From: Gracilibacillus ureilyticus
GTDB taxonomy: Bacteria; Bacillota; Bacilli; Bacillales; Amphibacillaceae
Length of the DNA stretch: 64,000 bases
Direction: 5' to 3'
Assembly (NCBI RefSeq): GCF_900111195.1
Contig: NZ_FOGL01000002.1
Location: forward strand, 1-64,000
In this document: positions 1 to 64,000 of the stretch, one piece after another
Layout: each line of letters begins with the position of its first letter
Numbering within the stretch: position 1 is the stretch's first letter
The notes under the pieces: model-generated
The model's database searches: none
What the model was told of the DNA's origin: nothing
What the model saw: the letters and a program-made list of their open reading frames with translations, nothing else
Translations under genes and position numbers: made by a program

Positions 1-10
1 CTTCACACGC

Positions 11-409
11 TTGAAGAGGGAGACTTCTGTCGGAAGTTCGTTAAAGCAAGTGAAAAGAAGCTCCGATCCTCAGAAAAATATTTTAAAAAGAGAGTTAACG
101 AGGTGGGAAAAAACACTAACAAATATGCGGGCATTATACCGGCCATATTCGCTCGAAGAACCATGGAACCCGTTGTTGTACAAGCAGCAGGTTAACTGCT
201 ACAGAAAGTATGTGAGCCTTGTGTTAAAGGAACCGGAATATCAGAATAAGGATAATCAGCAATTTATCCTGCAAGAAATGAGATATTTCATAGATAGTCA
301 TAACACGAACTTTTGGCTGAAGCTAAGTCACCAGGAAATAACGAGTGTGCAAAAGAAATTCATGCTGATTTTATCTGAATTCAAGAGACTGCATGCCTCT
401 CAGGCTTAA
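11..409 (+). CDS. Hypothetical protein, possibly 5'-partial
   Basis: I do not recognise this 132-residue protein. It is basic and rich in Lys, Arg, Gln and aromatic residues, with no signal peptide or membrane segment, so it is probably cytoplasmic and helical. The first possible start in view is a TTG ten bases from the window edge. The frame stays open to base 2 and no ribosome binding site can be seen, so the gene may begin outside the window. It is followed by a convergent gene on the other strand. The product is unknown. Confidence 0.5.
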   Translation: MKRETSVGSSLKQVKRSSDPQKNILKRELTRWEKTLTNMRALYRPYSLEEPWNPLLYKQQVNCYRKYVSLVLKEPEYQNKDNQQFILQEMRYFIDSHNTNFWLKLSHQEITSVQKKFMLILSEFKRLHASQA

Positions 410-522
410 GCAATAATAGAATAGATCATACTTCAACCTTCATTTCCTGGAGGTTTTTTTAATGGAGATATCACACGGAATGAGGGGCTGCTAGTCAACG
501 CTTAATCTGACAGATTACAGAA

Positions 523-549
523 AAAAGACATCCACATATGATGTCTTTT
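523..549 (-). terminator. Intrinsic terminator of the minus-strand membrane protein gene
   Basis: Perfect 10-base arms AAAAGACATC and GATGTCTTTT surround a 7-base loop. Read on the minus strand the hairpin is followed by a run of T. It lies about 20 bases past the stop codon of the gene ending at 571. Confidence 0.8.
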
Positions 550-570
550 CCTCTCTATATTTATCATGCC

Positions 571-993
571 TTATTCATTATAAATTTCTTTATAGGCGAT
601 TACTTTCAAAGCAGCTATTTCCTCTTCGGTAAAATGCCTTTCAGCTTCCATGATGAGCTCTTCCTTCGTCATGTGCCCTTGCTGAACTTTGGATTGTATG
701 TCCTGCAGTTCATTTATCCCAATTTTACTCACTATTGCTCTAGTAGCTTCTTCTTTAGTAGTAAACGGTAATGTACTTTCATCCGCAGATTCGGCATCTG
801 CGATAAACTCCTTTAACTCTGGGTCACTTTCAATGGTTTGTTTGATCATTTCCATTTCGCCACTATTAACCAACTCAGTAGATACTATTTCCATTAGCTT
901 TTCAGATGCTATTTTTGTTCCAAAGTGATAAATACCATAACCAAGACCTGCTAGAATAATAATAATTATAATAAGATATTTAAAAAATCTCAT
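571..993 (-). CDS. Small membrane-anchored protein of Bacillaceae, unknown function
   Basis: The protein has 140 residues when started at the ATG at 993, which is preceded by GGAGAGGTGA; the longer frame to 1035 has no binding site. An N-terminal membrane helix (about residues 5-22, MRFFKYLIIIIIILAGLGYG) is followed by an acidic, helical, probably extracytoplasmic domain. Similar proteins in Bacillus are sometimes labelled phenylalanyl-tRNA synthetase beta subunit; nothing in the sequence supports that label. It is a single gene with its own terminator. The function is unknown. Confidence 0.8.
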   Translation of the reverse strand: MRFFKYLIIIIIILAGLGYGIYHFGTKIASEKLMEIVSTELVNSGEMEMIKQTIESDPELKEFIADAESADESTLPFTTKEEATRAIVSKIGINELQDIQSKVQQGHMTKEELIMEAERHFTEEEIAALKVIAYKEIYNE

Positions 994-1308
994 TTTTCTT
1001 ATATCACCTCTCCATCTAAATATACTATATTGCAAGAGAAATTTCCTTATCTTTTAATCTTGTTAATTCTACAAAACTTTTATACGAGTCAAACAAAATA
1101 AGGGAGAATGTCCTTCCTTATATTTTGCCCTGCGCTGATTCAGACGGTTGTTTTTCTGAATTGTATGTAGCCTCCTATAATTAAACCCATGATTTCCCGA
1201 TTTTTTAAAAAAAGAATATTCGCAAATTCCCAATGCGTGGTTCACCACGTGTTCACACCCTTTAGATTCACTGATAATTGGTTTAAAAAGCTTAGAGGGG
1301 TAGTATCT
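994..1308. other. Divergent intergenic region with an imperfect hairpin and a candidate promoter
   Basis: No gene is seen here. A stretch at about 1095-1128 contains CAAAATAAGG and CCTTATATTTTG, which can pair with a small bulge. A TATAAT at 1176-1181 is a plausible -10 for the rightward HTH/ComK-like pair, but no good -35 lies at the right distance. The leftward gene's promoter was not identified. Confidence 0.4.
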
Positions 1309-1587
1309 TTGGCGACAAAGCGTGATATCGAAGGGATCATTTTAGGTTCATGTCTCAGAGAATACAGAGAAAAATTAAAAGAAAAAGATTCGAAGTGGAC
1401 ACAGCAATACGTCGCTGAACAAATTGATCTGGATGATAAACATTACGGTAAACTGGAAAGAGGATATCATTCGGACCTTCGTTTCAACACGATCAGACTT
1501 TTATCAAAAGTATTAGGCTTCTCCATTGATGAGCTCTCAGAAAAGATCGATAAAGAATTAGAAAAACAGAATAAACAATCTGAATAG
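1309..1587 (+). CDS. XRE-family helix-turn-helix regulator
   Basis: This is probably a DNA-binding repressor or activator. A Cro/CI-type HTH is recognisable from about residue 25 to 80: WTQQYVAEQIDLDDKHYGKLERG matches the usual 'QEKLAEKLGISRSYLSKIERG' layout, followed by a helix like LSKVLGFSIDEL. I chose the TTG at 1309 (92 residues) because AGAGGGG lies eight bases upstream; the longer frame from 1189 has no binding site. Its stop touches the next gene, which encodes a ComK-like protein, so the two are very likely co-transcribed and functionally linked. Confidence 0.75.
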   Translation: MATKRDIEGIILGSCLREYREKLKEKDSKWTQQYVAEQIDLDDKHYGKLERGYHSDLRFNTIRLLSKVLGFSIDELSEKIDKELEKQNKQSE

Positions 1588-1601
1588 TGGATGTGTTTAT
1601 C

Positions 1602-2063
1602 ATGACAGGTTTATATCAAATAACAAAGAAAACAATGGCTATCATGCCCGCTTTTGAGTTTAATTACAGTTCAAAAGTGCTGGAAACAGATACGGTCAAA
1701 TATCTAGACGAATCTCCCATACATATTATCAAATCAAATTGTCTAGCAGGTGGCGCAAGTTACGAAGGGCGCAAAAAAGCAGTAATCCATCACCTGTCTT
1801 TTCACCAGAAAACTCCCATCCCGATTTACCTCCAACATGATATATATGCTTTCCCGACAAGATCACCACAATCTATCCATTGCAGCTGGCTCTTTCACCA
1901 CACTATCAGAAAAATCACCACTCAAAATAAACATACTCTTATCATATTTCATAATGGACAGCAACTACAGGTAGAAGACTCCTTTTATTCGATCAAAAAA
2001 CAATATGACAGGACTGGAATGTGTAGAGCAGTGTTTGAGTATGGCATTAATCTGACAATATAG
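1602..2063 (+). CDS. ComK-family competence transcription factor-like protein
   Basis: ComK is the master activator of competence genes in Bacillus and binds paired AT-boxes. This 153-residue protein shows the family's landmarks: an S-x-C-x(3)-G-x-SYEGRKKA block near residue 45, the P-I-x-I-Y stretch, the FPTRSPQSIHCSW segment near residue 80, and a fungal-like NGQQLQVEDSFYSIKKQ...R end. It is shorter than B. subtilis ComK (about 190 residues), lacking most of the C-terminal tail that MecA recognises. A GTG at 1587 could extend it by five residues. It follows an XRE regulator directly. It may be a paralogue rather than the main comK. Confidence 0.75.
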   Translation: MTGLYQITKKTMAIMPAFEFNYSSKVLETDTVKYLDESPIHIIKSNCLAGGASYEGRKKAVIHHLSFHQKTPIPIYLQHDIYAFPTRSPQSIHCSWLFHHTIRKITTQNKHTLIIFHNGQQLQVEDSFYSIKKQYDRTGMCRAVFEYGINLTI

Positions 2064-2659
2064 GTTGGAAATTTGATGAAACAATCTTGAGGATAAGGTT
2101 TTTGTCCTAAAGATTAAAGAAACGGAAGTAAATAAAGGTAGAGGGAGACTAATGCTGCCTATATATGTGAATTTAACATATTTAACAATATGATCAATAA
2201 ATGGTATAATTATCCTAATATCCAAATGAAGATAAAGAACGAAGACAGAGTCATTATAAACTGATGGGAGACAAGGTTTCTATCCTTCTTGGGTAGAAAA
2301 AAATTAATAATTTCAACGAGAAAATTGGAGAACATCTTATAAAAAAGATGATTAACAGAAATGAAAGTAATAATGCGGGAACAATGCGTGATATTACATA
2401 TTTGAAGAGCGATTATTGTGAGGGGTAGTACACATAGCTATACGGAGGAAGTTCTGCAAAATGTATGATATTAAAAACTACAAGACCTTGGAGCCTTGGT
2501 AGAAAAAGTCTATTTAATAGAGATAAAAGATCACTAATTAACTGTTAAATAAATTCTCCTTCATTATTGGAAAGGCACCCTGAGAATAGGAATATTGAGG
2601 ATATTCGGATGTATTCACCACATTTATTTTGTAATTAAAAAAGAAAGGTTGTTATATCA
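2064..2659. other. Gene-free stretch with decayed-looking coding fragments
   Basis: No intact gene is present. A start-less frame of 43 codons on the plus strand at about 2297-2428 (reading NEKIGEHLIKKMINRNES in its middle) and several shorter frames in other registers look like remnants of coding DNA, but I cannot name a parent. A GGAGG-preceded ATG near 2461 opens only 13 codons. The base composition is AT-rich throughout. Confidence 0.35.
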
Positions 2660-3442
2660 GTGTTAAAGACTATTCTTGAGAAGCTTGCTGAAGTTACAAA
2701 TATGGATCCTTTAGAGGTCGCAATATGGTTTATAATACTAGGTATATTTGTATGGCTGTGTAAGGAGTTTAAAGCGCATCATCAGAAAAATAAGGAAATA
2801 TGGAATGCCAAAAACGATCAATTTATGGTGAATATAAGTAAATCTTTATCTTTGGCATATCAATCTAAATCTGACCCAGCAAAAGACCAGGAATTTTTTA
2901 ATTCAGTATTTGATTGTTTCCCATTATGGAGTTCATATGAAATTGAGGAAGTCAAAGTTATTATAGAGGATGATTCTATATCGGACCATGAGAAAATAGA
3001 AAAAATAAAAGACAAACTATATCAGCAACTGATTAACTTTAGTGATGAAAACAAAAAATTAAAGGAAATTAAGTCAGGACTAGAAGCTGTAGACTATGCA
3101 CTTAATAAGCTGAAAGATTTAGTACTTCCAATTGTACAAGCACTTTTCACTCTTGCTGGAGTCGTTATCAGTTATGTGATTATATCAATTGGAGACAATA
3201 TAACTCTTTCATCCATTAGGTTGTTTTCGCTTTTACTTTTAATCCTCTTACCTATTGCTTACATAGATTTTTTTCAAAAGAAAAAGCTGAAAAGTAACAG
3301 TATTCTCTTTATCATCTTAAGCTTTACTTCATTAATATTTATAGTTCTTCAAAATAATTCCTATTTTATTATAATGGGAGGAGCCATATTTCTAAGTTCC
3401 TTATTATGCTTATTTAAAATGGGTTTGAAGGTATCATTATAG
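2660..3442 (+). CDS. Hypothetical multi-pass membrane protein
   Basis: The protein has 260 residues with a GTG start preceded by AGAAAGG. One membrane helix lies at about residues 19-36, then a charged helical cytoplasmic or external domain (40-150, rich in Lys/Glu), then four hydrophobic segments at about 155-176, 184-203, 213-228 and 233-252. I recognise no family. It stands alone, with a long AT-rich upstream region and an inverted repeat downstream (3470-3528). The helical-domain-plus-membrane layout resembles several phage-defence or toxin effectors, but nothing specific supports that role. Confidence 0.65.
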   Translation: MLKTILEKLAEVTNMDPLEVAIWFIILGIFVWLCKEFKAHHQKNKEIWNAKNDQFMVNISKSLSLAYQSKSDPAKDQEFFNSVFDCFPLWSSYEIEEVKVIIEDDSISDHEKIEKIKDKLYQQLINFSDENKKLKEIKSGLEAVDYALNKLKDLVLPIVQALFTLAGVVISYVIISIGDNITLSSIRLFSLLLLILLPIAYIDFFQKKKLKSNSILFIILSFTSLIFIVLQNNSYFIIMGGAIFLSSLLCLFKMGLKVSL

Positions 3443-3469
3443 CGAAGTAAATTCAAAGTTAATGGGTAT

Positions 3470-3528
3470 AAGACACAGGGAATGTCATAGTGCATATTTA
3501 AAAGTGAGATGACGAGCCCCTGTATCTT
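3470..3528 (+). terminator. Possible terminator with a long loop
   Basis: AAGACACAGGG and CCCTGTATCTT pair with one mismatch across a 37-base loop and are followed by TTATTTCTTTT. It sits just past the membrane protein gene. The long loop makes this a weak call. Confidence 0.35.
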
Positions 3529-3596
3529 TATTTCTTTTGGTTGTGGCACGAATTGAAAAGTAATTCTACTCTCAATACGTATTATCAATATGGCTC

Positions 3597-3749
3597 TCAC
3601 ATGTCATGTGATGTTTTACGTTTCTGTCGGGTATGGTTTTTGTTTTTCACTTTATGTGATCCTGCTAATGGTTCGCCGTATGGCTGTTGGGGACTTTCTG
3701 GTAAATCAGGTTGTTCCTGCTGTTTTGGTCCTTTGCGGTTTTTGGACAT
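3597..3749 (-). CDS. sspP: Small acid-soluble spore protein P (SASP-P)
   Basis: This 50-residue protein is very hydrophilic and Lys/Asn/Gln-rich. Its second half, EPLAGSHKVKNKNHTRQKRK then TSHDM, matches the conserved C-terminus of Bacillus SspP (CotL), a minor spore protein made in the developing forespore. The ATG at 3749 follows GGAGGGTG at normal spacing. It lies 24 bases after the zinc-ribbon gene on the same strand and is probably co-transcribed with it. Its presence is the clearest sign in this window that the organism forms spores. Confidence 0.88.
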   Translation of the reverse strand: MSKNRKGPKQQEQPDLPESPQQPYGEPLAGSHKVKNKNHTRQKRKTSHDM

Positions 3750-3773
3750 CTTTATTCACCCTCCATGATTTAT

Positions 3774-4016
3774 TTACGGTTTCTGAGCATGCTTAATGAA
3801 GGTGTTTTCATCTTCGATTAAACCACATGCCCCGCATTGTATTCTTTTGTCAGGGCCATTATAGGCGACATGAAAGGCTTCTAACGGTTCCTGCTCATAA
3901 TTATTAATCACTTCTCCAGTAGATGCGTTTAGTTTTACCGGTTTGGCAACTTGCTCAATTACATTAAAACGTGAACGGTTAGTTTTACATCTAGGGCACT
4001 GGTAAGGCTGATTCAA
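3774..4016 (-). CDS. Small zinc-ribbon protein
   Basis: The protein has 80 residues and two CxxC pairs (CPRC near the N-terminus and CGAC near residue 65), spaced as in a zinc ribbon. The real start is probably the TTG at 4016: the apparent ATG at 4031 lies inside GGAGGTG, which serves perfectly as the ribosome binding site for that TTG. Similar small proteins are widespread in Bacillaceae and sometimes carry unsupported repair-related names. It lies immediately upstream of sspP. Confidence 0.75.
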
Positions 4017-4269
4017 GAAAAACACCTCCATGATTATGATGTTATTTAGATAAGTATTGCTGCAGAACTCGGACGATACTTACCCATTATTTTCTCTGAT
4101 TCCTGTAAAAATATACGAACTTTTCTAATAATGAAGGAGTCTTCTAATGTACGTTCTATGTGAGCAGCAAAAGACTTAAGATTACATACAGTATCAAGAA
4201 TTATTAGTGGTATAATTATACATATATAAATAATATTTGGAAGTAATTAACGAAAGTCGGTGAATCTGA

Positions 4270-4872
4270 ATGACTAAAATCTTCTGTATAAGTGGCCCAT
4301 CTGGTGCAGGGAAATCTTCGTTAATAGAGAATACTGTAAAAATACTCGATAATGCTGTCAGCTTTTATTTTGATGCTTATGATTCAACTTTAATGTTCCC
4401 TGAGAATGTTATGGAGAAATTAAGCAATGGAGATATAATTAGTCCAGCTGATGTGAAAAATGATTTATTCATGGAAGATTTAAAGCTTCTAGTCTCAGGG
4501 CATGCGGTGACAGACCCATGGGGACGCACTCTACAACCGTCTGATATTATCATTTTGGAAGAGCCTTATGGAAGATTGAGGCAGGAAATGGACATGCTGA
4601 TACATAAATTAATAGTGATTGATTTGCCTATGGAGATTTCTCTCGCCCGCAGAATATTAAGAAATATCAACAAGGACTTTGCTGCTAAAACTCCAGAGGA
4701 ACGACTCGAGCAAGTAAATGAATATTTAACTGGATTCGTAAATGGTACAGGGTGGGCAAACGCTTATCTCTATAATCTTCTCAAGGAAACCTCTGATTAT
4801 ACGATTGATGGACTGCAATCAGCTGAAATAATGGCAGATCAATTGAAGGATTATATCGTTGGAAACATTTAA
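4270..4872 (+). CDS. P-loop kinase / AAA-type NTPase, uridine-kinase-like
   Basis: The 200-residue protein opens with a Walker A motif, GPSGAGKSS (residues 9-17). The length and the Arg-rich lid-like segment (ARRILRNINKDF, about 133-144) fit small-molecule kinases such as uridine kinase or shikimate/gluconate kinases, but the substrate cannot be read from the sequence. A conserved-looking DAYDST follows strand 2, and IIILEEP may be the Walker B. It is the first of four closely spaced same-strand genes (VOC protein, carbamoyltransferase, GNAT). Confidence 0.75.
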   Translation: MTKIFCISGPSGAGKSSLIENTVKILDNAVSFYFDAYDSTLMFPENVMEKLSNGDIISPADVKNDLFMEDLKLLVSGHAVTDPWGRTLQPSDIIILEEPYGRLRQEMDMLIHKLIVIDLPMEISLARRILRNINKDFAAKTPEERLEQVNEYLTGFVNGTGWANAYLYNLLKETSDYTIDGLQSAEIMADQLKDYIVGNI

Positions 4873-4929
4873 CTATGCGCCGGTTTGGCTTATAATGGAA
4901 ATACAAACCCTTAAAAGGAGGAATTTTGT

Positions 4930-5292
4930 ATGATTACCGGATTACATCACGCACAGATTACTATCCCAAAAGGTGCGGAACAACAAGGCAAGGATTTTTA
5001 TTGCAACGTATTAGGGCTATCTGAAATTGACAAGCCTGATTCCCTTAAAGGAAGAGGAGGATTCTGGTTACAGGTTGGAGACAAAGAGGTCCATGTAGGT
5101 ACAGAAGAGGGCTTTGACCGATTATCTACAAAAGCACATTTAGCTTATCGGGTGGAAGATGTTTCATACTGGAGAGATGTATTGACTGAGAACAATATCA
5201 AAATTTTAGATTCTGTACCGATTCCAGGGTATGAACGCTTTGAATTTAGAGACCCGTTTGGCAACAGAGTGGAAATGATTAAAAATATTTAA
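4930..5292 (+). CDS. VOC-family (glyoxalase/bleomycin-resistance fold) protein
   Basis: The 120-residue protein is one complete VOC module of paired beta-alpha-beta-beta-beta units. It opens with GLHHAQITIPKG, has FYCNVLGLSEI at about 26-36, the HLAYRV strand at about 71-76 and ends FRDPFGNRVEMI, the usual C-terminal metal-ligand block. Candidate ligands are His6 (or His7), His71 and Glu117. Such proteins are metal-dependent lyases, dioxygenases or antibiotic-binding proteins. The start follows AAAAGGAGG. It lies between the kinase and carbamoyltransferase genes. Confidence 0.85.
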   Translation: MITGLHHAQITIPKGAEQQGKDFYCNVLGLSEIDKPDSLKGRGGFWLQVGDKEVHVGTEEGFDRLSTKAHLAYRVEDVSYWRDVLTENNIKILDSVPIPGYERFEFRDPFGNRVEMIKNI

Positions 5293-5340
5293 TCAGGCAT
5301 TCATTTTTTCATTTGGTTTCTCTAAAAGGAGGGGAATCCT

Positions 5341-6198
5341 TTGCATTTATTAAGTATAAGCGATTTGTCTGAACATGAAATAACCCGCATTTTTACTTTG
5401 GCAGATAGTCTTACCTATAATCAAGGTATAGGACCTTTGAAAGGAAAGACATTTGTTTTGTATTTCCCGGAATCAAGCATAAGGACAAGAATTACTTTTG
5501 AGAAAGGCATCAAGGATTTAGGGGGAGAATGTATTCTGTTTCCTCCGGATAGCCTTGATAAACGGGAAGAGTTAGAAGATGTGATGCAATATCTAGAAAA
5601 CTGGGCAGACGGTATTATTGTAAGACACTCCGATTTTGCGAAAGTTAAGGAATTATCTCATCACAGTTCTATACCTGTCATTAACGCAATGACATCAGAA
5701 AATCACCCATGTGAAATTCTTTCAGATCTTTTTTCCATCAGTAAAATTAGAGAGAACTACCGGGATCTTGTATACACTTTTGTTGGTCCAGCAGGTAATA
5801 TCTCGAGATCGTGGATGAATGTAGCGAAAGTAATGAACCTTGATTACCATCATGTCTGTATGGAGGGTAATGAATTGGGTGAAAACAGTCTTCATTATAA
5901 ATTTCATACAGAGCTTGAAAAGGTATTGGTATCAAGTGATGTGATATTGACAGATTCATTACCAGACCATTTAAGAAACCATGACTATATAAATAAATAT
6001 CAAATAACTTTAGAGAGAATGAACTTGGCCAAAAAACATGCCATATTAAATCCATGTCCACCTTTTTTCAGGAATGAAGAAGTTAGTGAAGATGCTATTT
6101 CATCCAAATATTTCGTTGGTTATCCATTCAAAAAGAATCTGCTATATGTCCAGCAGGCAGTAATTTTATCGTGTCTTGGAATGGTAAATGTAAATTAA
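5341..6198 (+). CDS. Aspartate/ornithine carbamoyltransferase-family protein, atypical
   Basis: The 285-residue protein starts at a TTG behind AAAAGGAGGGG. It has the two-domain transcarbamylase fold: a carbamoyl-phosphate site with SSIRTRITFE (about 45-54, for the usual SxRTR), HPCEILSD (about 121-128, for HPxQ) and a VGPAGNISRSW segment (about 143-153) in the second domain. The ornithine signature HCLP is replaced by NPCPPF (about 239-244), and HPxQ by HPCE. The protein is shorter than ordinary OTCase or ATCase (300-340). It is therefore a family member with unassigned second substrate, clustered with a kinase, a VOC protein and an acetyltransferase. Confidence 0.82.
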   Translation: MHLLSISDLSEHEITRIFTLADSLTYNQGIGPLKGKTFVLYFPESSIRTRITFEKGIKDLGGECILFPPDSLDKREELEDVMQYLENWADGIIVRHSDFAKVKELSHHSSIPVINAMTSENHPCEILSDLFSISKIRENYRDLVYTFVGPAGNISRSWMNVAKVMNLDYHHVCMEGNELGENSLHYKFHTELEKVLVSSDVILTDSLPDHLRNHDYINKYQITLERMNLAKKHAILNPCPPFFRNEEVSEDAISSKYFVGYPFKKNLLYVQQAVILSCLGMVNVN

Positions 6199-6218
6199 GG
6201 TGGAAAGGAGAATGTAAT

Positions 6219-6719
6219 ATGGAAACCGAACGTTGTAATATCAATCTGACAAAGCAATCTGATTATAATGACTTAGTCGAGTTATATCACGATAACAGGG
6301 TGTGGGATTATTTGGGCGGGAAGCGAAGCTCACAGCAAATCGAAAAGAGAATTAGCGAATGGATAAATCCCGAAGAAAATTGCATGTATTGGACAGTGAG
6401 AGAACGAATTTCAAGTGCATTTTTAGGATGTATTATATTAACACCTCACTATGACGGTGAGTATACTCAAGTCTCATATATGTTTTTATCAAGATACTGG
6501 GGTAACGGTTTTGCATTTGAGACGGTAAGTCGAGTTTTGCATCATTTTTTTAAGGTTAATATCAACAAAAAGCTCATAGCTGAAGCACAATCGAAGAATA
6601 CTGCTTCATGCAGCTTATTGAAGCGACTTGGATTTCAAGAAATTAAGAAAGTCGTTCGATTTAATTCTGAACAAATCATTTTTGCTATAGACTACCCAAC
6701 GATTTCGAAATTAGCATGA
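6219..6719 (+). CDS. GNAT-family N-acetyltransferase
   Basis: The 166-residue protein resembles the RimJ/RimL (Acetyltransf_3) branch: an N-terminal ligand-binding part, VSYMFLSRYWGNGFAFETVS as strand 4 with its acetyl-CoA-binding loop, and the typical end AEAQSKNTASCSLLKRLGFQ. The start at 6219 is preceded by GGAAAGGAG; the longer frame begins inside the previous gene. It is the last gene of the four-gene cluster and is followed by a terminator. The acceptor substrate is unknown. Confidence 0.85.
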   Translation: METERCNINLTKQSDYNDLVELYHDNRVWDYLGGKRSSQQIEKRISEWINPEENCMYWTVRERISSAFLGCIILTPHYDGEYTQVSYMFLSRYWGNGFAFETVSRVLHHFFKVNINKKLIAEAQSKNTASCSLLKRLGFQEIKKVVRFNSEQIIFAIDYPTISKLA

Positions 6720-6764
6720 AAAACTCCCTTATCGCTCATAAAAATAATTGAAAAAAACAGCTGA

Positions 6765-6799
6765 TACAATCCTTTAAGAAATAGGGATTGTAGTTTTTT
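6765..6799 (+). terminator. Intrinsic terminator after the GNAT gene
   Basis: TACAATCC and GGATTGTA pair around a 12-base loop, followed by GTTTTTTATTT. It closes the 4270-6719 cluster. Confidence 0.8.
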
Positions 6800-6895
6800 A
6801 TTTAGAAGCTATTCTTGAGCGGATGACATGAAACTGAGGCATATACATGCTTAAGTTTTCTTAAAGCAGTATTGAGGTGTAGCTATAACAAAAAG

Positions 6896-6947
6896 TTGAC
6901 AGGAAGATTATGGTGTTATAAACTCTTTATAGACCGACGGTCGGTCG
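6896..6947 (+). promoter_or_regulatory. Promoter and TetR operator of the efflux operon
   Basis: TTGACA (6896-6901) and TAAACT (6919-6924) are 17 bases apart. Immediately downstream, at the expected start of transcription, lies the perfect palindrome GACCGACGGTCGGTC (6932-6946). The palindrome sits 20 bases before the TetR-family gene, so it is almost certainly that regulator's autorepression site. Confidence 0.8.
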
Positions 6948-6966
6948 ATGAAAGGATTGAAATGAA

Positions 6967-7593
6967 ATGATGCGCATTAGTAAGGATTATGATGAAAGGA
7001 AAAATGAAATTCTTGATACAGCTGAAAGGCTGTTTCATACGAAAGGTTATGAGAAGTGTACGATCAATGACATATTAAACGAAGTAGGAATTGCAAAAGG
7101 TACCTTTTATTATTATTTCAAATCAAAACAGGAAGTCTTAGATGCAGTTGTATCAAGGTATTCAGAATTTATCATCAATAGATGTGAAAAAGTACTAAGA
7201 AAAGATATTACTCCTGTGGAAAAGCTGATACGCCTGTTTCTGTCAATGCGGATCAACAATGAAGTGGGCGGTGATGTATTGGAGGAGATGCATAAACCTG
7301 AGAATGCTTTATTACATCAGCAGACACTGAAAGAAATTGTTGTAGTGATGGCACCATTTTTGGTTCAAGTTATTGAAGAAGGAATGGATAAAAAGGTTTG
7401 GAAATGCAAATATCCTTTAGAATATATGCAGATTTTTCTGGCATCTTCGATAACGTTAACTGATGAGGGTATATTTGATGTTGATGCCGATTCCCAGCAA
7501 AGAATCCTGGTTGCATTGATTTCGTTGCTCGAGAAAATGCTCGATGTGCCGGAGGATTCCTTTCTGCAGTTGTTCAATGAAAACTGGGGGTAA
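6967..7593 (+). CDS. TetR-family transcriptional repressor
   Basis: The 208-residue protein has the standard N-terminal HTH: ERKNEILDTAERLFHTKGYE, then TINDILNEVGIAKGTFYYYF with SKQEVLDAVV. The C-terminal three-quarters is the helical ligand-binding and dimerisation domain, too divergent to predict the inducer. It probably represses its own operon from the palindrome directly upstream. Downstream in the same direction are an MFS pump and an ABC exporter, so the ligand is likely a toxic compound exported by them. Confidence 0.9.
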   Translation: MMRISKDYDERKNEILDTAERLFHTKGYEKCTINDILNEVGIAKGTFYYYFKSKQEVLDAVVSRYSEFIINRCEKVLRKDITPVEKLIRLFLSMRINNEVGGDVLEEMHKPENALLHQQTLKEIVVVMAPFLVQVIEEGMDKKVWKCKYPLEYMQIFLASSITLTDEGIFDVDADSQQRILVALISLLEKMLDVPEDSFLQLFNENWG

Positions 7594-7640
7594 CGTTATT
7601 AGAAAGAAAGCTCGCTAAAACTGAATAGGGATAGGGGAAT

Positions 7641-8924
7641 ATGATGAAAGATTTTATGATGATATGGGCAGGAAACCTCGTTTCAAGTGTTGGGAGTGGA
7701 ATGACAGCATTTGCTGTAGCGGTATATGTTTACCAGGGCACCGGGAGTGCGACATGGGTCTCGATTGCAACACTTCTGGCATATCTTCCGACGATACTAT
7801 TAAGTCCTGTTGGAGGAATTCTAGCTGATCGGTATGACAGAAGACTGATGATGATATGTGGTGATTCGTTATCGGTGATAGGCCTTCTTGTCATATTTTT
7901 CAGTGTTCAAACAGGTGATTTTGGAATCCCTGCAGTACTGTTGGGTGTAACGATTAGTTCCATTTTTGGCTCATTACTTGGTCCTGCTTACAAGGCTACT
8001 GTAACAGATCTCCTCACAGAAGAACAATATGCAAAAGCAAGCGGTATGATTCAGATTTCGGGGGCATCCAAGTATTTACTTTCTCCTTTTCTAGCGGGAA
8101 TCATTCTCTCTTTTTCAGATATTAAGGTCATTTTACTAATCGATATGGCCACGGTTTTTGTAACAGTTGTCGCAGTTGCATTAGTAAGGAAACATATCCC
8201 GGCTGTTAAGAAAGCTGCAGATGATTTTAATTTTTTCAGAGAATTTAATCAAGGAATGAAAAGTATCACAGCTAATAAAGGGGTTAGCAGTCTGGTGTGG
8301 CTAATGGCATTTATGTGTTTTTTTGTAGCTTTTATTCAGACACTAATGGCACCGATGCTTCTGGCATTTACAGATGCGAAAACACTTGGATTTATAGAGT
8401 CTGTCAGTGCTGTCGGGATGTTAGTCGGCAGTATCATTATCGGCATATTTAATATTAAGTATAATTTTCCGAAAATTCTTACTATCTCTCTAATGGCCGC
8501 CGGTGTATTTATGGCGATGACAGGTACAACTACGAATGTGAGACTGATTACAGTTTTCTGCTTTTTGTTTTTCATGGCATTGCCATTTATTAATACCTGT
8601 GCTGATGTGTTGATCCGCAGAAGGATACCTAATGAACTACAGGGAAGGGCATGGGGAATGATCAGTGTGCTAACACAGGTTGGCTACATAGTGGCATATG
8701 CAGGTTGTGGTCTGCTGGCTGACTATTTCTTTGCCCCGATGCTGATGGAAGACGGTATTCTCGCAAGAAGTATAGGGCAGTGGATTGGTACCGGAGAAGG
8801 GCGGGGAATTGGTTTCATGCTTATGATAACTGGAATTTCAATGTTTGGGCTGGCGTTTGTTTTCGGCTCAACAAAAAGTATTACAGAGATGAGAGGGACT
8901 GCAAATGAAGTGGATGTTAGTTAA
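7641..8924 (+). CDS. MFS transporter, DHA3 (MefA/drug efflux) type
   Basis: The 427-residue integral membrane protein has about 12 hydrophobic segments. It starts MMKDFMMIWAGNLVSSVGSG, typical of DHA3 macrolide/multidrug exporters, and carries the family loop 2-3 motif GGILADRYDRRLMM (about 58-71). A proton-coupled efflux role is expected. It is the second gene of the TetR-controlled operon, and its last 20 bases overlap the start of the ABC permease gene, so translation is likely coupled. Confidence 0.88.
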   Translation: MMKDFMMIWAGNLVSSVGSGMTAFAVAVYVYQGTGSATWVSIATLLAYLPTILLSPVGGILADRYDRRLMMICGDSLSVIGLLVIFFSVQTGDFGIPAVLLGVTISSIFGSLLGPAYKATVTDLLTEEQYAKASGMIQISGASKYLLSPFLAGIILSFSDIKVILLIDMATVFVTVVAVALVRKHIPAVKKAADDFNFFREFNQGMKSITANKGVSSLVWLMAFMCFFVAFIQTLMAPMLLAFTDAKTLGFIESVSAVGMLVGSIIIGIFNIKYNFPKILTISLMAAGVFMAMTGTTTNVRLITVFCFLFFMALPFINTCADVLIRRRIPNELQGRAWGMISVLTQVGYIVAYAGCGLLADYFFAPMLMEDGILARSIGQWIGTGEGRGIGFMLMITGISMFGLAFVFGSTKSITEMRGTANEVDVS

Positions 8925-11256
8925 AAATGATTTAAAAAGGAATAAAGTCATTAATTTCGCCTTATTTTTATTTATGTTTTTTTCTGCAGTTCTTGCGGTC
9001 TCGTCCATTATTATGGCAACACAAACATTTACATCCATATCCAATCTATATCAGACAGCACAGCCACCTCATTTCCTCCAGATGCACAAAGGGGAAATCA
9101 ATCAGGAGGAAATTGATGAATTTATGTCAGACTACGATGATTTAACATACTGGCAGACGAATACAACGATTGCTGTCTATGGTGAGTCTCTTACTGTGGT
9201 GAGTGATAATCGTACATATAACCTCTCAAACTCACAGCTAGATATTGCTTTAGTAAAACAGAACGAAACAAGAGATCTGCTCTTAAATTCTTCTCATGAA
9301 AAGATAGCACTTGAAGAAGGTGAAATCGGTATTCCCGTCCTGTTGAAAGAAACGTATGGCATGGAGATTGGTGATCATGTTAGATTAACCAGCAACGGTG
9401 TTAGTAAGGAATTTGTAATAAAGGAGTTTATTCTGGATTCCATGATGAATTCAACGATGGCTTCTTCTACGAGGATTTTACTAAGTGATGAAGAATTTAA
9501 TATGCTTGAAGGTCAAGTAGGAGAAAATGAGTATCTGATTGAAGCCTATTTTACCGAAACAAGTGAAGCTTCGAATTTCCAAACTGCTTATGAAAATGCA
9601 GAACTTCCCCAAGATGGACAGACAATAACCTACACGATTATTTTCCTTCTAAGTGCTTTAACGGACATCATGACTGTATTTGTATTACTGCTGGTAAGTG
9701 TACTGTTAATCATCGTTTCTTTTATCTGTGTTAAGTATACAATGATCACAACTTTGGAAGAAGAAATTAGTGAAATCGGTACAATGAAAGCGATTGGACT
9801 TCCTTTTTCTGAAATAAGAGACTTGTATCTTTATAAATACAGGGCATTAGCGGCAGCAAGTGTAATGGGAGGATATCTTCTTGCCTTGTTGATAAGCAGT
9901 CTGCTTACAAAGCACATTACTGCAACATTTGGTAATAACAGGACCGATCCTTTAGCGATCGTATTATCACTGATCGGCGCTTTTCTCGTATATCTTCTGA
10001 TTATCTATTATTGTAAAAAACTGTTGAACAAGATGAAAAAAGTGACTGTGGTGGATGCTTTGGTTCAGAGGAAAGGGTTTGAGAAGGATCAAAGGATAAA
10101 GAATGGCCTCTATCAATCAAAGAAGCTTCCTGTTAACTGGTTAATCGGATTACGTGAGGTCTTCTTTCAGTTTAAAAACTGGATCATTGTATTTACTGTT
10201 GTATTAATCGCTGTTGTGATGATACTCATTCCAGTTAATCTAATGAATACATTGGAGGCACCGGAGTTTATTACCTATATGGGGAGTTCAGAAGAGGATA
10301 TTCTGATTGAGATAGAAAACGGCGAAAAGCTTGCAATTAGCTATGAAAATGTGAAAAAAGTTTTAGAAAATGACGGGACGGTCCAACACTATAATGAATT
10401 CCGAAGAGTGCGTGTTCAAACAACTGATACGGAAAAGGAACGAATCAATCTTACGGTAGACAATGGGGTTAATTCGGGGGCAGAGCTGCAGTATCTTAGT
10501 GGAAAAGCTCCTGGAGCAGGAAATGAAATTGCGCTTTCTTACCTTAATGCTGAGAAAGTCGGAAAAGGTGCTGGTGAACAAATCCTACTTTACGTTAATG
10601 ATAATCCGCAACAGTTTATTATTTCAGGAATTTATCAGGATGTAACAAGTGGGGGGTACACGGCAAAGGCACAATACAATTTTTCAGAGCTCACTGCTGA
10701 AAAATACACGTTTTCAGTAAATCTTCACGATCAAGTTGATGAGAGAGATAAAGCGAATGAATGGTCTCGAATCCTGGGGGGTGCCGTAACTGTCCATCCT
10801 ATGGAGGAGTTCATAAATCAAACATTGGGCGGAGTTGTAAAGCAGTTAAGAATGATCGTTTTAGCCAGCAGCATCATTGGAATATGCTTAACAATCCTTA
10901 TTACTGTGATGTTTCTAAAATTACGACTGGCAAAGGATTTTTCAGAAATAGCCGCATTAAATGCGATCGGCTTTTCTGAAGTGGATATTAGACAACAATA
11001 CTTGATAAAAACAGGCGCTGTTGCCATGACAGGTATATTGGCTGGGATCGTAATAACAGATGTGCTGGGGGAGAGAATTGTTAGCAGTCTGCTAAGCCTT
11101 TCAGGACTTGGGATTAACAAGGTTGCATTCATTAGCAATCCTTTCATCGAATATATCATTTGTCCTGGGCTTTTACTGGTTCTGATCCTTCTTGTAACAT
11201 GGATGGTGATGAAGACCATTCAGAATTACAATCTTATTTCTAATATAAATAAATAG
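8905..11256 (+). CDS. ABC transporter permease, FtsX/MacB-like
   Basis: The 783-residue protein has an N-terminal membrane helix (about 15-37), a large extracytoplasmic domain (about 40-235), a first FtsX module of three membrane helices (about 240-370), a second helix and extracytoplasmic domain (420-640), and a second FtsX module (about 650-775). The double-FtsX layout is typical of Gram-positive exporters for antimicrobial peptides, lipoproteins or drugs. MTTLEEEISEIGTMKAIG and LRLAKDFSEIAALNAIGFSE are the paired coupling-helix regions that contact the ATPase. Its partner ATPase gene follows after 12 bases. Confidence 0.9.
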   Translation: MKWMLVKNDLKRNKVINFALFLFMFFSAVLAVSSIIMATQTFTSISNLYQTAQPPHFLQMHKGEINQEEIDEFMSDYDDLTYWQTNTTIAVYGESLTVVSDNRTYNLSNSQLDIALVKQNETRDLLLNSSHEKIALEEGEIGIPVLLKETYGMEIGDHVRLTSNGVSKEFVIKEFILDSMMNSTMASSTRILLSDEEFNMLEGQVGENEYLIEAYFTETSEASNFQTAYENAELPQDGQTITYTIIFLLSALTDIMTVFVLLLVSVLLIIVSFICVKYTMITTLEEEISEIGTMKAIGLPFSEIRDLYLYKYRALAAASVMGGYLLALLISSLLTKHITATFGNNRTDPLAIVLSLIGAFLVYLLIIYYCKKLLNKMKKVTVVDALVQRKGFEKDQRIKNGLYQSKKLPVNWLIGLREVFFQFKNWIIVFTVVLIAVVMILIPVNLMNTLEAPEFITYMGSSEEDILIEIENGEKLAISYENVKKVLENDGTVQHYNEFRRVRVQTTDTEKERINLTVDNGVNSGAELQYLSGKAPGAGNEIALSYLNAEKVGKGAGEQILLYVNDNPQQFIISGIYQDVTSGGYTAKAQYNFSELTAEKYTFSVNLHDQVDERDKANEWSRILGGAVTVHPMEEFINQTLGGVVKQLRMIVLASSIIGICLTILITVMFLKLRLAKDFSEIAALNAIGFSEVDIRQQYLIKTGAVAMTGILAGIVITDVLGERIVSSLLSLSGLGINKVAFISNPFIEYIICPGLLLVLILLVTWMVMKTIQNYNLISNINK

Positions 11257-11277
11257 AAGACTTAGGGGATGGATAAT

Positions 11278-12024
11278 TTGAAGACATTATTAGATGTACA
11301 GAATTTAGGTAAAAGGTTTGAAGGTACACAGGTGCTGAATGATATAAACATTAAGGTTACCGAGGGTGAGTTCATCGCAATCATGGGACAGTCCGGATCA
11401 GGGAAATCCACTTTACTTTATAACATAAGTGGAATGGACAGACCGACTTCAGGGATGGTGTTGTTTGGTGGTAAGATAATTTCTAAGCTCGATGATAAAA
11501 AAATGAGTGAAATTAGATTAAAGCAGATGGGGTTTATTTTTCAGCATTCCCATCTGCTAAAAAACTTATCAATTAGGGATAATATCGTATTTCCGGGATT
11601 TAAAGCTGGCAGGTACCCAAGAGACAAAATAAATCAAATGGCGGATGCTCTAATGGAGAAGACTGGAATTAGCAATGTGGCTGATCATGATATTAAGAAA
11701 GTATCTGGTGGTCAATTGCAACGCGCAGGAATCTGTCGGTCACTCATTAATCAGCCGAAGATTTTATTTGCTGATGAACCAACAGGGGCATTAAACAGCA
11801 GTACTACAAAGGATGTAATGAACATAATCAACAAAGTAAATACAGAAGGTACAACGGTCATTATTGTTACCCATGATGCGAAAGTGGCTGCAAGGGCAGA
11901 CAGAGTCGTTTTTCTGATGGACGGGACCATTCATGATCAACTGAAGCTGGGGAAATATGGTGGGGAAAATGAATTATCTCGTGAGAAAAGGTTATCTGGC
12001 TGGTTAGAAAAACAAGGGTTTTAA
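11278..12024 (+). CDS. ABC transporter ATP-binding protein, LolD/MacB-like
   Basis: The protein has about 248 residues with all ATPase motifs: Walker A GQSGSGKST, Q-loop FIFQHSHLL, signature VSGGQLQRAGICRS, Walker B ILFADEPTGALN and the H-loop VTHD. The annotated ATG at 11269 touches the AGGGG binding site, so the TTG at 11278, nine bases from it, is the more likely start. It is the energy subunit for the FtsX-type permease upstream. A long perfect hairpin follows the gene. Confidence 0.9.
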   Translation: MKTLLDVQNLGKRFEGTQVLNDINIKVTEGEFIAIMGQSGSGKSTLLYNISGMDRPTSGMVLFGGKIISKLDDKKMSEIRLKQMGFIFQHSHLLKNLSIRDNIVFPGFKAGRYPRDKINQMADALMEKTGISNVADHDIKKVSGGQLQRAGICRSLINQPKILFADEPTGALNSSTTKDVMNIINKVNTEGTTVIIVTHDAKVAARADRVVFLMDGTIHDQLKLGKYGGENELSREKRLSGWLEKQGF

Positions 12025-12029
12025 ATGAC

Positions 12030-12063
12030 GCTCACAGAACAAAAAGCAGATTGTTCTGTGAGC
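12030..12063. terminator. Hairpin closing the efflux operon
   Basis: GCTCACAGAACAA and TTGTTCTGTGAGC are perfect 13-base arms around an 8-base loop. Only a short TGTTTAC follows on the plus strand. It lies between convergent genes and may act in both directions. Confidence 0.6.
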
Positions 12064-12087
12064 TGTTTACTTGAAGCAAGGGTTGGC

Positions 12088-12597
12088 TTAGAAATTGTAA
12101 TCCCAATCCTCTAAATCTTCTTCTACATCTTCTTCCTCAAAATAAATAGATGCTTCCTCTAATGTATAACTTTTTCCTGTATCAGAAGTGTATTTTAACA
12201 ATAATGGTTCTTTAAAGTCAGCATCACTCGATGATAAGATGATTTCATAGCTATACTTCTTATTATCTTGCATAAAACTGCCTGAAACAAAATGGGCATT
12301 TTTATAAATTCGTCCTGTGTAGTCACTTAATATTACCTGTTTTTCATCATCATTCTTCACAATTTGGTAATCTTGATCTGATTCAGGATGCTCTACCGTG
12401 TTACTTTCCTGTTCTGCAACAAAGTCTTTTACAGTTGAAATAATGATTTGTTTATTTTCTGCTGTCTCTTCAGCCACTTCTGTTTCTTTATTATTTGCCG
12501 GATTACTTGTGGTATCCTCATTATTCCCGCATGCCGCTAATAAAGCAAGAGATAATGCGCAGAAAGAAATCAATAATAATTTGAATGGTTTCTTCAT
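12088..12597 (-). CDS. Hypothetical lipoprotein
   Basis: The 169-residue protein has a lipoprotein signal peptide (MKKPFKLLLISFCALSLALL then AAC) with the lipobox Cys at residue 23. A Thr/Glu/Asn-rich linker (about 25-48) precedes a small domain with several beta-strand-like stretches (about 65-150) and a very acidic C-terminus (EEEDVEEDLEDWDY). It is anchored outside the membrane. The start follows TGGAGGATAAAAA. No family was recognised. Confidence 0.8.
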   Translation of the reverse strand: MKKPFKLLLISFCALSLALLAACGNNEDTTSNPANNKETEVAEETAENKQIIISTVKDFVAEQESNTVEHPESDQDYQIVKNDDEKQVILSDYTGRIYKNAHFVSGSFMQDNKKYSYEIILSSSDADFKEPLLLKYTSDTGKSYTLEEASIYFEEEDVEEDLEDWDYNF

Positions 12598-12907
12598 TTT
12601 TTATCCTCCATTTTTTTAGTCTGTTTACTATTTTAACATGTATATCATTTCATTCCATATTTTCCTTATTAGAGGATAGAACCACCCTTTGCTACTGAAG
12701 AAAAATGTTCTTGAGTCAGAACTCCTGCTATAACTATTTTTGTTCTATCATTTTCTAAATGGAAGTGGGGAACTAATGGCCTCACGATCTATTCTTTTCA
12801 GATGAATAGACTTAGCTAAGTGAGATGAGTTTCATGAAAATCGTATGCATGTGGTGAACATACTGGTATAATTTTGGTAACTATGTAATGAAACAGGGAG
12901 GTAAAAA
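12598..12907. promoter_or_regulatory. Divergent intergenic region with an extended -10 promoter
   Basis: This contains no gene. TGGTATAAT (12864-12872) is an extended -10 element about 35 bases before the AraC-type regulator at 12908; the matching -35 is poor, as often with extended -10 promoters. I see nothing else. Confidence 0.45.
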
Positions 12908-13684
12908 GTGAATAATAAATATCCAGAAATAGATGAGGTGATTGCCTATATTCATGAACATCTAGATGACGCCCTTACGCTTTCTCATCTAGCTCATCAA
13001 GCTGCATACAGTCCTTATCATTTTTCGCGTATCTTTAAACAGAAAACGGGCCTTTCTCCACACCAATATGTATCCTCACTAAAACTTCAAAGAGCAAAAA
13101 GTCTATTACTTAATACAAATTTAACTATCCGTGATATAAGTATGGAAATTGACCAGCAAAGTTTGGGAACCTTCACCACACGATTCACTGAGAGAGTGGG
13201 GATGACTCCGACCCAATTTAGAAAATCACCTGATCAAGTCAACATGTATTTGCAATCACTAAAATATCATAGTAATCTCAAACAACATTTCATAATGGGA
13301 GACCAGTATAATAATGTGGAGGGAATAATTGAAGCAGAGGTCCCACTTCATGGTGTTATTTTAATTGGTTTATTTTCTAAACCAATACCAGAGGGGCTGC
13401 CTCAATACGGAACATTACTATCTTCGTTAGGCTATTTCAAGTTTACTGATGTTCGGCCTGGAATATATTATTTAATGGCAACAGCAGTATTCTGGGAAAT
13501 GAAGGCATGTGAAGTACTAATACCGCATCAAACATTGCGGGCAAAAGCTGATCAGCCGATCCAAGTGCGGAAAGGCTTAAAGATCCCTAAGCAGCACCTC
13601 ACTCTTCGTGGCCCCCGTCTGGATGATCCGCCAATTCTCATATCATTACCTGTATTGATGAAAAACTATCTAAATCGTATGTGA
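12908..13684 (+). CDS. AraC-family transcriptional regulator
   Basis: The 258-residue protein has the DNA-binding domain at its N-terminus (about 5-105): LSHLAHQAAYSPYHFSRIFKQ is the first HTH and IRDISMEIDQQSLGTFTTRF the second, ending GMTPTQFRK. The C-terminal half (about 115-258) is an effector or sensor domain without a clear family. The start is a GTG behind GGGAGGT. The next gene, 90 bases downstream, encodes a double NTF2-like protein, a possible target. Confidence 0.85.
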   Translation: MNNKYPEIDEVIAYIHEHLDDALTLSHLAHQAAYSPYHFSRIFKQKTGLSPHQYVSSLKLQRAKSLLLNTNLTIRDISMEIDQQSLGTFTTRFTERVGMTPTQFRKSPDQVNMYLQSLKYHSNLKQHFIMGDQYNNVEGIIEAEVPLHGVILIGLFSKPIPEGLPQYGTLLSSLGYFKFTDVRPGIYYLMATAVFWEMKACEVLIPHQTLRAKADQPIQVRKGLKIPKQHLTLRGPRLDDPPILISLPVLMKNYLNRM

Positions 13685-13774
13685 TAGCAATTTATGAGAA
13701 ATTTACGAGTTCCCAACATGTTAGGATAAAAATGGTTAGTAGATAAAATCATTTTCTAGGTGGAGGGATAAAGA

Positions 13775-14497
13775 ATGGAAAGTAATTATTCAAACCTGGT
13801 ACAGACTTACTTCAAAGCATACGAAACAAAGGAAAGAGCAACATTGGAGAAATTACTAAGCGAGGAATTTACGTTTAGCAGCCCTGTTGATGATCAGATT
13901 AATCGAGAGACGTATCTTGAGAGATGTTGGCCTAGTAGTAAAGATATTGATAAATATCACATTCATAATCTCTTTACAGATGGGAATGAAGCTTTCGTTC
14001 GTTACGACTGTTTCTTAAACTCTGGAGTTAACTTCCAAAATATGGAGCGCTTTCGATTTTCAGATAACCAAATCACAGCTATTATTGTTTATTTTGGTTT
14101 TGATTTTAGAAAAGATACTTTTGCAGAACTGAGAGCTAAGCGCTTCAATGATGCCTTTGCTTCGGGAAATGTTGACTATATCATCGGTAACACTGCAAAT
14201 GATGTTAGCTGGCATCTTGTTGGTGCAGATGAACTTCGAGGAAGAGAGTCGGTGAACAAGATGTTAGAACCGATGCGCGGAGTAGTCCCGAAAGAATACA
14301 AAACAAATAATATCCTAATACATGGAAATAAGGCAGTTGTTGAAGGGACGATGATTATGCCAAAAGCAAATGGTGAGTACCAGTCGTATGCTTATTGCGA
14401 TGTTTATACGTTTGATCAATCAAACAAGGAGACAATAAAAGATTTAACAGCATATCTAATTGAGCTTCCGAATGAGAAGGAAAAGAAGACTAATTAA
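13775..14497 (+). CDS. Tandem NTF2-like (SnoaL-type) domain protein
   Basis: The 240-residue cytoplasmic protein contains two NTF2-like domains in a row. The first (about 5-120) opens YSNLVQTYFKAYETKERATL; the second (about 122-235) opens RAKRFNDAFASGNVDYIIGN and contains WHLVGADELRGRESVNKML, typical of the SnoaL/DUF4440-like fold that binds small hydrophobic ligands or acts as isomerase. No catalytic residues can be assigned. It follows an AraC regulator. The start lies behind GGTGGAGGG. Confidence 0.75.
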   Translation: MESNYSNLVQTYFKAYETKERATLEKLLSEEFTFSSPVDDQINRETYLERCWPSSKDIDKYHIHNLFTDGNEAFVRYDCFLNSGVNFQNMERFRFSDNQITAIIVYFGFDFRKDTFAELRAKRFNDAFASGNVDYIIGNTANDVSWHLVGADELRGRESVNKMLEPMRGVVPKEYKTNNILIHGNKAVVEGTMIMPKANGEYQSYAYCDVYTFDQSNKETIKDLTAYLIELPNEKEKKTN

Positions 14498-14626
14498 AAT
14501 GAAAGGCTCTTTAGAAGAAACAATAGCAATATAATGAGATATTCAAAAAGTTCATGGATTAATAATTGGCTGCCTTTCTCACTTTTGAGAAAAACTTAAA
14601 CCCAAACACCTTTTTTCATAAAGGGG

Positions 14627-14664
14627 ACTACTATGCCCGGCTTATGGAAACCGGGCATAGTAGT
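14627..14664. terminator. Strong hairpin between convergent genes
   Basis: Perfect 14-base arms ACTACTATGCCCGG and CCGGGCATAGTAGT surround a 10-base loop. Neither side has a strong T-run, but it lies exactly between the ends of the NTF2-like and BCCT genes and probably ends both transcripts. Confidence 0.6.
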
Positions 14665-14683
14665 TAGAAATAAGAGTTTTGCT

Positions 14684-16219
14684 CTATTCCTGTGTCAGCT
14701 CGTCCTGCTTTTTCTTTTTCTTCTTTTCTCGTTTAGGTCCTTTTATAATTTCCAGCTTTGCTGTTTTATAAAAGGAACCGCCCATTAACAGGATCACGAC
14801 CGAAAACGGAAGTGCGGCGATAATCAGCATATTTTGCAACCCTTGCGTACCGCCAAAATAGACGATAATTGCGGCCATTGCTGACATCGTAAGCCCCCAT
14901 GTGATTTTCACCGAATTAGGTGGGTTGATCGAGCCATATGTACTGAGCATACCTAGCACAAATGTTGCTGAATCAGCCGAGGTGATGAAAAAGATGGCGA
15001 TAACCACAATCGTAATCATTGACATCAATTGACCTAACGGATAATGCTGAAGGACACCAAACGTTGTTGTTTCAAGAGAATAGCTCGAAATAGCATCAAT
15101 GCCGTTTTGTTCAATATTTAAGGCAGAGACTCCGAATACGGCGAAAAAGATAAAACATACGAGCGCTGGGACGATAAGAACCCCAAGCATAAATTCCTTG
15201 ATCGTTCTTCCTCTTGATATTCGTGCAATAAAAATCCCGACAAATGGCGCCCAGGAGATCCACCATGCCCAATAGAAGATTGTCCAGTTATCAATCCATG
15301 TCCTTCCTTTTTCATTTAATGGGGACAGACGGAAACTCATTTCGAAGAAGTTTGTAATATAACTGCCAAGCGTCGTTGTGAACATATTTAAAATATATAA
15401 TGTAGGACCAACGATAAATAATAATAATAACAGTACAAATCCAAGTCCCATGTTGGCATTACTTAAGTATTTAATTCCTTTCCCGATGCCTGACCATGCC
15501 GAAAATATAAATAAAGCAGTGGAAACCGCCAAAATGATTAACTGCATCCCGAAATTATTCGGTGTATTAAAAAGGTAGGATAAACCCCCGTTGATTTGCG
15601 CTGATCCAAATCCTAACGTGGAAGCAACTCCGACAACTGTTGCAAAAATAGCGAGTGTATCGATTAACTTACCGAGCACACCCTGCATTCTTTTTTCCCC
15701 GAAGATCGGTATAAGTGTTGCACTTATTAATCCTGGAAGCCCTTTTCGGAATTTGAAATAAGCTAACACAAGTGCCACCACGCCATATACTGCCCATGCG
15801 TGTACTCCCCAGTGGAAAAAGGAATATTGCAATGCCTGCCTGATTGCTTCATTCGAGCCTGCCTCTGCACCTGGCGTACTTTTAAAAGCATGGGAAATTG
15901 GCTCAGCAGTTGTCCAGAATACTAATCCCATCCCCATTCCAGCACTGAATAACATGGCGAACCATGTAGCTAGTTTGAAATCAGGCTTGTCCTCTTCCTT
16001 ACCTAATTTTATTTTTCCAAATCTCGAGAAAATTAAATATACACAAAAAACGAGAAAAATCATAATAATTAAAAGGTAATACCATCCAAATGCTTGAGAA
16101 ATAAACGTCGTAATACTTGATGTTACTGTCTGTAAATGTTCTGGAGCAAACGCTCCCCATATAACAAGTACGCCGCAGATTGCAAGCACGTACCAGAAAA
16201 CGGAACTTACATTTTTCAC
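14684..16219 (-). CDS. BCCT-family glycine betaine/choline transporter (OpuD type)
   Basis: The 511-residue protein has about 12 membrane segments and the BCCT hallmarks: AMLFSAGMGMGLVFWTTAEP, the Trp-rich FYWAWWISWAPFVGIFIARISRGRTI signature around helix 8, and a highly charged C-terminal tail (KGPKREKKKKKKQDE) like that used for osmosensing in BetP/OpuD. The GMGMG stretch is usual for sodium-coupled betaine carriers. It imports compatible solutes such as glycine betaine during osmotic stress. The start is a GTG behind GAGGTGA. Length matches OpuD (about 512). Confidence 0.92.
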   Translation of the reverse strand: MKNVSSVFWYVLAICGVLVIWGAFAPEHLQTVTSSITTFISQAFGWYYLLIIMIFLVFCVYLIFSRFGKIKLGKEEDKPDFKLATWFAMLFSAGMGMGLVFWTTAEPISHAFKSTPGAEAGSNEAIRQALQYSFFHWGVHAWAVYGVVALVLAYFKFRKGLPGLISATLIPIFGEKRMQGVLGKLIDTLAIFATVVGVASTLGFGSAQINGGLSYLFNTPNNFGMQLIILAVSTALFIFSAWSGIGKGIKYLSNANMGLGFVLLLLLFIVGPTLYILNMFTTTLGSYITNFFEMSFRLSPLNEKGRTWIDNWTIFYWAWWISWAPFVGIFIARISRGRTIKEFMLGVLIVPALVCFIFFAVFGVSALNIEQNGIDAISSYSLETTTFGVLQHYPLGQLMSMITIVVIAIFFITSADSATFVLGMLSTYGSINPPNSVKITWGLTMSAMAAIIVYFGGTQGLQNMLIIAALPFSVVILLMGGSFYKTAKLEIIKGPKREKKKKKKQDELTQE

Positions 16220-16508
16220 AATTTCACCTCAAATAAAATTTTATAACTTCCCAATTATCCCTTAACAGCCTGGAAATATCAAATCACTAAGAAATTATGG
16301 AAAAATGTGGGCCCAAGTACTCGGATTCAGTCATTATTAAAATCTCCAAAAAATAGAAATTTATTAGATGGGAAAAGCAGTGGTTTAGCATCGGAAGAAA
16401 AGGCCGAAATTCTATTCGGATGGGCTGTGGATATTAAGAATGGACCAATGGTCTGGTATGTTATAATACACCTAATAAAAATTGGCGGGAAGAAGGGGGA
16501 GTGATACG

Positions 16509-17624
16509 ATGTTAATTCAATGTACAAAGGCTTTGCAGAAATATTTAAAAATCGAACCTAATCAAAAAAGTGTACAAGAGCATTCTTTAACCGCCTGGCA
16601 CGGACAGGTGAAAAAATTCAATCGAAGAAATACTGTTATCCTGGTGCATGACAGCAGCCTATATGTTGTCATATTGAATGGTGTGAAAGCCAAAGATTTG
16701 AAAAACTTCGATCGGTTAGTAAAGAAAGCGATAGCTGATACATTCTGTGCGGATGGATTTAATGAACAGGTGATATGGGAAGAGCTGTTAAAAGGAGATA
16801 TATCCTATACATCAACAAAAGATCGTAAAACTGTTGCTAGTTTAAATCAATTAGTACAAGAAATTGAATTTTTTATCGATGAGGCCGATCCTGAATCACT
16901 AATACAAGCGGAAATATGTAAAAAGGTCAATATAAGATTATATAAGTCAAGTACTGGAAAATATGTAAAGCCAATTGAAGAAATGCAATCAATTCTAGAG
17001 AAGAAAGCAGGTCAGAGAGCTTTTCTGCAACCAGCTGTTCAAATAAAAGTAACTTTGAGACTGGATACACAACAAGTGTGGCGAAGGCTAGTTGTACCGC
17101 TAAATCAATCTTTCTATCATTTACACTGCATATTACAAAAAGCCTTTAATTGGTCTGATTCCCATCTCCATGAGTTTCAGCTTTATAGGGAAAAAATATC
17201 ATTCTCAGATTTTTATTTGCCGCAATCAGATTATGTGCTTGTTTCTAATAAGGAAGCTTTTGCATATCAGCAGGGTGGCCAAATAATGGAATTTACTCAT
17301 CAGGTTGTCATAGGCGATGCATTGGATCAATTTAAGAGCATTGTATATACATATGACTTAGGGGATGATTGGCAGCATATCATTAAAATTGAAAAATGGA
17401 TTGAGGAATTTGATACACGATATCCTGTCTGCCTGGATGGTGAAGGAGCTACACCCCCGGAAAATGTGGGAGGAATCCCGGGTTATAATGATTTCTTAGA
17501 TATTATTCAATCAGAGGACCACCCGGATAAGGAAAGTATATTAAGTTGGGCAGAATCTGCGGGGTATCGTTCATTTAATAAAGAAAAAGTCAACGAACTG
17601 CTTAGTCAATGGAGTAGAATCTGA
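16509..17624 (+). CDS. DUF6933 plus plasmid pRiA4b ORF-3-like (IS1096-passenger) protein
   Basis: The 371-residue protein has two parts. The first (about 1-160), beginning MLIQCTKALQKYL, resembles the DUF6933 domain. The second (about 180-345) is a pRiA4b ORF-3-like domain with KVTLRLDTQQVWRRLVVP, the HLHCILQKAFNWSDSHLHEF block, YTYDLGDDWQHIIKIEKW and the CLDGEGATPPENVGGIPGY block. That family is common on mobile elements but has no proven activity. The ATG at 16509 follows GGGGGAG; the longer frame from 16482 does not. No transposase is nearby. Confidence 0.8.
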   Translation: MLIQCTKALQKYLKIEPNQKSVQEHSLTAWHGQVKKFNRRNTVILVHDSSLYVVILNGVKAKDLKNFDRLVKKAIADTFCADGFNEQVIWEELLKGDISYTSTKDRKTVASLNQLVQEIEFFIDEADPESLIQAEICKKVNIRLYKSSTGKYVKPIEEMQSILEKKAGQRAFLQPAVQIKVTLRLDTQQVWRRLVVPLNQSFYHLHCILQKAFNWSDSHLHEFQLYREKISFSDFYLPQSDYVLVSNKEAFAYQQGGQIMEFTHQVVIGDALDQFKSIVYTYDLGDDWQHIIKIEKWIEEFDTRYPVCLDGEGATPPENVGGIPGYNDFLDIIQSEDHPDKESILSWAESAGYRSFNKEKVNELLSQWSRI

Positions 17625-17771
17625 ACAGGGATGATCAGAATACTAGAGCCCGATTAATGATGAAAGTAATTATCCAGTTCAATTGAGATCATCCCATATT
17701 AACTTCTCTACATCTTGGCAGAGATCTCTTATTTTTTTGTAATAGAACTAATAAATTGGGAGGTCTGTATT

Positions 17772-18740
17772 ATGTCCAGCCGGTTAGATGTTGTGATAGG
17801 TATTGATGGAGGAGGGACTCACACTCGAGTATTAATCGCTGATTTGGAAGGAAACAAATTATCTTATACCGAAAAGGGAGCTTCATCTATAAAAAAAGAT
17901 TTGAAAGCTGTAGAAAATGTCCATGAAGCAATCCGAGAGGCATTATCACTAGCGTCCTGTGAAATCTCAAATGTAAAGGGAATTACCGCCGGAATTGCTG
18001 GGCTTGATTCAGTGGAGGATTACAAATGGGCAGATGAACTTGTGAGTATAGAAGGATTGAATTGCCCCAAATGGATTGTAAATGATGCAGTGATTGCTCA
18101 GTCAGGTGCTTTCTTGATGGAACCAGGAATTGTAGTGGTATCAGGTACAGGCTCAATTATTTTTGCGATTAATGAGTCAGGCAAAGAGATACGCAATTTT
18201 GACTTTCACCAGTATGCTTACAGTGCAGCGCGTTTTTTATCATATGATGTAATTTTTGAAATATTATCTGGCAACATTAATCACACTGATCAACATCTAG
18301 TTGAAGCGGTACTAACTTATTGGAATGTGAAAAATATTAATGAACTTAGATTGTTAGGATTAGAAGGCTTTATTGAAGATGAAAGAGAACGTAACAGATT
18401 TTTCGGGCGGATGGGGATTTTAGTTACAGAAGCTGCAAATGATGGAAGCGACCTTGCGAAAAGGGTTTGTAATCGATCTATTCACCAACTAGTTGTTGGT
18501 ATTGAGATATTAGGATCATGTTTTTCATCTGACTTTGTCCCCGTAGCATATATAGGAAGTGTTTTAGCAAGTCCTTATATGAAAACAGTTTTAACGGAAT
18601 CCTTACAACAGAGAAGCCGGAAAATATATGAGGTTAGGGATCCTGTACTTTCCGCCGTTAGCGGAGCAGTGTTAATGGCGTTAACGAAGCTCGAATTGCC
18701 AATAACGGAAGAAATAATTAATCGTTTAAAAAAAATTTAG
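17772..18740 (+). CDS. BadF/BadG/BcrA/BcrD ATPase-family protein (N-acetylglucosamine-kinase-like)
   Basis: The 322-residue protein has the ASKHA (actin/hexokinase) fold. IGIDGGGTHTRVLIAD is the phosphate-1 loop, ITAGIAGLDS follows, VNDAVIAQSGAF holds the catalytic Asp region, and VVVSGTGSIIFAI is the phosphate-2 loop. Relatives phosphorylate amino sugars such as GlcNAc or act in cell-wall recycling. The real start is the ATG at 17772 behind GGGAGG; the longer frame from 17715 is unsupported. It is a single gene, with a hairpin downstream. Confidence 0.85.
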   Translation: MSSRLDVVIGIDGGGTHTRVLIADLEGNKLSYTEKGASSIKKDLKAVENVHEAIREALSLASCEISNVKGITAGIAGLDSVEDYKWADELVSIEGLNCPKWIVNDAVIAQSGAFLMEPGIVVVSGTGSIIFAINESGKEIRNFDFHQYAYSAARFLSYDVIFEILSGNINHTDQHLVEAVLTYWNVKNINELRLLGLEGFIEDERERNRFFGRMGILVTEAANDGSDLAKRVCNRSIHQLVVGIEILGSCFSSDFVPVAYIGSVLASPYMKTVLTESLQQRSRKIYEVRDPVLSAVSGAVLMALTKLELPITEEIINRLKKI

Positions 18741-18742
18741 TA

Positions 18743-18778
18743 CACGGGAAGGGTTCTGTGCTGTGGAGCCTCCCCGTG
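18743..18778 (+). terminator. Possible terminator after the kinase gene
   Basis: CACGGG and CCCGTG pair across a GC-rich 24-base interval directly after the stop codon. There is no T-run, so the call is tentative. Confidence 0.35.
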
Positions 18779-18839
18779 CGGTTAACAAACTGAATCTTCG
18801 CACTCTTATTTGACAATAGATTATAGACTTCTTTATCGT

Positions 18840-19703
18840 TTATCTCTTTTTCACAGGAAGCCAGACTTCACTATAAGCGTAACCTTCTTTATCCGGATCC
18901 ACTTTCGTAAAAGAAAAAGATGGAGCATTAATCACTTCATAATCAGAAGCTGGAAGCCATTCTGAATAGGTTTTTGCCATCGTTTCCTGCAGAGTAGACG
19001 GAAATGGCCCCTCGTTTGGAAATACTGCCCATGTGCATGCTTCTACATGTACGGATTGTAATCGGTCACTTACTTCTTTTTTCGTTGTTAGAACACCTAT
19101 CAGGTGAGTTAAGTCACCATCCTCCTGTAAAAAGTTAGCATCAGCCTCATAGGAAGCATTTACAATTTCATATGGCGCTATATCTTGAAGGGCGTGCATT
19201 TCTTCTTTTTGTTCATCCGTTATGCTCTCTGCCAGCTTTACAATTTCATTATTTACGCCTTCGAACTGCATAGGAACCCGTTTACTTACACCAGCTAGGT
19301 AAAACGCAGGTTTTTCTTCTATTCTCCATTCCATAGTAGTTCCTCCTTTAACGGTTATGATGAATGAAAGTTTGGGATATGTTTTGCTTAATCCTTTTTT
19401 AGAAACATCAGAGGGTAAAACGCCGCTCCACTTCTTAAATGCTCTGGTAAAGCCGTCGACTGACTGATAACCATATTTAAAAGCAATATCCGTAACGGCC
19501 TTACCGTTCAATAGCTCCTTATTGGCTTCCGACATTTTTCTATTTCTTATATATTCATTCAGCGTCAATCCTGCGAGATAAAAGAAAATCTTCCGAAAAT
19601 GATAGTCGGAAACCTCAGCATATTCAGCGACCTTTTCCATGGATAAATCATTAGTTAAATGATCTTCAATATAGTCAATCACTTGATTTAATTCCTTTAA
19701 CAC
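18840..19703 (-). CDS. AraC-family regulator with GyrI-like effector domain
   Basis: The 287-residue protein has an N-terminal AraC HTH pair (SMEKVAEYAEVSDYHFRKIF and VTDIAFKYGYQSVDGFTRAF) and a C-terminal GyrI/SOUL-like small-molecule-binding domain (about 125-287, from MEWRIEEKPAFYLAGVSKRV to YSEVWLPVKKR), like B. subtilis YdeE. The apparent ATG at 19721 has no binding site; AAAGGAGGG lies between it and the GTG at 19703, which I take as the start. The divergent and downstream neighbours do not reveal the target. Confidence 0.85.
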   Translation of the reverse strand: MLKELNQVIDYIEDHLTNDLSMEKVAEYAEVSDYHFRKIFFYLAGLTLNEYIRNRKMSEANKELLNGKAVTDIAFKYGYQSVDGFTRAFKKWSGVLPSDVSKKGLSKTYPKLSFIITVKGGTTMEWRIEEKPAFYLAGVSKRVPMQFEGVNNEIVKLAESITDEQKEEMHALQDIAPYEIVNASYEADANFLQEDGDLTHLIGVLTTKKEVSDRLQSVHVEACTWAVFPNEGPFPSTLQETMAKTYSEWLPASDYEVINAPSFSFTKVDPDKEGYAYSEVWLPVKKR

Positions 19704-19891
19704 GATATCCCTCCTTTTCATGTCTTCATAATAGCAAAGCTTATTTTGAAATACTCGATATTATTAATATGAAAAATATCGAATGGTTAAACAGATATAT
19801 TACTGGATAGAAATAAGACAAGAATAGGTGAAGAACCCTCTGGGAAATTGGGGGCAAGTACTTTTCCAATAACATGGGAAATAAAACAAAA

Positions 19892-19913
19892 AAACTCCCA
19901 TCGCTGAGAGTTT
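19892..19913 (-). terminator. Intrinsic terminator of the ABC-2 exporter pair
   Basis: On the minus strand AAACTC and GAGTTT pair around a 10-base loop and are followed by TTTTG. It lies just past the ATPase stop codon at 19923. Confidence 0.65.
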
Positions 19914-19922
19914 CTTAGTATT

Positions 19923-20843
19923 TCATTTACTGTTTATAAAAACATCTTCCAATGACTGCTGTTCTATTCGTATTTCAAATAATTGAATTCCTGAATGTAT
20001 CAGTTCCTTTGATAATTTTGCAAGATCATTATCGTCCTTCACCTTCACAACAGAATAAGGCTTTTTCGATGAGACAAATTGCACCTCAAAATCCCAGGTT
20101 GCCGATAATTCAGCTAATTTTTCAGATGTTAGTCCAGGACTTGTTCTGATTGCTGCATTGATTTCGTTTGTCGTATTATTATGCTTCAATTCAGACGGAG
20201 TACCGAGCTTTTTAATGATTCCGTCACTGATAATGCCGACACGGTCACTGACTTTATCAATTTCATCTAAATTGTGTGATGTTAAGAGAATCGTTTTCCC
20301 CTGCTGCTGCAGGTTGGTGATCAGTTTTCGGATATTAATTGCAGACTCGGGGTCCAGTCCTGAAGTTGGTTCATCAAGGATAATTAATTCAGGGTTTCCT
20401 AATAGAGCCTGTGCGATACAAATCTTCTTTCTCATCCCGAATGAATAGGATTTTATTTTTTTCCGTTCGGCACCTTCTAAGCCAACGTCTTTCATCAATG
20501 CTATGTAGTCTTGCTTACTCCGTTTGTCGCCAGCAAGCTTCCCCATATAATGGAGGAACTGTACGCCTCTCATCTGGTCATATAAGTTGGAGATATCGGG
20601 CATTACCCCAATTTTCGATTTTACTTTATCAAGATTCTGGTCAGGAGCACCCATTATCGTAAATGATCCACCGCTTTTATTGATGATGCCTGTAAGAATA
20701 TTGATAAAAGTCGATTTACCAGCACCGTTATGTCCGATAAAACCGAAAACTTCTCCTTCGTAAATAGTTAAATCTATTCCGTTCAGTACATCAGAAGAGC
20801 CAAACCGCTTTTTCAGACCTGCTGCATGAATTACTTCATTCAT
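19923..20843 (-). CDS. ABC-2 type exporter, ATP-binding protein
   Basis: The 306-residue protein has Walker A GHNGAGKST, signature YSFGMRKKICIAQAL (an SFGM variant common in ABC-2 ATPases), Walker B LIILDEPTSGLDP and a switch His in TSHNLDEID. The C-terminal 85 residues are the extra domain usual in drug or lantibiotic-type exporters. The start follows AAGGAGGG and overlaps the permease stop by one base (TAATG), so the two genes are translationally coupled. The exported substrate is unknown. Confidence 0.9.
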   Translation of the reverse strand: MNEVIHAAGLKKRFGSSDVLNGIDLTIYEGEVFGFIGHNGAGKSTFINILTGIINKSGGSFTIMGAPDQNLDKVKSKIGVMPDISNLYDQMRGVQFLHYMGKLAGDKRSKQDYIALMKDVGLEGAERKKIKSYSFGMRKKICIAQALLGNPELIILDEPTSGLDPESAINIRKLITNLQQQGKTILLTSHNLDEIDKVSDRVGIISDGIIKKLGTPSELKHNNTTNEINAAIRTSPGLTSEKLAELSATWDFEVQFVSSKKPYSVVKVKDDNDLAKLSKELIHSGIQLFEIRIEQQSLEDVFINSK

Positions 20844-21541
20844 TATAAATCCCTCCTTTTCATAATCACGACACTTATTATTAAAAAGATGATACTGAAA
20901 ATCAGCGGTATTAATAGTTTGATAGATTCATCTTCCATATAATAGTAAGGTAACAGATATTTAAAAGGGAGAAAGTACCACTTTTCAGACGATACGCTAA
21001 TTAATCCTAAGACAGGCAAGGAAATTCCTAATAGAATTCCTAAAAACATAGTAAGCTTTGACTTTGGAATAATACTGGAAATAAAAAGCACAAAACTGAT
21101 AACATACAATAGAAAAAGGATTGTTTTAAAGTAATGTGCCAAATATAATTCCCCGGAAATCATTGTCAGGATAATATATGAAATAAGTATCGTTATCATC
21201 CAGAAAAACAATATTCCAAGAGCTTTTCCAATTACAATTTGCCAGCGGGGAATTTTATTAACGAGTAAACGGATCGTGCGCGTTTCTATTTCTTTATTGA
21301 TTACATCATGCGAAATAGCAAAAACGAACAAAAAGCCGAGTATTAATATAATGATTGATACTGCACCAGTGTAGATTGAAGCCCCATCCTCTTGAGCGGA
21401 CATAAACGCATCGAGTAACCCTGGATTATCTTCTAGAAAACTAGCAGACAGATAGGCAATAAACGTCAAAAATAAGATAATGAGAATAGACCGGACGCTT
21501 TTAAATGAGTCAGTAAATTCCCGCATTAACACGTGAACCAT
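20843..21541 (-). CDS. ABC-2 type exporter, permease
   Basis: The 232-residue protein has about six membrane segments: roughly 18-35, 58-76, 106-130, 138-154, 165-185 and 205-225. FAISHDVINKEIETRTIRLL (about 74-93) is the cytoplasmic loop motif shared by ABC-2 permeases such as those of NatB/bacitracin type. It pairs with the ATPase directly downstream. The start is behind AAAGGAGGAAAA. Confidence 0.85.
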   Translation of the reverse strand: MVHVLMREFTDSFKSVRSILIILFLTFIAYLSASFLEDNPGLLDAFMSAQEDGASIYTGAVSIIILILGFLFVFAISHDVINKEIETRTIRLLVNKIPRWQIVIGKALGILFFWMITILISYIILTMISGELYLAHYFKTILFLLYVISFVLFISSIIPKSKLTMFLGILLGISLPVLGLISVSSEKWYFLPFKYLLPYYYMEDESIKLLIPLIFSIIFLIISVVIMKRRDL

Positions 21542-21892
21542 AATAATTTTCCTCCTTTAATTCCTCTTATGTACAGGGGTTTAAACCATATATTTACTAT
21601 AATTCCTTAACCTGTATTACACTAACATATTTATCCAAATATTAAAAGTTAAATTTACTGATATGAATAGAAATTTTCCGAAAAAAGACGATAGCTTCCC
21701 TTCCGGTTTTTGCTTTTCTATTAAAAATTAGTTGTTTTATGCGATATTTTGTCGAAAGCGACGTTACTTTGTAGTATAATGTACCTAATGTTTGAGGGAG
21801 AGGAATATCCTGGTAAGGAGGAAAGGATGACTTTAGGGACACCTCAGAAACAGAAAAATACATAGATTAGCAAAAAAAGCAGGTGAACAGTA
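21542..21892 (+). promoter_or_regulatory. Upstream region with -10 box and a 12-codon mini-ORF
   Basis: TATAAT at 21775-21780 is a likely -10; the best -35 candidate (TTGTCG, 21749-21754) is 20 bases away, which is long. Downstream, AAGGAGGAAAGG precedes an ATG at 21827 that opens a 12-codon frame (MTLGTPQKQKNT, ending 21865). The mini-ORF has a better ribosome binding site than the membrane-protein gene that follows at 21893 and could be a leader peptide. I see no terminator/antiterminator hairpins between the two. Confidence 0.4.
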
Positions 21893-22348
21893 GTGGAACT
21901 TATCATAACAGCAGTTCTGTTTGTAGTTAAATCAATAGGCACACTCTTAATAATACCTTTTATTTCCTTTGAACTTGGAATCGTTAACTTCATGGAATTG
22001 CCGGAAACTCATTTTATCGTTATTATTCAAATCATTTTAGCAGCTATTATTTCTCTGGCATATATTCTGATGGTAGGCACATTCATTAAGGCTTTTCCAA
22101 AAATAATGTTTCGAATGTCAAAGGATTACCTACATGCAGAGAGAACAGAGGATTTAAATTTCGATGAAGATAAGCATCTGAATTTATTGAAAGAAAAATA
22201 CTATTACAGCAAACTGCCATCTTTTCTTGTGAGCAAGAAAAGGTTATTTGATGTGCTTAGTTATGTGCTAATAGGGACTTCCGTGTGGAATATTTTCATT
22301 TACCATGGCTTAGGGGAAGGTAATTTGCTGAGACTGTGGTTGTGGTAA
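21893..22348 (+). CDS. Hypothetical membrane protein
   Basis: The 151-residue protein starts at GTG behind AGGTGAAC. Hydrophobic segments lie at about 4-30, 38-62 and 122-140, with a charged cytoplasmic-type stretch (70-110, KDYLHAERTEDLNFDEDKHL) between the second and third. I do not recognise the family. It is the gene before the WHH-type toxin, 90 bases upstream, on the same strand, and is one of two membrane-protein candidates for an immunity function there; this is only inferred from position. Confidence 0.6.
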   Translation: MELIITAVLFVVKSIGTLLIIPFISFELGIVNFMELPETHFIVIIQIILAAIISLAYILMVGTFIKAFPKIMFRMSKDYLHAERTEDLNFDEDKHLNLLKEKYYYSKLPSFLVSKKRLFDVLSYVLIGTSVWNIFIYHGLGEGNLLRLWLW

Positions 22349-22438
22349 TGGCAGCTTTACATGTTTTCTAACTATACATATCTATCCATCTCTTGATGAA
22401 AGAATGATGGAAATTTACTGAAAGAAAGGTCGCGGAAT

Positions 22439-23332
22439 ATGGGGGTATTCAGGGGGATCGGCAAGGGGATTGGTACGGTTGGGGGCGGAGTGATAGGAGG
22501 TGCCGCTAAATTAACCGGAAAAGCAGTCGGCAGGAAACATAAAGGTGCTGGCAAATGGCTGGAGGATGTAGGAGGAAGTGTTGAAGAAGCCTCCAAAGCT
22601 GCCCTGGAAAATGCCGGCCAATTTATCGATGGGGCTAGCCAGAGTACATATGGAATGATGAGAAAAGATGAATACTATAAGCAAAAAGGAATCCATGACT
22701 TAAAGGATTCTACAGGGAGAACGGTCAAAGGAATTAGTGGTGCTTTTCATTATACGGCACAAAATGTTGGGACAGCATACAGAGGGTTCATAAGCGGTAA
22801 CAATAAACAAGTAATTGAAGGTTTAAAAAATGTCGGTAAGGTAGTAGCTGTCTCGGGACTCGCGATAGGTGTAATCGACATAATAGACAGTGCAGATGTT
22901 CAGGCAGAAGAAATTGAAACAAGAAACGATCATTTGAATGGTACCAGTCATCTGGAGACTGGAGTGCCTTTTATGGAAAAAACAATAGAGTTACCTAACG
23001 ATGAAGTTGTAGAGGGAACCTTCCCTGTATTTGATTCTGTCTTTACTACGGTTATCGCAGAAGACTTATACTTAGATAGTGACAGAGTCCATTTCAACTT
23101 GGCAAACGAAACATTATATCAGGCAATTTTGACAGAACCTGAATTAGCCAGTCAATTAAATTTAACACAGGCAGATATGCAGGGACTGGCAAATGGGGAG
23201 ACCCCTGAAGGCTTTACATGGCACCATAGCGAGGAACCTGGAAAGATCCAGCTGGTGGATGAAGAAATACATCAACAGACAGGACATACTGGCGGCCGTG
23301 AAATATGGGGCGGTGGCAGTGAGTTCAGGTAA
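22439..23332 (+). CDS. WHH-motif HNH/ENDO VII nuclease toxin-like protein
   Basis: The 297-residue protein has a Gly/Ala/Lys-rich N-terminal region (1-75, VFRGIGKGIGTVGGGVIGGA) and a helical, partly hydrophobic middle, VAVSGLAIGVIDIIDSADVQ (about 140-160). Its C-terminal nuclease domain (about 178-297) is typical of the WHH branch: an N-terminal VPFMEKTIELPNDEVVEGTF block, then ETPEGFTWHHSEEPGKIQLV, then EIHQQTGHTGGREIWGGG. The WHH histidines and the later histidines are likely metal and catalytic ligands. Such domains end polymorphic toxins. No LXG, WXG100 or signal sequence is visible and no SUKH-type immunity gene follows. The start is behind GAAAGAAAGG. Confidence 0.8.
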   Translation: MGVFRGIGKGIGTVGGGVIGGAAKLTGKAVGRKHKGAGKWLEDVGGSVEEASKAALENAGQFIDGASQSTYGMMRKDEYYKQKGIHDLKDSTGRTVKGISGAFHYTAQNVGTAYRGFISGNNKQVIEGLKNVGKVVAVSGLAIGVIDIIDSADVQAEEIETRNDHLNGTSHLETGVPFMEKTIELPNDEVVEGTFPVFDSVFTTVIAEDLYLDSDRVHFNLANETLYQAILTEPELASQLNLTQADMQGLANGETPEGFTWHHSEEPGKIQLVDEEIHQQTGHTGGREIWGGGSEFR

Positions 23333-23475
23333 TAGCAAACAAGGGACGGGTTCATTCAAAGGGAACTCGTCCTTTAGTGTTCTTTTGCCAAAATAAGTTA
23401 TTGAAATTTTTACAAAATATAGGTATTGTTAATATTAGTGAAAAAATCAGGGGCTGGTTTGGGGAACTTTTGGAT

Positions 23476-23880
23476 AATTAATAAAATTAAGTGCAACAAT
23501 GTCCATGTATGACTAATATTAGGAGTTGATTAATTTGATACAAAAGTTTTTAAGTTTCGATAAAATGATTACACCTATGATTATTAAAGTGGTCTTCTGG
23601 ATCGGTATAGTAATAACTGTTTTATCTGGTTTAGGCACAATGATTTCGGGTTTTAATTCCTTCTACGGCGGCGGTCTCCAAGTTTTTACTGGACTTTTAA
23701 TTATTATCATAGGGCCGATTGTAGTTCGGATTTATTGTGAATTATTAATTTTAATGTTTAAGATTTACGATACGTTAAGAGAGATTAGGGACAATGTCAC
23801 TGTTAGTAAAAGAGATACAATAGAATAGTTTCGTAATAGATAATAGATACAAAGCATTGTTGCACTTGATTTTGTTAATT
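23476..23880. mobile_element. DUF4282 cassette 1 bounded by inverted repeats
   Basis: A 26-base left end (23476-23501) and its inverted copy (23855-23880) agree at 24 positions; the core is AAGTGCAACAATG on the left and CATTGTTGCACTT on the right. They enclose only one gene, a DUF4282 membrane protein. The same core repeats enclose the second DUF4282 gene near 37.4 kb. There is no transposase inside, so this would be a non-autonomous or unknown type of mobile cassette. A target duplication could not be settled because flanks are AT-rich. Confidence 0.55.
23535..23828 (+). CDS. DUF4282-domain small membrane protein, copy 1
   Basis: The 97-residue protein begins at a TTG nine bases after AGGAG; a TTG at 23526 sits right against that site and is less likely. 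KFLSFDKMITPMIIKVVFWI begins the first membrane helix (about 14-38); a glycine-rich turn (YGGGLQVFTG) separates it from the second (about 50-85, ending IVVRIYCELLILMFKIYDTL). This layout is the DUF4282 family, whose function is unknown. It is about 75% identical over much of its length to the copy at 37449 and lies inside matching inverted repeats. Confidence 0.85.
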   Translation: MIQKFLSFDKMITPMIIKVVFWIGIVITVLSGLGTMISGFNSFYGGGLQVFTGLLIIIIGPIVVRIYCELLILMFKIYDTLREIRDNVTVSKRDTIE

Positions 23881-24015
23881 AAAATGAAAAAACACAGTCT
23901 CCAGCATCCTGAGAATATCCGCCCGTTCCAGCGGGGACTTTTCTTCCCATCCCTGGCTACCGCAGTTCGTTCCTGTATACAGAAATGTATCACACTGCAA
24001 TTGCTTCAAAATCAT
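23875..24015 (-). pseudogene. Short open frame, possible dehydrogenase-gene remnant
   Basis: A 46-codon frame with ATG start but no ribosome binding site reads GWEEKSPLERADILRMLE in its middle, which resembles the early region of aldehyde dehydrogenases (W-x-x-x-SPxERAxIL). The surrounding ~100 bases are richer in GC than the neighbours. It abuts and slightly overlaps the outer edge of the right inverted repeat of cassette 1. The assignment is weak. Confidence 0.2.
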
Positions 24016-24195
24016 GAAACCTTTTAAATATCTTTCGCGTAAATGGTAATAAAGGGAAAAACAGGATATAGCATGACCTCTCTTATATTATGATCAACCT
24101 TACAAATAATTGATCTGTGGAGAAACTTTTAACGGAAGAGGGGCTTATACGTAATCCTCTAATTAACCATTTTGTTAGAAGGAGGAAGGTGCTTT

Positions 24196-24576
24196 ATGTT
24201 TAAAAGGTTTTTTATGGTTTTTTTAACATTGATATTGGCTATTGCAGCTTTACTGTTAGCTGCTCAATATCCTACGGGACCTAACACCGTTTCGTTTGAT
24301 GAGCCGGTACCTTTATTGCTATCTGCCGGGATGCTGGTCCTGCTGTTTTTACCGCCTTTAATCTTATCTTTTTTTAATAATATGGTGGTAAAAATTATAT
24401 CGGCTATTTACCAAGGTTTTATTGTTTTAAGTTTTCTCATCCTTATACCGATTGGACTGATTATCCCGAGCTTTTGGATTATCGCTAATGCAGTTGCCGG
24501 TGCGGTTGTAAGTATTTCGAGTATTATTGTAACTATTTTAGTAGGGTTGAAGAAAAGAAATCCGGCTGTAAATTAA
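24196..24576 (+). CDS. Hypothetical small membrane protein
   Basis: The 126-residue protein starts at ATG 24196 behind GAAGGAGGAAGG; the longer frame begins at a TTG without its own site. Four hydrophobic segments are seen: about 5-23, 40-58, 68-88 and 92-117. Charged residues are few and mostly at the ends (MFKRFF, GLKKRN), consistent with a four-helix integral protein. The family is not recognised and the gene stands alone. Confidence 0.65.
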   Translation: MFKRFFMVFLTLILAIAALLLAAQYPTGPNTVSFDEPVPLLLSAGMLVLLFLPPLILSFFNNMVVKIISAIYQGFIVLSFLILIPIGLIIPSFWIIANAVAGAVVSISSIIVTILVGLKKRNPAVN

Positions 24577-24690
24577 AAAATGAGAGTTTGACATAACGAT
24601 CTTGTTCCGCACAAAATACGAATATTAGAAAAAATTTAATGCGCATTATATGGATGCTGTGCAATAAAGTGGTATTATATTATATGCTAT

Positions 24691-24810
24691 ACCGCCGCTC
24701 CGTCCGGCCCCGCGGCAAAGAAAACACTACGAAAGTGATCTTTACTTGAGTAGATGTTGCACTTGTGCCCTTGGGTGAAAGCGAAGCAATCGGCCGAAGC
24801 GGTGGTTTTT
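24691..24810 (+). ncRNA. Candidate structured RNA, GC-rich, ending in a T-run
   Basis: In an AT-rich setting this stretch is clearly GC-rich. ACCGCCGCT (24691-24699) pairs with AGCGGTGGT (24798-24806) with one G-U, and the latter runs into TTTTT. Just inside, CGGCC pairs with GGCCG. Smaller hairpins follow in between: CACT/AGTG, ATCT/AGAT, GCAC-TT-GTGC and CCC-TT-GGG. No open reading frame explains it. It could be a small RNA, or the end of a decayed mobile element; TGTTGCACTTG (24755-24765) also occurs in the DUF4282 cassette ends. Confidence 0.4.
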
Positions 24811-24870
24811 CACTTTATATATTTCAAAATTAACATATCCCTTTTATAATCTGCCACAAAAATATAAATT

Positions 24871-25671
24871 TTATTTAACGTGATACCTTCCAATCGGCAC
24901 AACTGAGGGTGAACCGGAAACGGGATCTTTTACCACTGAACAATGCAGTCCGAAAATACCTTTAATCATTGTCTCTGTAATAACCTGTGATGGTGAACCT
25001 TCTGCCACTAGTCTTCCTTGATAAAGGGCAAACATCTTGTCAGCATAACGTGCGGATAGATTTATATCATGGAGCACCATGACGATGGTTGTTCCGTATC
25101 TTTTGTTAAGGTCTGTTAACAGATCAAGAATTTCGACCTGGTAAGTAATATCAAGAAATGTCGTCGGTTCATCGAGAAACAATATGTCAGTTTGCTGGGC
25201 AAGTGCCATCGCAATCCAGACCCTCTGCCTTTGCCCGCCGGACAGCTCGTCAATATTATGATTGGCAAAATACGTTATGTCCATGATATCCATTGCTTCT
25301 GCTACTGCTTCATAATCCTTATTGGTCCAGCTTGCGAAAAGGGACTGATGAGGAAATCTTCCGCGACCAACCAGGTCCGCAACAGATATTCCTTCAGGAA
25401 CAACAGGGGACTGTGGCAGCAAACCTAAAACACGTGCCAATTGTTTTGGTGGAATCTTACTAATCTGCTTGCCATCGAGCGTGATTTCCCCTGATACCGG
25501 TTTGATCAGTCTCGCCAGTGTTTTCAGCAGTGTCGATTTACCGGAACCGTTCGCTCCAATAATCACACTTATTTCATTTGGCGGGATTTCCAGGCTGACA
25601 TCATTAATAATAATTTTTTTCTCATAACCAGCTACAATATTCTTTGCTCGAAAATGATGTGTTTGTTTCAT
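24871..25671 (-). CDS. Iron-siderophore ABC transporter, ATP-binding protein (FepC/YusV type)
   Basis: The 266-residue protein has Walker A GANGSGKST, signature LSGGQRQRVWIAMAL, Walker B ILFLDEPTTFLD and H-loop VLHDINLSARYADK, the classical FecE/FepC/YusV pattern. It powers uptake of ferric siderophores through the two permeases encoded upstream. The start codon overlaps the stop of the permease gene by one base. The operon is behind a Fur box at 28907. Confidence 0.92.
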   Translation of the reverse strand: MKQTHHFRAKNIVAGYEKKIIINDVSLEIPPNEISVIIGANGSGKSTLLKTLARLIKPVSGEITLDGKQISKIPPKQLARVLGLLPQSPVVPEGISVADLVGRGRFPHQSLFASWTNKDYEAVAEAMDIMDITYFANHNIDELSGGQRQRVWIAMALAQQTDILFLDEPTTFLDITYQVEILDLLTDLNKRYGTTIVMVLHDINLSARYADKMFALYQGRLVAEGSPSQVITETMIKGIFGLHCSVVKDPVSGSPSVVPIGRYHVK

Positions 25672-26702
25672 TATAAATCTCCCTTTCGATTCATTCGGAT
25701 TAACAAGTAGATCAGGTAGGGAGCTCCAAGCAATCCGGTGATGATTCCCACTGGGTATCTGACATCAAAAGCAAATTGTCCAATCAAGTCAGATGCCAAT
25801 ACCAAATTAACGCCAACAAGCCCTGCCGGGATAATGTTGGAAAGCCCGACACCGACAAGTCTTTTCGCAATCGGACCTGCGAGAAAAGCGACAAAGGCAA
25901 TTGGGCCAGTAGTAGCAGTTGCAACCGCAATAATAATAACAGAACTTACTATTAAAGCGATTCTCGTTTTGTCTGTATGAACCCCAAGCGAAGTAGCGGC
26001 CTGTTCACCGAGCTCCAGCATGCTCAGCCGTTTCCCCAGAAGGATGATGACAGGGGAGAAGATGATTACGGAAATGATGAGAGAGGGGAGTTCCTCCATC
26101 TGTGAGCCGTTCAGGCTTCCGCTGAGCCACCTGAGTGCGGCAGGGATATCTTGTTCCGCACCAACAAGCAGAATGTAAGAGATAGCAGCATTAAGCATTG
26201 CCTGAATCCCTATCCCAACCAATATTAATCTGCCAATCGAGAAGGAGCTTCCCCTTGATAATATATAAATGATGAGAACCGTCAAAAGCCCTGCAATAAC
26301 CGAAGCAATCGAAACAACCGCATTGCTTGTATGAAGAATGACAATACAGAAAACCGCTGCGGCACTGGAACCGGCAGTTATCCCGATCACATTCGGGTTA
26401 GCCAGCGGATTTCTCAGCATTGTCTGAAATGTATGCCCTGCTACTCCAAAGGCAAACCCGGCAAAAAGACCTGCCAGCATTCTCGGCAGGCGTAAGGTAG
26501 TAACCGCAAAAGATACACCTGGTATTTTTTCGCCATAGAGTGCACGGATTACATCCTGAAGGGGATAGATCGTATTCCCGAGTAAAAGCATCATACAGCT
26601 AAAAATGCAGGCAAGTACTGTCAGGATGCCTGTAACGAGGATCCAGCGTTGCCGTCTTTTTTTTATACCTTCCTTTATAAATTCCATCGATTTATTTTTC
26701 AT
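25671..26702 (-). CDS. Iron-siderophore ABC transporter permease (FecCD family)
   Basis: The 343-residue protein has nine to ten membrane segments of the FecCD fold. LRLPRMLAGLFAGFAFGVAG and FQTMLRNPLANPNVIGITAG are family signatures, and GPIAFVAFLAGPIAKRLVG is the cytoplasmic coupling region. It overlaps the other permease gene by four bases (ATGA) and forms a heterodimer with it. Confidence 0.92.
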   Translation of the reverse strand: MKNKSMEFIKEGIKKRRQRWILVTGILTVLACIFSCMMLLLGNTIYPLQDVIRALYGEKIPGVSFAVTTLRLPRMLAGLFAGFAFGVAGHTFQTMLRNPLANPNVIGITAGSSAAAVFCIVILHTSNAVVSIASVIAGLLTVLIIYILSRGSSFSIGRLILVGIGIQAMLNAAISYILLVGAEQDIPAALRWLSGSLNGSQMEELPSLIISVIIFSPVIILLGKRLSMLELGEQAATSLGVHTDKTRIALIVSSVIIIAVATATTGPIAFVAFLAGPIAKRLVGVGLSNIIPAGLVGVNLVLASDLIGQFAFDVRYPVGIITGLLGAPYLIYLLIRMNRKGDL

Positions 26703-27739
26703 AATGCACGCACTTTCGCTTTCATAGCTAATATTATAAGGATTGGTGCCCCTGTAAATGCGGTCACTACACCAACCTCCAGCTCGCCGGGACTGCCTAA
26801 CAGTCTGCCGATTACATCTGATATGGTTAAAATAATGGCACCGGTTATTGCAGATATCGGAATAATATAACGCTGATCACTTCCCAGTACGAGGCGGATG
26901 ACATGGGTAGCCAATAACCCGACAAAACCGATTGGCCCTGCCAGCGCCGTAGTAGCACCGCAGAGGATGACTCCGGCAAAGGCAGCCGCAAGTCTCCATA
27001 ACCCTGTCCGCACGCCGAGTCCTGTTGCAACTTCGTCACCAAGCGCCAGCGCATTGAGGGCAGAGGCGGAGATAATGCCGACAAGCAGCCCAATAATTAA
27101 AAATGGGAGGAATGTAGAGATCGAGCTCCAGCTCGCTGATCCGACACTGCCTACCTGCCAGAAACGGAATTGATCCATTACATAAGAACGCGGAATCATA
27201 ATAGCAATGACAAGGGAGGATAATGCTGCGGTTGTCGCTGCACCTGCCAGTACAAGCTTAAGAGGCGTAGCACCACCACGCCCCATTGAACCGATTCCGA
27301 ATACAAAAATGGCGGTGATCATCGCACCTGCTAAGGCAAACCAGATATATTGCTCTGAAGTGCTGATATGGAAAAATGCAATCCCGCTGACAACAAATAA
27401 AGATGCTCCTGTGTTGACCCCAAGTATACTCGGGTCGGCAATCGGGTTACGGGTGACAGCTTGCATGAGTGCCCCCGAAACTCCGAGTGCTACACCGCAT
27501 AGTAAACTGAAAATAGTCCGGTTCATTCTCTGTCGGACGACATTCGCATCATAGGAATCTATCGCTGGATGAAAGAGGCCCTCTATTAAACCGTTCCAGC
27601 CCACTGCCCGTGACCCAAATGCAAGGGAAGACACGATAGAGACAATGAGCAGAATGAAACTGATAATAAGAACGATTGTTAAATACTGTGGAAGATAGGC
27701 ATTCCGTTGCTGTTTTGCTAAATCTGTTAAACTACTCAT
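26699..27739 (-). CDS. Iron-siderophore ABC transporter permease (FecCD family)
   Basis: The 346-residue protein is the second FecCD subunit, with RTIFSLLCGVALGVSGALMQ, AVTRNPIADPSILGVNTGAS and the coupling region GPIGFVGLLATHVIRLVLG. The ATG overlapping the end of the binding-protein gene (AATGAGTAG) is preferred to an upstream TTG at 27763, because AAGG lies close in front of it. It is translated in coupling with both neighbours. Confidence 0.9.
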   Translation of the reverse strand: MSSLTDLAKQQRNAYLPQYLTIVLIISFILLIVSIVSSLAFGSRAVGWNGLIEGLFHPAIDSYDANVVRQRMNRTIFSLLCGVALGVSGALMQAVTRNPIADPSILGVNTGASLFVVSGIAFFHISTSEQYIWFALAGAMITAIFVFGIGSMGRGGATPLKLVLAGAATTAALSSLVIAIMIPRSYVMDQFRFWQVGSVGSASWSSISTFLPFLIIGLLVGIISASALNALALGDEVATGLGVRTGLWRLAAAFAGVILCGATTALAGPIGFVGLLATHVIRLVLGSDQRYIIPISAITGAIILTISDVIGRLLGSPGELEVGVVTAFTGAPILIILAMKAKVRAL

Positions 27740-28844
27740 TGACCTTACTGATAGCTTCTCCAATTAATTGTAAGTATTCATCAATTGTATATGCTATGGA
27801 AAGCGGGTTAGGATTGCCGGATGCTGCCAATGCTGTACCGTTTCCAATAAAAACAACAGAGCCTCTTTCAATTGCCGGAATTTCTCCAAGTAATGGATCT
27901 GCCTTCACTGCTTCATATAAATCTTCACCGCCATATCCAACGATAATATCCGCATCATGCAGAATATCCGCATTTTCTGCACTTAATTTTAAAGAATAGC
28001 TGGACTCATCTTCAATGGCATTGATGACACTTTCCGGATATTCCATTCCAAGCTCGATAAAAAAGGCACCGCGTGGATCTGTTGGTGTATAGAGGTGTAG
28101 TTGGGACATATCATCAGCTGAGAAGTTCAACCAGACTACTTTAGTTCCTTTCAGTTCCGGATATTCACTTGCTTTTTCCTGAATGAGCTGCTCGGTTTCC
28201 TCAATAAGCTGTTCACCTTCTTCTTCCATTCCCATTCCTTTTGCATTTAGTAGCACCTGCTCCCGCCAAGTGGTTACCCATGGTCCGTCCTGGTATGCAA
28301 CAACTGGCGCGATTTCACTAAGAATATCATAGTCTTCCTGTGTAATACCGGAGTAAGCTGCAAGAATAACATCAGGATTAGAGTCAGAAATAGCTTCAAA
28401 ATCAAGGCCGTCTGTATCCTGGAAAATGTTCGGGTTTTCTACACCGAGTTCATCAAGTTTTTCTTTTGTCCAAGGTAACAGCCCGCTATCATCCTGAACA
28501 CCATAATTCGCTGCAGAGAAACCAACAGGTTCCACCCCTAATGCTAATACGACATCATGGTTTGCCCACTGAATCGTAGCAACACGTTCCGGCTTGCTTT
28601 CGATCACCGTTTCACCAAAGGCATGTTCAATGGTGATCGGATATTCTGCACCTTCCTCTGTATTGGTATTCTCACCGGTTGATTCTTCTTCATTTTCTGT
28701 TTCATTGTCTGCCGCTTCTGCACTGGTTGAATGATCATCAGCAGACTCTGAATTAGCATCATCTGCGGAACAGCCAATCAATGTTAACATCATGACAGCG
28801 AAAATAAACAAGGCACTTATTAAGATCTTTTGGTTCTTTCTCAC
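27732..28844 (-). CDS. Iron-siderophore ABC transporter, substrate-binding lipoprotein
   Basis: The 370-residue protein begins at a GTG (28844); the longer frame runs into the promoter. It has a lipoprotein signal ending LTLIGC, a long acidic Asp/Glu/Ser linker (about 30-65), and a periplasmic-binding fold of the FhuD/FeuA type: YPITIEHAFGETVIESKPER, VALGVEPVGFSAANYG, and a C-terminal lobe with IERGSVVFIGNGTA. It captures a ferric siderophore outside the membrane and delivers it to the two FecCD permeases. It is the first gene of the operon. Confidence 0.92.
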   Translation of the reverse strand: MRKNQKILISALFIFAVMMLTLIGCSADDANSESADDHSTSAEAADNETENEEESTGENTNTEEGAEYPITIEHAFGETVIESKPERVATIQWANHDVVLALGVEPVGFSAANYGVQDDSGLLPWTKEKLDELGVENPNIFQDTDGLDFEAISDSNPDVILAAYSGITQEDYDILSEIAPVVAYQDGPWVTTWREQVLLNAKGMGMEEEGEQLIEETEQLIQEKASEYPELKGTKVVWLNFSADDMSQLHLYTPTDPRGAFFIELGMEYPESVINAIEDESSYSLKLSAENADILHDADIIVGYGGEDLYEAVKADPLLGEIPAIERGSVVFIGNGTALAASGNPNPLSIAYTIDEYLQLIGEAISKVNE

Positions 28845-28906
28845 ATATATCCCATCCTTTTTATGTAGTGTAATGGAAAAGTCTCTCCATTTTGTTATTC
28901 TATAAT

Positions 28907-28921
28907 TGATAATGATTATCA
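28907..28921 (-). promoter_or_regulatory. Fur box upstream of the siderophore transport operon
   Basis: TGATAATGATTATCA is a perfect 7-1-7 Fur recognition sequence, 62 bases before the GTG start of the binding-protein gene. A partly overlapping ATCATTTTTAATGAT extends it. Iron-dependent repression of the four-gene operon is expected. Confidence 0.88.
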
Positions 28922-29079
28922 TTTTTAATGATAAATTCACCTTTCCAAAATGTCAATGCAATTATTAGAATTATCTGAATTATTATCTTGTTCTGTGATA
29001 AGATGGGAACAGTTCTTTGGAAGAAGAATGCAGCATGATTTTCCAGCTGCGATCCAGAAAGCACATCTGAAAAATCCGT

Positions 29080-29108
29080 CGTATGAAACCAATTACTCAT
29101 TTCATACG
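29080..29108. repeat. Perfect inverted repeat before the DUF2500 gene
   Basis: CGTATGAAA and TTTCATACG are 9-base perfect arms around an 11-base loop, 36 bases before the start at 29144. No T-run follows. It may be an operator or a hairpin in the 5' leader. Confidence 0.4.
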
Positions 29109-29143
29109 TAAATCTTACCAGAAGGAAAGAAGGGAGGAGTTTT

Positions 29144-29536
29144 ATGTCTGATCCATTTTTTATGGATGATATGATGTTCAATATTGTTCCAGTTTTTATT
29201 GTTATTATATTTATTATAGTTATTGGAGGTTTTATTTTTTCTGCTGTCAAAGGGATAGGCCAGTGGAAAAGCAATGAACAGTCTCCTAAACTCAGTGTTC
29301 CGGCGGTGGTAAAATCCAAACGTACAGACATATCAAGAAGAGGCAATATGCATAATGACCATCATCATTCCCACACTCATACAAAGTATTTCGTAACTTT
29401 CGAGTTCGAAAGCGGTGACCGTTCGGAATTCCACGTTTCCGGTAAGGAATATGGCCTGCTTTCAGAGGGTGACATTGGAACATTAACATTTCAGGGAACT
29501 AGGTATCTGGAATTTGAGCGGGACATGCAGGGATGA
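29144..29536 (+). CDS. DUF2500-like membrane protein
   Basis: The 130-residue protein has one N-terminal membrane helix (about 13-37) and a soluble beta-rich domain beginning LSVPAVVKSKRTDIS, continuing through a His-rich stretch (NDHHHSHTHTKYFVTFEFES) and ending GDIGTLTFQGTRYLEFER. This matches the DUF2500 layout (one helix, then a domain of the type VxAKVxxKR...YFVTFExxSGDRxEFxV). The His-rich loop could bind metal, but that is inference. The start is behind GGGAGGAG. Confidence 0.78.
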   Translation: MSDPFFMDDMMFNIVPVFIVIIFIIVIGGFIFSAVKGIGQWKSNEQSPKLSVPAVVKSKRTDISRRGNMHNDHHHSHTHTKYFVTFEFESGDRSEFHVSGKEYGLLSEGDIGTLTFQGTRYLEFERDMQG

Positions 29537-29648
29537 ACGAAAAAGTATTCTAAAGACATTCACCAAGCCAAATTTTACAAATCTTTCAATCCTTCTTCAT
29601 AATAGATTAATATTCTTCAGTTATTCTATGTCTGGGAGGGATGGCGAT

Positions 29649-30494
29649 ATGAAATTTTCTATAATAGGAGATTTGCATTTTCCGGACATTGATCAGAATG
29701 TGGAAGGATTGGAAGCAGCAAAATCGGGGTTTTTTTATTCTTTTTTCAATCATCTTTTCGACAGTAAAGCTGATATGTATATTTCATTAGGTGATTTAAC
29801 GAACTATGGCAGTAAAGAAGAATTGGAAGATGTCTACCAGATAATTAACAGTAAATCCAGGGAATTTTATCATGTGCTAGGTAATCATGATTTGTATTCA
29901 CAGCCAATTGAAAAGGTACTCAATATAACGAAACAGCCGCTGTATCATTCTGTTGTAAAAGAAGATGCGGTATTTGCCTTTTTGAATACGGCAAAGGAAA
30001 TGGATCATGAGGACTGGGGAGGATATCTGGATAAGGAGCAGTTAGCCTGGCTGGAAGAAGTGGTCGAAGCTTCCGGGACAATGCCTTTATTCGTTTTTGC
30101 CCATCACCCGGTTTACGATACAACAGCCCGCTCTCATATGGAGAAACTATCAATAGATCCAGACATAGATATGTGGCAGATTTTACATAAGAAAAAGGGC
30201 CAGGGTGTTTATTTTAATGGCCATAACCACCAGAATTCGATTGTACAGAAAGACAACTGGACATTTATACAGGTTGCGGCATGTTTGGATGTGCAAGGCT
30301 GGCGTTCCGTCGAACTGACAGATAATCAGATGATTATGACAGATTATACGATTTCCAATCCTTTAATGGCAGAGCAGGCAGCGTTTTTATCCGCGAAAAT
30401 GAATCATTTCCGTCCATATCCGGAAGCTGCTGGTACAGTAAATGACAGGCAGTGTGTGCTGACATTTAATAAAATCAGGGAAGTTATTTCTTAA
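29649..30494 (+). CDS. Metallophosphoesterase, probable glycerophosphodiesterase-like enzyme
   Basis: The 281-residue protein has all five calcineurin-like motifs: GDLHF, GDLTNYG, GNHD, FAHHP and GHNH, which hold two metal ions. The order and length resemble GpdQ/cyclic-phosphodiesterase enzymes. The ATG at 29649 follows GGGAGGG; the longer frame is unsupported. The glpP gene starts on the base after its stop, and a Ugp-type transporter follows, so hydrolysis of glycerophosphodiesters or a related phosphoester is likely. The exact substrate is inferred from context. Confidence 0.82.
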   Translation: MKFSIIGDLHFPDIDQNVEGLEAAKSGFFYSFFNHLFDSKADMYISLGDLTNYGSKEELEDVYQIINSKSREFYHVLGNHDLYSQPIEKVLNITKQPLYHSVVKEDAVFAFLNTAKEMDHEDWGGYLDKEQLAWLEEVVEASGTMPLFVFAHHPVYDTTARSHMEKLSIDPDIDMWQILHKKKGQGVYFNGHNHQNSIVQKDNWTFIQVAACLDVQGWRSVELTDNQMIMTDYTISNPLMAEQAAFLSAKMNHFRPYPEAAGTVNDRQCVLTFNKIREVIS

Positions 30495-31103
30495 ATGAAA
30501 ATGATAGAAGAGAAGGTTCATTTACTGGAGACTCTGAAAGAGAAGAAGTTAGTTGCTGCATTAAAGGATTCCAGAAATATTGAAAAAACGATTAAATATA
30601 AAGAAAACCTAAGCGCGGTATTGTTAATGACAGGAACCATATTAACAGTAAAGCGCTATGTTGATTTTATTCAAAGGAACGGTCTGCCGGTAATTTTGCA
30701 TGTAGAGAAGATCGGTGGGCTGGATATGGATAAGGATGGTATTGATTTCGTAAAAAAATATGTGAAACCGGCCGGGATTGTGACAACCAATCAGGGAGTT
30801 ATCAAGCGGGCGAAAAAAGCCGGGTTGTTTGTCGTTCAGCGGGTATTCTTAATTGATACAGACGTATATCTCCATTTAGTAAGGGAACCTGAGAAAATTC
30901 AGGCAGATCTGATTGAGGTTATGCCAAGCAGGGCTCCAGATATTATTGAAAAACTATCGAAAGTGTCGCCTGTTCCTGTCATTACGGGAGGGTTATTGTC
31001 ATTGCCGGAACATGCCAGAAGTGCGCTGGTGCATGGAGCGGTGGCCGTTTCTACTTCGAATTCGGATATGTGGAAGCATGATATGAATAATATCATTAAC
31101 TAG
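30495..31103 (+). CDS. glpP: Glycerol-3-phosphate-responsive antiterminator GlpP
   Basis: The 202-residue protein matches the GlpP family: an N-terminal VAALKDSRNIEKTIKY, LSAVLLMTGTILTVKRYVDF, VILHVEKIGGL and the C-terminal PVITGGLLSLPEHARSALVHGA. GlpP binds nascent mRNA leaders when glycerol-3-phosphate is present and prevents termination, controlling glpFK and glpD in B. subtilis. Here it is placed between a phosphodiesterase gene and a Ugp-like transporter whose leader contains a strong terminator. It is translationally coupled to the gene before it (no gap). Confidence 0.88.
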   Translation: MKMIEEKVHLLETLKEKKLVAALKDSRNIEKTIKYKENLSAVLLMTGTILTVKRYVDFIQRNGLPVILHVEKIGGLDMDKDGIDFVKKYVKPAGIVTTNQGVIKRAKKAGLFVVQRVFLIDTDVYLHLVREPEKIQADLIEVMPSRAPDIIEKLSKVSPVPVITGGLLSLPEHARSALVHGAVAVSTSNSDMWKHDMNNIIN

Positions 31104-31183
31104 ATTTTACAATTCCTTTAAACCTATTTAATATTTTACTAGTATACTCAACAGTGAAAAGTGAATAATTAAACGGTGCAATG

Positions 31184-31246
31184 AGAGAGACCATGAATAA
31201 ATAGTATATTCCCGAATATACTGTCTAGTTCTGGTCTCTCTTTTTT
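31184..31246 (+). terminator. Leader terminator between glpP and ugpB, candidate GlpP target
   Basis: AGAGAGACCA (31184-31193) pairs with TGGTCTCTCT (31232-31241), and within it AGTATATT pairs with AATATACT around CCCG. Six T follow. The long compound hairpin lies 90 bases before ugpB, just after glpP, as in the GlpP-controlled leaders of glpD and glpFK. I infer antitermination here by the adjacent GlpP; a simple terminator for glpP with a separate ugpB promoter is the alternative. A -10-like TATACT lies at 31143-31148. Confidence 0.75.
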
Positions 31247-31337
31247 GTTCAGTGGAGGTGAAATTCCTAGTTATCAGCTTAATGGTAAACGCCACGGTAG
31301 TCTGTTAAAAATCTTTCTAATGTAAGGAGAGGGAAAA

Positions 31338-32627
31338 ATGAAGCGTTATTTACAAGCATTATCCATTTTAGCACTAATCATTTTTTTAGCAGCGTGTAAT
31401 TCAGAAGGTTCAGCAAGCACTGGCAATGGCGAAAAAACGGTGATCGAGTACTGGCATGTCAATGCGGAAACACAGGGTGGCAAAACGGTTACACAATTAG
31501 TAGAAGACTTCAACCAGCAGAGTGACACAGTAGAGGTAGTAGCAAAATATAACCCTGATATGTATAAAGGGTTGATGCAAAACCTTCAGGCAGAAGCTGC
31601 TGCAGGCAATTCTCCGGCAGTTGTTCAGGTTGGCTGGTCTTTCCTGAATTACTTTTCTGATAATTTCCATTATGTATCACCACAAACGGTCATTGATGAG
31701 CATTTTCCGGATGATAAAACATTTTTACAGGACAAGTTTTTGCCAAATGTAATGGATCTGGCGAAAAACGGTGATGGAGAGCAGGTAGGGATTCCTTACT
31801 CATTAAGTTCACCAGTTTTATATATTAACAGAGATTTGCTGAGAGAGGCCGGGCTTGATGAAAATGGCCCGAAAACATGGGAAGAGGTCAAAGAATTTTC
31901 CGAAGTCATTAAAGAGAAAACAGGTAAGTACGGATTTTATATGCAGGAGCCTGCAGATAACTGGGCGACACAGGCATTGTTAGAAAGTAACGGAGCTCGG
32001 TTTATTACAGATGGAAAAGCAACATTTGCTTCAGACGAGGGTATCGAGGCGTATCAGTTGTTAAGAGATATGGTGGTAGAAGACGAAACTGCCCTTCATA
32101 TCGGCTGGGACCAGGGGATCCAAAGTTTTATTGATGGCAGTGTAGCAATGGCCTATACAACGATTGCCCAACGTTCAAACATTCAGAGCAATGCACAATT
32201 CGATGCGGCAGCAGTAAGGTCACCGGGCTGGGAGGGGAAAGATGTGAGACTTCCTGCAGGTGGTGCGATGCTTTCGATTACTGCAGAAGAGGAAGACCAG
32301 CAAAAGGCTGCATGGGAGTTTATGAGATATTTATACAGTGTGGAATCAATGGCTGAATGGACGAAAGGAACAGGATATGTCCCACCGCGTAATGATGTAG
32401 CAGAAGCAGAAAATGGACTGAAAACTTTTTTAGAAGAAAATGAGATGATGTCTGCTGCAATTGAGCAAATGGACGGTGTCGTGCCATGGGCATCCTTCCC
32501 TGGAGATTCCGGATTAGAAGCAGAGCAATTATTGCTCGATTTACGTGATCAGATTTTAGGTGGAAGTATTTCAGTGGAAGAAGGATTGAAGTCAACAGAA
32601 GAAGAGATTAATGAATTACTGCAATAA
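31338..32627 (+). CDS. ugpB: Ugp-type ABC transporter substrate-binding lipoprotein (glycerol-3-phosphate/glycerophosphodiester)
   Basis: The 429-residue protein is a family-1 solute-binding lipoprotein: signal peptide ending LAAC (Cys20), then VIEYWHVNAETQGGKTVTQL, LMQNLQAEAAAGNSPAVVQV and IAQRSNIQSNAQFDAAAV. The YWH and the Trp/Tyr-rich binding cleft resemble UgpB-like proteins. The neighbours (glpP, a phosphodiesterase, an ugpC-type ATPase) argue for glycerol-3-phosphate or its diesters rather than a sugar. The start is behind AAGGAGAGGG. Confidence 0.85.
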   Translation: MKRYLQALSILALIIFLAACNSEGSASTGNGEKTVIEYWHVNAETQGGKTVTQLVEDFNQQSDTVEVVAKYNPDMYKGLMQNLQAEAAAGNSPAVVQVGWSFLNYFSDNFHYVSPQTVIDEHFPDDKTFLQDKFLPNVMDLAKNGDGEQVGIPYSLSSPVLYINRDLLREAGLDENGPKTWEEVKEFSEVIKEKTGKYGFYMQEPADNWATQALLESNGARFITDGKATFASDEGIEAYQLLRDMVVEDETALHIGWDQGIQSFIDGSVAMAYTTIAQRSNIQSNAQFDAAAVRSPGWEGKDVRLPAGGAMLSITAEEEDQQKAAWEFMRYLYSVESMAEWTKGTGYVPPRNDVAEAENGLKTFLEENEMMSAAIEQMDGVVPWASFPGDSGLEAEQLLLDLRDQILGGSISVEEGLKSTEEEINELLQ

Positions 32628-32664
32628 ACCGTACAAACATTTAGCTTTATGGTGGAAGATTTAC

Positions 32665-32704
32665 GAACTGTTCGAGGGTGGGTTTCCTGCCCTCTGTCCA
32701 GTTC
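32665..32704 (+). promoter_or_regulatory. Intercistronic stem-loop between ugpB and ugpA
   Basis: GAACTG pairs with CAGTTC and, inside, GAGGG pairs with CCCTC. There is no T-run. Such a hairpin after a binding-protein gene usually stabilises its message or lowers expression of the permease genes downstream. Confidence 0.5.
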
Positions 32705-32722
32705 ATTTGGAGGACATGATAC

Positions 32723-33637
32723 ATGAGTACGCTAATACTTGTCAGAGAAAAACTTCATATCAATAAAGAAAATGCATTGGGATATATTCTGCTTATTCCA
32801 TCCATTGTCATTTTTGCTGTCTTTACGTTCTGGCCGCTTTTCTACACAGTTTATTTAAGCTTTTTCGACTGGAATATGATCAGCCCAAGTAAGGAATTTG
32901 TCGGCTTAAGGAATTATTTTGATGTACTGACAGACCCAAGGACATATCAAATTCTCGGGAACACTTTTTTGTATATAGTTTTGTTGCTTGTGATCAACTG
33001 TGTTGTTCCATATATCTTTGCATTTGTGATTGATGTGGTGCTGACGCGGTTGAAGGGATTTTACAAAAGTGCGATGTTCTTGCCTGCATTTATTTCACTG
33101 GTAGTTGGTTCGATCCTGTTCACCTGGATTTTAAACCCGGTCTCAGGGCCATTGGCGATTATTTTTGGCTGGGTGGGTCTGGAGATTCCCAACTGGACGA
33201 AGACAGAAGGCTGGATCATTGTTGTCTTAAGTATTATTACATCATGGAAAGTATTCGGATATAATTTCATTCTGCTTTATGCATCAATTAACGGTATTTC
33301 CAGGGAAATAATCGAAAATGCTCGAATGGATAATATTCCTCTATGGCGCATTTTCCTGCAGATTATATTGCCGATGAGCAGTGCGACAGGGATTTATGTA
33401 TTTATCATTACAATTGTCCAGAGTTTGCAGTATGTTTTCACACCGGTGAAAGTAGTTTCACAGGGCGGACCGGATTATGCCAGTTCCAATCTTATTTATC
33501 ATGCCTACCATGAAGCATTTGTCGTTTTCCGGACAGGTCATTCTGCGACCATATCGATTATTACAATGGCATTATTTCTTCTGTTACTTTTTCTTGAATT
33601 TAAATTTGTAGAACGGAGAATTTATTATGAAAATTAA
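32723..33637 (+). CDS. ugpA: Ugp-type ABC transporter permease (UgpA-like)
   Basis: The 304-residue MalF-type permease has six membrane segments and the EAA-type coupling loop ENARMDNIPLWRIFLQIILP (about 195-214). LFTWILNPVSGPLAIIFGW and the TP-rich end EFKFVERR are also typical. It forms a heterodimer with the protein encoded immediately downstream (11-base overlap). The start follows GGAGGAC. Confidence 0.9.
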   Translation: MSTLILVREKLHINKENALGYILLIPSIVIFAVFTFWPLFYTVYLSFFDWNMISPSKEFVGLRNYFDVLTDPRTYQILGNTFLYIVLLLVINCVVPYIFAFVIDVVLTRLKGFYKSAMFLPAFISLVVGSILFTWILNPVSGPLAIIFGWVGLEIPNWTKTEGWIIVVLSIITSWKVFGYNFILLYASINGISREIIENARMDNIPLWRIFLQIILPMSSATGIYVFIITIVQSLQYVFTPVKVVSQGGPDYASSNLIYHAYHEAFVVFRTGHSATISIITMALFLLLLFLEFKFVERRIYYEN

Positions 33638-34451
33638 CAGAACCGCAGAAGTCACCTGGCATATTATTTTCTTTGCAGCGGTTATCTTATTAATTTTCCC
33701 GATTGTTTATGCACTTGGAATGTCGTTTAAGCCGCTGGAAGATGCCTATAACAATGTGCTGAATATTGTTCCCTTCCAGTCAACATTGGAGAATTACATC
33801 ACATTGTTCGATACACTGCCAGTTTTGAGGATTACTTTGAACACATTTGTTATCGCAACCGTTGCAACCATTTTTAAAGTAGTTACTGCATTTTTAGCCG
33901 CATATGCGTTTGTTTACTTTGATTTCAGAGGGAAAAACATTTTGTACTTTGTGTTAATCAGCACCATCTTTATTCCTTTTACTGTTACGATGATTCCTAA
34001 TTACTTAATCGTTTCTGAGATGGGCCTGCTGGACACAGTCTGGGGAGTTATTCTGCCGCAGCTGGCAGATGCAGTCGGGATTTTCCTTATTAGACAATCA
34101 ATGAAAAATATACCATTATCACTTATCGAAGTGGCGCGGCTGGATAATACAGGCCACTGGAAAATCATGAAGGATATTGTCCTGCCATTAGTGCGTCCTG
34201 CTGTTACCTCTATCGGGATATGGTTTTTCATCAGTACATGGAATGAGTTTGTCTGGCCTGTTCTTATTATGAAAACAACAGATAATTATACATTGCCACT
34301 TGCTTTGCAGATGTTTATCAGTGTGGAGGGCGGAACGAATTTTACTGTTGCGATGGCTGTGTCGGTTGTCACAATGATTGTACCTCTTGCATTGTACTTA
34401 ACTTTCCAGAAGTATATTATCGGCACGTTCACATCATCTGGAATTAAATAA
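33627..34451 (+). CDS. ugpE: Ugp-type ABC transporter permease (UgpE-like)
   Basis: The 274-residue MalG-type permease has six membrane segments and the coupling loop EVARLDNTGHWKIMKDIVLP (about 169-188). It overlaps ugpA by 11 bases and precedes the ATPase gene by 11 bases, so all three are one translational unit. Confidence 0.9.
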   Translation: MKINRTAEVTWHIIFFAAVILLIFPIVYALGMSFKPLEDAYNNVLNIVPFQSTLENYITLFDTLPVLRITLNTFVIATVATIFKVVTAFLAAYAFVYFDFRGKNILYFVLISTIFIPFTVTMIPNYLIVSEMGLLDTVWGVILPQLADAVGIFLIRQSMKNIPLSLIEVARLDNTGHWKIMKDIVLPLVRPAVTSIGIWFFISTWNEFVWPVLIMKTTDNYTLPLALQMFISVEGGTNFTVAMAVSVVTMIVPLALYLTFQKYIIGTFTSSGIK

Positions 34452-34462
34452 GGGAGGTTATT

Positions 34463-35596
34463 ATGAAGAAGGAGATTCAATTTGAACATGTGAAGAAATC
34501 CTATGGTGATACAGAAGTTGTGAAGGATTTGAATTTCACGATAAAAGAGGGAGAGCGTTTAATATTACTGGGACCTTCAGGGTGCGGAAAGTCCACGATA
34601 TTACGAATGATTGCAGGATTAGAGAATATTACAGATGGAAACTTATACATGAACGGTGAAAAGATGAATCATGTTCCAAGCGGATTAAGAAATGTCTCCA
34701 TGGTATTCCAGAATTATGCCTTATACCCGCATATGACAGTAAAACAGAACATTGTTTACGGGTTAAAGGTACAGAAATTACCGAAACAGGAGATGGAAAA
34801 CAGGCTGAATTCCGTTATGGAAATCCTGCAGCTAAGAGGATTGGAGGACCGTTTACCGAAAAGTTTGTCTGGCGGACAACGTCAGCGCGTGGCATTGGCA
34901 AGAGCAACCGTGAAGCGGAGTGACTTTTTTCTGCTAGATGAACCGTTATCCAATCTTGATGCACAATTACGCGAATCTGCTCGTAAAGAACTGGTGAAAA
35001 TTCATGAAATGTTTAATCAGACGATCGTTTATGTGACACATGATCAAATCGAGGCAATGACTTTTGCTGACAGAATTGCATTAATGTACAACGGAGAGCT
35101 GCAGATGCTTGATACGCCGGACAATGTATATCACAGACCTGCAAATGTATTTACAGCAAAATTTATAGGTTCCCCGTCGGCAAATATATTAGAGGCAGAT
35201 TACCGGAATGGATGGGTACATACAGGTAACCAGGCTTTTGAGGTAAATGACAGCTGGAAAGAACATATGAACAAACAAAGCTTTGATGACATATTGTTTG
35301 GCATCAGGCCGGAACATTTAGAGCTGTCAACCAGCCCAATGTCTAATGGATTGGAAGGCAGAATCAAATATATCGAGAATCTGGGGAAAAGCTGCAGTAT
35401 CTATTTAGAAGCAGATGGTCAGGAAATGATCGCTGTCAGTGAAAACGGAAGCTGGAAACAGGGTCAATCCGTCTATGTGCGCCCACAATCTGACCGGATA
35501 CATTTTTTCAATAAAGCAACAGAAAAATCACTAGGCCATCCAGCTGAGCGAACTGAAACAAACCAAACTATAGAGGAAAGAAGGGTTTTAGTATGA
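34463..35596 (+). CDS. ugpC: Ugp-type ABC transporter ATP-binding protein (UgpC/MsmK-like)
   Basis: The 377-residue protein has Walker A GPSGCGKST, signature LSGGQRQRVALARATVK, Walker B FFLLDEPLSNLD, and the C-terminal OB-type regulatory domain of MalK/UgpC (IRPEHLEL onwards). The start is behind GGGAGG. Its last four bases overlap the start of the isomerase gene. Unlike the maltodextrin system further right, this operon carries its own ATPase. Confidence 0.9.
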   Translation: MKKEIQFEHVKKSYGDTEVVKDLNFTIKEGERLILLGPSGCGKSTILRMIAGLENITDGNLYMNGEKMNHVPSGLRNVSMVFQNYALYPHMTVKQNIVYGLKVQKLPKQEMENRLNSVMEILQLRGLEDRLPKSLSGGQRQRVALARATVKRSDFFLLDEPLSNLDAQLRESARKELVKIHEMFNQTIVYVTHDQIEAMTFADRIALMYNGELQMLDTPDNVYHRPANVFTAKFIGSPSANILEADYRNGWVHTGNQAFEVNDSWKEHMNKQSFDDILFGIRPEHLELSTSPMSNGLEGRIKYIENLGKSCSIYLEADGQEMIAVSENGSWKQGQSVYVRPQSDRIHFFNKATEKSLGHPAERTETNQTIEERRVLV

Positions 35597-36393
35597 CAAG
35601 CGTTACTTATTCCGATTTAGTTTTATTAAATAAAGATATGATCGAAAATGTTCAGCAGTTAATAGAATATGGTGCGGATAAAATTGAACTGATGATGGAT
35701 GGAGACAAATGGGATGAGATGGATCGGCTGTTTGAACCGGTTGCTGCCCAATTAAACAAGCTTCCAGTATCTTTCTCTATCCACCCTCCGGCATGGGACA
35801 TTAACCTGACAAGTGAGAACAAAGCAATCAGGGAGGCGTCCTTTCATGAATACAGGAAGGCTATTGAATTTGCTGCAATGATTGATGCCAGTCATGTTGT
35901 GATCCACCCTGGATTCTGTTTTTCACCTGTTTTTGATAAGCGTTTAGCCCAGCGGCGTGCAAAAGAATCGATTATCCGGTTATGTGAAATAGCAAGACCG
36001 CTTGGCGTGAACCTGGCTGTAGAAAATGTGGGATACAGCGGTACTGCTCTTTTTACCCAGGAGGAATTTATTCATTTTCTTGATGGGATTGATGAAATTG
36101 CCGGCTATTTAATTGATGTCGGACATGCACAACTGGACGGCTGGGATGTCCCGTCTGTTCTCGTCTCGGTTAAAGACAGATTAATGGCACTGCATCTTCA
36201 TGATAATATGGCTGAAGTTGATGACCATCTGCCGATTGGTGCAGGGAAAATGGACTGGCAGAAGATATTGGATACGATCAGAGACCATCAGATCCAATGT
36301 GATTATATTCTAGAATACGCACCAGGCACAGCTCTGGAAGCATTGCGTACAGGAAAGGAATTTTTACAGCAAAGTGTTCTTATAAGCCAGTAG
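35593..36393 (+). CDS. Sugar phosphate isomerase/epimerase (TIM-barrel, AP-endonuclease-2 fold)
   Basis: The 266-residue protein has the xylose-isomerase-like TIM-barrel with conserved metal-binding strand ends: SIHPP, VIHPG, LAVENVG, YLIDVGHA and LHLHDN, and a final YILEYAPG. These supply the His/Glu/Asp ligands of this superfamily. The substrate is unknown; in this operon a phosphorylated glycerol derivative or a polyol phosphate is possible. It overlaps ugpC by four bases. Confidence 0.82.
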   Translation: MTSVTYSDLVLLNKDMIENVQQLIEYGADKIELMMDGDKWDEMDRLFEPVAAQLNKLPVSFSIHPPAWDINLTSENKAIREASFHEYRKAIEFAAMIDASHVVIHPGFCFSPVFDKRLAQRRAKESIIRLCEIARPLGVNLAVENVGYSGTALFTQEEFIHFLDGIDEIAGYLIDVGHAQLDGWDVPSVLVSVKDRLMALHLHDNMAEVDDHLPIGAGKMDWQKILDTIRDHQIQCDYILEYAPGTALEALRTGKEFLQQSVLISQ

Positions 36394-36408
36394 AAGGAAG
36401 CTGATTTC

Positions 36409-37215
36409 ATGATTTCACCAAATGATTATGAAGCATACTGTTTCGATTTAGATGGCACCATTTATATAGGTGATCAACTGTTGCCAGGTGTGAAAGAGAC
36501 ATTATCGGCGATCAGATCATCCGGGAAAAAAGTTCTTTTTATAACAAATTCTCCAACAATGACTAGAAAAGACGGAAAAGAACGTCTGGAACAATTCGGA
36601 ATAGAAGTGAGTATGGAAGAGGTAATTACAACACCATATTTAGCAGCAATATATTTTGCAGAGATTGCCAGAGATGCAACTGTTTTTATCATAGGCGAAC
36701 AGGCGATCAGGGAGGAGCTCGACAATCTCTCTATCCGCAGAACAGATAATCCGGCAAAAGCTACCCATGTTTTAGCAGGATTGGACAGGTCTTTTACCTA
36801 TAAGGATTTGCAGCAGGCGGTGGATGCTGTTAGACATTGCGGCAAACTGATTGTTACGAATCCTGATCCAAACTGTCCTGTGCCGGGAGGAGTGATCCCT
36901 GATACGATGTCGCTTGCGAAAGCGATCGAAGTAGCTTCTGAAAGAAAGATAGATAAAGTGTTGGGAAAACCTTTTGATACATATGGAGACATAATGATCG
37001 AACTGTTGGGTGTGATGCCGGAAAAAATATTAGTTATCGGAGACAGGCTGGAAACAGACATTCAATTGGGTATCACTAAACAATTTACCACATGTTTAGT
37101 GCTTACAGGAGGAGCGGACGAGAGTGATCTAATAAGCTCATCTATTAAACCGGATTATGTTGTAAAGAATTTAGAAGGCTTGTTTGAAAGCAAAAGTAAA
37201 AAAATAAGTGTGTGA
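36409..37215 (+). CDS. HAD-IIA family phosphatase (NagD/AraL/p-nitrophenylphosphatase-like)
   Basis: The 268-residue protein carries the HAD motifs: FDLDGTIYIGDQLLPG (motif I, Asp12 nucleophile and Asp14), VLFITNSPT (motif II), Lys in KVLGKPF (motif III) and VIGDRLETDIQLG (motif IV). The capped IIA class includes phosphoglycolate and glycerol-1-phosphate phosphatases. As the last gene of the glpP-ugp operon it may dephosphorylate an imported or generated phosphoglycerol compound. A strong terminator follows. Confidence 0.88.
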   Translation: MISPNDYEAYCFDLDGTIYIGDQLLPGVKETLSAIRSSGKKVLFITNSPTMTRKDGKERLEQFGIEVSMEEVITTPYLAAIYFAEIARDATVFIIGEQAIREELDNLSIRRTDNPAKATHVLAGLDRSFTYKDLQQAVDAVRHCGKLIVTNPDPNCPVPGGVIPDTMSLAKAIEVASERKIDKVLGKPFDTYGDIMIELLGVMPEKILVIGDRLETDIQLGITKQFTTCLVLTGGADESDLISSSIKPDYVVKNLEGLFESKSKKISV

Positions 37216-37221
37216 TAAAAG

Positions 37222-37257
37222 GGTTCAGGAAAGTTCCTGAACCTGCTGCTTTTTTTA
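37222..37257 (+). terminator. Intrinsic terminator of the ugp operon
   Basis: GGTTCAGGA and TCCTGAACC pair around a 4-base loop, followed at a short distance by a run of seven T. Confidence 0.85.
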
Positions 37258-37376
37258 AGGGAAAGAGTTATCATATATATTCAATTTTTACCATAATGTT
37301 GAAATTATCAGAATATATATGTATGATGGTTAATGGTGTGAGAATGTGGGTCTGTTCTAAAATCTTATTAGTTAGT

Positions 37377-37802
37377 AAAATGAAGTGCAACAATGTCGAT
37401 GGATGATGATTGGTAAAAATAAAATGTCACATTATGGAGTTGATTAATTTGGTAAAGAAATTTTTAAGTTTTGATAAAATGATCACACCTTCTATTATTA
37501 AAGTAGTGTTCTGGATTGGTGTAGTAATTGTTGTGATAACTGGTCTGATCACAATGATTTCAGGGCTTTCTTATTACGGAAGCGGCGAACAGGTTTTTTC
37601 TGGAATTATAACTATATTATTAGGACCGCTGGTAATTCGGATTTATTGTGAATTATTAATTTTAATGTTTAAAATGTACGATGCTTTACAGGATATTAGA
37701 GAGCATCTAACTGCTGGCAATAAAAACACAATTGACTAGTCTTCCCCACTGATTTTCACATAAAGATATTGTTCCATACCAGACATTGTTGCACTTGATT
37801 TT
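37377..37802. mobile_element. DUF4282 cassette 2 bounded by inverted repeats
   Basis: The left end (37377-37395) and right end (37784-37802) are inverted copies differing at one of 19 positions; the core AAGTGCAACAATG / CATTGTTGCACTT is the same as in cassette 1. They enclose a single gene, the second DUF4282 protein. The spacing from left end to gene is longer than in cassette 1, so the copies have diverged inside while their ends are conserved. Confidence 0.55.
37449..37739 (+). CDS. DUF4282-domain small membrane protein, copy 2
   Basis: The 96-residue paralogue of the protein at 23535 has the same TTG start behind GGAG and the same first helix (KFLSFDKMITPSIIKVVFWI) and second helix (VIRIYCELLILMFKMYDALQ). 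The most variable part is the extracytoplasmic turn and the last 15 residues. No function is known. The longer frame from 37410 is not supported by a binding site. Confidence 0.85.
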   Translation: MVKKFLSFDKMITPSIIKVVFWIGVVIVVITGLITMISGLSYYGSGEQVFSGIITILLGPLVIRIYCELLILMFKMYDALQDIREHLTAGNKNTID

Positions 37803-37848
37803 ATTCGTTAAGGAATGGTAGCACTTCAACACAGAGAAGCATAAAAAA

Positions 37849-37874
37849 TCCTTTCCCCATCAGTGAGGAAAGGA
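37849..37874 (-). terminator. Intrinsic terminator of the diguanylate cyclase gene
   Basis: On the minus strand TCCTTTCC and GGAAAGGA pair around a 10-base loop and are followed by TTTTTT. Confidence 0.82.
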
Positions 37875-37896
37875 ATCGACTAAATTATTGTTGCTG

Positions 37897-39807
37897 TTAG
37901 GATCTTTCTTCTTTTGGCTGAAATGGCACGACATTTCCTGTGCCGGTTTTTGACGCTACCTGGTTTCTTCCTAAAGCTTTTGCCTGATACAGTGCTTCGT
38001 CTGCTTGTTTTAACACACTGTTCAAGTCCATCTGCTTATCAGGAACTGTTGTATACAGGCCGATACTTAAAGTGACATATTTGGAAACCGGCGAAGTGTG
38101 GTGCGCTATTTCCAACTGTTCGATTTGTTTATTGATATCTCTTGCAACACGCTCTGCCTCTTCCTGATTTAATCGCGGAATCAGACCAACGAATTCCTCA
38201 CCACCATATCGTGACACTAATCCGCCGGGCAGTGAGCTGATTTGCTTATCCAGTTCCTGGGCAACCTGCTGCAAACATTCATCACCTTTTTGATGTCCAT
38301 ACCAATCATTGTATTTTTTAAAATAATCAATATCTAAAAACAGGATGGAAACTGGTGCTTTCTCTTTTGCGCAAAGTTCCATTTGTTCCTTGAAATAATC
38401 ATCAAATTGTCTTCGGTTCGGGATATTCGTCAATCCATCGACTAATGCCATATTTTTCAGTTTAACATTTAATTCCTTCAGCTTTTTATTCGATTGCTGT
38501 AATTGATTGGTACGTGCTTCAACCTTTGCTTCCAGATCACTGTTAAGCTGAGCTAAGTCGTTCGCCAGACTTTTTGACAGATCAAGCGATTTGGACAGTC
38601 TTCTCGATATAACCAGGGACAGGCATATAACGAAAAAGACAATCCCGATAGGATATACATCAACATCCGGTAAGCGGAGAAATTCTGCAGAAATATCTAT
38701 CAGAATTGTAATCATTAAAAATACGATTCCGATTAACAGGTAGTATCTCTCCGCATGTTTGCTTCTCAGTGATCTCGCAAGGACAATCAAAGAATAGCAT
38801 ACACATATAATCATGAATAGATGAAAATAGACTTCAAATAACAGATAAACTTTCGCTTCTGTAAATATTGTAAGAAGATCATAAATAACAGCAACGATTA
38901 TCGTGATGATAGTAAACCATCTGTAACTTTCCTTCAGATAAAGACGGTAAATGACCATTGATAATAACGGAACATGGGAATATAGGCTAATGTAGTCCAG
39001 TTTATTCGCAAGCTCCCAATCAACATTCGGAAAAAACTTCGTAAAGAATACATCACCAACCATTAAATACCGGAAAGCTGCCACTAAACAGAGCAATCCA
39101 AAATAATAGAAATATGGTTCTGTCCGTCGGAAAACGCCAAGGCCGATATGATAGATTCCTGCTAACACGAGAAAACCAATGATTACCGATTGAAAAATAA
39201 CTTCCATCATATGACTTGCATGGATGTTATCAGATGTGCCAAGAATGACAGGGTCCAGGATTCCACCATCGACATGATGATAATTAGAAATCTGTAACGT
39301 TATCGTGAAACTGCTGGATTCTGGTGAAAAATAAACCACCCGAGGGTGCTTCTGCGGTATACTCGTACTCTGGTCTATACCGACTTCTCCGCTTTGGGCA
39401 ATCAGTCTATCGTCCACCCACAATTTATTAGCGGAAAACATCACAGGAACCTGCAAACCTAATATATTTTCCGTGTCTGCTGTTGTCACCTCTAACCGGA
39501 ATGTGGCATAGCCTTCGCTTGGTAAGGTTTCTCCAGCTATCGTATGGGTATTCCAAATGAGCGGTAAATTGACAACACTCGCTTCATTACTTATCACTCC
39601 TTCAGAAAAGTCCCCCGGTTCCAATAGCTGGTTCCAGTAGAATTCCCACTCTCCATTTAACGGTATTAATTCCTCTTCCTGATCCCATGCAGATAAATTT
39701 ATCTCTCCTTCATCTGCTGTGAAATCTGTTGTAACGCTTCCATATGGAGTTCCGCATGCTGCCAGGAATAATGTGAAAAACAGTATGCCAATAAGTTTAA
39801 GTCTCAG
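37897..39807 (-). CDS. 7TMR-DISM membrane diguanylate cyclase lipoprotein, rare start codon
   Basis: The GGDEF enzyme makes cyclic di-GMP from two GTP. The longest standard-start frame begins at TTG 39624, but the open frame continues upstream without a stop and encodes a lipoprotein signal peptide (LRLKLIGILFFTLFLAAC) right behind GAAGGTGAC. The start must be the CTG at 39807 or the ATT at 39810, since no ATG, GTG or TTG is available; the protein then has about 636 residues. Order: signal and Cys, extracellular 7TMR-DISMED2-like beta domain (about 60-200), seven membrane helices (about 205-400), coiled coil, GGDEF (about 455-615) with intact RYGGEEF. The allosteric RxxD site upstream of it is absent. 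Confidence 0.82.
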   Translation of the reverse strand: MRLKLIGILFFTLFLAACGTPYGSVTTDFTADEGEINLSAWDQEEELIPLNGEWEFYWNQLLEPGDFSEGVISNEASVVNLPLIWNTHTIAGETLPSEGYATFRLEVTTADTENILGLQVPVMFSANKLWVDDRLIAQSGEVGIDQSTSIPQKHPRVVYFSPESSSFTITLQISNYHHVDGGILDPVILGTSDNIHASHMMEVIFQSVIIGFLVLAGIYHIGLGVFRRTEPYFYYFGLLCLVAAFRYLMVGDVFFTKFFPNVDWELANKLDYISLYSHVPLLSMVIYRLYLKESYRWFTIITIIVAVIYDLLTIFTEAKVYLLFEVYFHLFMIICVCYSLIVLARSLRSKHAERYYLLIGIVFLMITILIDISAEFLRLPDVDVYPIGIVFFVICLSLVISRRLSKSLDLSKSLANDLAQLNSDLEAKVEARTNQLQQSNKKLKELNVKLKNMALVDGLTNIPNRRQFDDYFKEQMELCAKEKAPVSILFLDIDYFKKYNDWYGHQKGDECLQQVAQELDKQISSLPGGLVSRYGGEEFVGLIPRLNQEEAERVARDINKQIEQLEIAHHTSPVSKYVTLSIGLYTTVPDKQMDLNSVLKQADEALYQAKALGRNQVASKTGTGNVVPFQPKEERS

Positions 39808-39810
39808 AAT

Positions 39811-40331
39811 GTCACCTTCTTTCTTGGATGTAGCATGTTCGTCTTTTCGTTTGTTATATATAAAATTTTATTTGCATCTCCTAGGGGCGTAATGATGGGA
39901 TGACAGCTTTATTTAAATCATAAATAGACCTCTCTATTAATCTGGGGAGAGGTCTATCATCATTACGATATCCAATCCCCCCGCGGGAATCGCTTATCCA
40001 TACCCCTCATGAGCGTAGTTGCGGGTATATGTATCTATTACTAACCGTCTATAATACACCCGGTTCTACTTTTTCAAAAGTTTATGGGGTTCAAAAGTCT
40101 CATTTTATTATATCATACTCCTAATATGGAAAGTAGGGAAGGCTTTTTCTGCTATTCTTATCGATCGTAATTTTGCCTTTACTCAGCAACCGCAAAAAAA
40201 GCCAAAACCACCCGTTACTGACTGTGGTTTCGGCTTTCTTAAAATTTGGTCCAGGTAAAAGCTCCCTAATTCAGGAGGTGCTTCAACTCTAACGGCCTTT
40301 CCTGCCGGATCTATTAAAAGTCCCGATTTTA
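39811..40331. other. Gene-free stretch with nested inverted repeats
   Basis: No reading frame of note is present. ATAGACCTCTC and GAGAGGTCTAT (about 39925-39958) form a perfect 11-base hairpin. Outside it CGTAATGATG (about 39889-39898) pairs with CATCATTACG (about 39959-39968), and ATACCC pairs with GGGTAT across a GC-rich 40000-40028 stretch. TATAAT sequences occur on both strands (40050 plus; about 40108 minus). The element resembles a small structured RNA or a decayed type I toxin locus; the direction is unclear. Confidence 0.4.
40199..40238 (-). terminator. Intrinsic terminator downstream of the membrane-coiled-coil gene
   Basis: On the minus strand AAAGCC-G-AAACCAC pairs with GTGGTTTTGGCTTT around a 12-base loop and runs into a T-rich tail. 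It lies about 95 bases after the stop codon at 40332. Confidence 0.82.
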
Positions 40332-40967
40332 TCATCTTCTTGTGAAAAAGTTAATCCATCCCAGTGTAGATGCTTCTTGTGCTTTTTGATAGGTTGCCGC
40401 CTGAAGCTGTTTTAAATGTCTCATTTCCTGCATGTGTTCTTCATGACGAAGCTCCTGCTCGTACAGATTGATCGCTTCTTTTAAGCTGTCTGCCCTGCTA
40501 TTTTGAATATATTCCTCAAACATCTGGATCGCATGAACTGTCCAGTATTTTTCCGGAACTATCGAATAGTCTAATAATTGCAGAAGCTGTTCTTTTTCGG
40601 CTTCTAATCGCTGAAGAACGGTTGTCTGCTTCTCCAGTTTTTCCTGTGCCTTCTTCTCTTTATATCTGCCGTATTTCGTATAGCCCATAATATAAAAAAT
40701 CGTGAAGATGGCCATGAGAAGATAAACTAGAAAATCACTAGGCTCGCCCACATTAAACAATGAACGAAATGGGTATGTGACAATGTCAATGAGGTAAGCG
40801 ACCCCGAAAAATAAGATAAACCATACAATAATATGCTGCCACCACTTTAGTAACTTTACCTCTGGCAGTAATGCCTGGTAATTCCGGTAATTCTCCTGTA
40901 ATTTGATTAAATTCTGCTTTGTTTGTGAGAGTTGTTGATGTAACTCACTTCTTGATTCCTGCTGCAT
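40332..40967 (-). CDS. Hypothetical membrane protein with coiled coils
   Basis: The 211-residue protein has an N-terminal coiled coil (about 3-35, Gln/Leu/Glu-rich), two membrane helices (about 43-64 and 78-96), a second long coiled coil (about 100-135) and a charged helical C-terminus ending GWINFFTRR. I do not recognise a family. It lies 30 bases downstream of a lipoprotein gene and is probably co-transcribed with it. Confidence 0.7.
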   Translation of the reverse strand: MQQESRSELHQQLSQTKQNLIKLQENYRNYQALLPEVKLLKWWQHIIVWFILFFGVAYLIDIVTYPFRSLFNVGEPSDFLVYLLMAIFTIFYIMGYTKYGRYKEKKAQEKLEKQTTVLQRLEAEKEQLLQLLDYSIVPEKYWTVHAIQMFEEYIQNSRADSLKEAINLYEQELRHEEHMQEMRHLKQLQAATYQKAQEASTLGWINFFTRR

Positions 40968-40997
40968 GTTCTTTCAACTCCTATGCTTATGTAATTT

Positions 40998-42014
40998 TTA
41001 CTTAACAGGTACCATTTCGACTGCTTCTTTTGTTTCCCGGCTTACTAAGACTATTGCTCCAACCCCTTGACGGGAATAAGCGCCAATTAATAATTCATCA
41101 AAAACATGGATCTCGCTGACAGCTGTATGTAGATTATTTTCTTCCAGACTCATTCTGTCGAGTTCATATATCGTCCGATCAACCTCTGCTTCTGCAGATG
41201 AATAATAAATGTTATTCCTGTCGACATTGAAATAATCAATCTTTTTACTGATAAGGTTCGCTTGAGTATCATTCGGTAAAGAATAGTGAAATAATCCGGA
41301 GTCTCCTTCAAATATGGTATAGAAAAGGTCTTCTCCATCTAAAATATATTCCCCGTAATTCTCCAGAAACAGGAACCTGTCTTCTGTTCCTTCAGTATTG
41401 CCAAGGTGGTAACCATCATGGTCATAATAGACAATCCTCGTGTCGGATACACTCATGGAAAGAGCGGCATAAGGTAGTTTAGTTTGCTCTTCATCTGCTG
41501 TATTCCACTTATAAACAGACCCATCCATGATAAATAGTAAATCATCTCCCGAAGCATATAAGTTCCCGATTGGCTGGTTTATGATCACCTTTTCTCCCGT
41601 GCCATCCAGCCTCATTTTATGTAAAGACTCGTGTAGTGGATATCCTGATGAATTGTCCACTTTAATGTAGTAAATAAAACTACCTGCAATTTGAAGATTG
41701 CTCACTGGATAATCTGTTAACTGTACAGCTTCGGTTCCATCAGTCTTCATCTTAAATAAATGCCCATCTGATAAGATATAAGAAAAATAAATCCAGTCAT
41801 CTAACATGAGGTAATCCCCGCCGGCGTTTATATTTCCACTGCTGTTGGTAAAAGATATTTTTTCCTCAACAGGTTCCTGTTTCTCTTTCTCATCCGGCTC
41901 CTTAATTTCCGTATGCTTACCCGCTTCATTTTCAACTTTAGCATCACTTTCATTGGCTGAGCAGGCGCTAAGAATGACCATTACCGAGAGTAAGAGTAAT
42001 AATTTTATCCGCAT
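40998..42014 (-). CDS. DUF5050-like beta-propeller lipoprotein
   Basis: The 338-residue protein has a lipoprotein signal (MRIKLLLLLSVMVILSAC, Cys18), an acidic/Lys-rich linker (about 20-55) and a repeat domain: units such as DDWIYFSYILSDGHLFKMKT, GSFIYYIKV, HKMRLDGTGEKVI and NNIYYSS recur about every 40-45 residues, typical of DUF5050/TolB-like propellers that report on environmental ligands or cell-wall state. The start follows GGAGGTG. The next gene encodes a coiled-coil membrane protein. Confidence 0.78.
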   Translation of the reverse strand: MRIKLLLLLSVMVILSACSANESDAKVENEAGKHTEIKEPDEKEKQEPVEEKISFTNSSGNINAGGDYLMLDDWIYFSYILSDGHLFKMKTDGTEAVQLTDYPVSNLQIAGSFIYYIKVDNSSGYPLHESLHKMRLDGTGEKVIINQPIGNLYASGDDLLFIMDGSVYKWNTADEEQTKLPYAALSMSVSDTRIVYYDHDGYHLGNTEGTEDRFLFLENYGEYILDGEDLFYTIFEGDSGLFHYSLPNDTQANLISKKIDYFNVDRNNIYYSSAEAEVDRTIYELDRMSLEENNLHTAVSEIHVFDELLIGAYSRQGVGAIVLVSRETKEAVEMVPVK

Positions 42015-42084
42015 ATGTCTTCACCTCCTGTTAAAAGTTCTGTATATATATCGGTCCAACTTCCCGTTTGTTTAGAGGAAAGGG

Positions 42085-42192
42085 ATGGAAGGTATCTCCT
42101 CTATTATCGGTTATCCAAGAACAGTTGCTAATCTTCCAGAACAGGGTGATGTTATCTCTGAAGTATGTTTGGATCCCATGCCACCTTTTTAG
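42085..42192 (+). CDS. Possible small ORF of 35 codons upstream of rbsK
   Basis: An ATG behind AGAGGAAAGGG opens a 35-codon frame reading SIIGYPRTVANLPEQGDVIS in the middle. The binding site is good, but no family is recognised. It could be a peptide, or the remnant of a truncated gene, and is listed because it is too regular to be dismissed. Confidence 0.22.
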   Translation: MEGISSIIGYPRTVANLPEQGDVISEVCLDPMPPF

Positions 42193-42286
42193 TATAATCA
42201 GTTTAAAATAACTTGTAGTCTTTGTTGGCAGTATAATTCTGCATCATGCATGCCGCAAATAAGGATGGTACAGGTGAGGTGAAAGA

Positions 42287-43153
42287 ATGGATAAACCAAG
42301 AGTAACAGTTGTAGGAAGTATCAATATGGACCTGCTAACATCTGTATCAAGGTTGCCCAATCAAGGGGAAACAATGGTTGGGGATACTTTTGAGATGAAG
42401 CCAGGAGGAAAAGGTGCAAACCAGGCAGTGGCTGCTGCAAGACTTGGGGCTCATGTTTCTATGATAGGAAAAGTAGGGAATGATGCACTCGGTAATGATT
42501 TATTAGCACATTTGGACAATGAAAATATCGATACTTCGGGTGTGGATATTGATCAGAAATTAAGCACAGGGATTGCCAATATTATTCTTTACGAAAAAGA
42601 TAACAGGATAATGATTATTCCAGGAGCGAATGAGGCTGTTACGAAAGACTATGTGGATAAATGGAAAGAAAAAGTCCTGGACAGTGATATGGTGCTCATG
42701 CAAATGGAGATCCCTATCCAGACGATCATCTGGTGTGCTGATTTATGCAGTGAAAAGCAGGTTCCGTTTATCCTGAACCCCGCACCTGCTATTGAACTTC
42801 CTGCCCATGTGTACGAAAAGGCGTTGTATATTACACCAAATGAGGAAGAGGGCAACCTCCTTTTCGACGACAGCAAGGATAAATATCAGGAAAAACTTAT
42901 TACAACAATAGGTTCTAAGGGGGCGTCTTATCAGAACAGTATTATCGATACATATGCCTCCAATGTTGTAGATACTACAGGAGCTGGAGATACTTTTAAC
43001 GGAGCATTGGCATTTTTCATTGCTTCAGGTCTACCGGTAAAAGACGCGATCTTTAAAGCAAATATAGCAGCTTCCCTCGCAATAGAGCACTTGGGAGCAC
43101 AACAAGGCATGCCAACATTAAAGCAGGTGGAAGAGAGGATAAGCCGAACATGA
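42287..43153 (+). CDS. rbsK: Ribokinase
   Basis: The 288-residue PfkB-family kinase phosphorylates ribose to ribose-5-phosphate. N-terminal VVGSINMDLLTSVSRLPNQG and GGKGANQAVAAARLGA are the ribokinase signatures, and DTTGAGDTFNGALAFF is the PfkB signature with the catalytic Asp in GAGD. Length is slightly below B. subtilis RbsK (293). No rbsD or rbsACB genes adjoin it; it overlaps by four bases with an OmdA-like gene, so its role may be salvage rather than ribose uptake. The start is behind AGGTGAGG. Confidence 0.88.
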   Translation: MDKPRVTVVGSINMDLLTSVSRLPNQGETMVGDTFEMKPGGKGANQAVAAARLGAHVSMIGKVGNDALGNDLLAHLDNENIDTSGVDIDQKLSTGIANIILYEKDNRIMIIPGANEAVTKDYVDKWKEKVLDSDMVLMQMEIPIQTIIWCADLCSEKQVPFILNPAPAIELPAHVYEKALYITPNEEEGNLLFDDSKDKYQEKLITTIGSKGASYQNSIIDTYASNVVDTTGAGDTFNGALAFFIASGLPVKDAIFKANIAASLAIEHLGAQQGMPTLKQVEERISRT

Positions 43154-43800
43154 CAATCATCAATAAATTAAATTTGCAGAAATATGAGAAGGTGGCCGTA
43201 CTGAATCAGCCGGAAGATTATGAGCTGTTTAATGGATACGATGATCATTTATCTGTAGGGCATGACGCCATTTACATCTTTGTAGAAACGGTTGGCGAAA
43301 TGGTGGAGCATACAAAGAAAATAATAAGGGAAGAATGCCTGCGTGAAAATGGCTACTTATTTTTTGCTTACCCGAAAAAAGGAAACAAGAAGTATGAAAC
43401 ATTCGTTCACAGGGATGAAATATTCCCCGCACTGAAGGTCGATGAGGATGGCTATGTCGGTAAGAGTGATGTTAAATTCTCGCGGATGGTGAGCATGGAT
43501 GAAGTATTTACCGTTGTCGGATTAAAGCGTGAGAAGAAGAAAGCGAAAAAGACATCTGCCTCCAGCCAGTGTGTTGCTGATTATGAACACCAAGTGAAAG
43601 ATATAGAAAAGCTATTAGAGAATCACCCTGAGGAATTAACCTTCTATCAAAAATTAACACCAGGATATAAAAGGAATTGGGCTCGTTTTATATTTTCAGC
43701 GAAGCAAACGAGAACACGTGAAAAGCGCAAGGCGGAGATGATTGATATCCTTTCCCAGGGATATAAGTCAGTGGACTTATTCCGGCAGAATAAGAAATAA
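43150..43800 (+). CDS. YdeI/OmpD-associated (OmdA) family protein
   Basis: The 216-residue protein has an N-terminal DUF3052-like part (about 1-115, LNLQKYEKVAVLNQPEDYEL) and a C-terminal OmdA-type helical domain: LTPGYKRNWARFIFSAKQTR, then REKRKAEMIDILSQGYK. The latter is found in bacteriocin-protection/YdeI-type proteins; its mechanism is unclear. It overlaps rbsK by four bases and is translationally coupled with it. Confidence 0.75.
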   Translation: MTIINKLNLQKYEKVAVLNQPEDYELFNGYDDHLSVGHDAIYIFVETVGEMVEHTKKIIREECLRENGYLFFAYPKKGNKKYETFVHRDEIFPALKVDEDGYVGKSDVKFSRMVSMDEVFTVVGLKREKKKAKKTSASSQCVADYEHQVKDIEKLLENHPEELTFYQKLTPGYKRNWARFIFSAKQTRTREKRKAEMIDILSQGYKSVDLFRQNKK

Positions 43801-43874
43801 AGAAAAGCAGGGAACGGCTAAAAAGTTCTCCTTTTACGACCAGGAAGTCCTCCTGTTAAGGGAAGGTTTTTAAC

Positions 43875-43909
43875 AAAAGGTCCGGGGTTACCTTCTCCCG
43901 GACCTTTTT
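43875..43909. terminator. Bidirectional terminator between convergent genes
   Basis: AAAAGGTCCGGG and CCCGGACCTTTT are perfect arms around a 10-base loop with T-rich tails on both strands. It serves the rbsK operon and the FMN reductase gene. Confidence 0.85.
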
Positions 43910-43941
43910 CCCCGATTGTTCTGTTTTCATAAAAATAGGTC

Positions 43942-44568
43942 TTACTCCTGTATATTCCCTTTGGCTGGGATAGGATGCTCCTTAAATATCCTTGCAAGAT
44001 GCATCGTATTATATGCGAGCATTTCTACATGTTTTTTGGTGAAAGAATTTTCTGATCCTTTTCCTTCCATATAAGAGGGACCTGGTCCTGCTTCTCCGAC
44101 CCAGTAAGTATCAACATTCGGCGGGATAACAAACCCGATATGGGACAGGCCGTATAAAATAGAACCTGCTGCTTGTTTGGCTCCATCTTCATTGCCTGTC
44201 ACAACTACTCCGCCGACTTTATTATAAAAAATAGATTGTCCGTTATCCATCGTTTCTCCACTGCTGCCATATAATCTCTCGATTGCTAATGTAGCCAGAC
44301 TGCTTTTCTCGCCAAGCCATATCGGTGTCCCGATAATCAGAATGTCGGCTTCTTTTACTTTGGCTAAAATCTGCGGCCATTCGTCACCTTCTCCCATATC
44401 ATCACTAATGCCAAGTGAGATATGATAATCTGCCAGTCTGATAGATTCTGTTTCCACCTGCTCTTCTGAATAAATTTTCAGCACTTCGTCTGTAAGTGCC
44501 TGTGTATTAGAAGGCTCAGAGGAATCTTTTAAGGAAGCATTTAAAACGACTGCTTTCAATGGTTTCAT
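43942..44568 (-). CDS. NADPH-dependent FMN reductase/flavodoxin-like protein
   Basis: The 208-residue protein has the flavodoxin fold: VLNASLKDSSEPSNTQALTD for FMN phosphate binding, then DILIIGTPIWLGEKSSLATL and VVVTGNEDGAKQAAGSILYG as the other two FMN-binding loops. Members reduce FMN or quinones using NAD(P)H. It is a single gene with a start behind GGAGAGTG. Confidence 0.85.
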   Translation of the reverse strand: MKPLKAVVLNASLKDSSEPSNTQALTDEVLKIYSEEQVETESIRLADYHISLGISDDMGEGDEWPQILAKVKEADILIIGTPIWLGEKSSLATLAIERLYGSSGETMDNGQSIFYNKVGGVVVTGNEDGAKQAAGSILYGLSHIGFVIPPNVDTYWVGEAGPGPSYMEGKGSENSFTKKHVEMLAYNTMHLARIFKEHPIPAKGNIQE

Positions 44569-44684
44569 CTTATCACTCTCCTAGTTAACACTTTTCCTGA
44601 ATAGGAAGAAACTAAACATTTTCTGATGAGAAGTTATCTAGCCGGAATGTGTCCTTTTCATTAACTGTATTCGCAAAAAAAGAA

Positions 44685-44701
44685 GCCGGGAACTGCCCGG
44701 C
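44685..44701 (-). terminator. Intrinsic terminator of the cyclomaltodextrinase-type gene
   Basis: On the minus strand GCCGGG and CCCGGC pair around a 5-base loop and are followed by TTCTTTTTTTG. It lies 17 bases after the stop codon. Confidence 0.85.
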
Positions 44702-44718
44702 CTATCCTCTTTATCTAT

Positions 44719-46919
<2,201 letters not shown>

Positions 46920-48230
46920 ATGAGAAGCAATAAGTTTTTACTGGTTTTATTTTCGCTATTATTTGCAATCGTTATCACTACAGCGTGTGCTCCAGACAGA
47001 GAGGAAGAAACAAGTTCAGATAGTAATGAAGAGAATACATCAGGAGAAACGACAGACAACTCAGGTGATTCTTCTGAAGCAGATAAACCGGAAGAATTGA
47101 CGGTGTGGGCAAATGATGAAGAAGAACAGTTAGCGGCAATTGAAAAAATAGCTGCAGATTACGAAGAGCAAAGCGGTATTAAAGTGAATGTAGTCGCTAA
47201 ATCAATGTTAGAACAATTAGATGAATTGTCACTTGCAGGGCCGGAAGGAAGAGGGCCGGATCTGTTTTTCCAGCCTCACGATCGAATCGGTGATATCGTA
47301 GCACAGGGTTTGGCACAGCCTCTTGAAATTAGTGACGAAGATACTGGTGGATACAGTGAAGCATCCCTTCAATCTGTACAGTATGAATATGAAGGTCAAT
47401 CAGATTATTATGGTGTACCAGCAGTAATTGAAACATACGGAATTTTCTATAACAAGGATATCATGGAAGCGCCAGAAACAATGGAAGACTTAAAAGCTTC
47501 CCTGGAAGAAAACACGGATGCATCTCAGGACCAATTCGGATTCCTGATGAAGCCGAATGATTTATATTTTGCTTATCCATTCTTTAAAACAAATGGCGGT
47601 TATATATTTGGCGGAGAAAATGGATCATATGATACATCAGATATTGGGTTAGCTAATGAAGGAGCTATTGAGGGCGGAGAATTATTCCAGTCATTCTTTG
47701 GCGATGGACTGATTCCACCTTCTACTACCCCTGATATTATTGACGGCTTATTTACAGAAGGAAAAGTTGGAGCTGTTATCAACGGCCCTTGGAGTGTTCC
47801 AAGTTACACAGAAGCATTAGGCGACAGCCTTGGATTTGCACCGTTCCCTGATATGAATGGGGAAGCAGCACTATCACTTGTTGGGGTAAAAGCATGGATG
47901 GTTTCGTATTATTCCGAAAATACAGAATGGGCAACAGATCTTGCGTTATTTATGACGAATGAGGAAAACCAGAAACATTACTTTGATGTTGCAGGTGAAT
48001 TACCGACAAATACAAATGCATTAGAGTCGATTGAAAATCCAATCTTCAGTACATTTAGTGAGCAAATTGAAAACGGTGTGCCGATGCCAAGTACTCCGCA
48101 AATGTCACAAGTTTGGGAACCGATGAATAATGCATTGCAGTTCCTTGCTGAAGGGGAAGATCCATCTTCTGTATTGCCGGAAGCAGTAGAACAAATCAAG
48201 ATAAATATTGACGCTAGTGGTGCTCAATAA
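46920..48230 (+). CDS. mdxE: Maltodextrin ABC transporter substrate-binding lipoprotein
   Basis: The 436-residue protein has a lipoprotein signal ending ITTAC (Cys23), an acidic Ser/Glu/Thr linker (about 25-57), then a MalE-type fold with LTVWANDEEEQLAAIEKIAA, GRGPDLFFQPHDRIGDIVAQ, VPAVIETYGIFYNKD and FKTNGGYIFG. It binds maltodextrins and delivers them to MdxFG. It is the first gene of the mdxEFG operon, directly under operator control, and is followed by an intercistronic hairpin. Confidence 0.92.
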   Translation: MRSNKFLLVLFSLLFAIVITTACAPDREEETSSDSNEENTSGETTDNSGDSSEADKPEELTVWANDEEEQLAAIEKIAADYEEQSGIKVNVVAKSMLEQLDELSLAGPEGRGPDLFFQPHDRIGDIVAQGLAQPLEISDEDTGGYSEASLQSVQYEYEGQSDYYGVPAVIETYGIFYNKDIMEAPETMEDLKASLEENTDASQDQFGFLMKPNDLYFAYPFFKTNGGYIFGGENGSYDTSDIGLANEGAIEGGELFQSFFGDGLIPPSTTPDIIDGLFTEGKVGAVINGPWSVPSYTEALGDSLGFAPFPDMNGEAALSLVGVKAWMVSYYSENTEWATDLALFMTNEENQKHYFDVAGELPTNTNALESIENPIFSTFSEQIENGVPMPSTPQMSQVWEPMNNALQFLAEGEDPSSVLPEAVEQIKINIDASGAQ

Positions 48231-48272
48231 AAAGAGCTTTCGTCTTCTGAATTTTAGCACCGTAATCTTAAC

Positions 48273-48293
48273 AGGGAAGAATTTTTCTTCCCT
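48273..48293 (+). promoter_or_regulatory. Intercistronic hairpin between mdxE and mdxF
   Basis: AGGGAAGAA and TTCTTCCCT pair with a very tight loop and are followed by CTCATTTTTTC. It probably acts as a partial terminator, giving more binding protein than permease. Confidence 0.6.
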
Positions 48294-48328
48294 CTCATTT
48301 TTTCTGTTCTATTGGGGAGGTAATCAAA

Positions 48329-49624
48329 TTGAATCACAAAACCGATAAATTTAAAAATCATAATCCCAATGTTGCCACAATTCTTTCCATCATTTTTGCG
48401 GGGTTAGGGCAGCTGTACAACCGCAGATTCTTAAAAGGTACCATATTTATCATATTGGAGGTTGCCTTTTTAATAACATTACTGGATTCGATTAACTTTG
48501 GATTATGGGGTTTACGGACATTAGGTACCATTCCGGGTACGGACCATTCTATCCGGTTATTGGTTTTCGGTGTATTATCATTAATAGCAACAATCATCCT
48601 GCTCGCATTGTATGTATGGAATGTGATAGATGCGCGTAATCAGGCGAAAAAAATAAAGGATGGATGGATGCCGAAAGGATTCAAGGACACTATTATTCAT
48701 TTTTACGATACGGCATTCCCATATTTAATGACGGTTCCTGGATTATTACTAATGATCTTTGTCGTCATATTCCCGCTTATCTTTTCTGTTTTACTCGCAT
48801 TTACCAATTATAATTTATACAACTCACCACCAAGGAATCTTGTTGAGTGGATCGGGTTCGATAATTTTAAAGAACTCGTTACAGTACCAATCTGGCAGGA
48901 AACATTTATAAGTGTTTTAGCTTGGACCATTGTATGGACAGTTGTCGCAACAACACTGCAAATTGCAATTGGTTTATTTTTGGCGTTAATTGTAAATGAT
49001 CCGAGAATCCGGTTTAAGAAATTAATTCGTACCATTTTAATTTTACCATGGGCTGTACCTGCATTTGTTACCATCTTAATTTTCTCCGCGATGTTTAATG
49101 ATGACTTCGGGACAATTAACCGGGACATTATTATTCCGCTGATTGGCGGGGAAGGTATTCCATGGCTTAGTGAACCAATCTATGCACGGACAGCCATCAT
49201 TATGATCCAGACATGGCTGGGTTTCCCGTTTATTTTTGCCCTGTTCACAGGTGTGTTACAGAGTATCTCGAAGGACTGGTATGAAGCAGCAGACGTAGAT
49301 GGCGGATCTCGCTTTCAAAAATTCCGCTATATTACTTTTCCACATGTCCTTTTCGCAACTGCACCATTATTGATTATGCAATATGCACAAAACTTCAATA
49401 ATTTTAATATTATTTATTTGTTTAATGAAGGTGGCCCGCCTGTTCGAAATTCAAATGCTGGTGGGACAGATATCCTTATTTCGTGGGTATATAAGTTAAC
49501 TTTTGAAACGAATAACTATGCAATGGCTGCAGTAATCTCTCTTATCATGGGTCTGATTATTTCCGGATTTGCCTTTTATCAATTCAGACAAACGAAATCA
49601 TTCAAAGAAGAGGGTGAATTATAA
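48329..49624 (+). CDS. mdxF: Maltodextrin ABC transporter permease (MalF type)
   Basis: The 431-residue permease starts at TTG behind GGGGAGGT. It has extra N-terminal hydrophobic segments (about 12-50, 65-92) before the six-helix permease core, as in MalF/MdxF. The coupling loop reads EAADVDGGSRFQKFRYITFP (about 328-347). The partner permease gene overlaps by one base (TAATG). Confidence 0.92.
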   Translation: MNHKTDKFKNHNPNVATILSIIFAGLGQLYNRRFLKGTIFIILEVAFLITLLDSINFGLWGLRTLGTIPGTDHSIRLLVFGVLSLIATIILLALYVWNVIDARNQAKKIKDGWMPKGFKDTIIHFYDTAFPYLMTVPGLLLMIFVVIFPLIFSVLLAFTNYNLYNSPPRNLVEWIGFDNFKELVTVPIWQETFISVLAWTIVWTVVATTLQIAIGLFLALIVNDPRIRFKKLIRTILILPWAVPAFVTILIFSAMFNDDFGTINRDIIIPLIGGEGIPWLSEPIYARTAIIMIQTWLGFPFIFALFTGVLQSISKDWYEAADVDGGSRFQKFRYITFPHVLFATAPLLIMQYAQNFNNFNIIYLFNEGGPPVRNSNAGGTDILISWVYKLTFETNNYAMAAVISLIMGLIISGFAFYQFRQTKSFKEEGEL

Positions 49625-50463
49625 TGAACCAGAAACAAAAATCCAAAATAGAAGTTACATTGATGTACCTAGTGATTGTGATAACAAGTATAATTATATT
49701 TTACCCGCTTGTCTGGACGGTTGGAATGTCATTGAATCAGGGCACAAGTTTATACTCATCTTCCATTATTCCGGAAAACTTCTCACTGGAACATTATAAG
49801 TGGCTTTTTAGTGAGGAAAGTGATTATCTGTTATGGTATAAGAACTCACTGATTGTTTCTATTTCTGTTGCAGCGGGTAGTGTAATTATTACTTCATTAG
49901 TAGCTTATGCTTTTTCAAGATACCAGTTTGTCGGCAAAAAAAATGCATTGTATGTCTTTTTGCTGCTGCAAATGTTCCCTGTAATGATGGCAATGGTTGC
50001 ATTGTATATCTTTCTAAATATGATTGGTATGCTTGATACATTAACAGGGCTGATATTAGTTTATCTTGGCGGTCAGATTCCATTTAATGCATGGCTTGTA
50101 AAAGGTTATTTTGATACAATTCCTCGCGAATTGGACGAAGCGGCAAAAATAGATGGCGCGGGTCATTTAAGAGTCTTCTGGAGCATCATGCTGCCATTGG
50201 CGAAACCGATTTTGGCGGTAGTAGCATTATTTAATTTTATGATGCCGCTTTTTGATTTCCTGTTACCGTCCATTGTGCTCTCAAGCCAGGATAACTACAC
50301 ACTGGCTGTTGGTTTGTTTAATTTTATCAATGACCGTTTTGCTAATAATTTCACAAGATTTGCTGCAGGTTCTATTTTAATAGCTGTTCCTGTTGCGACC
50401 GTTTATTTATTCTTACAACGTTACCTCATATCAGGGCTGACCGCTGGGGGTACAAAGGGTTAA
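49624..50463 (+). CDS. mdxG: Maltodextrin ABC transporter permease (MalG type)
   Basis: The 279-residue permease has six membrane segments and the coupling loop EAAKIDGAGHLRVFWSIMLP (about 173-192). It pairs with MdxF. No ATPase gene is present in the operon, so the system presumably uses a shared ATPase such as MsmX, or the UgpC-like ATPase at 34.5 kb. Confidence 0.92.
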   Translation: MNQKQKSKIEVTLMYLVIVITSIIIFYPLVWTVGMSLNQGTSLYSSSIIPENFSLEHYKWLFSEESDYLLWYKNSLIVSISVAAGSVIITSLVAYAFSRYQFVGKKNALYVFLLLQMFPVMMAMVALYIFLNMIGMLDTLTGLILVYLGGQIPFNAWLVKGYFDTIPRELDEAAKIDGAGHLRVFWSIMLPLAKPILAVVALFNFMMPLFDFLLPSIVLSSQDNYTLAVGLFNFINDRFANNFTRFAAGSILIAVPVATVYLFLQRYLISGLTAGGTKG

Positions 50464-50568
50464 TGGATGAACTTGCGATTATTCACGAAAGTATTTTCAT
50501 ATCGGTAAGGGTTAACATATAATAGAAATACAGTAATATTTAAGGTATTAACATTAAAGGGTGAAATT

Positions 50569-51594
50569 ATGGGAGTAACAATAAAAGACGTAGCAAAAAA
50601 AGCAGGTGTAGCACCCTCTACCGTTTCAAGAGTTATTGCAGATAATTCAAGAATCAGTTTAGATACAAAGAAACGAGTCAGGAAAGCGATGAAAGAACTG
50701 GGCTATCATCCAAATATAAATGCACGTAATCTGGCGGTTCGCTCTTCGCAGGCAATCGGCGTAGTGATGCCATCATCAACAGACAAGGCATTGCAAAATC
50801 CGTTTTTCCCAGAGATTTTACGAGGGATCGGCTCTGTGGCACATGGGACGGAATATTCCTTATACGTTTCAACAGGTGGGACAGAAGAGGAGCAATTTGA
50901 AGAAGTAAAACGGATGGTCTTTGGCAACAGAGTGGATGGGATTATTCTTCTCTATTCACGGGCAAATGATGAAGTGACGAATTTTCTGTTTGAGAAGAAT
51001 TTCCCTTTCGTTATTGTTGGTAAGCCATATGCGTATGAAAACCAGATTACGTATGTAGACAATGACAATGTCAGAGCCAGCAGGGAGATCACCCAGCATT
51101 TAATCGATCTGGGACATCAGCATATCGGTTTTATCGGGGGATCGACGGAGCGTCTGGTAACTGTTGACAGGATGGAAGGATATATGACGGCACTAAAAGA
51201 AGCTGGATTGCCTGTAAGGGATGAATATAAAGTTCAGACGGAATTTCTCGAGTCTGGCGGGCGTAAAGCGGTAGAAGAATTATTTTCTCTCGACCAGCCG
51301 CCGACAGGGTTAGTCATTGCCGATGATCTTGTCAGTCTTGGTGTGATCAATATGCTGGAGCAGCTGAATTTTCATGTTCCTGAAGATATCTCAATCGCAA
51401 GTTTTAACAATGTTTATTTGTCTGAAATTACAAGGCCCCCGTTAACAACGGTTGATATACAGATTTATCTGATGGGAGTTCATGCATCCAGATGCCTTAT
51501 TGAAAAAGTAAAGGCGAAGGATGAACCCGCAAAAAGAATTATTGTTCCACATAAAATAATGTATCGTCAGTCAACGAAGAAAAAAGAATTATAA
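50569..51594 (+). CDS. mdxR: LacI-family maltodextrin regulator
   Basis: The 341-residue protein has the LacI HTH (TIKDVAKKAGVAPSTVSRVI) with the hinge region, then a periplasmic-binding-like effector domain with FVIVGKPY, HIGFIGGS and the C-terminal PPLTTVDIQIYLMGVHASRC. The four GCGCAA-type operators in this region are its expected sites. It follows mdxG after 105 bases and precedes malL. The start is behind AGGGTGA. Confidence 0.9.
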   Translation: MGVTIKDVAKKAGVAPSTVSRVIADNSRISLDTKKRVRKAMKELGYHPNINARNLAVRSSQAIGVVMPSSTDKALQNPFFPEILRGIGSVAHGTEYSLYVSTGGTEEEQFEEVKRMVFGNRVDGIILLYSRANDEVTNFLFEKNFPFVIVGKPYAYENQITYVDNDNVRASREITQHLIDLGHQHIGFIGGSTERLVTVDRMEGYMTALKEAGLPVRDEYKVQTEFLESGGRKAVEELFSLDQPPTGLVIADDLVSLGVINMLEQLNFHVPEDISIASFNNVYLSEITRPPLTTVDIQIYLMGVHASRCLIEKVKAKDEPAKRIIVPHKIMYRQSTKKKEL

Positions 51595-51677
51595 ATAGAT
51601 ACAGCAGGATAGTCTGCTTTACAGTGATATTCTTATTACCCTTCCAGTGGTGGCAAGGGCGAATAAGAATCGCTTTG

Positions 51678-51695
51678 AGCGCAACCGTTTGCGCT
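51678..51695. promoter_or_regulatory. LacI-type operator upstream of malL
   Basis: AGCGCAACCGTTTGCGCT has outer arms GCGCAA and TTGCGC and a CG centre, matching the three copies near mdxE. It stands 109 bases before malL and indicates that malL belongs to the same regulon with its own promoter. Confidence 0.8.
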
Positions 51696-51803
51696 TGAAA
51701 TTCAAAATATCTGACATTTTGTGCAAAGGTATTGTGCACTTCCAGATAAGGAATTGATTATGTACTGTTGGAGGCAATGGGACAACAAGGAGGAAGAAAC
51801 CTG

Positions 51804-53474
51804 ATGGAGAGTGTTTGGTGGAAAGAGGCAGTTGCCTATCAAATATACCCTCGAAGTTTTATGGATTCCAATGGTGACGGGATCGGTGATCTTCAGGGGG
51901 TAATATCGAAATTAGATTACCTGAAAGAGTTAGGTATTGATGTCATTTGGATTTGTCCGGTTTACCCATCTCCGAATGATGATAATGGCTATGATATAAG
52001 TGATTACAAAGGTATTATGGCGGACTTTGGTACAATGAAAGATTTCGATGAATTGCTGGAAGCGGTCCATCGACGCGGGATGAAATTAATTATGGATCTT
52101 GTCATTAATCATACGTCTGACGAACATCCATGGTTCATTGAATCCCGTTCATCGAAAGATAATCCGTACAGGGATTATTATATTTGGCATCAAGGGAAGG
52201 GAGACGGATCAGAGCCGAATAACTGGGAATCAATCTTTGGCGGTTCTGCCTGGGAGTATGATGAAAAGACAAAAGAATATTATATGCACGTTTTTTCCCG
52301 TAAACAGCCTGACTTAAATTGGGAAAATGAAAAGGTTCGCCATGAGTTGTATGAAATGGTTAACTGGTGGCTGGACAAAGGAATTGACGGATTCCGTGTT
52401 GATGCTATTTCTCATATTAAGAAGGTACCTGGATTTCCGGACTTGCCAAACCCGAAAAAGAAAAAATATGTGCCATCATTTGAAGGACACATGAACCGGG
52501 AAGGAATCCAGGCATTTTTGGAAGAATTAAAGGAAGAAACATTTAAGAAGTATGATATTATGACAGTTGGAGAAGCGAATGGTGTGACAGTAGATCAGGC
52601 AGATGAATGGGTTGGTGAAAAAAACGGGAAGTTCAATATGATTTTCCAGTTTGAACATTTAGGCTTATGGGGCAATAGTGCAGAAGGCGGACTTGATTTA
52701 CCTTCATTGAAAAAAACATTAACTAAGTGGCAAAAAGGACTGGAAGGTATGGGATGGAACGCACTTTTCCTCGAAAATCATGACCAGCCGCGTTCTGTTT
52801 CCACATGGGGAAATGACGAAAAATTTTGGGACAAATCAGCAAAAGGCCTTGCTACATTATACTTTTTTATGCAGGGCACGCCATTTATCTATCAGGGACA
52901 GGAAATCGGAATGACAAATGTCCAGTTCGATTCGATAGATGACTATAACGATGTGGCAATTAAGAACAAGTACAAAAATGAAAAAGAAGAAGGAAAGTCC
53001 CATGAAGAGATTATGCAAAGCATTTGGAAAAATGGCCGCGACAATTCAAGAACACCGATGCAGTGGAATGGCAGGCAAAACGCCGGATTCACAACTGGAA
53101 CGCCATGGCTGAAGGTAAATCCAAATTATTCGCGAATTAATGTTGCCAGCCAGCTCAGTGATCCGGATTCCATTTACCATTACTATAAGAAGATGATAAA
53201 GCTAAGAAAAGAAGAAAAAGCGCTCATTTACGGAACCTATGATTTAATATTGGATAATGATGATCAGATCTATGCGTACACACGTACATTAAATAACAAA
53301 AAAATATTAATAATGATCAATCTGTTTGAGAAGAAAACAGAGTTCAGGCTGCCGGAGAATTTAACAACTTTTACTCCGAAATTAGCCATATCCAACTATG
53401 AGGTGGATGAGAAAGAGGATATTAAAACAGTAACATTAAGGCCTTATGAAGCAAGGGTATATCATTTGGACTGA
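51804..53474 (+). CDS. malL: Oligo-1,6-glucosidase/alpha-glucosidase (GH13)
   Basis: The 556-residue GH13 enzyme opens WWKEAVAYQIYPRSFMDSNG, contains the nucleophile in DGFRVDAISHIKK, the acid/base in TVGEANG, and LENHDQPR with the transition-state Asp. Length matches B. subtilis MalL (561). It cleaves isomaltose, maltose and short malto-oligosaccharides in the cytoplasm. The ATG at 51804 is behind AAGGAGG; the upstream TTG frame adds 12 residues of no value. Confidence 0.92.
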   Translation: MESVWWKEAVAYQIYPRSFMDSNGDGIGDLQGVISKLDYLKELGIDVIWICPVYPSPNDDNGYDISDYKGIMADFGTMKDFDELLEAVHRRGMKLIMDLVINHTSDEHPWFIESRSSKDNPYRDYYIWHQGKGDGSEPNNWESIFGGSAWEYDEKTKEYYMHVFSRKQPDLNWENEKVRHELYEMVNWWLDKGIDGFRVDAISHIKKVPGFPDLPNPKKKKYVPSFEGHMNREGIQAFLEELKEETFKKYDIMTVGEANGVTVDQADEWVGEKNGKFNMIFQFEHLGLWGNSAEGGLDLPSLKKTLTKWQKGLEGMGWNALFLENHDQPRSVSTWGNDEKFWDKSAKGLATLYFFMQGTPFIYQGQEIGMTNVQFDSIDDYNDVAIKNKYKNEKEEGKSHEEIMQSIWKNGRDNSRTPMQWNGRQNAGFTTGTPWLKVNPNYSRINVASQLSDPDSIYHYYKKMIKLRKEEKALIYGTYDLILDNDDQIYAYTRTLNNKKILIMINLFEKKTEFRLPENLTTFTPKLAISNYEVDEKEDIKTVTLRPYEARVYHLD

Positions 53475-53526
53475 GGAGCAGGACTGAGTCTGCTGTTTCG
53501 CTCCTATCCCTAAATAGGCTGCCGGA

Positions 53527-53556
53527 AGAGCCCGCAGAAGCTACTGCGGGTTCTTT
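53527..53556 (+). terminator. Intrinsic terminator after malL
   Basis: AGAGCCCGCAG and CTGCGGGTTCT pair (one G-U) around a 6-base loop, followed by TTGTTTG. Confidence 0.75.
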
Positions 53557-53660
53557 GTTTGTCGAAAAATGTCTATGGAAATTGGGTACTGGCACTCATT
53601 GACTTTAGTAACCAATTTAGTTAATATTAACTATATTTAAATACATGTTTCCGGGAGGTT

Positions 53661-55700
53661 ATGATGTCTTCTAACGTGAAGAGAGACGTAATGGTAAGCA
53701 GTCAGGACACATCTCATTCTGTTGGTAAAATTGAAGAAGAATACTTTGTTGGAAGAAAAGAAGAAATCCGGCTTTTTAGAGAGTTTATTTTGCAACCCCG
53801 TCCTTCATTAAAAGTCCTTCATATATTTGGTACCGGAGGAATCGGGAAAACTTACTTATTGAATGCGTTCGCACGAATTTCCAAAAAAGAGAATGTTTTG
53901 TTTCTTCCACTGGACAGTCAGGATTATATTCATACGCCAGCTGGATTTGCGGAATACCTTATTCAAATGCTGGAAATCAGCAGTGAAACTCCACTAGAAT
54001 CTCCACCAGCTTATTCCTTACAAACTTGCTTTAGACTATTAGATGATATTGCTAAGCAACGCAGAATGGTAATCGCGATCGATACGTATGAAATGATGGA
54101 TGATTTAGACAGATGGTTCCGTCAGGTTTTTGTCCAGACATTACCTGATAATATACTTGTTGTTCTTTCAGGAAGAAAGCAGTTAAAGAATGAATGGACT
54201 GAATCAGCTGCATGGCGTCATCTTGCCAAACAAATAGAATTAAATGATTTTACTTTGGAACAATCCCGCACCTATCTGAACCGTTTTAACATAAAGGATG
54301 AAAAACATATAGAAGAACTTTGGCAATTTACAAACGGTCACCCGTTAACACTCTCTCTTGCAACGCTTACAAAAGGGGAGCTTTCTGCCGAATTGCTTTC
54401 AGAAGATTCTTCACATATTTTACTTGAGTTGACGGAAAGGTGGCTCAGAGAGGTAGAGGATGAAGAAACTCATAACCTGATCTATGTTGCCGCATTATTC
54501 CACAGTTTCGACCAGTCGAGCCTGTCCGCAGTTCTTAACAGAGATATTCCGCTTCACGAGTTTAATAAACTCATATCTTTATCGTTTGTAAGAGTAAGAA
54601 GCACAGGCTGGGCTATTCACGACTTGATCCGTGATGCTATTCAGGTAGATCTTCAACACAGGAACTTAGACTATTATCATTCGGTTTCCGAGCGGATTGC
54701 TGAATACTATTATAAAAGGACCATCGAAACAAGATCGCCGCATGACATTGCGCAGTTTTTTTATCATTTGAAAAATGACTTCATTCAATCGGCCTTTTTT
54801 CAGCAGTCAATGGATAGCACGTTGTATCTGGAACCCGTGGAGGCTTATAACTTTCAGGATGTAGAAGCATTTTTTAAATACAAGAAACAGAACATTGAAG
54901 AAAGTGAAGCAAGGTTTTTCAACAGATCTACTAATAAGTCCTATCATTTCTATGCATCCTTGCAACATAATAAGAAAGAAGTGGAATTCGTCGGACCGGA
55001 ATATATTCAAAAGATGGGATATGAAACAACGAATCTGCTAAAAAATAAACAAGGGAAAACGCTTGGCTTATCAATTATTGTTCCGATCAATCAGGATACA
55101 TTAAAATATTTGGCAGCAGAGCCTGTTTCCAGAGCATATTTTGACCAGTTATCTGAAGAAGAATTAGATAGTTTTAAAGTTCCTGCAGAGGAAAGTGCCG
55201 GCTGGTATATTAGACATCTGGACTATATTGACCATGCTGATATTTCAGCAATGTCCTATTTATTATACAATTTATTTACATTATCCCTTCCCGGTGGCAA
55301 AATTATCACATCCACACCGATAAAGTTTTTTCAGGATTTACTTGGGGATATTGGGTTTGAGGAAGTTCCTGATGCGGTTTCCTTTGATTTCGGTGAGGAC
55401 ATTCCTTCCCCGACCTATATACTTGATGTGAGCGGTGCGAAATTAGCAATCTATCTAAAGCAATTTACGAACAACTTTTCCAGTAATAATAAATTAGAGG
55501 TGATTGCAGATATTTTTTCTTTAACGAATCAGGAAAAAAGAATTGTCGGATTAATCCTTCATGATAAAAGTAATAGTGAAATTGCGGAAGAGTTATTTGT
55601 TGCGGAAGTTACAGTCAAAAAACATATCAGCAGTATCCTGAAAAAGACCGGTACAAAAAACAGGTCACAGCTAATCAATGAGATCATGAAAATCGTATAA
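53661..55700 (+). CDS. STAND-ATPase LuxR-type transcriptional regulator (MalT-like)
   Basis: The 679-residue protein has an AAA/NB-ARC-type ATPase (about 25-330): FVGRKEEIRLF, Walker A GTGGIGKT (about 57-64), Walker B MVIAIDTYEMMD and the sensor VVLSGRKQLK; winged-helix-like stretch (about 300-345); a middle domain of about 230 residues (about 380-600) of unrecognised family; and a C-terminal LuxR HTH (FSLTNQEKRIVGLILHDKSN, then EIAEELFVAEVTVKKHISSI). The layout is like MalT/LAL regulators but without their TPR repeats. It stands next to the maltodextrin regulon; a shared function is inferred only. Confidence 0.82.
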   Translation: MMSSNVKRDVMVSSQDTSHSVGKIEEEYFVGRKEEIRLFREFILQPRPSLKVLHIFGTGGIGKTYLLNAFARISKKENVLFLPLDSQDYIHTPAGFAEYLIQMLEISSETPLESPPAYSLQTCFRLLDDIAKQRRMVIAIDTYEMMDDLDRWFRQVFVQTLPDNILVVLSGRKQLKNEWTESAAWRHLAKQIELNDFTLEQSRTYLNRFNIKDEKHIEELWQFTNGHPLTLSLATLTKGELSAELLSEDSSHILLELTERWLREVEDEETHNLIYVAALFHSFDQSSLSAVLNRDIPLHEFNKLISLSFVRVRSTGWAIHDLIRDAIQVDLQHRNLDYYHSVSERIAEYYYKRTIETRSPHDIAQFFYHLKNDFIQSAFFQQSMDSTLYLEPVEAYNFQDVEAFFKYKKQNIEESEARFFNRSTNKSYHFYASLQHNKKEVEFVGPEYIQKMGYETTNLLKNKQGKTLGLSIIVPINQDTLKYLAAEPVSRAYFDQLSEEELDSFKVPAEESAGWYIRHLDYIDHADISAMSYLLYNLFTLSLPGGKIITSTPIKFFQDLLGDIGFEEVPDAVSFDFGEDIPSPTYILDVSGAKLAIYLKQFTNNFSSNNKLEVIADIFSLTNQEKRIVGLILHDKSNSEIAEELFVAEVTVKKHISSILKKTGTKNRSQLINEIMKIV

Positions 55701-55710
55701 TAAAAAATGA

Positions 55711-55739
55711 AGGCAGGGAAGTATATTACATCCTTGCCT
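55711..55739 (+). terminator. Terminator after the STAND regulator
   Basis: AGGCAGGGA and TCCTTGCCT pair (one G-U) around an 11-base loop, followed by AAACATTTTTT. It lies between convergent genes. Confidence 0.7.
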
Positions 55740-55765
55740 AAACATTTTTTAGAGTACGGCTCAAT

Positions 55766-56170
55766 TCACATGGCGTTATTCTTTATGAACGGAACATCTT
55801 TTACATCACTCACATTTTTAAAAATATTGATAAGAAATAAAATGACTCCAATTACGAGCATGAGAGAGCCGGCGATAGTGACTCCTGCCATCGAATGGTT
55901 CCCTGTTAGTAGCATGATAAATAAGGCGCCCTGCATTATTGGCAGTCCTAAATTGTGAAGCCAGAAGTGAGCCTTAGCCAGGGAAGTCGTGCCTGCTTGC
56001 GGATAGCAATAGTAAATGACTCCAATCAGGGCCAGGGAGACCCATCCCAGCAGATTGATGTGTGCATGAACGGATGTAAAAGAAAAGTTCTGAGTGATTC
56101 CCATTGTCAATCCTAACAGGACGCCGGTTACAAAGTAAACAACAGCTATTTTCAAAAACTTTGCTGCCAT
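55766..56170 (-). CDS. Small haem-copper-oxidase-like membrane protein
   Basis: The 134-residue protein has four membrane helices (about 6-26, 38-58, 69-92, 96-117). SVHAHINLLGWVSLALIGV and AHFWLHNLGLPIMQGAL resemble helices of haem-copper/nitric-oxide-reductase subunit I, which bind haem through such histidines. It is far too short to be an oxidase and is probably a haem-binding or regulatory membrane protein. The ATG at 56170 is favoured because AAGGAGGTGA precedes it at normal spacing; the ATG at 56179 abuts that site. Confidence 0.75.
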   Translation of the reverse strand: MAAKFLKIAVVYFVTGVLLGLTMGITQNFSFTSVHAHINLLGWVSLALIGVIYYCYPQAGTTSLAKAHFWLHNLGLPIMQGALFIMLLTGNHSMAGVTIAGSLMLVIGVILFLINIFKNVSDVKDVPFIKNNAM

Positions 56171-56204
56171 AACATTCACCTCCTTCCATGTGAGAAATGC
56201 CTAC

Positions 56205-57569
56205 TTACTCAGGGTCAATATTATGGTTATGACAAAAACGATTCTGCGGGTCATACCTCTTTTTAATGGAGACGAGTTTTTCATAGTTATGGCGATATGC
56301 TTTTCTTGTAATCTCTTTATCCACTTTCACGCCATTTACATACGATGATTCATGGCTGGAAAATGGCAGTAACTTACTGTATATGGAATCCATCCATTCA
56401 GAACATTTAGCTGGATCGTCCGGGGATATTTCTCCATCAATTATTAGTAAATATCCTGCGTCCCTGATCGCAAATGCTGTATCTTGAGACGGTATCCGGT
56501 TCATTTGCCCGTGCAATGGCCATAATTGAACCATTACCATGGGAAGTTCTGCCTGCTCTATATCCTGCAGCAGGATATCAATGGTTTCGTCTGACAGATG
56601 TTTAAAAAATAGAGAGGTGCCGTCAAGCCTTGCATCGTCTGGAACCATCGGATCAAGTTTCTTTTGAAGCTCGGTATATGGCATTAAACCAGTATGGTCC
56701 ATGATTGGTTCTGCAAGTGATAGAAGGGGGGCGATGATACCATCCTCTTCACCATTCATCTCGCCTGCATACATGCCTGTCAGTGTGATCACTCGCCTGT
56801 TATGAAGAAACTCCGGTAAAAAGGGGGCAGCAGGAAGCCTTACTATTGATAGATTGACAGATATGTCATCTGGTGCGGATTCCATATAATCCTGCAGCTC
56901 TTTCAAAATTTTCCTGCTATCTTTATAGTCATACATCACATCAATTGCCAAAACGTCTGGTCCTACAGAATGGAGTAGGAATTCAAAACTTGTAACGACA
57001 CCAAAGTTACCGCCTCCCCCTCGGATCGCCCACAACAGATCCGGGTTCTCCTGCTCGTTAACTGTAATCAGCTCACCTTCTGCTGTTACCAGACGTGCCC
57101 CAACGATATTGTCACAGGTTAATCCGTATTTCCCTCTTAGATAGCCGAAACCCCCGCCGAGTGCAAGCCCGGCAATACCAGTTTGGGAAACGGTACCTGT
57201 TGGTGTTGCCAAACCGAATTTTTGGGTTTCCAAATCCACATCTGCCAGTGTTGCTCCACCTTCTACATATACTCTTCGATTTTTCTCATCAACCGTAACC
57301 TTTCTGAATTGGGACATGTCGATCATGACGCCATTATCACAGACAGCAGTGCCTGCAAGATGATGCCCGCCTCCTCGGATGGAGATTTCTAAATTGGCGT
57401 TGTTCGCATAATTTACTGCTGATATGACATCAGCCTCTGACTCGCATTCAAATATAGCAGCAGGGCGGCGGTCAACGTATTTATTCCATACTTTCCTTTT
57501 TTCATTGTATAGTTCATATCCTGGCAAAATAATCTGCCCGCTTACTTGTAATGGCGGGTTGTTTTCCAT
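56205..57569 (-). CDS. FAD-binding oxidoreductase with berberine-bridge (BBE) C-terminus
   Basis: The 454-residue enzyme has the PCMH-type FAD fold: ISIRGGGHHLAGTAVCDNGV (His for 8-alpha flavinylation), GTVSQTGIAGLALGGGFGYL, and KYGLTCDNIVGARLVTAEGE with the Cys for 6-S-cysteinyl linkage; the C-terminal BBE motif reads KRYDPQNRFCHNHNI. Such bicovalent flavoproteins oxidise oligosaccharides, alkaloids or aromatic alcohols. The ATG at 57569 follows GGAGG; the ATG at 57587 lies just upstream of that site. It has a short gap to the haem-binding gene on the same strand. Confidence 0.88.
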   Translation of the reverse strand: MENNPPLQVSGQIILPGYELYNEKRKVWNKYVDRRPAAIFECESEADVISAVNYANNANLEISIRGGGHHLAGTAVCDNGVMIDMSQFRKVTVDEKNRRVYVEGGATLADVDLETQKFGLATPTGTVSQTGIAGLALGGGFGYLRGKYGLTCDNIVGARLVTAEGELITVNEQENPDLLWAIRGGGGNFGVVTSFEFLLHSVGPDVLAIDVMYDYKDSRKILKELQDYMESAPDDISVNLSIVRLPAAPFLPEFLHNRRVITLTGMYAGEMNGEEDGIIAPLLSLAEPIMDHTGLMPYTELQKKLDPMVPDDARLDGTSLFFKHLSDETIDILLQDIEQAELPMVMVQLWPLHGQMNRIPSQDTAFAIRDAGYLLIIDGEISPDDPAKCSEWMDSIYSKLLPFSSHESSYVNGVKVDKEITRKAYRHNYEKLVSIKKRYDPQNRFCHNHNIDPE

Positions 57570-57630
57570 ACTAATTCCTCCATTCATAAATAAATTGATC
57601 CCTGAGATCAGGGGAAATGGTGATGCTTAT

Positions 57631-58473
57631 CTATTTCGGAATAATATTATAGTGAATATCATGTTTTAATCCGTTTAGTCCCTGTATAATATTATTTTTT
57701 AATGAATTATATTCCTGGCCATAGTAAGATGTAAGACTAGTATCCCCACTTACATGACGGTCAATTAAATGAACAAATTCCAGAATGTTATACTGAACTT
57801 CTGATGCAGAAATAATATATTCATAGTCCTCGTAAGCATCGATATAGTAAAATGCCCATTTGTTGTTATACAGCTCTTCAAACTCTGCCTGGAAGGAATC
57901 CCATTCGCTTTTAGCGGGATTTTTTCCGAAAGCTGTTATTCTTTCAAACATCGCTTCATATTCTCTGTAAAATTCCACTGCCTGAATCTGATGCTCTTTG
58001 TAGGCAACGCCATACTCATCCTCTTCATAACCTTTAGTAGGGAAGGTACGTATGGTAAACTGCATATCTTCTTTTGTTATGATTACTTCTTTAAATTCAC
58101 TACGCCATTCCACTTCTGCTCCCAACGTCTCGGAAATGAACCGTACTGGAACCATCGTGGAACCCTGAAATATCATCACTTTTTCGGGGAGCTTCTTTTT
58201 TACCCCGTCTATTAGAGCAATATCGGAATCTATTTTTAAGACAATTGTATGGTTTTCATTAATGGCGGTAACTGTTCTTGTTTCTCCATCCCATTTAACG
58301 GTACTGTCAAATGCTTCAAAAATAGATCTCATTGGCAGGAATGCTGTCGATTTGAATAATAATCCATCTCTTATATACGTATCATCTGTTTGATCTACAG
58401 CAAAACTGCTTCCTGGAAAAAGAATAAATAAACAAGATATCAGCATGATGGCAGTCAGGAAAGTTCTCTTCAT
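57631..58473 (-). CDS. Secreted protein with copper-amine-oxidase-N-like domain
   Basis: The 280-residue protein has a Sec signal peptide (MKRTFLTAIMLISCLFILFP, cleavage after SSFA), then a stalk domain (about 30-140) made of two PxRxIxEAxxxxVxW units: FLPMRSIFEAFDSTVKWDGE and MVPVRFISETLGAEVEWRSE. This is the copper-amine-oxidase N-terminal-like (PF07833) repeat, common in Gram-positive surface proteins with no oxidase activity. The C-terminal helical half (about 155-280) is unassigned. The start follows GGAGGAT. Confidence 0.82.
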   Translation of the reverse strand: MKRTFLTAIMLISCLFILFPGSSFAVDQTDDTYIRDGLLFKSTAFLPMRSIFEAFDSTVKWDGETRTVTAINENHTIVLKIDSDIALIDGVKKKLPEKVMIFQGSTMVPVRFISETLGAEVEWRSEFKEVIITKEDMQFTIRTFPTKGYEEDEYGVAYKEHQIQAVEFYREYEAMFERITAFGKNPAKSEWDSFQAEFEELYNNKWAFYYIDAYEDYEYIISASEVQYNILEFVHLIDRHVSGDTSLTSYYGQEYNSLKNNIIQGLNGLKHDIHYNIIPK

Positions 58474-58545
58474 GCAAGGATCCTCCTCTTTAAATCAGGT
58501 TGAAAAAGGGACAGTAGCCGGATTGCTCCAGCTACTAATCTAAGG

Positions 58546-60009
58546 TTATTTATTATAGATTTTAGCTATTCTGTACTCCGCATCCCATTCCACAGTTCCG
58601 CCAAGTGCTTCACTGATAAATCTTAAGGGAACCATCGTACGGCCGTTTATTTTAATGGCAGGTGTCTTCAGCTTTTGCTTTTGGCCATTGACAAATGCCG
58701 TGTCAGAATCCACGGTCAGTTCTATCAGGTCACCGTCTTTTGTAGCGCGGATTTTTTCTGTTTTGGCCTCATACTTTACATCTGCGCCTATCGCTTCAAA
58801 AATTCCGCGTAATGGCACGAGAGCAGAACCGTTTAATGTAACAGCAGGCTGATCAAAATAGAAGAGTACATCATTTATCGTTACACGGACCGTTTTCTTC
58901 CCATCAAACAAATTCAAGCCGGGAATTTTATAAGGAGTTGCTTTATTGCCGGCGATCTGTGTTCTTCCCCAAGTATAGACAGACCCATCTGCCTTTAAAG
59001 CAACACTGTTATATTCCGAACTGGAAATGGCGATGATATCCGACAAGCCCTGGATCTTTCTAGGGGTAGCAACGTTTCCTTGACCACTGCCAAGTACATT
59101 ATTATTATTTTCACCCCAGCCCCAGACCGTACCATCTTCTTTGAGGGCAATGGTATAATGTTTGTCTGCAGAGACGTCCACTACATTTGTTAAACCTTCC
59201 ACAAGCTGTGGTTCTGTTTCAGTCTCTCCCGTATATCCGATTCCAAGCTGGCCAAGTCCGTTTTTCCCCAGCGTATATACCTGACCACTTTCATTAACAT
59301 AGGCAAAATGTTCCCATCCAATAGAGAAAGCTTTGGCATCGTTTACTTCAGGAAGTTTATAAATTCCGTTGTTTGTTATATCTCCCCCTATGAGGCGTTT
59401 ATATCCCCATAAATACAGCTCTCCATTTGTACTCATACCAGCTGCTGTATAATAGCTGACATCGACTGCTGCTATATTTTGCAAATCTAGCTGAATTGGT
59501 GAACTTGTTTGCAGAAATCACTCGGATTGAGCCAATCTGCCATAGGAATCACTCCGACCCCAGCCCCACACTGTACCATCATTTTTAACTGCAAAAGTAA
59601 CATCATTATACCCATCGATTGATGCCACATTGTTTAGTGCGATCGAATGAAATTTCTGGGACTGTTCACTTTCATAAACAGGGACATTGGGTCCTAGGCC
59701 GCCTGTTTGATTACTGCCCCAGCCGAATACTTCCCCGTCATGTGTTAAGGCAATTTTATAACCTGCTGCATTTGCTACATCCTTTATTTCATCTAATCCG
59801 ATATTGGCCGGGCCTTCTGACTTCGTCCAATAGAATAACTCGCCGGATTCAGTAATCGCATGACCGACTACATTATCATTTAAGGCAGAAACGTACTGGT
59901 TAGGGTTAAGTAACGTTTTTGCATCCGCGCTTTCTGCATTAACAACAAACAAACTTGTTGCAAGCATTGTTGCTGTTGCTCCTGCAGCTAATTTTTTTCT
60001 CCACTTCAT
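58546..60009 (-). pseudogene. RCC1-repeat surface protein with copper-amine-oxidase-N-like domain, broken by an in-frame TGA
   Basis: Two open parts (59518-60009 and 58546-59484) lie in the same frame, separated by one TGA (59518-59520) and 11 readable codons. Upstream: signal peptide (MKWRKKLAAGATATMLATSL) and RCC1-like repeats (DGEVFGWGSNQTGGLG, DGTVWGWGRSDSYGRL). Downstream the next repeat continues without loss (NGELYLWG, KNGLGQLGIG, DGTVWGWGENNNNVLG), then a PF07833-like domain (LVPLRGIFEAIGADVKYEAK, MVPLRFISEALGGTVEWDAE). Only a single substitution need be reversed to restore the full protein of about 487 residues. The neighbouring gene at 57631 has the same C-terminal domain. Confidence 0.82.
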
Positions 60010-60243
60010 AAAACCACTCCTGTATATTTTTTTATTAGATTTGATCAGGATCCCGCGTAGGAATCAACATGGTTTTATTGTATAATTCTATAAAAATGAT
60101 TCCTATTATACCCTGGTATACTTTTTGAAAGTGGGCCATTCTGAAGGTGTATTCACTTTTTCGTGAAAAATACCGATAATGATACCATAAGGTTTCTGAA
60201 TAGAACATAGAATTAAACTGATGAAAAAAGGCGGGAATGAAGT

Positions 60244-60489
60244 ATGGCAAACGTAACGATGACAACATGCACTACCTGTAAGGGGAAGGGTGCTTTTACG
60301 GAAATACATGAAGATATCCACAGAAATCCGGCAGAGGAAACGTTTATTTGTTCGAGCTGTAATGGCGCGGGGTATGAATTTTTAACAGACGAAGAAATCG
60401 AATATCGTAAAGTGGCAAAGGAATTGCGTAACGAACAACGGAAAAATGAAAAAGGTATTCAAGTCGATTTGTCAGATTTATTTGAGTAG
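60244..60489 (+). CDS. Small zinc-binding protein with CxxCxGxG pairs
   Basis: The 81-residue protein carries CTTCKGKG (about 9-16) and CSSCNGAG (about 37-44), the repeat of DnaJ zinc fingers, here as one pair (four Cys for one zinc). The rest is acidic and helical (EEIEYRKVAKELRNEQRKN). Similar small proteins occur in Bacillaceae (YuiA-like), with unknown function. A strong terminator follows. Confidence 0.8.
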   Translation: MANVTMTTCTTCKGKGAFTEIHEDIHRNPAEETFICSSCNGAGYEFLTDEEIEYRKVAKELRNEQRKNEKGIQVDLSDLFE

Positions 60490-60502
60490 GAATAGGAATG
60501 AG

Positions 60503-60538
60503 AAAAGCTACCTGTCAACGAAGATAGGTAGCTTTTTT
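60503..60538 (+). terminator. Intrinsic terminator, convergent genes
   Basis: AAAAGCTACCT and AGGTAGCTTTT pair around a 12-base loop and are followed by T. The upstream AAAA also gives a T-tail on the minus strand, so it likely serves both neighbours. Confidence 0.85.
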
Positions 60539-60543
60539 ATGTT

Positions 60544-60759
60544 CTATCTTTCTTTTCCTTCACGATAGCCTGGTTTCTTAATGACTTTTCGAACAAACCA
60601 GACAGTTGCTGCTACAAATACCAGAGTGGTAATAACGAAAGCCGCCATTAGCAAAGTCCCCTCAAGGTTCGTGTTAATAAAAATATAAAGAAGGGTAATA
60701 TATAGGAGCCAGAGCAGCCCCAGTTTTAAAGCATTGTTAACCTTTTTCGATTTGAACAT
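60544..60759 (-). CDS. Small two-helix membrane protein
   Basis: The 71-residue protein has membrane segments at about 14-31 and 36-57, flanked by basic ends (MFKSKKVNN and RKVIKKPGYREGKER). The start is behind AAAGGTGAT. No family is recognised. Confidence 0.6.
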   Translation of the reverse strand: MFKSKKVNNALKLGLLWLLYITLLYIFINTNLEGTLLMAAFVITTLVFVAATVWFVRKVIKKPGYREGKER

Positions 60760-61126
60760 TTAATCACCTTTACTGGAAGTTTTATAACCTTTCAAAGATT
60801 GTATTCTTATAGAAAGATTGCTGATAATAACATTCCCTTTTGATAGCTAACAAAACATTTCCAAATTCAAATTCCCGGTAGAAGAGTATAGTTTGATCTT
60901 TCTTATATAAACTAAGTTCACAACTGATTCTGAATGGATACAGGTTAATTAGGATCGTACTGGTTAATGTATACGAAGTCTCCTTTCCACTGTCTTCAAA
61001 TCCGGGTCAGTCAGTAATAGCAGTGGCTGGTCTACACCGAAGACCCGGTTGATTTTATTTCCCTCTATTTCATAAAGCCCTGAGCAAGATTCTTAGGTTA
61101 TCATCAAAAAAAGCGGAGGTTAGATT
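60760..61126. other. Intergenic region with a start-less coding fragment
   Basis: A 42-codon frame on the minus strand (60964-61092) reads GLYEIEGNKINRVFGVDQPL then LLLTDPDLKTVERRLRIH; it has no start codon and no ribosome binding site, and its codon use looks coding. It is probably the remnant of a gene. The rest is AT-rich with nothing recognised. Confidence 0.3.
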
Positions 61127-61969
61127 ATGCACTCGAGCTACTTCCTTCAATCGGAAGACGGTCTTCAACTTTTTTATCAAACATGGGAACCTTCCAACCC
61201 CAGAGCTGTTATCATTGTAGTTCACGGTGCGGGTGAGCATTCCGGCAGGTATCAGACACTTAGTGAACAGTGCGTGAAGCAGGATATCGCAGTGGTAGCT
61301 CCGGATTTAAGAGGTTTTGGTCAATCGGACGGGATGCGGGGTCATGTTAATACTTTTCAGGAATATTTAGATGATCTACATAAACTGATGGATTGGGTAT
61401 CCGTAAAATTCGCAGCACTTCCAGTTTTTCTATTTGGCCACAGCCTCGGTGGTTTAGTCGTTATCCGATACAGTCAGCTCCACGCTAATGAAACAAATGG
61501 CGTGATTTTATCAGCACCAGCCCTGGCATTAAGGTTTAAGATTCCTCTAATTGCCAGAAAAATGTTGCATCTATCCTCAAGAGTTGTACCGGCTTTATCT
61601 ATTAATCCAATGAAATGGCAGTCACTTATCAGGAGGATGGGGCAGCTGGCACCATACCTTCCTCCCGAAAAAGCGCTTCGTCATGATCCATATATGACCG
61701 CGGAAATTACACCTAAATGGCTGGCTGAATTATTGCAAAATGGGATTAATGCCTTGGCGGAAGCTGCAACATTCCGTTATCCGGTGCTTTGTGTATACGA
61801 TGAAAAGGATCCGATTGTGCAGCCGGCCATTATTCAGAGCTTTCTGGATAAGTTGGAGGTTGATAAAAAGCGACTGGCATTTAATGACGGCTTTCATCAC
61901 ATCTTGCATCCAAGTTATCACAAGACAACCATAGCAGATATTTTGCAATGGATGGATCAGCGGTTGTAG
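61127..61969 (+). CDS. Monoacylglycerol-lipase-like alpha/beta hydrolase
   Basis: The 280-residue serine hydrolase has HGAGEHSGRYQTL (oxyanion hole), the nucleophile elbow GHSLGG (Ser about 110), Asp in VYDEKDPIV (about 225-233) and His in FHHILHPS (about 253-260). The HGxGEHSxRY and D(L/M)RGFGQSDG motifs are typical of the MGL/lysophospholipase group, which releases glycerol from monoacylglycerols. The start follows GCGGAGG. It is a single gene. Confidence 0.88.
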   Translation: MHSSYFLQSEDGLQLFYQTWEPSNPRAVIIVVHGAGEHSGRYQTLSEQCVKQDIAVVAPDLRGFGQSDGMRGHVNTFQEYLDDLHKLMDWVSVKFAALPVFLFGHSLGGLVVIRYSQLHANETNGVILSAPALALRFKIPLIARKMLHLSSRVVPALSINPMKWQSLIRRMGQLAPYLPPEKALRHDPYMTAEITPKWLAELLQNGINALAEAATFRYPVLCVYDEKDPIVQPAIIQSFLDKLEVDKKRLAFNDGFHHILHPSYHKTTIADILQWMDQRL

Positions 61970-62131
61970 ATAACCTTATGTAGAAAAATAGAAATTCTTT
62001 TTTGAGGTCAATTAAATAAGTAATTAATTATCAAATCCTTATAAATCCATAGTTTAAAAATTTTTGTTATTGCGTAATGAGAAGATATCAACTTAATCTA
62101 TCATGTTAAAATAGGGTAGAGGTGATTAGCT

Positions 62132-62965
62132 ATGTTTGTATTTCCCATGTTACTGAATAAAGAGGATAAACCATTTGATAACGAACAATTTATAACGGAA
62201 TTAAAGTTGGATGGCATCCGTTTGATTCTTGCTAAATTTGATAATAAAGTAAAACTATATACACGCCACCGCAACGATGTCACCATGAAATTTCCGGAAC
62301 TTCATAATATAGATATTCCAAATGGAACGATAATAGATGGAGAAATCATTGTACCTGGTCCGAATGGAAAGCCCGACTTTGAAGCGATGATGTCTCGATT
62401 CCATTCTAAAAACTCACTGCATTCTATTCAATATGCAGTATTTGATGTGATGTATTATAAAGGAGAGAAAGTTACTAGTCTGCCGCTTTATGAAAGAAAA
62501 GAATTACTATCTTCATTTTTACCTGTTTCTGAACATGTGATATCGGTTCAATGGATATATGGAAATGGTATAACATATTTCAATTTGGTTAAACAAAACG
62601 AGTTGGAGGGAATTGTTTTAAAAAAATCTGACTCTCCTTATCAGATTAATAAACGTTCTTCCCATTGGTTAAAAGTGATCAATTATCAATTTGAAGATGT
62701 TTCTATCATCGGGCTAAGAAAAAAAGAATTCGGATTATTATTAGGAAAATTAGATGGAAATAAAGTCGAGCCTGTTGGAATTATGGAATTCATGACTCCT
62801 GCAGCTAAAAAATTGCTATATAAAAATTATCCAAAGTGGGTAACGAAGGAAAATAAACAGTTTATTTATATTGATCCAGATAAAGTTAAATGCCAAGTGA
62901 AATTTAGAAATTATACAAAAAACGGTAAATTACACATCCCGTCATTTGTTAAATATGTATCTTGA
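62132..62965 (+). CDS. ATP-dependent DNA ligase, LigD/YoqV type
   Basis: The 277-residue protein has the ligase core motifs: ELKLDGIRLI (motif I, adenylated Lys about 25), TRHRND (motif Ia), DGEIIVPG (motif III), AVFDVMYY (motif IIIa), EGIVLKK (motif IV) and HWLKV (motif V), followed by a short OB domain. It lacks polymerase or nuclease domains, so it resembles the small phage-type ligase YoqV or the ligase module of Ku/LigD. No ku gene is in view. The start is behind AGAGGTG. Confidence 0.88.
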   Translation: MFVFPMLLNKEDKPFDNEQFITELKLDGIRLILAKFDNKVKLYTRHRNDVTMKFPELHNIDIPNGTIIDGEIIVPGPNGKPDFEAMMSRFHSKNSLHSIQYAVFDVMYYKGEKVTSLPLYERKELLSSFLPVSEHVISVQWIYGNGITYFNLVKQNELEGIVLKKSDSPYQINKRSSHWLKVINYQFEDVSIIGLRKKEFGLLLGKLDGNKVEPVGIMEFMTPAAKKLLYKNYPKWVTKENKQFIYIDPDKVKCQVKFRNYTKNGKLHIPSFVKYVS

Positions 62966-63220
62966 GGAAGCGGACACTATATGTGATCCGCCTTTTCTGC
63001 TTTTTGTGTTAATACTTGTGTAACCAATGGCATCACTTACTCGGTATTGTAAATATCTTCCGCACTTCTTGTCATCAGTAAGAAAAGAAATTTAAAGAAG
63101 GGTTTTCAATTTAATTGTCGAAATATAATAATAGGACTGTTAATTGTTACTAATAATAGCTAGCATTCCCATTTTCGTCAAATCAAGTGACAATAAATAT
63201 ACGGAAGGTGATGAATTAAT

Positions 63221-63703
63221 ATGAAAAAAATATTTTTTAGAGTTATTCCAGCAGTTATCTTAGGATTTATGGTCTTGGTCTCTCTACCGAATGTATCACA
63301 CGCTGAACATACTTCTGAAGTAGGAGCAAAGACACCTCCCCCTCCAGAAGATATTGATATAAAGGGAATATTTGATCCGGACCACGATTATCTATTGGAT
63401 GGCACGAATCTATTAACAATTCATGACAAAGATAGTCTCCGTTTAGAAGGAACAACATACGCAGAGCAGCAAGTAGACACCATAGGAATAACTTTTTTTC
63501 TTCAAAAATGGGACGGTAAGTCATGGAAATATGTGGGGTCAGGTAATGAAGATAGTGACTCTAATAAAAAATTGTTTGATAATTCAATATTGCGGAGCGC
63601 AGAAAAAGGCTATTATTATAGGGTGAAAACTAGTCATTGGCTCTATCATAATGGAGTATATGAGCAAGGTGAAACATTTAGCGGTAATTTATTGATGAAA
63701 TAG
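63221..63703 (+). CDS. Secreted protein, DUF6147-like
   Basis: The 160-residue protein has a Sec signal peptide (MKKIFFRVIPAVILGFMVLV, cleavage near SHA, residue 28) and a beta-rich secreted domain with KDSLRLEGTTYAEQQVDTIG, LQKWDGKSWKYVG and a Ser/Asp loop. The end YYRVKTSHWLYHNGVYEQGE fits the DUF6147 family, found in spore-formers; its function is unknown. The start is behind GGAAGGTGATG. Confidence 0.7.
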   Translation: MKKIFFRVIPAVILGFMVLVSLPNVSHAEHTSEVGAKTPPPPEDIDIKGIFDPDHDYLLDGTNLLTIHDKDSLRLEGTTYAEQQVDTIGITFFLQKWDGKSWKYVGSGNEDSDSNKKLFDNSILRSAEKGYYYRVKTSHWLYHNGVYEQGETFSGNLLMK

Positions 63704-63704
63704 A

Positions 63705-63732
63705 AATAGCCAGGATAATACCTGGCTATTTT
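63705..63732. terminator. Hairpin between convergent genes at the window end
   Basis: AATAGCCAGG and CCTGGCTATT are perfect 10-base arms around a 6-base loop, with a short T-run on the plus strand. Confidence 0.75.
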
Positions 63733-64000
63733 ACATATTATTTGCGAAATGTATCAAATCTTCCTCTTCTAAATCTCCTAAAATATTTACATGTACATTA
63801 CCTTTTAAGAATTCTAATTTTGAACTTCCATCACTTGAAGAAGTGAAATACCCCTTGCCATGTTCTAGAGATACTTCCGCTACATTCGCGTTATTAGCCC
63901 CTGAACCAACTGTACTATCATTTCCAAGAACGGTCATTGTTACCCATAAAGACTTTTCCCCCTTGGAAAACTCAAATCGCACCTTACTAGAGTTATCTTG
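63731..64000 (-). CDS. DUF4367-like protein, C-terminal part
   Basis: Only the last 89 residues are in view; the frame is open through the right edge. They read VRFEFSKGEKSLWVTMTVLG, a Ser/Gly/Asn loop, then VNILGDLEEEDLIHFANNM. The final IxGxLxEEELIxxAxx helix is the ending of DUF4367-type domains, usually found on the outer side of membrane lipoproteins or anti-sigma-like proteins. The GTG at 63982 is unlikely to be the real start. Confidence 0.55.
   Translation of the reverse strand, partial: QDNSSKVRFEFSKGEKSLWVTMTVLGNDSTVGSGANNANVAEVSLEHGKGYFTSSSDGSSKLEFLKGNVHVNILGDLEEEDLIHFANNM

Follow-up and report, generated by a model that had tools for sequence, protein, structure and literature searches.

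Conserved inverted repeats resembling the inner part of IS30-family ends bracket DUF4282 genes in two Gracilibacillus species

Long-range processing stems flank rRNA genes, with a long duplex bracketing the body of the transcript as one may in the loci described here, which differ in that they enclose a protein gene. In messenger RNA, the precedents for pairing between 5′ and 3′ untranslated regions (UTRs) are hok and icaR of Staphylococcus aureus, and according to excerpts of PMC3868564 the icaR pairing covers the Shine-Dalgarno sequence and feeds RNase III. At the level of DNA, a gene without a transposase lying between two short inverted repeats has been described as a mobile insertion cassette (PMC3913671, in its excerpted text), and our loci share that build, of which MIC231 of Bacillus cereus and mic-qnrD are examples. 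This is the closest described kind, yet we do not file our loci there, because homology between them continues past one of the repeats; target duplication is usual in such cassettes and none is convincing here, and, as a further difference, neither host yielded an insertion sequence carrying the repeat in full. Insertion sequences of the IS30 family, which have 26-bp inverted repeats (PMC9333248, in excerpt), share with our loci the core AAATTAAGTGCAACA, which in the Gracilibacillus IS30 sits towards the inside of the repeat; our loci lack a transposase gene and show no recognisable outer repeat part.

Both DUF4282 genes in the window (the whole 64,000-nucleotide stretch of Gracilibacillus ureilyticus DNA that was analysed) are bracketed by inverted repeats, which we refer to as arms, each gene with its arms forming a unit. 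An inverted-repeat scan found the arms of unit 1 at 23475..23501 (left, + strand, best conserved over 23480-23501) and 23855..23881 (right, +), 27 nt long, 93% complementary and separated by 353 nt, whilst those of unit 2, placed by the scan and by the positions of AAGTGCAACAATG, lie at 37376..37397 (left, +) and 37782..37803 (right, +) and are 22 nt long, 95% complementary with one G-G mismatch in the duplex, and separated by 384 nt. The same scan returned four weaker pairs besides (76-84%). The sequence AAGTGCAACAATG has four exact copies in the window, each at an end of unit 1 or unit 2, and five in the 4.07-Mb genome, the fifth being unpaired and within a gene which we take to be xylose isomerase. 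In 140 kb of sequence (the window and four loci of relatives, 18-20 kb each) only three 22-base inverted repeats matched at 20 or more of 22 positions at the spacing of the units, these being unit 1, unit 2 and a third unit in Gracilibacillus oryzae TD8; one further inverted repeat, at locus L219, scored 19/22. The G. oryzae unit has the same arms, with a single change in one. We label the three units c1, c2 and g13, the first two in our own genome (G000) and the third in G. oryzae (G013). The inverted repeats around both window genes are confirmed, as a first-pass annotation of this DNA had described them, including the shared core at both ends of the second copy; its statement that no transposase lies inside also holds, DUF4282 being the sole gene with a family match in the DNA between the arms.

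The gene of unit 1 lies at 23535..23828 (+) and that of unit 2 at 37449..37739 (+), in each case from a TTG start of our own choice (the listed open reading frames begin at 23526 and 37410), preceded by a Shine-Dalgarno-like GGAG in the sequence at 23522..23525 (+) and 37436..37439 (+), which is kept in all three units. Both proteins match Pfam DUF4282 (PF14110), with E-values of 2.1e-18 for unit 1 and 1.6e-16 for unit 2 and scores of 67.1 and 61.1 bits against a curated cut-off of 27. Neither window copy matched an entry in PADLOC or NCBIfam, nothing among solved structures matched the DUF4282 family profile, and DUF4282 was named nowhere in the literature searched. A text search for the arm core gave nothing related by title among the matches listed, and Rfam over 23300-25000 gave no family at gathering score. 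One stretch of the gene (23728-23762 in unit 1, 37639-37673 in unit 2) is near-identical across the three units at silent positions also, in contrast to the greater part of the gene. Directly upstream of unit 1, the protein at 22439-23332 carries Colicin-DNase and WHH nuclease domains in a domain search, in line with the nuclease toxin gene proposed beside the first copy.

The window also holds a dispersed intergenic repeat at 24569-24832 (core 24707-24786), with 26 further matching places in the same genome, some of them maybe pieces of one copy, and matching rows in at least 11 of the 17 genus genomes. It shares TGTTGCACTTG with the right arms, and this sequence is in seven of nine other fetched copies of the repeat. 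The repeat belongs to no Rfam family, and we found no reason to join it with the arms.

The arm pattern occurred six times in 159 family genomes, all at the three DUF4282 genes, and the search among relatives for arm pairs that had been suggested as a check on mobility thus returned none at any other gene. A scan of an 84,980-species collection found 18 stretches matching the arm pattern, one of which is that of G. oryzae; the remaining 17 (gene content is listed for three of them) had no second copy on the opposite strand at up to three mismatches, and L056, L059 and L072 had one at four mismatches, 0.9-5.4 kb away, in a count that runs one too high for some exact matches. Viral contigs gave six single matches to the arm pattern, none with a close partner. 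The gene itself is somewhat wider spread, with DUF4282 present in 5 of 41 relatives and matched order-wide in 16 of 397 genomes, our own counted; five plasmid records hold it at 37-44% identity (known from the gene match alone, not from arms), and phages gave no match. The DUF4282 genes of three same-genus genomes besides G. ureilyticus and G. oryzae are without arms. None of 17 arm-less loci (14 validly tested of the 16 order-wide loci outside our own genome, and the three same-genus genes) had a flanking inverted repeat at the 5% shuffle level, the minimum being 0.07 at L016, in a test which was given 21 loci, three of them with arms, from which L185 and L193 (partial match) were excluded, and in which the start was set too far upstream in some rows, for example L016 and L186. 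Compared with mobility, the earlier suggestion that the repeat has a role in regulating this gene family is the better fit, in a small clade, but for the family at large the 17 arm-less loci speak against it. As candidate element ends, AAAGTCAAGTCCAACAATG repeats in genomes G011, G007 and G015 were rejected because they lie in reading frame near the end of an open reading frame, presumably that of a transposase of IS4 type, which has decayed in some copies. Loci L035 and L043 (G011) and L049 (G007) belong to a repeated element whose open frame of 467 aa, which we likewise take for an IS4-type transposase, has a near-arm sequence in frame near its end.

Units c2 and g13 adjoin the 3′ ends of orthologous GGDEF genes in identical orientation (in the window at 37897..39624, - strand), and constitute one unit at a shared position in two species. 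An ABC-transporter operon, which we take to be siderophore-type (its ATPase alone was family-scanned), stands next to the G. oryzae unit and, in the window, between units 1 and 2. About 8 kb from this operon to unit 2 (29.0-37.2 kb) is missing at the G. oryzae locus, so that DNA was either inserted in our genome or deleted in G. oryzae. The G. oryzae locus lacks a counterpart of unit 1, an absence which fits loss and also gain by movement. In G011 and G001 some 400 bases next to the GGDEF orthologue are free of arms, in flanks too diverged for an exact empty-site alignment. In the DUF4282 tree the three arm-bearing genes are united at 99/99, beside the arm-less genes of G012 and G001 (84/86), and within them c2 and g13 are paired at 94/84, narrowly below the level that the tool stars. 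The G. oryzae gene shares 78/97 amino acids (79% DNA identity) with unit 1 and 72/96 (76%) with its positional partner unit 2, and this closer identity to unit 1 speaks against simple orthology by place.

Third codon positions are identical at 60/97 between c1 and g13, 60/96 between c1 and c2, and 57/96 between c2 and g13, compared with 53-63% in four neighbouring ABC-transporter genes and 50% in the GGDEF gene; the silent divergence of the unit copies is at species level. The gene is under purifying selection, first and second positions being identical at 178/194 between c1 and g13 against the 60/97 at third positions. Columns identical in all three units amount to 40/44 in the arms, 43/96 at third codon positions and 28/89 in non-arm UTR. 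As the arms are nearly unchanged at a species-level divergence, they are evidently kept by selection.

Similarity between the units continues beyond the left arm, in a promoter-like block, not mentioned in the first-pass annotation, at 23401..23429 in unit 1 (+; TTGAAA, 17 nt, TATTGT) which aligns with 37299..37327 in unit 2 (+; TTGAAA, 17 nt, TATGAT) and with TTGAAA-17-TATTAT in G. oryzae. Local scores for this block, which was spotted post hoc, are 20 (c1-c2), 22 (c1-g13) and 21 (c2-g13), each reached by 0 of 500 shuffles with dinucleotides preserved where the script managed. In a comparison with 1516 AT-rich pieces taken from the other loci fetched, the blocks of c1 and c2 had no match at 20 or higher and that of g13 had two (scores 25 and 20), the c1 block scored at most 17 against the rest of the window, and the block is absent upstream of five arm-less DUF4282 genes. 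A plain promoter scan gave sites not above shuffles within 2 sd (4 vs 3.0, sd 1.7; 7 vs 3.9, sd 1.9), and the promoter that we predict before the left arm therefore rests on the shared block. The block lies about 20-75 bases beyond the left arm in c1 and c2 and 60-112 in G. oryzae. From the predicted promoter down to the left arm the distance is about 45-50 bases in units 1 and 2 and about 87 in g13. Past the right arm, c1 has no similarity to c2 or g13, and that between c2 and g13 is the GGDEF gene only, so that homology continues past the left repeat and ends at the right one for c1. Given that the shared block stands outside the left arm, the two arms most likely fall in untranslated regions, the left one in the 5′ UTR and the right one in the 3′ UTR, perhaps of one transcript.

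In the predicted sense RNA, the arms of c1 pair with a probability of 1.00 at 22/22 positions, and those of c2 and g13 mostly at 0.9 or above, with weaker outer pairs (0.46 at the c2 end, 0.39-0.76 in g13). The sense arm duplex is calculated at -25.4 to -27.1 kcal/mol, 4-7 kcal/mol stronger than the antisense duplex in all three units, because five of the six arm-to-arm differences within units are, by our reading, G-U compatible on the sense strand; this bias is weak, amounting to about four independent events (1 in 16), some differences probably having been inherited. Predicted pairing follows from the arm sequence and does not amount to proof of it, and among the three units, too few for covariation, no arm pair has changed on both sides. 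Complementary 5′ and 3′ UTR stretches in one message, and a possible RNase III substrate, are features that the units would share with icaR and hok, by prediction in our case; icaR differs in using a 7-nt motif over the Shine-Dalgarno sequence, and the units would use about 22 bp upstream of it (PMC3868564, in excerpt). In all three units the GGAG follows the left arm and falls outside the arm duplex, and the ribosome-binding site is not covered as in the icaR/hok type.

We favour, tentatively and with slightly less than even confidence, the reading that the features are DUF4282 transcription units of some age, passed on by vertical descent, with arms acting in cis, perhaps via pairing in the mRNA, and not cassettes ending at the arms. 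Such a transcription unit would run from promoter through a 5′ UTR with the left arm, the Shine-Dalgarno sequence and the gene to a 3′ UTR with the right arm, the arm sequence having probably begun as the inner part of an IS30-family terminal repeat and then been kept by selection as a cis-acting element. By the mechanism that we think likeliest, the arms would pair in the mRNA in a duplex of about 22 bp, closing the message into a loop that holds the ribosome-binding site and the gene, and the duplex might protect the ends, give RNase III a substrate or adjust decay. With the Shine-Dalgarno sequence outside the duplex, a role in protecting the message, in processing by RNase III or in controlling decay would be likelier than occlusion. 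The comparisons show the arms, how well they are conserved, that they are limited to this gene in the collections searched, the common upstream block and the shared place beside GGDEF; the promoter, the placement in UTRs, arm pairing in the cell with its effect on the message, and the IS30 origin are inferred. The near-invariant letters of the arms point to sequence recognition beyond pairing alone, and contact with a protein or transposase would explain them better than a pure RNA clamp.

The main rival of the inherited transcription unit is an IS30-driven mobile insertion cassette or MITE, in which the arms are terminal inverted repeats, DUF4282 is the cargo and a transposase acts in trans, and we regard it as rather unlikely. 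Its foundation is an IS30-family element in genomes G006 and G009, whose right end CAAATTAAGTGCAACAATT matches the c1 left arm AAAATTAAGTGCAACAATG at 17/19 positions, in the same orientation and on the inner side of the IS30 repeat; the other end of this element, ATATTAAGTGCAACACCT, is less arm-like. IS30 ends in the genus read GACnnnTTGTmAwATTAAGTGCAACA, and a 15-base core occurs at 29 sites in the 17 genus genomes, of which six are arms, 12 belong to IS30 ends and 11 stand isolated (8 for a reversed control pattern), in a pattern built with arms and IS30 ends in mind, which shows specificity and not an independent match. From these comparisons we consider a derivation of the arms from IS30-family ends, namely the inner part of the terminal repeats, to be likely. 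Movement would also account for two copies at separate sites in one genome and for the end of c1 similarity at the right arm, and in E. coli an IS30 transposase in trans moves transposase-less IS30 circles (PMC9333248, in excerpt). Against it, the genus IS30 elements, which are candidates for the autonomous element that a mobile unit would call for, match the arms in the inner 15 bases and not in the outer part: none of the six arms shows a recognisable form of GACnnnTTGT, the outer ten of the repeat's 26 bases, and after the core the arms continue ATG where IS30 ends have CCT, GTT or ATT. The homology that runs past the left arm, the species-level divergence of the copies and the lack of further copies among the 159 family genomes speak against it likewise. 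No IS30 transposase was found in our own genome or in G. oryzae, both of which are drafts, from which repeated elements can drop out. Target duplication, judged by eye in flanks whose element edges are uncertain, is not convincing, being ambiguous in AT-rich sequence at unit 1 and with nothing clear at unit 2 or in G. oryzae. Of the initial proposal of a one-gene mobile unit moved in trans, the match of the core to genus IS30 ends stands, and the lack of other copies and the shared GGDEF position count against the rest; present mobility of the units is unlikely and recent mobility is not supported. That IS30-type ends have been domesticated here, now immobile, transcribed on both sides and forming a long mRNA clamp which controls a small protein, is a reading that we consider unlikely.

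Two DNA operators, with a sequence-specific regulator on both arms controlling the upstream promoter and possibly looping the DNA, would explain why the arm letters are conserved, pairing aside, and would suit the position of the left arm past the predicted promoter. Yet the genome has no other paired exact site, which would imply a dedicated regulator for two genes only, and the core-to-core distances of 353, 388 and 366 nt in c1, c2 and g13 do not preserve one helical phase. An operator with an exact inverted copy behind the gene is unusual, which counts further against operators, and we hold them to be quite improbable. An invertible, phase-variable segment, flipped relative to its promoter by recombination at the arms, is suggested by arms which enclose the gene and ribosome-binding site with the predicted promoter outside, but is very improbable, as all three units have one orientation relative to the block and no recombinase domain was found among 11 window proteins scanned.

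If the arms act on the mRNA, as in the inherited transcription unit that we favour, these genes would offer a compact and readily testable case of bacterial end-to-end message pairing with an identifiable transposon origin, and domesticated ends, if true, would show a way in which transposon ends can turn into long-range regulators acting through RNA. If the arms are mobile ends, the units would be an IS30-type gene cassette with DUF4282 as cargo. Either reading would provide a handle on DUF4282.
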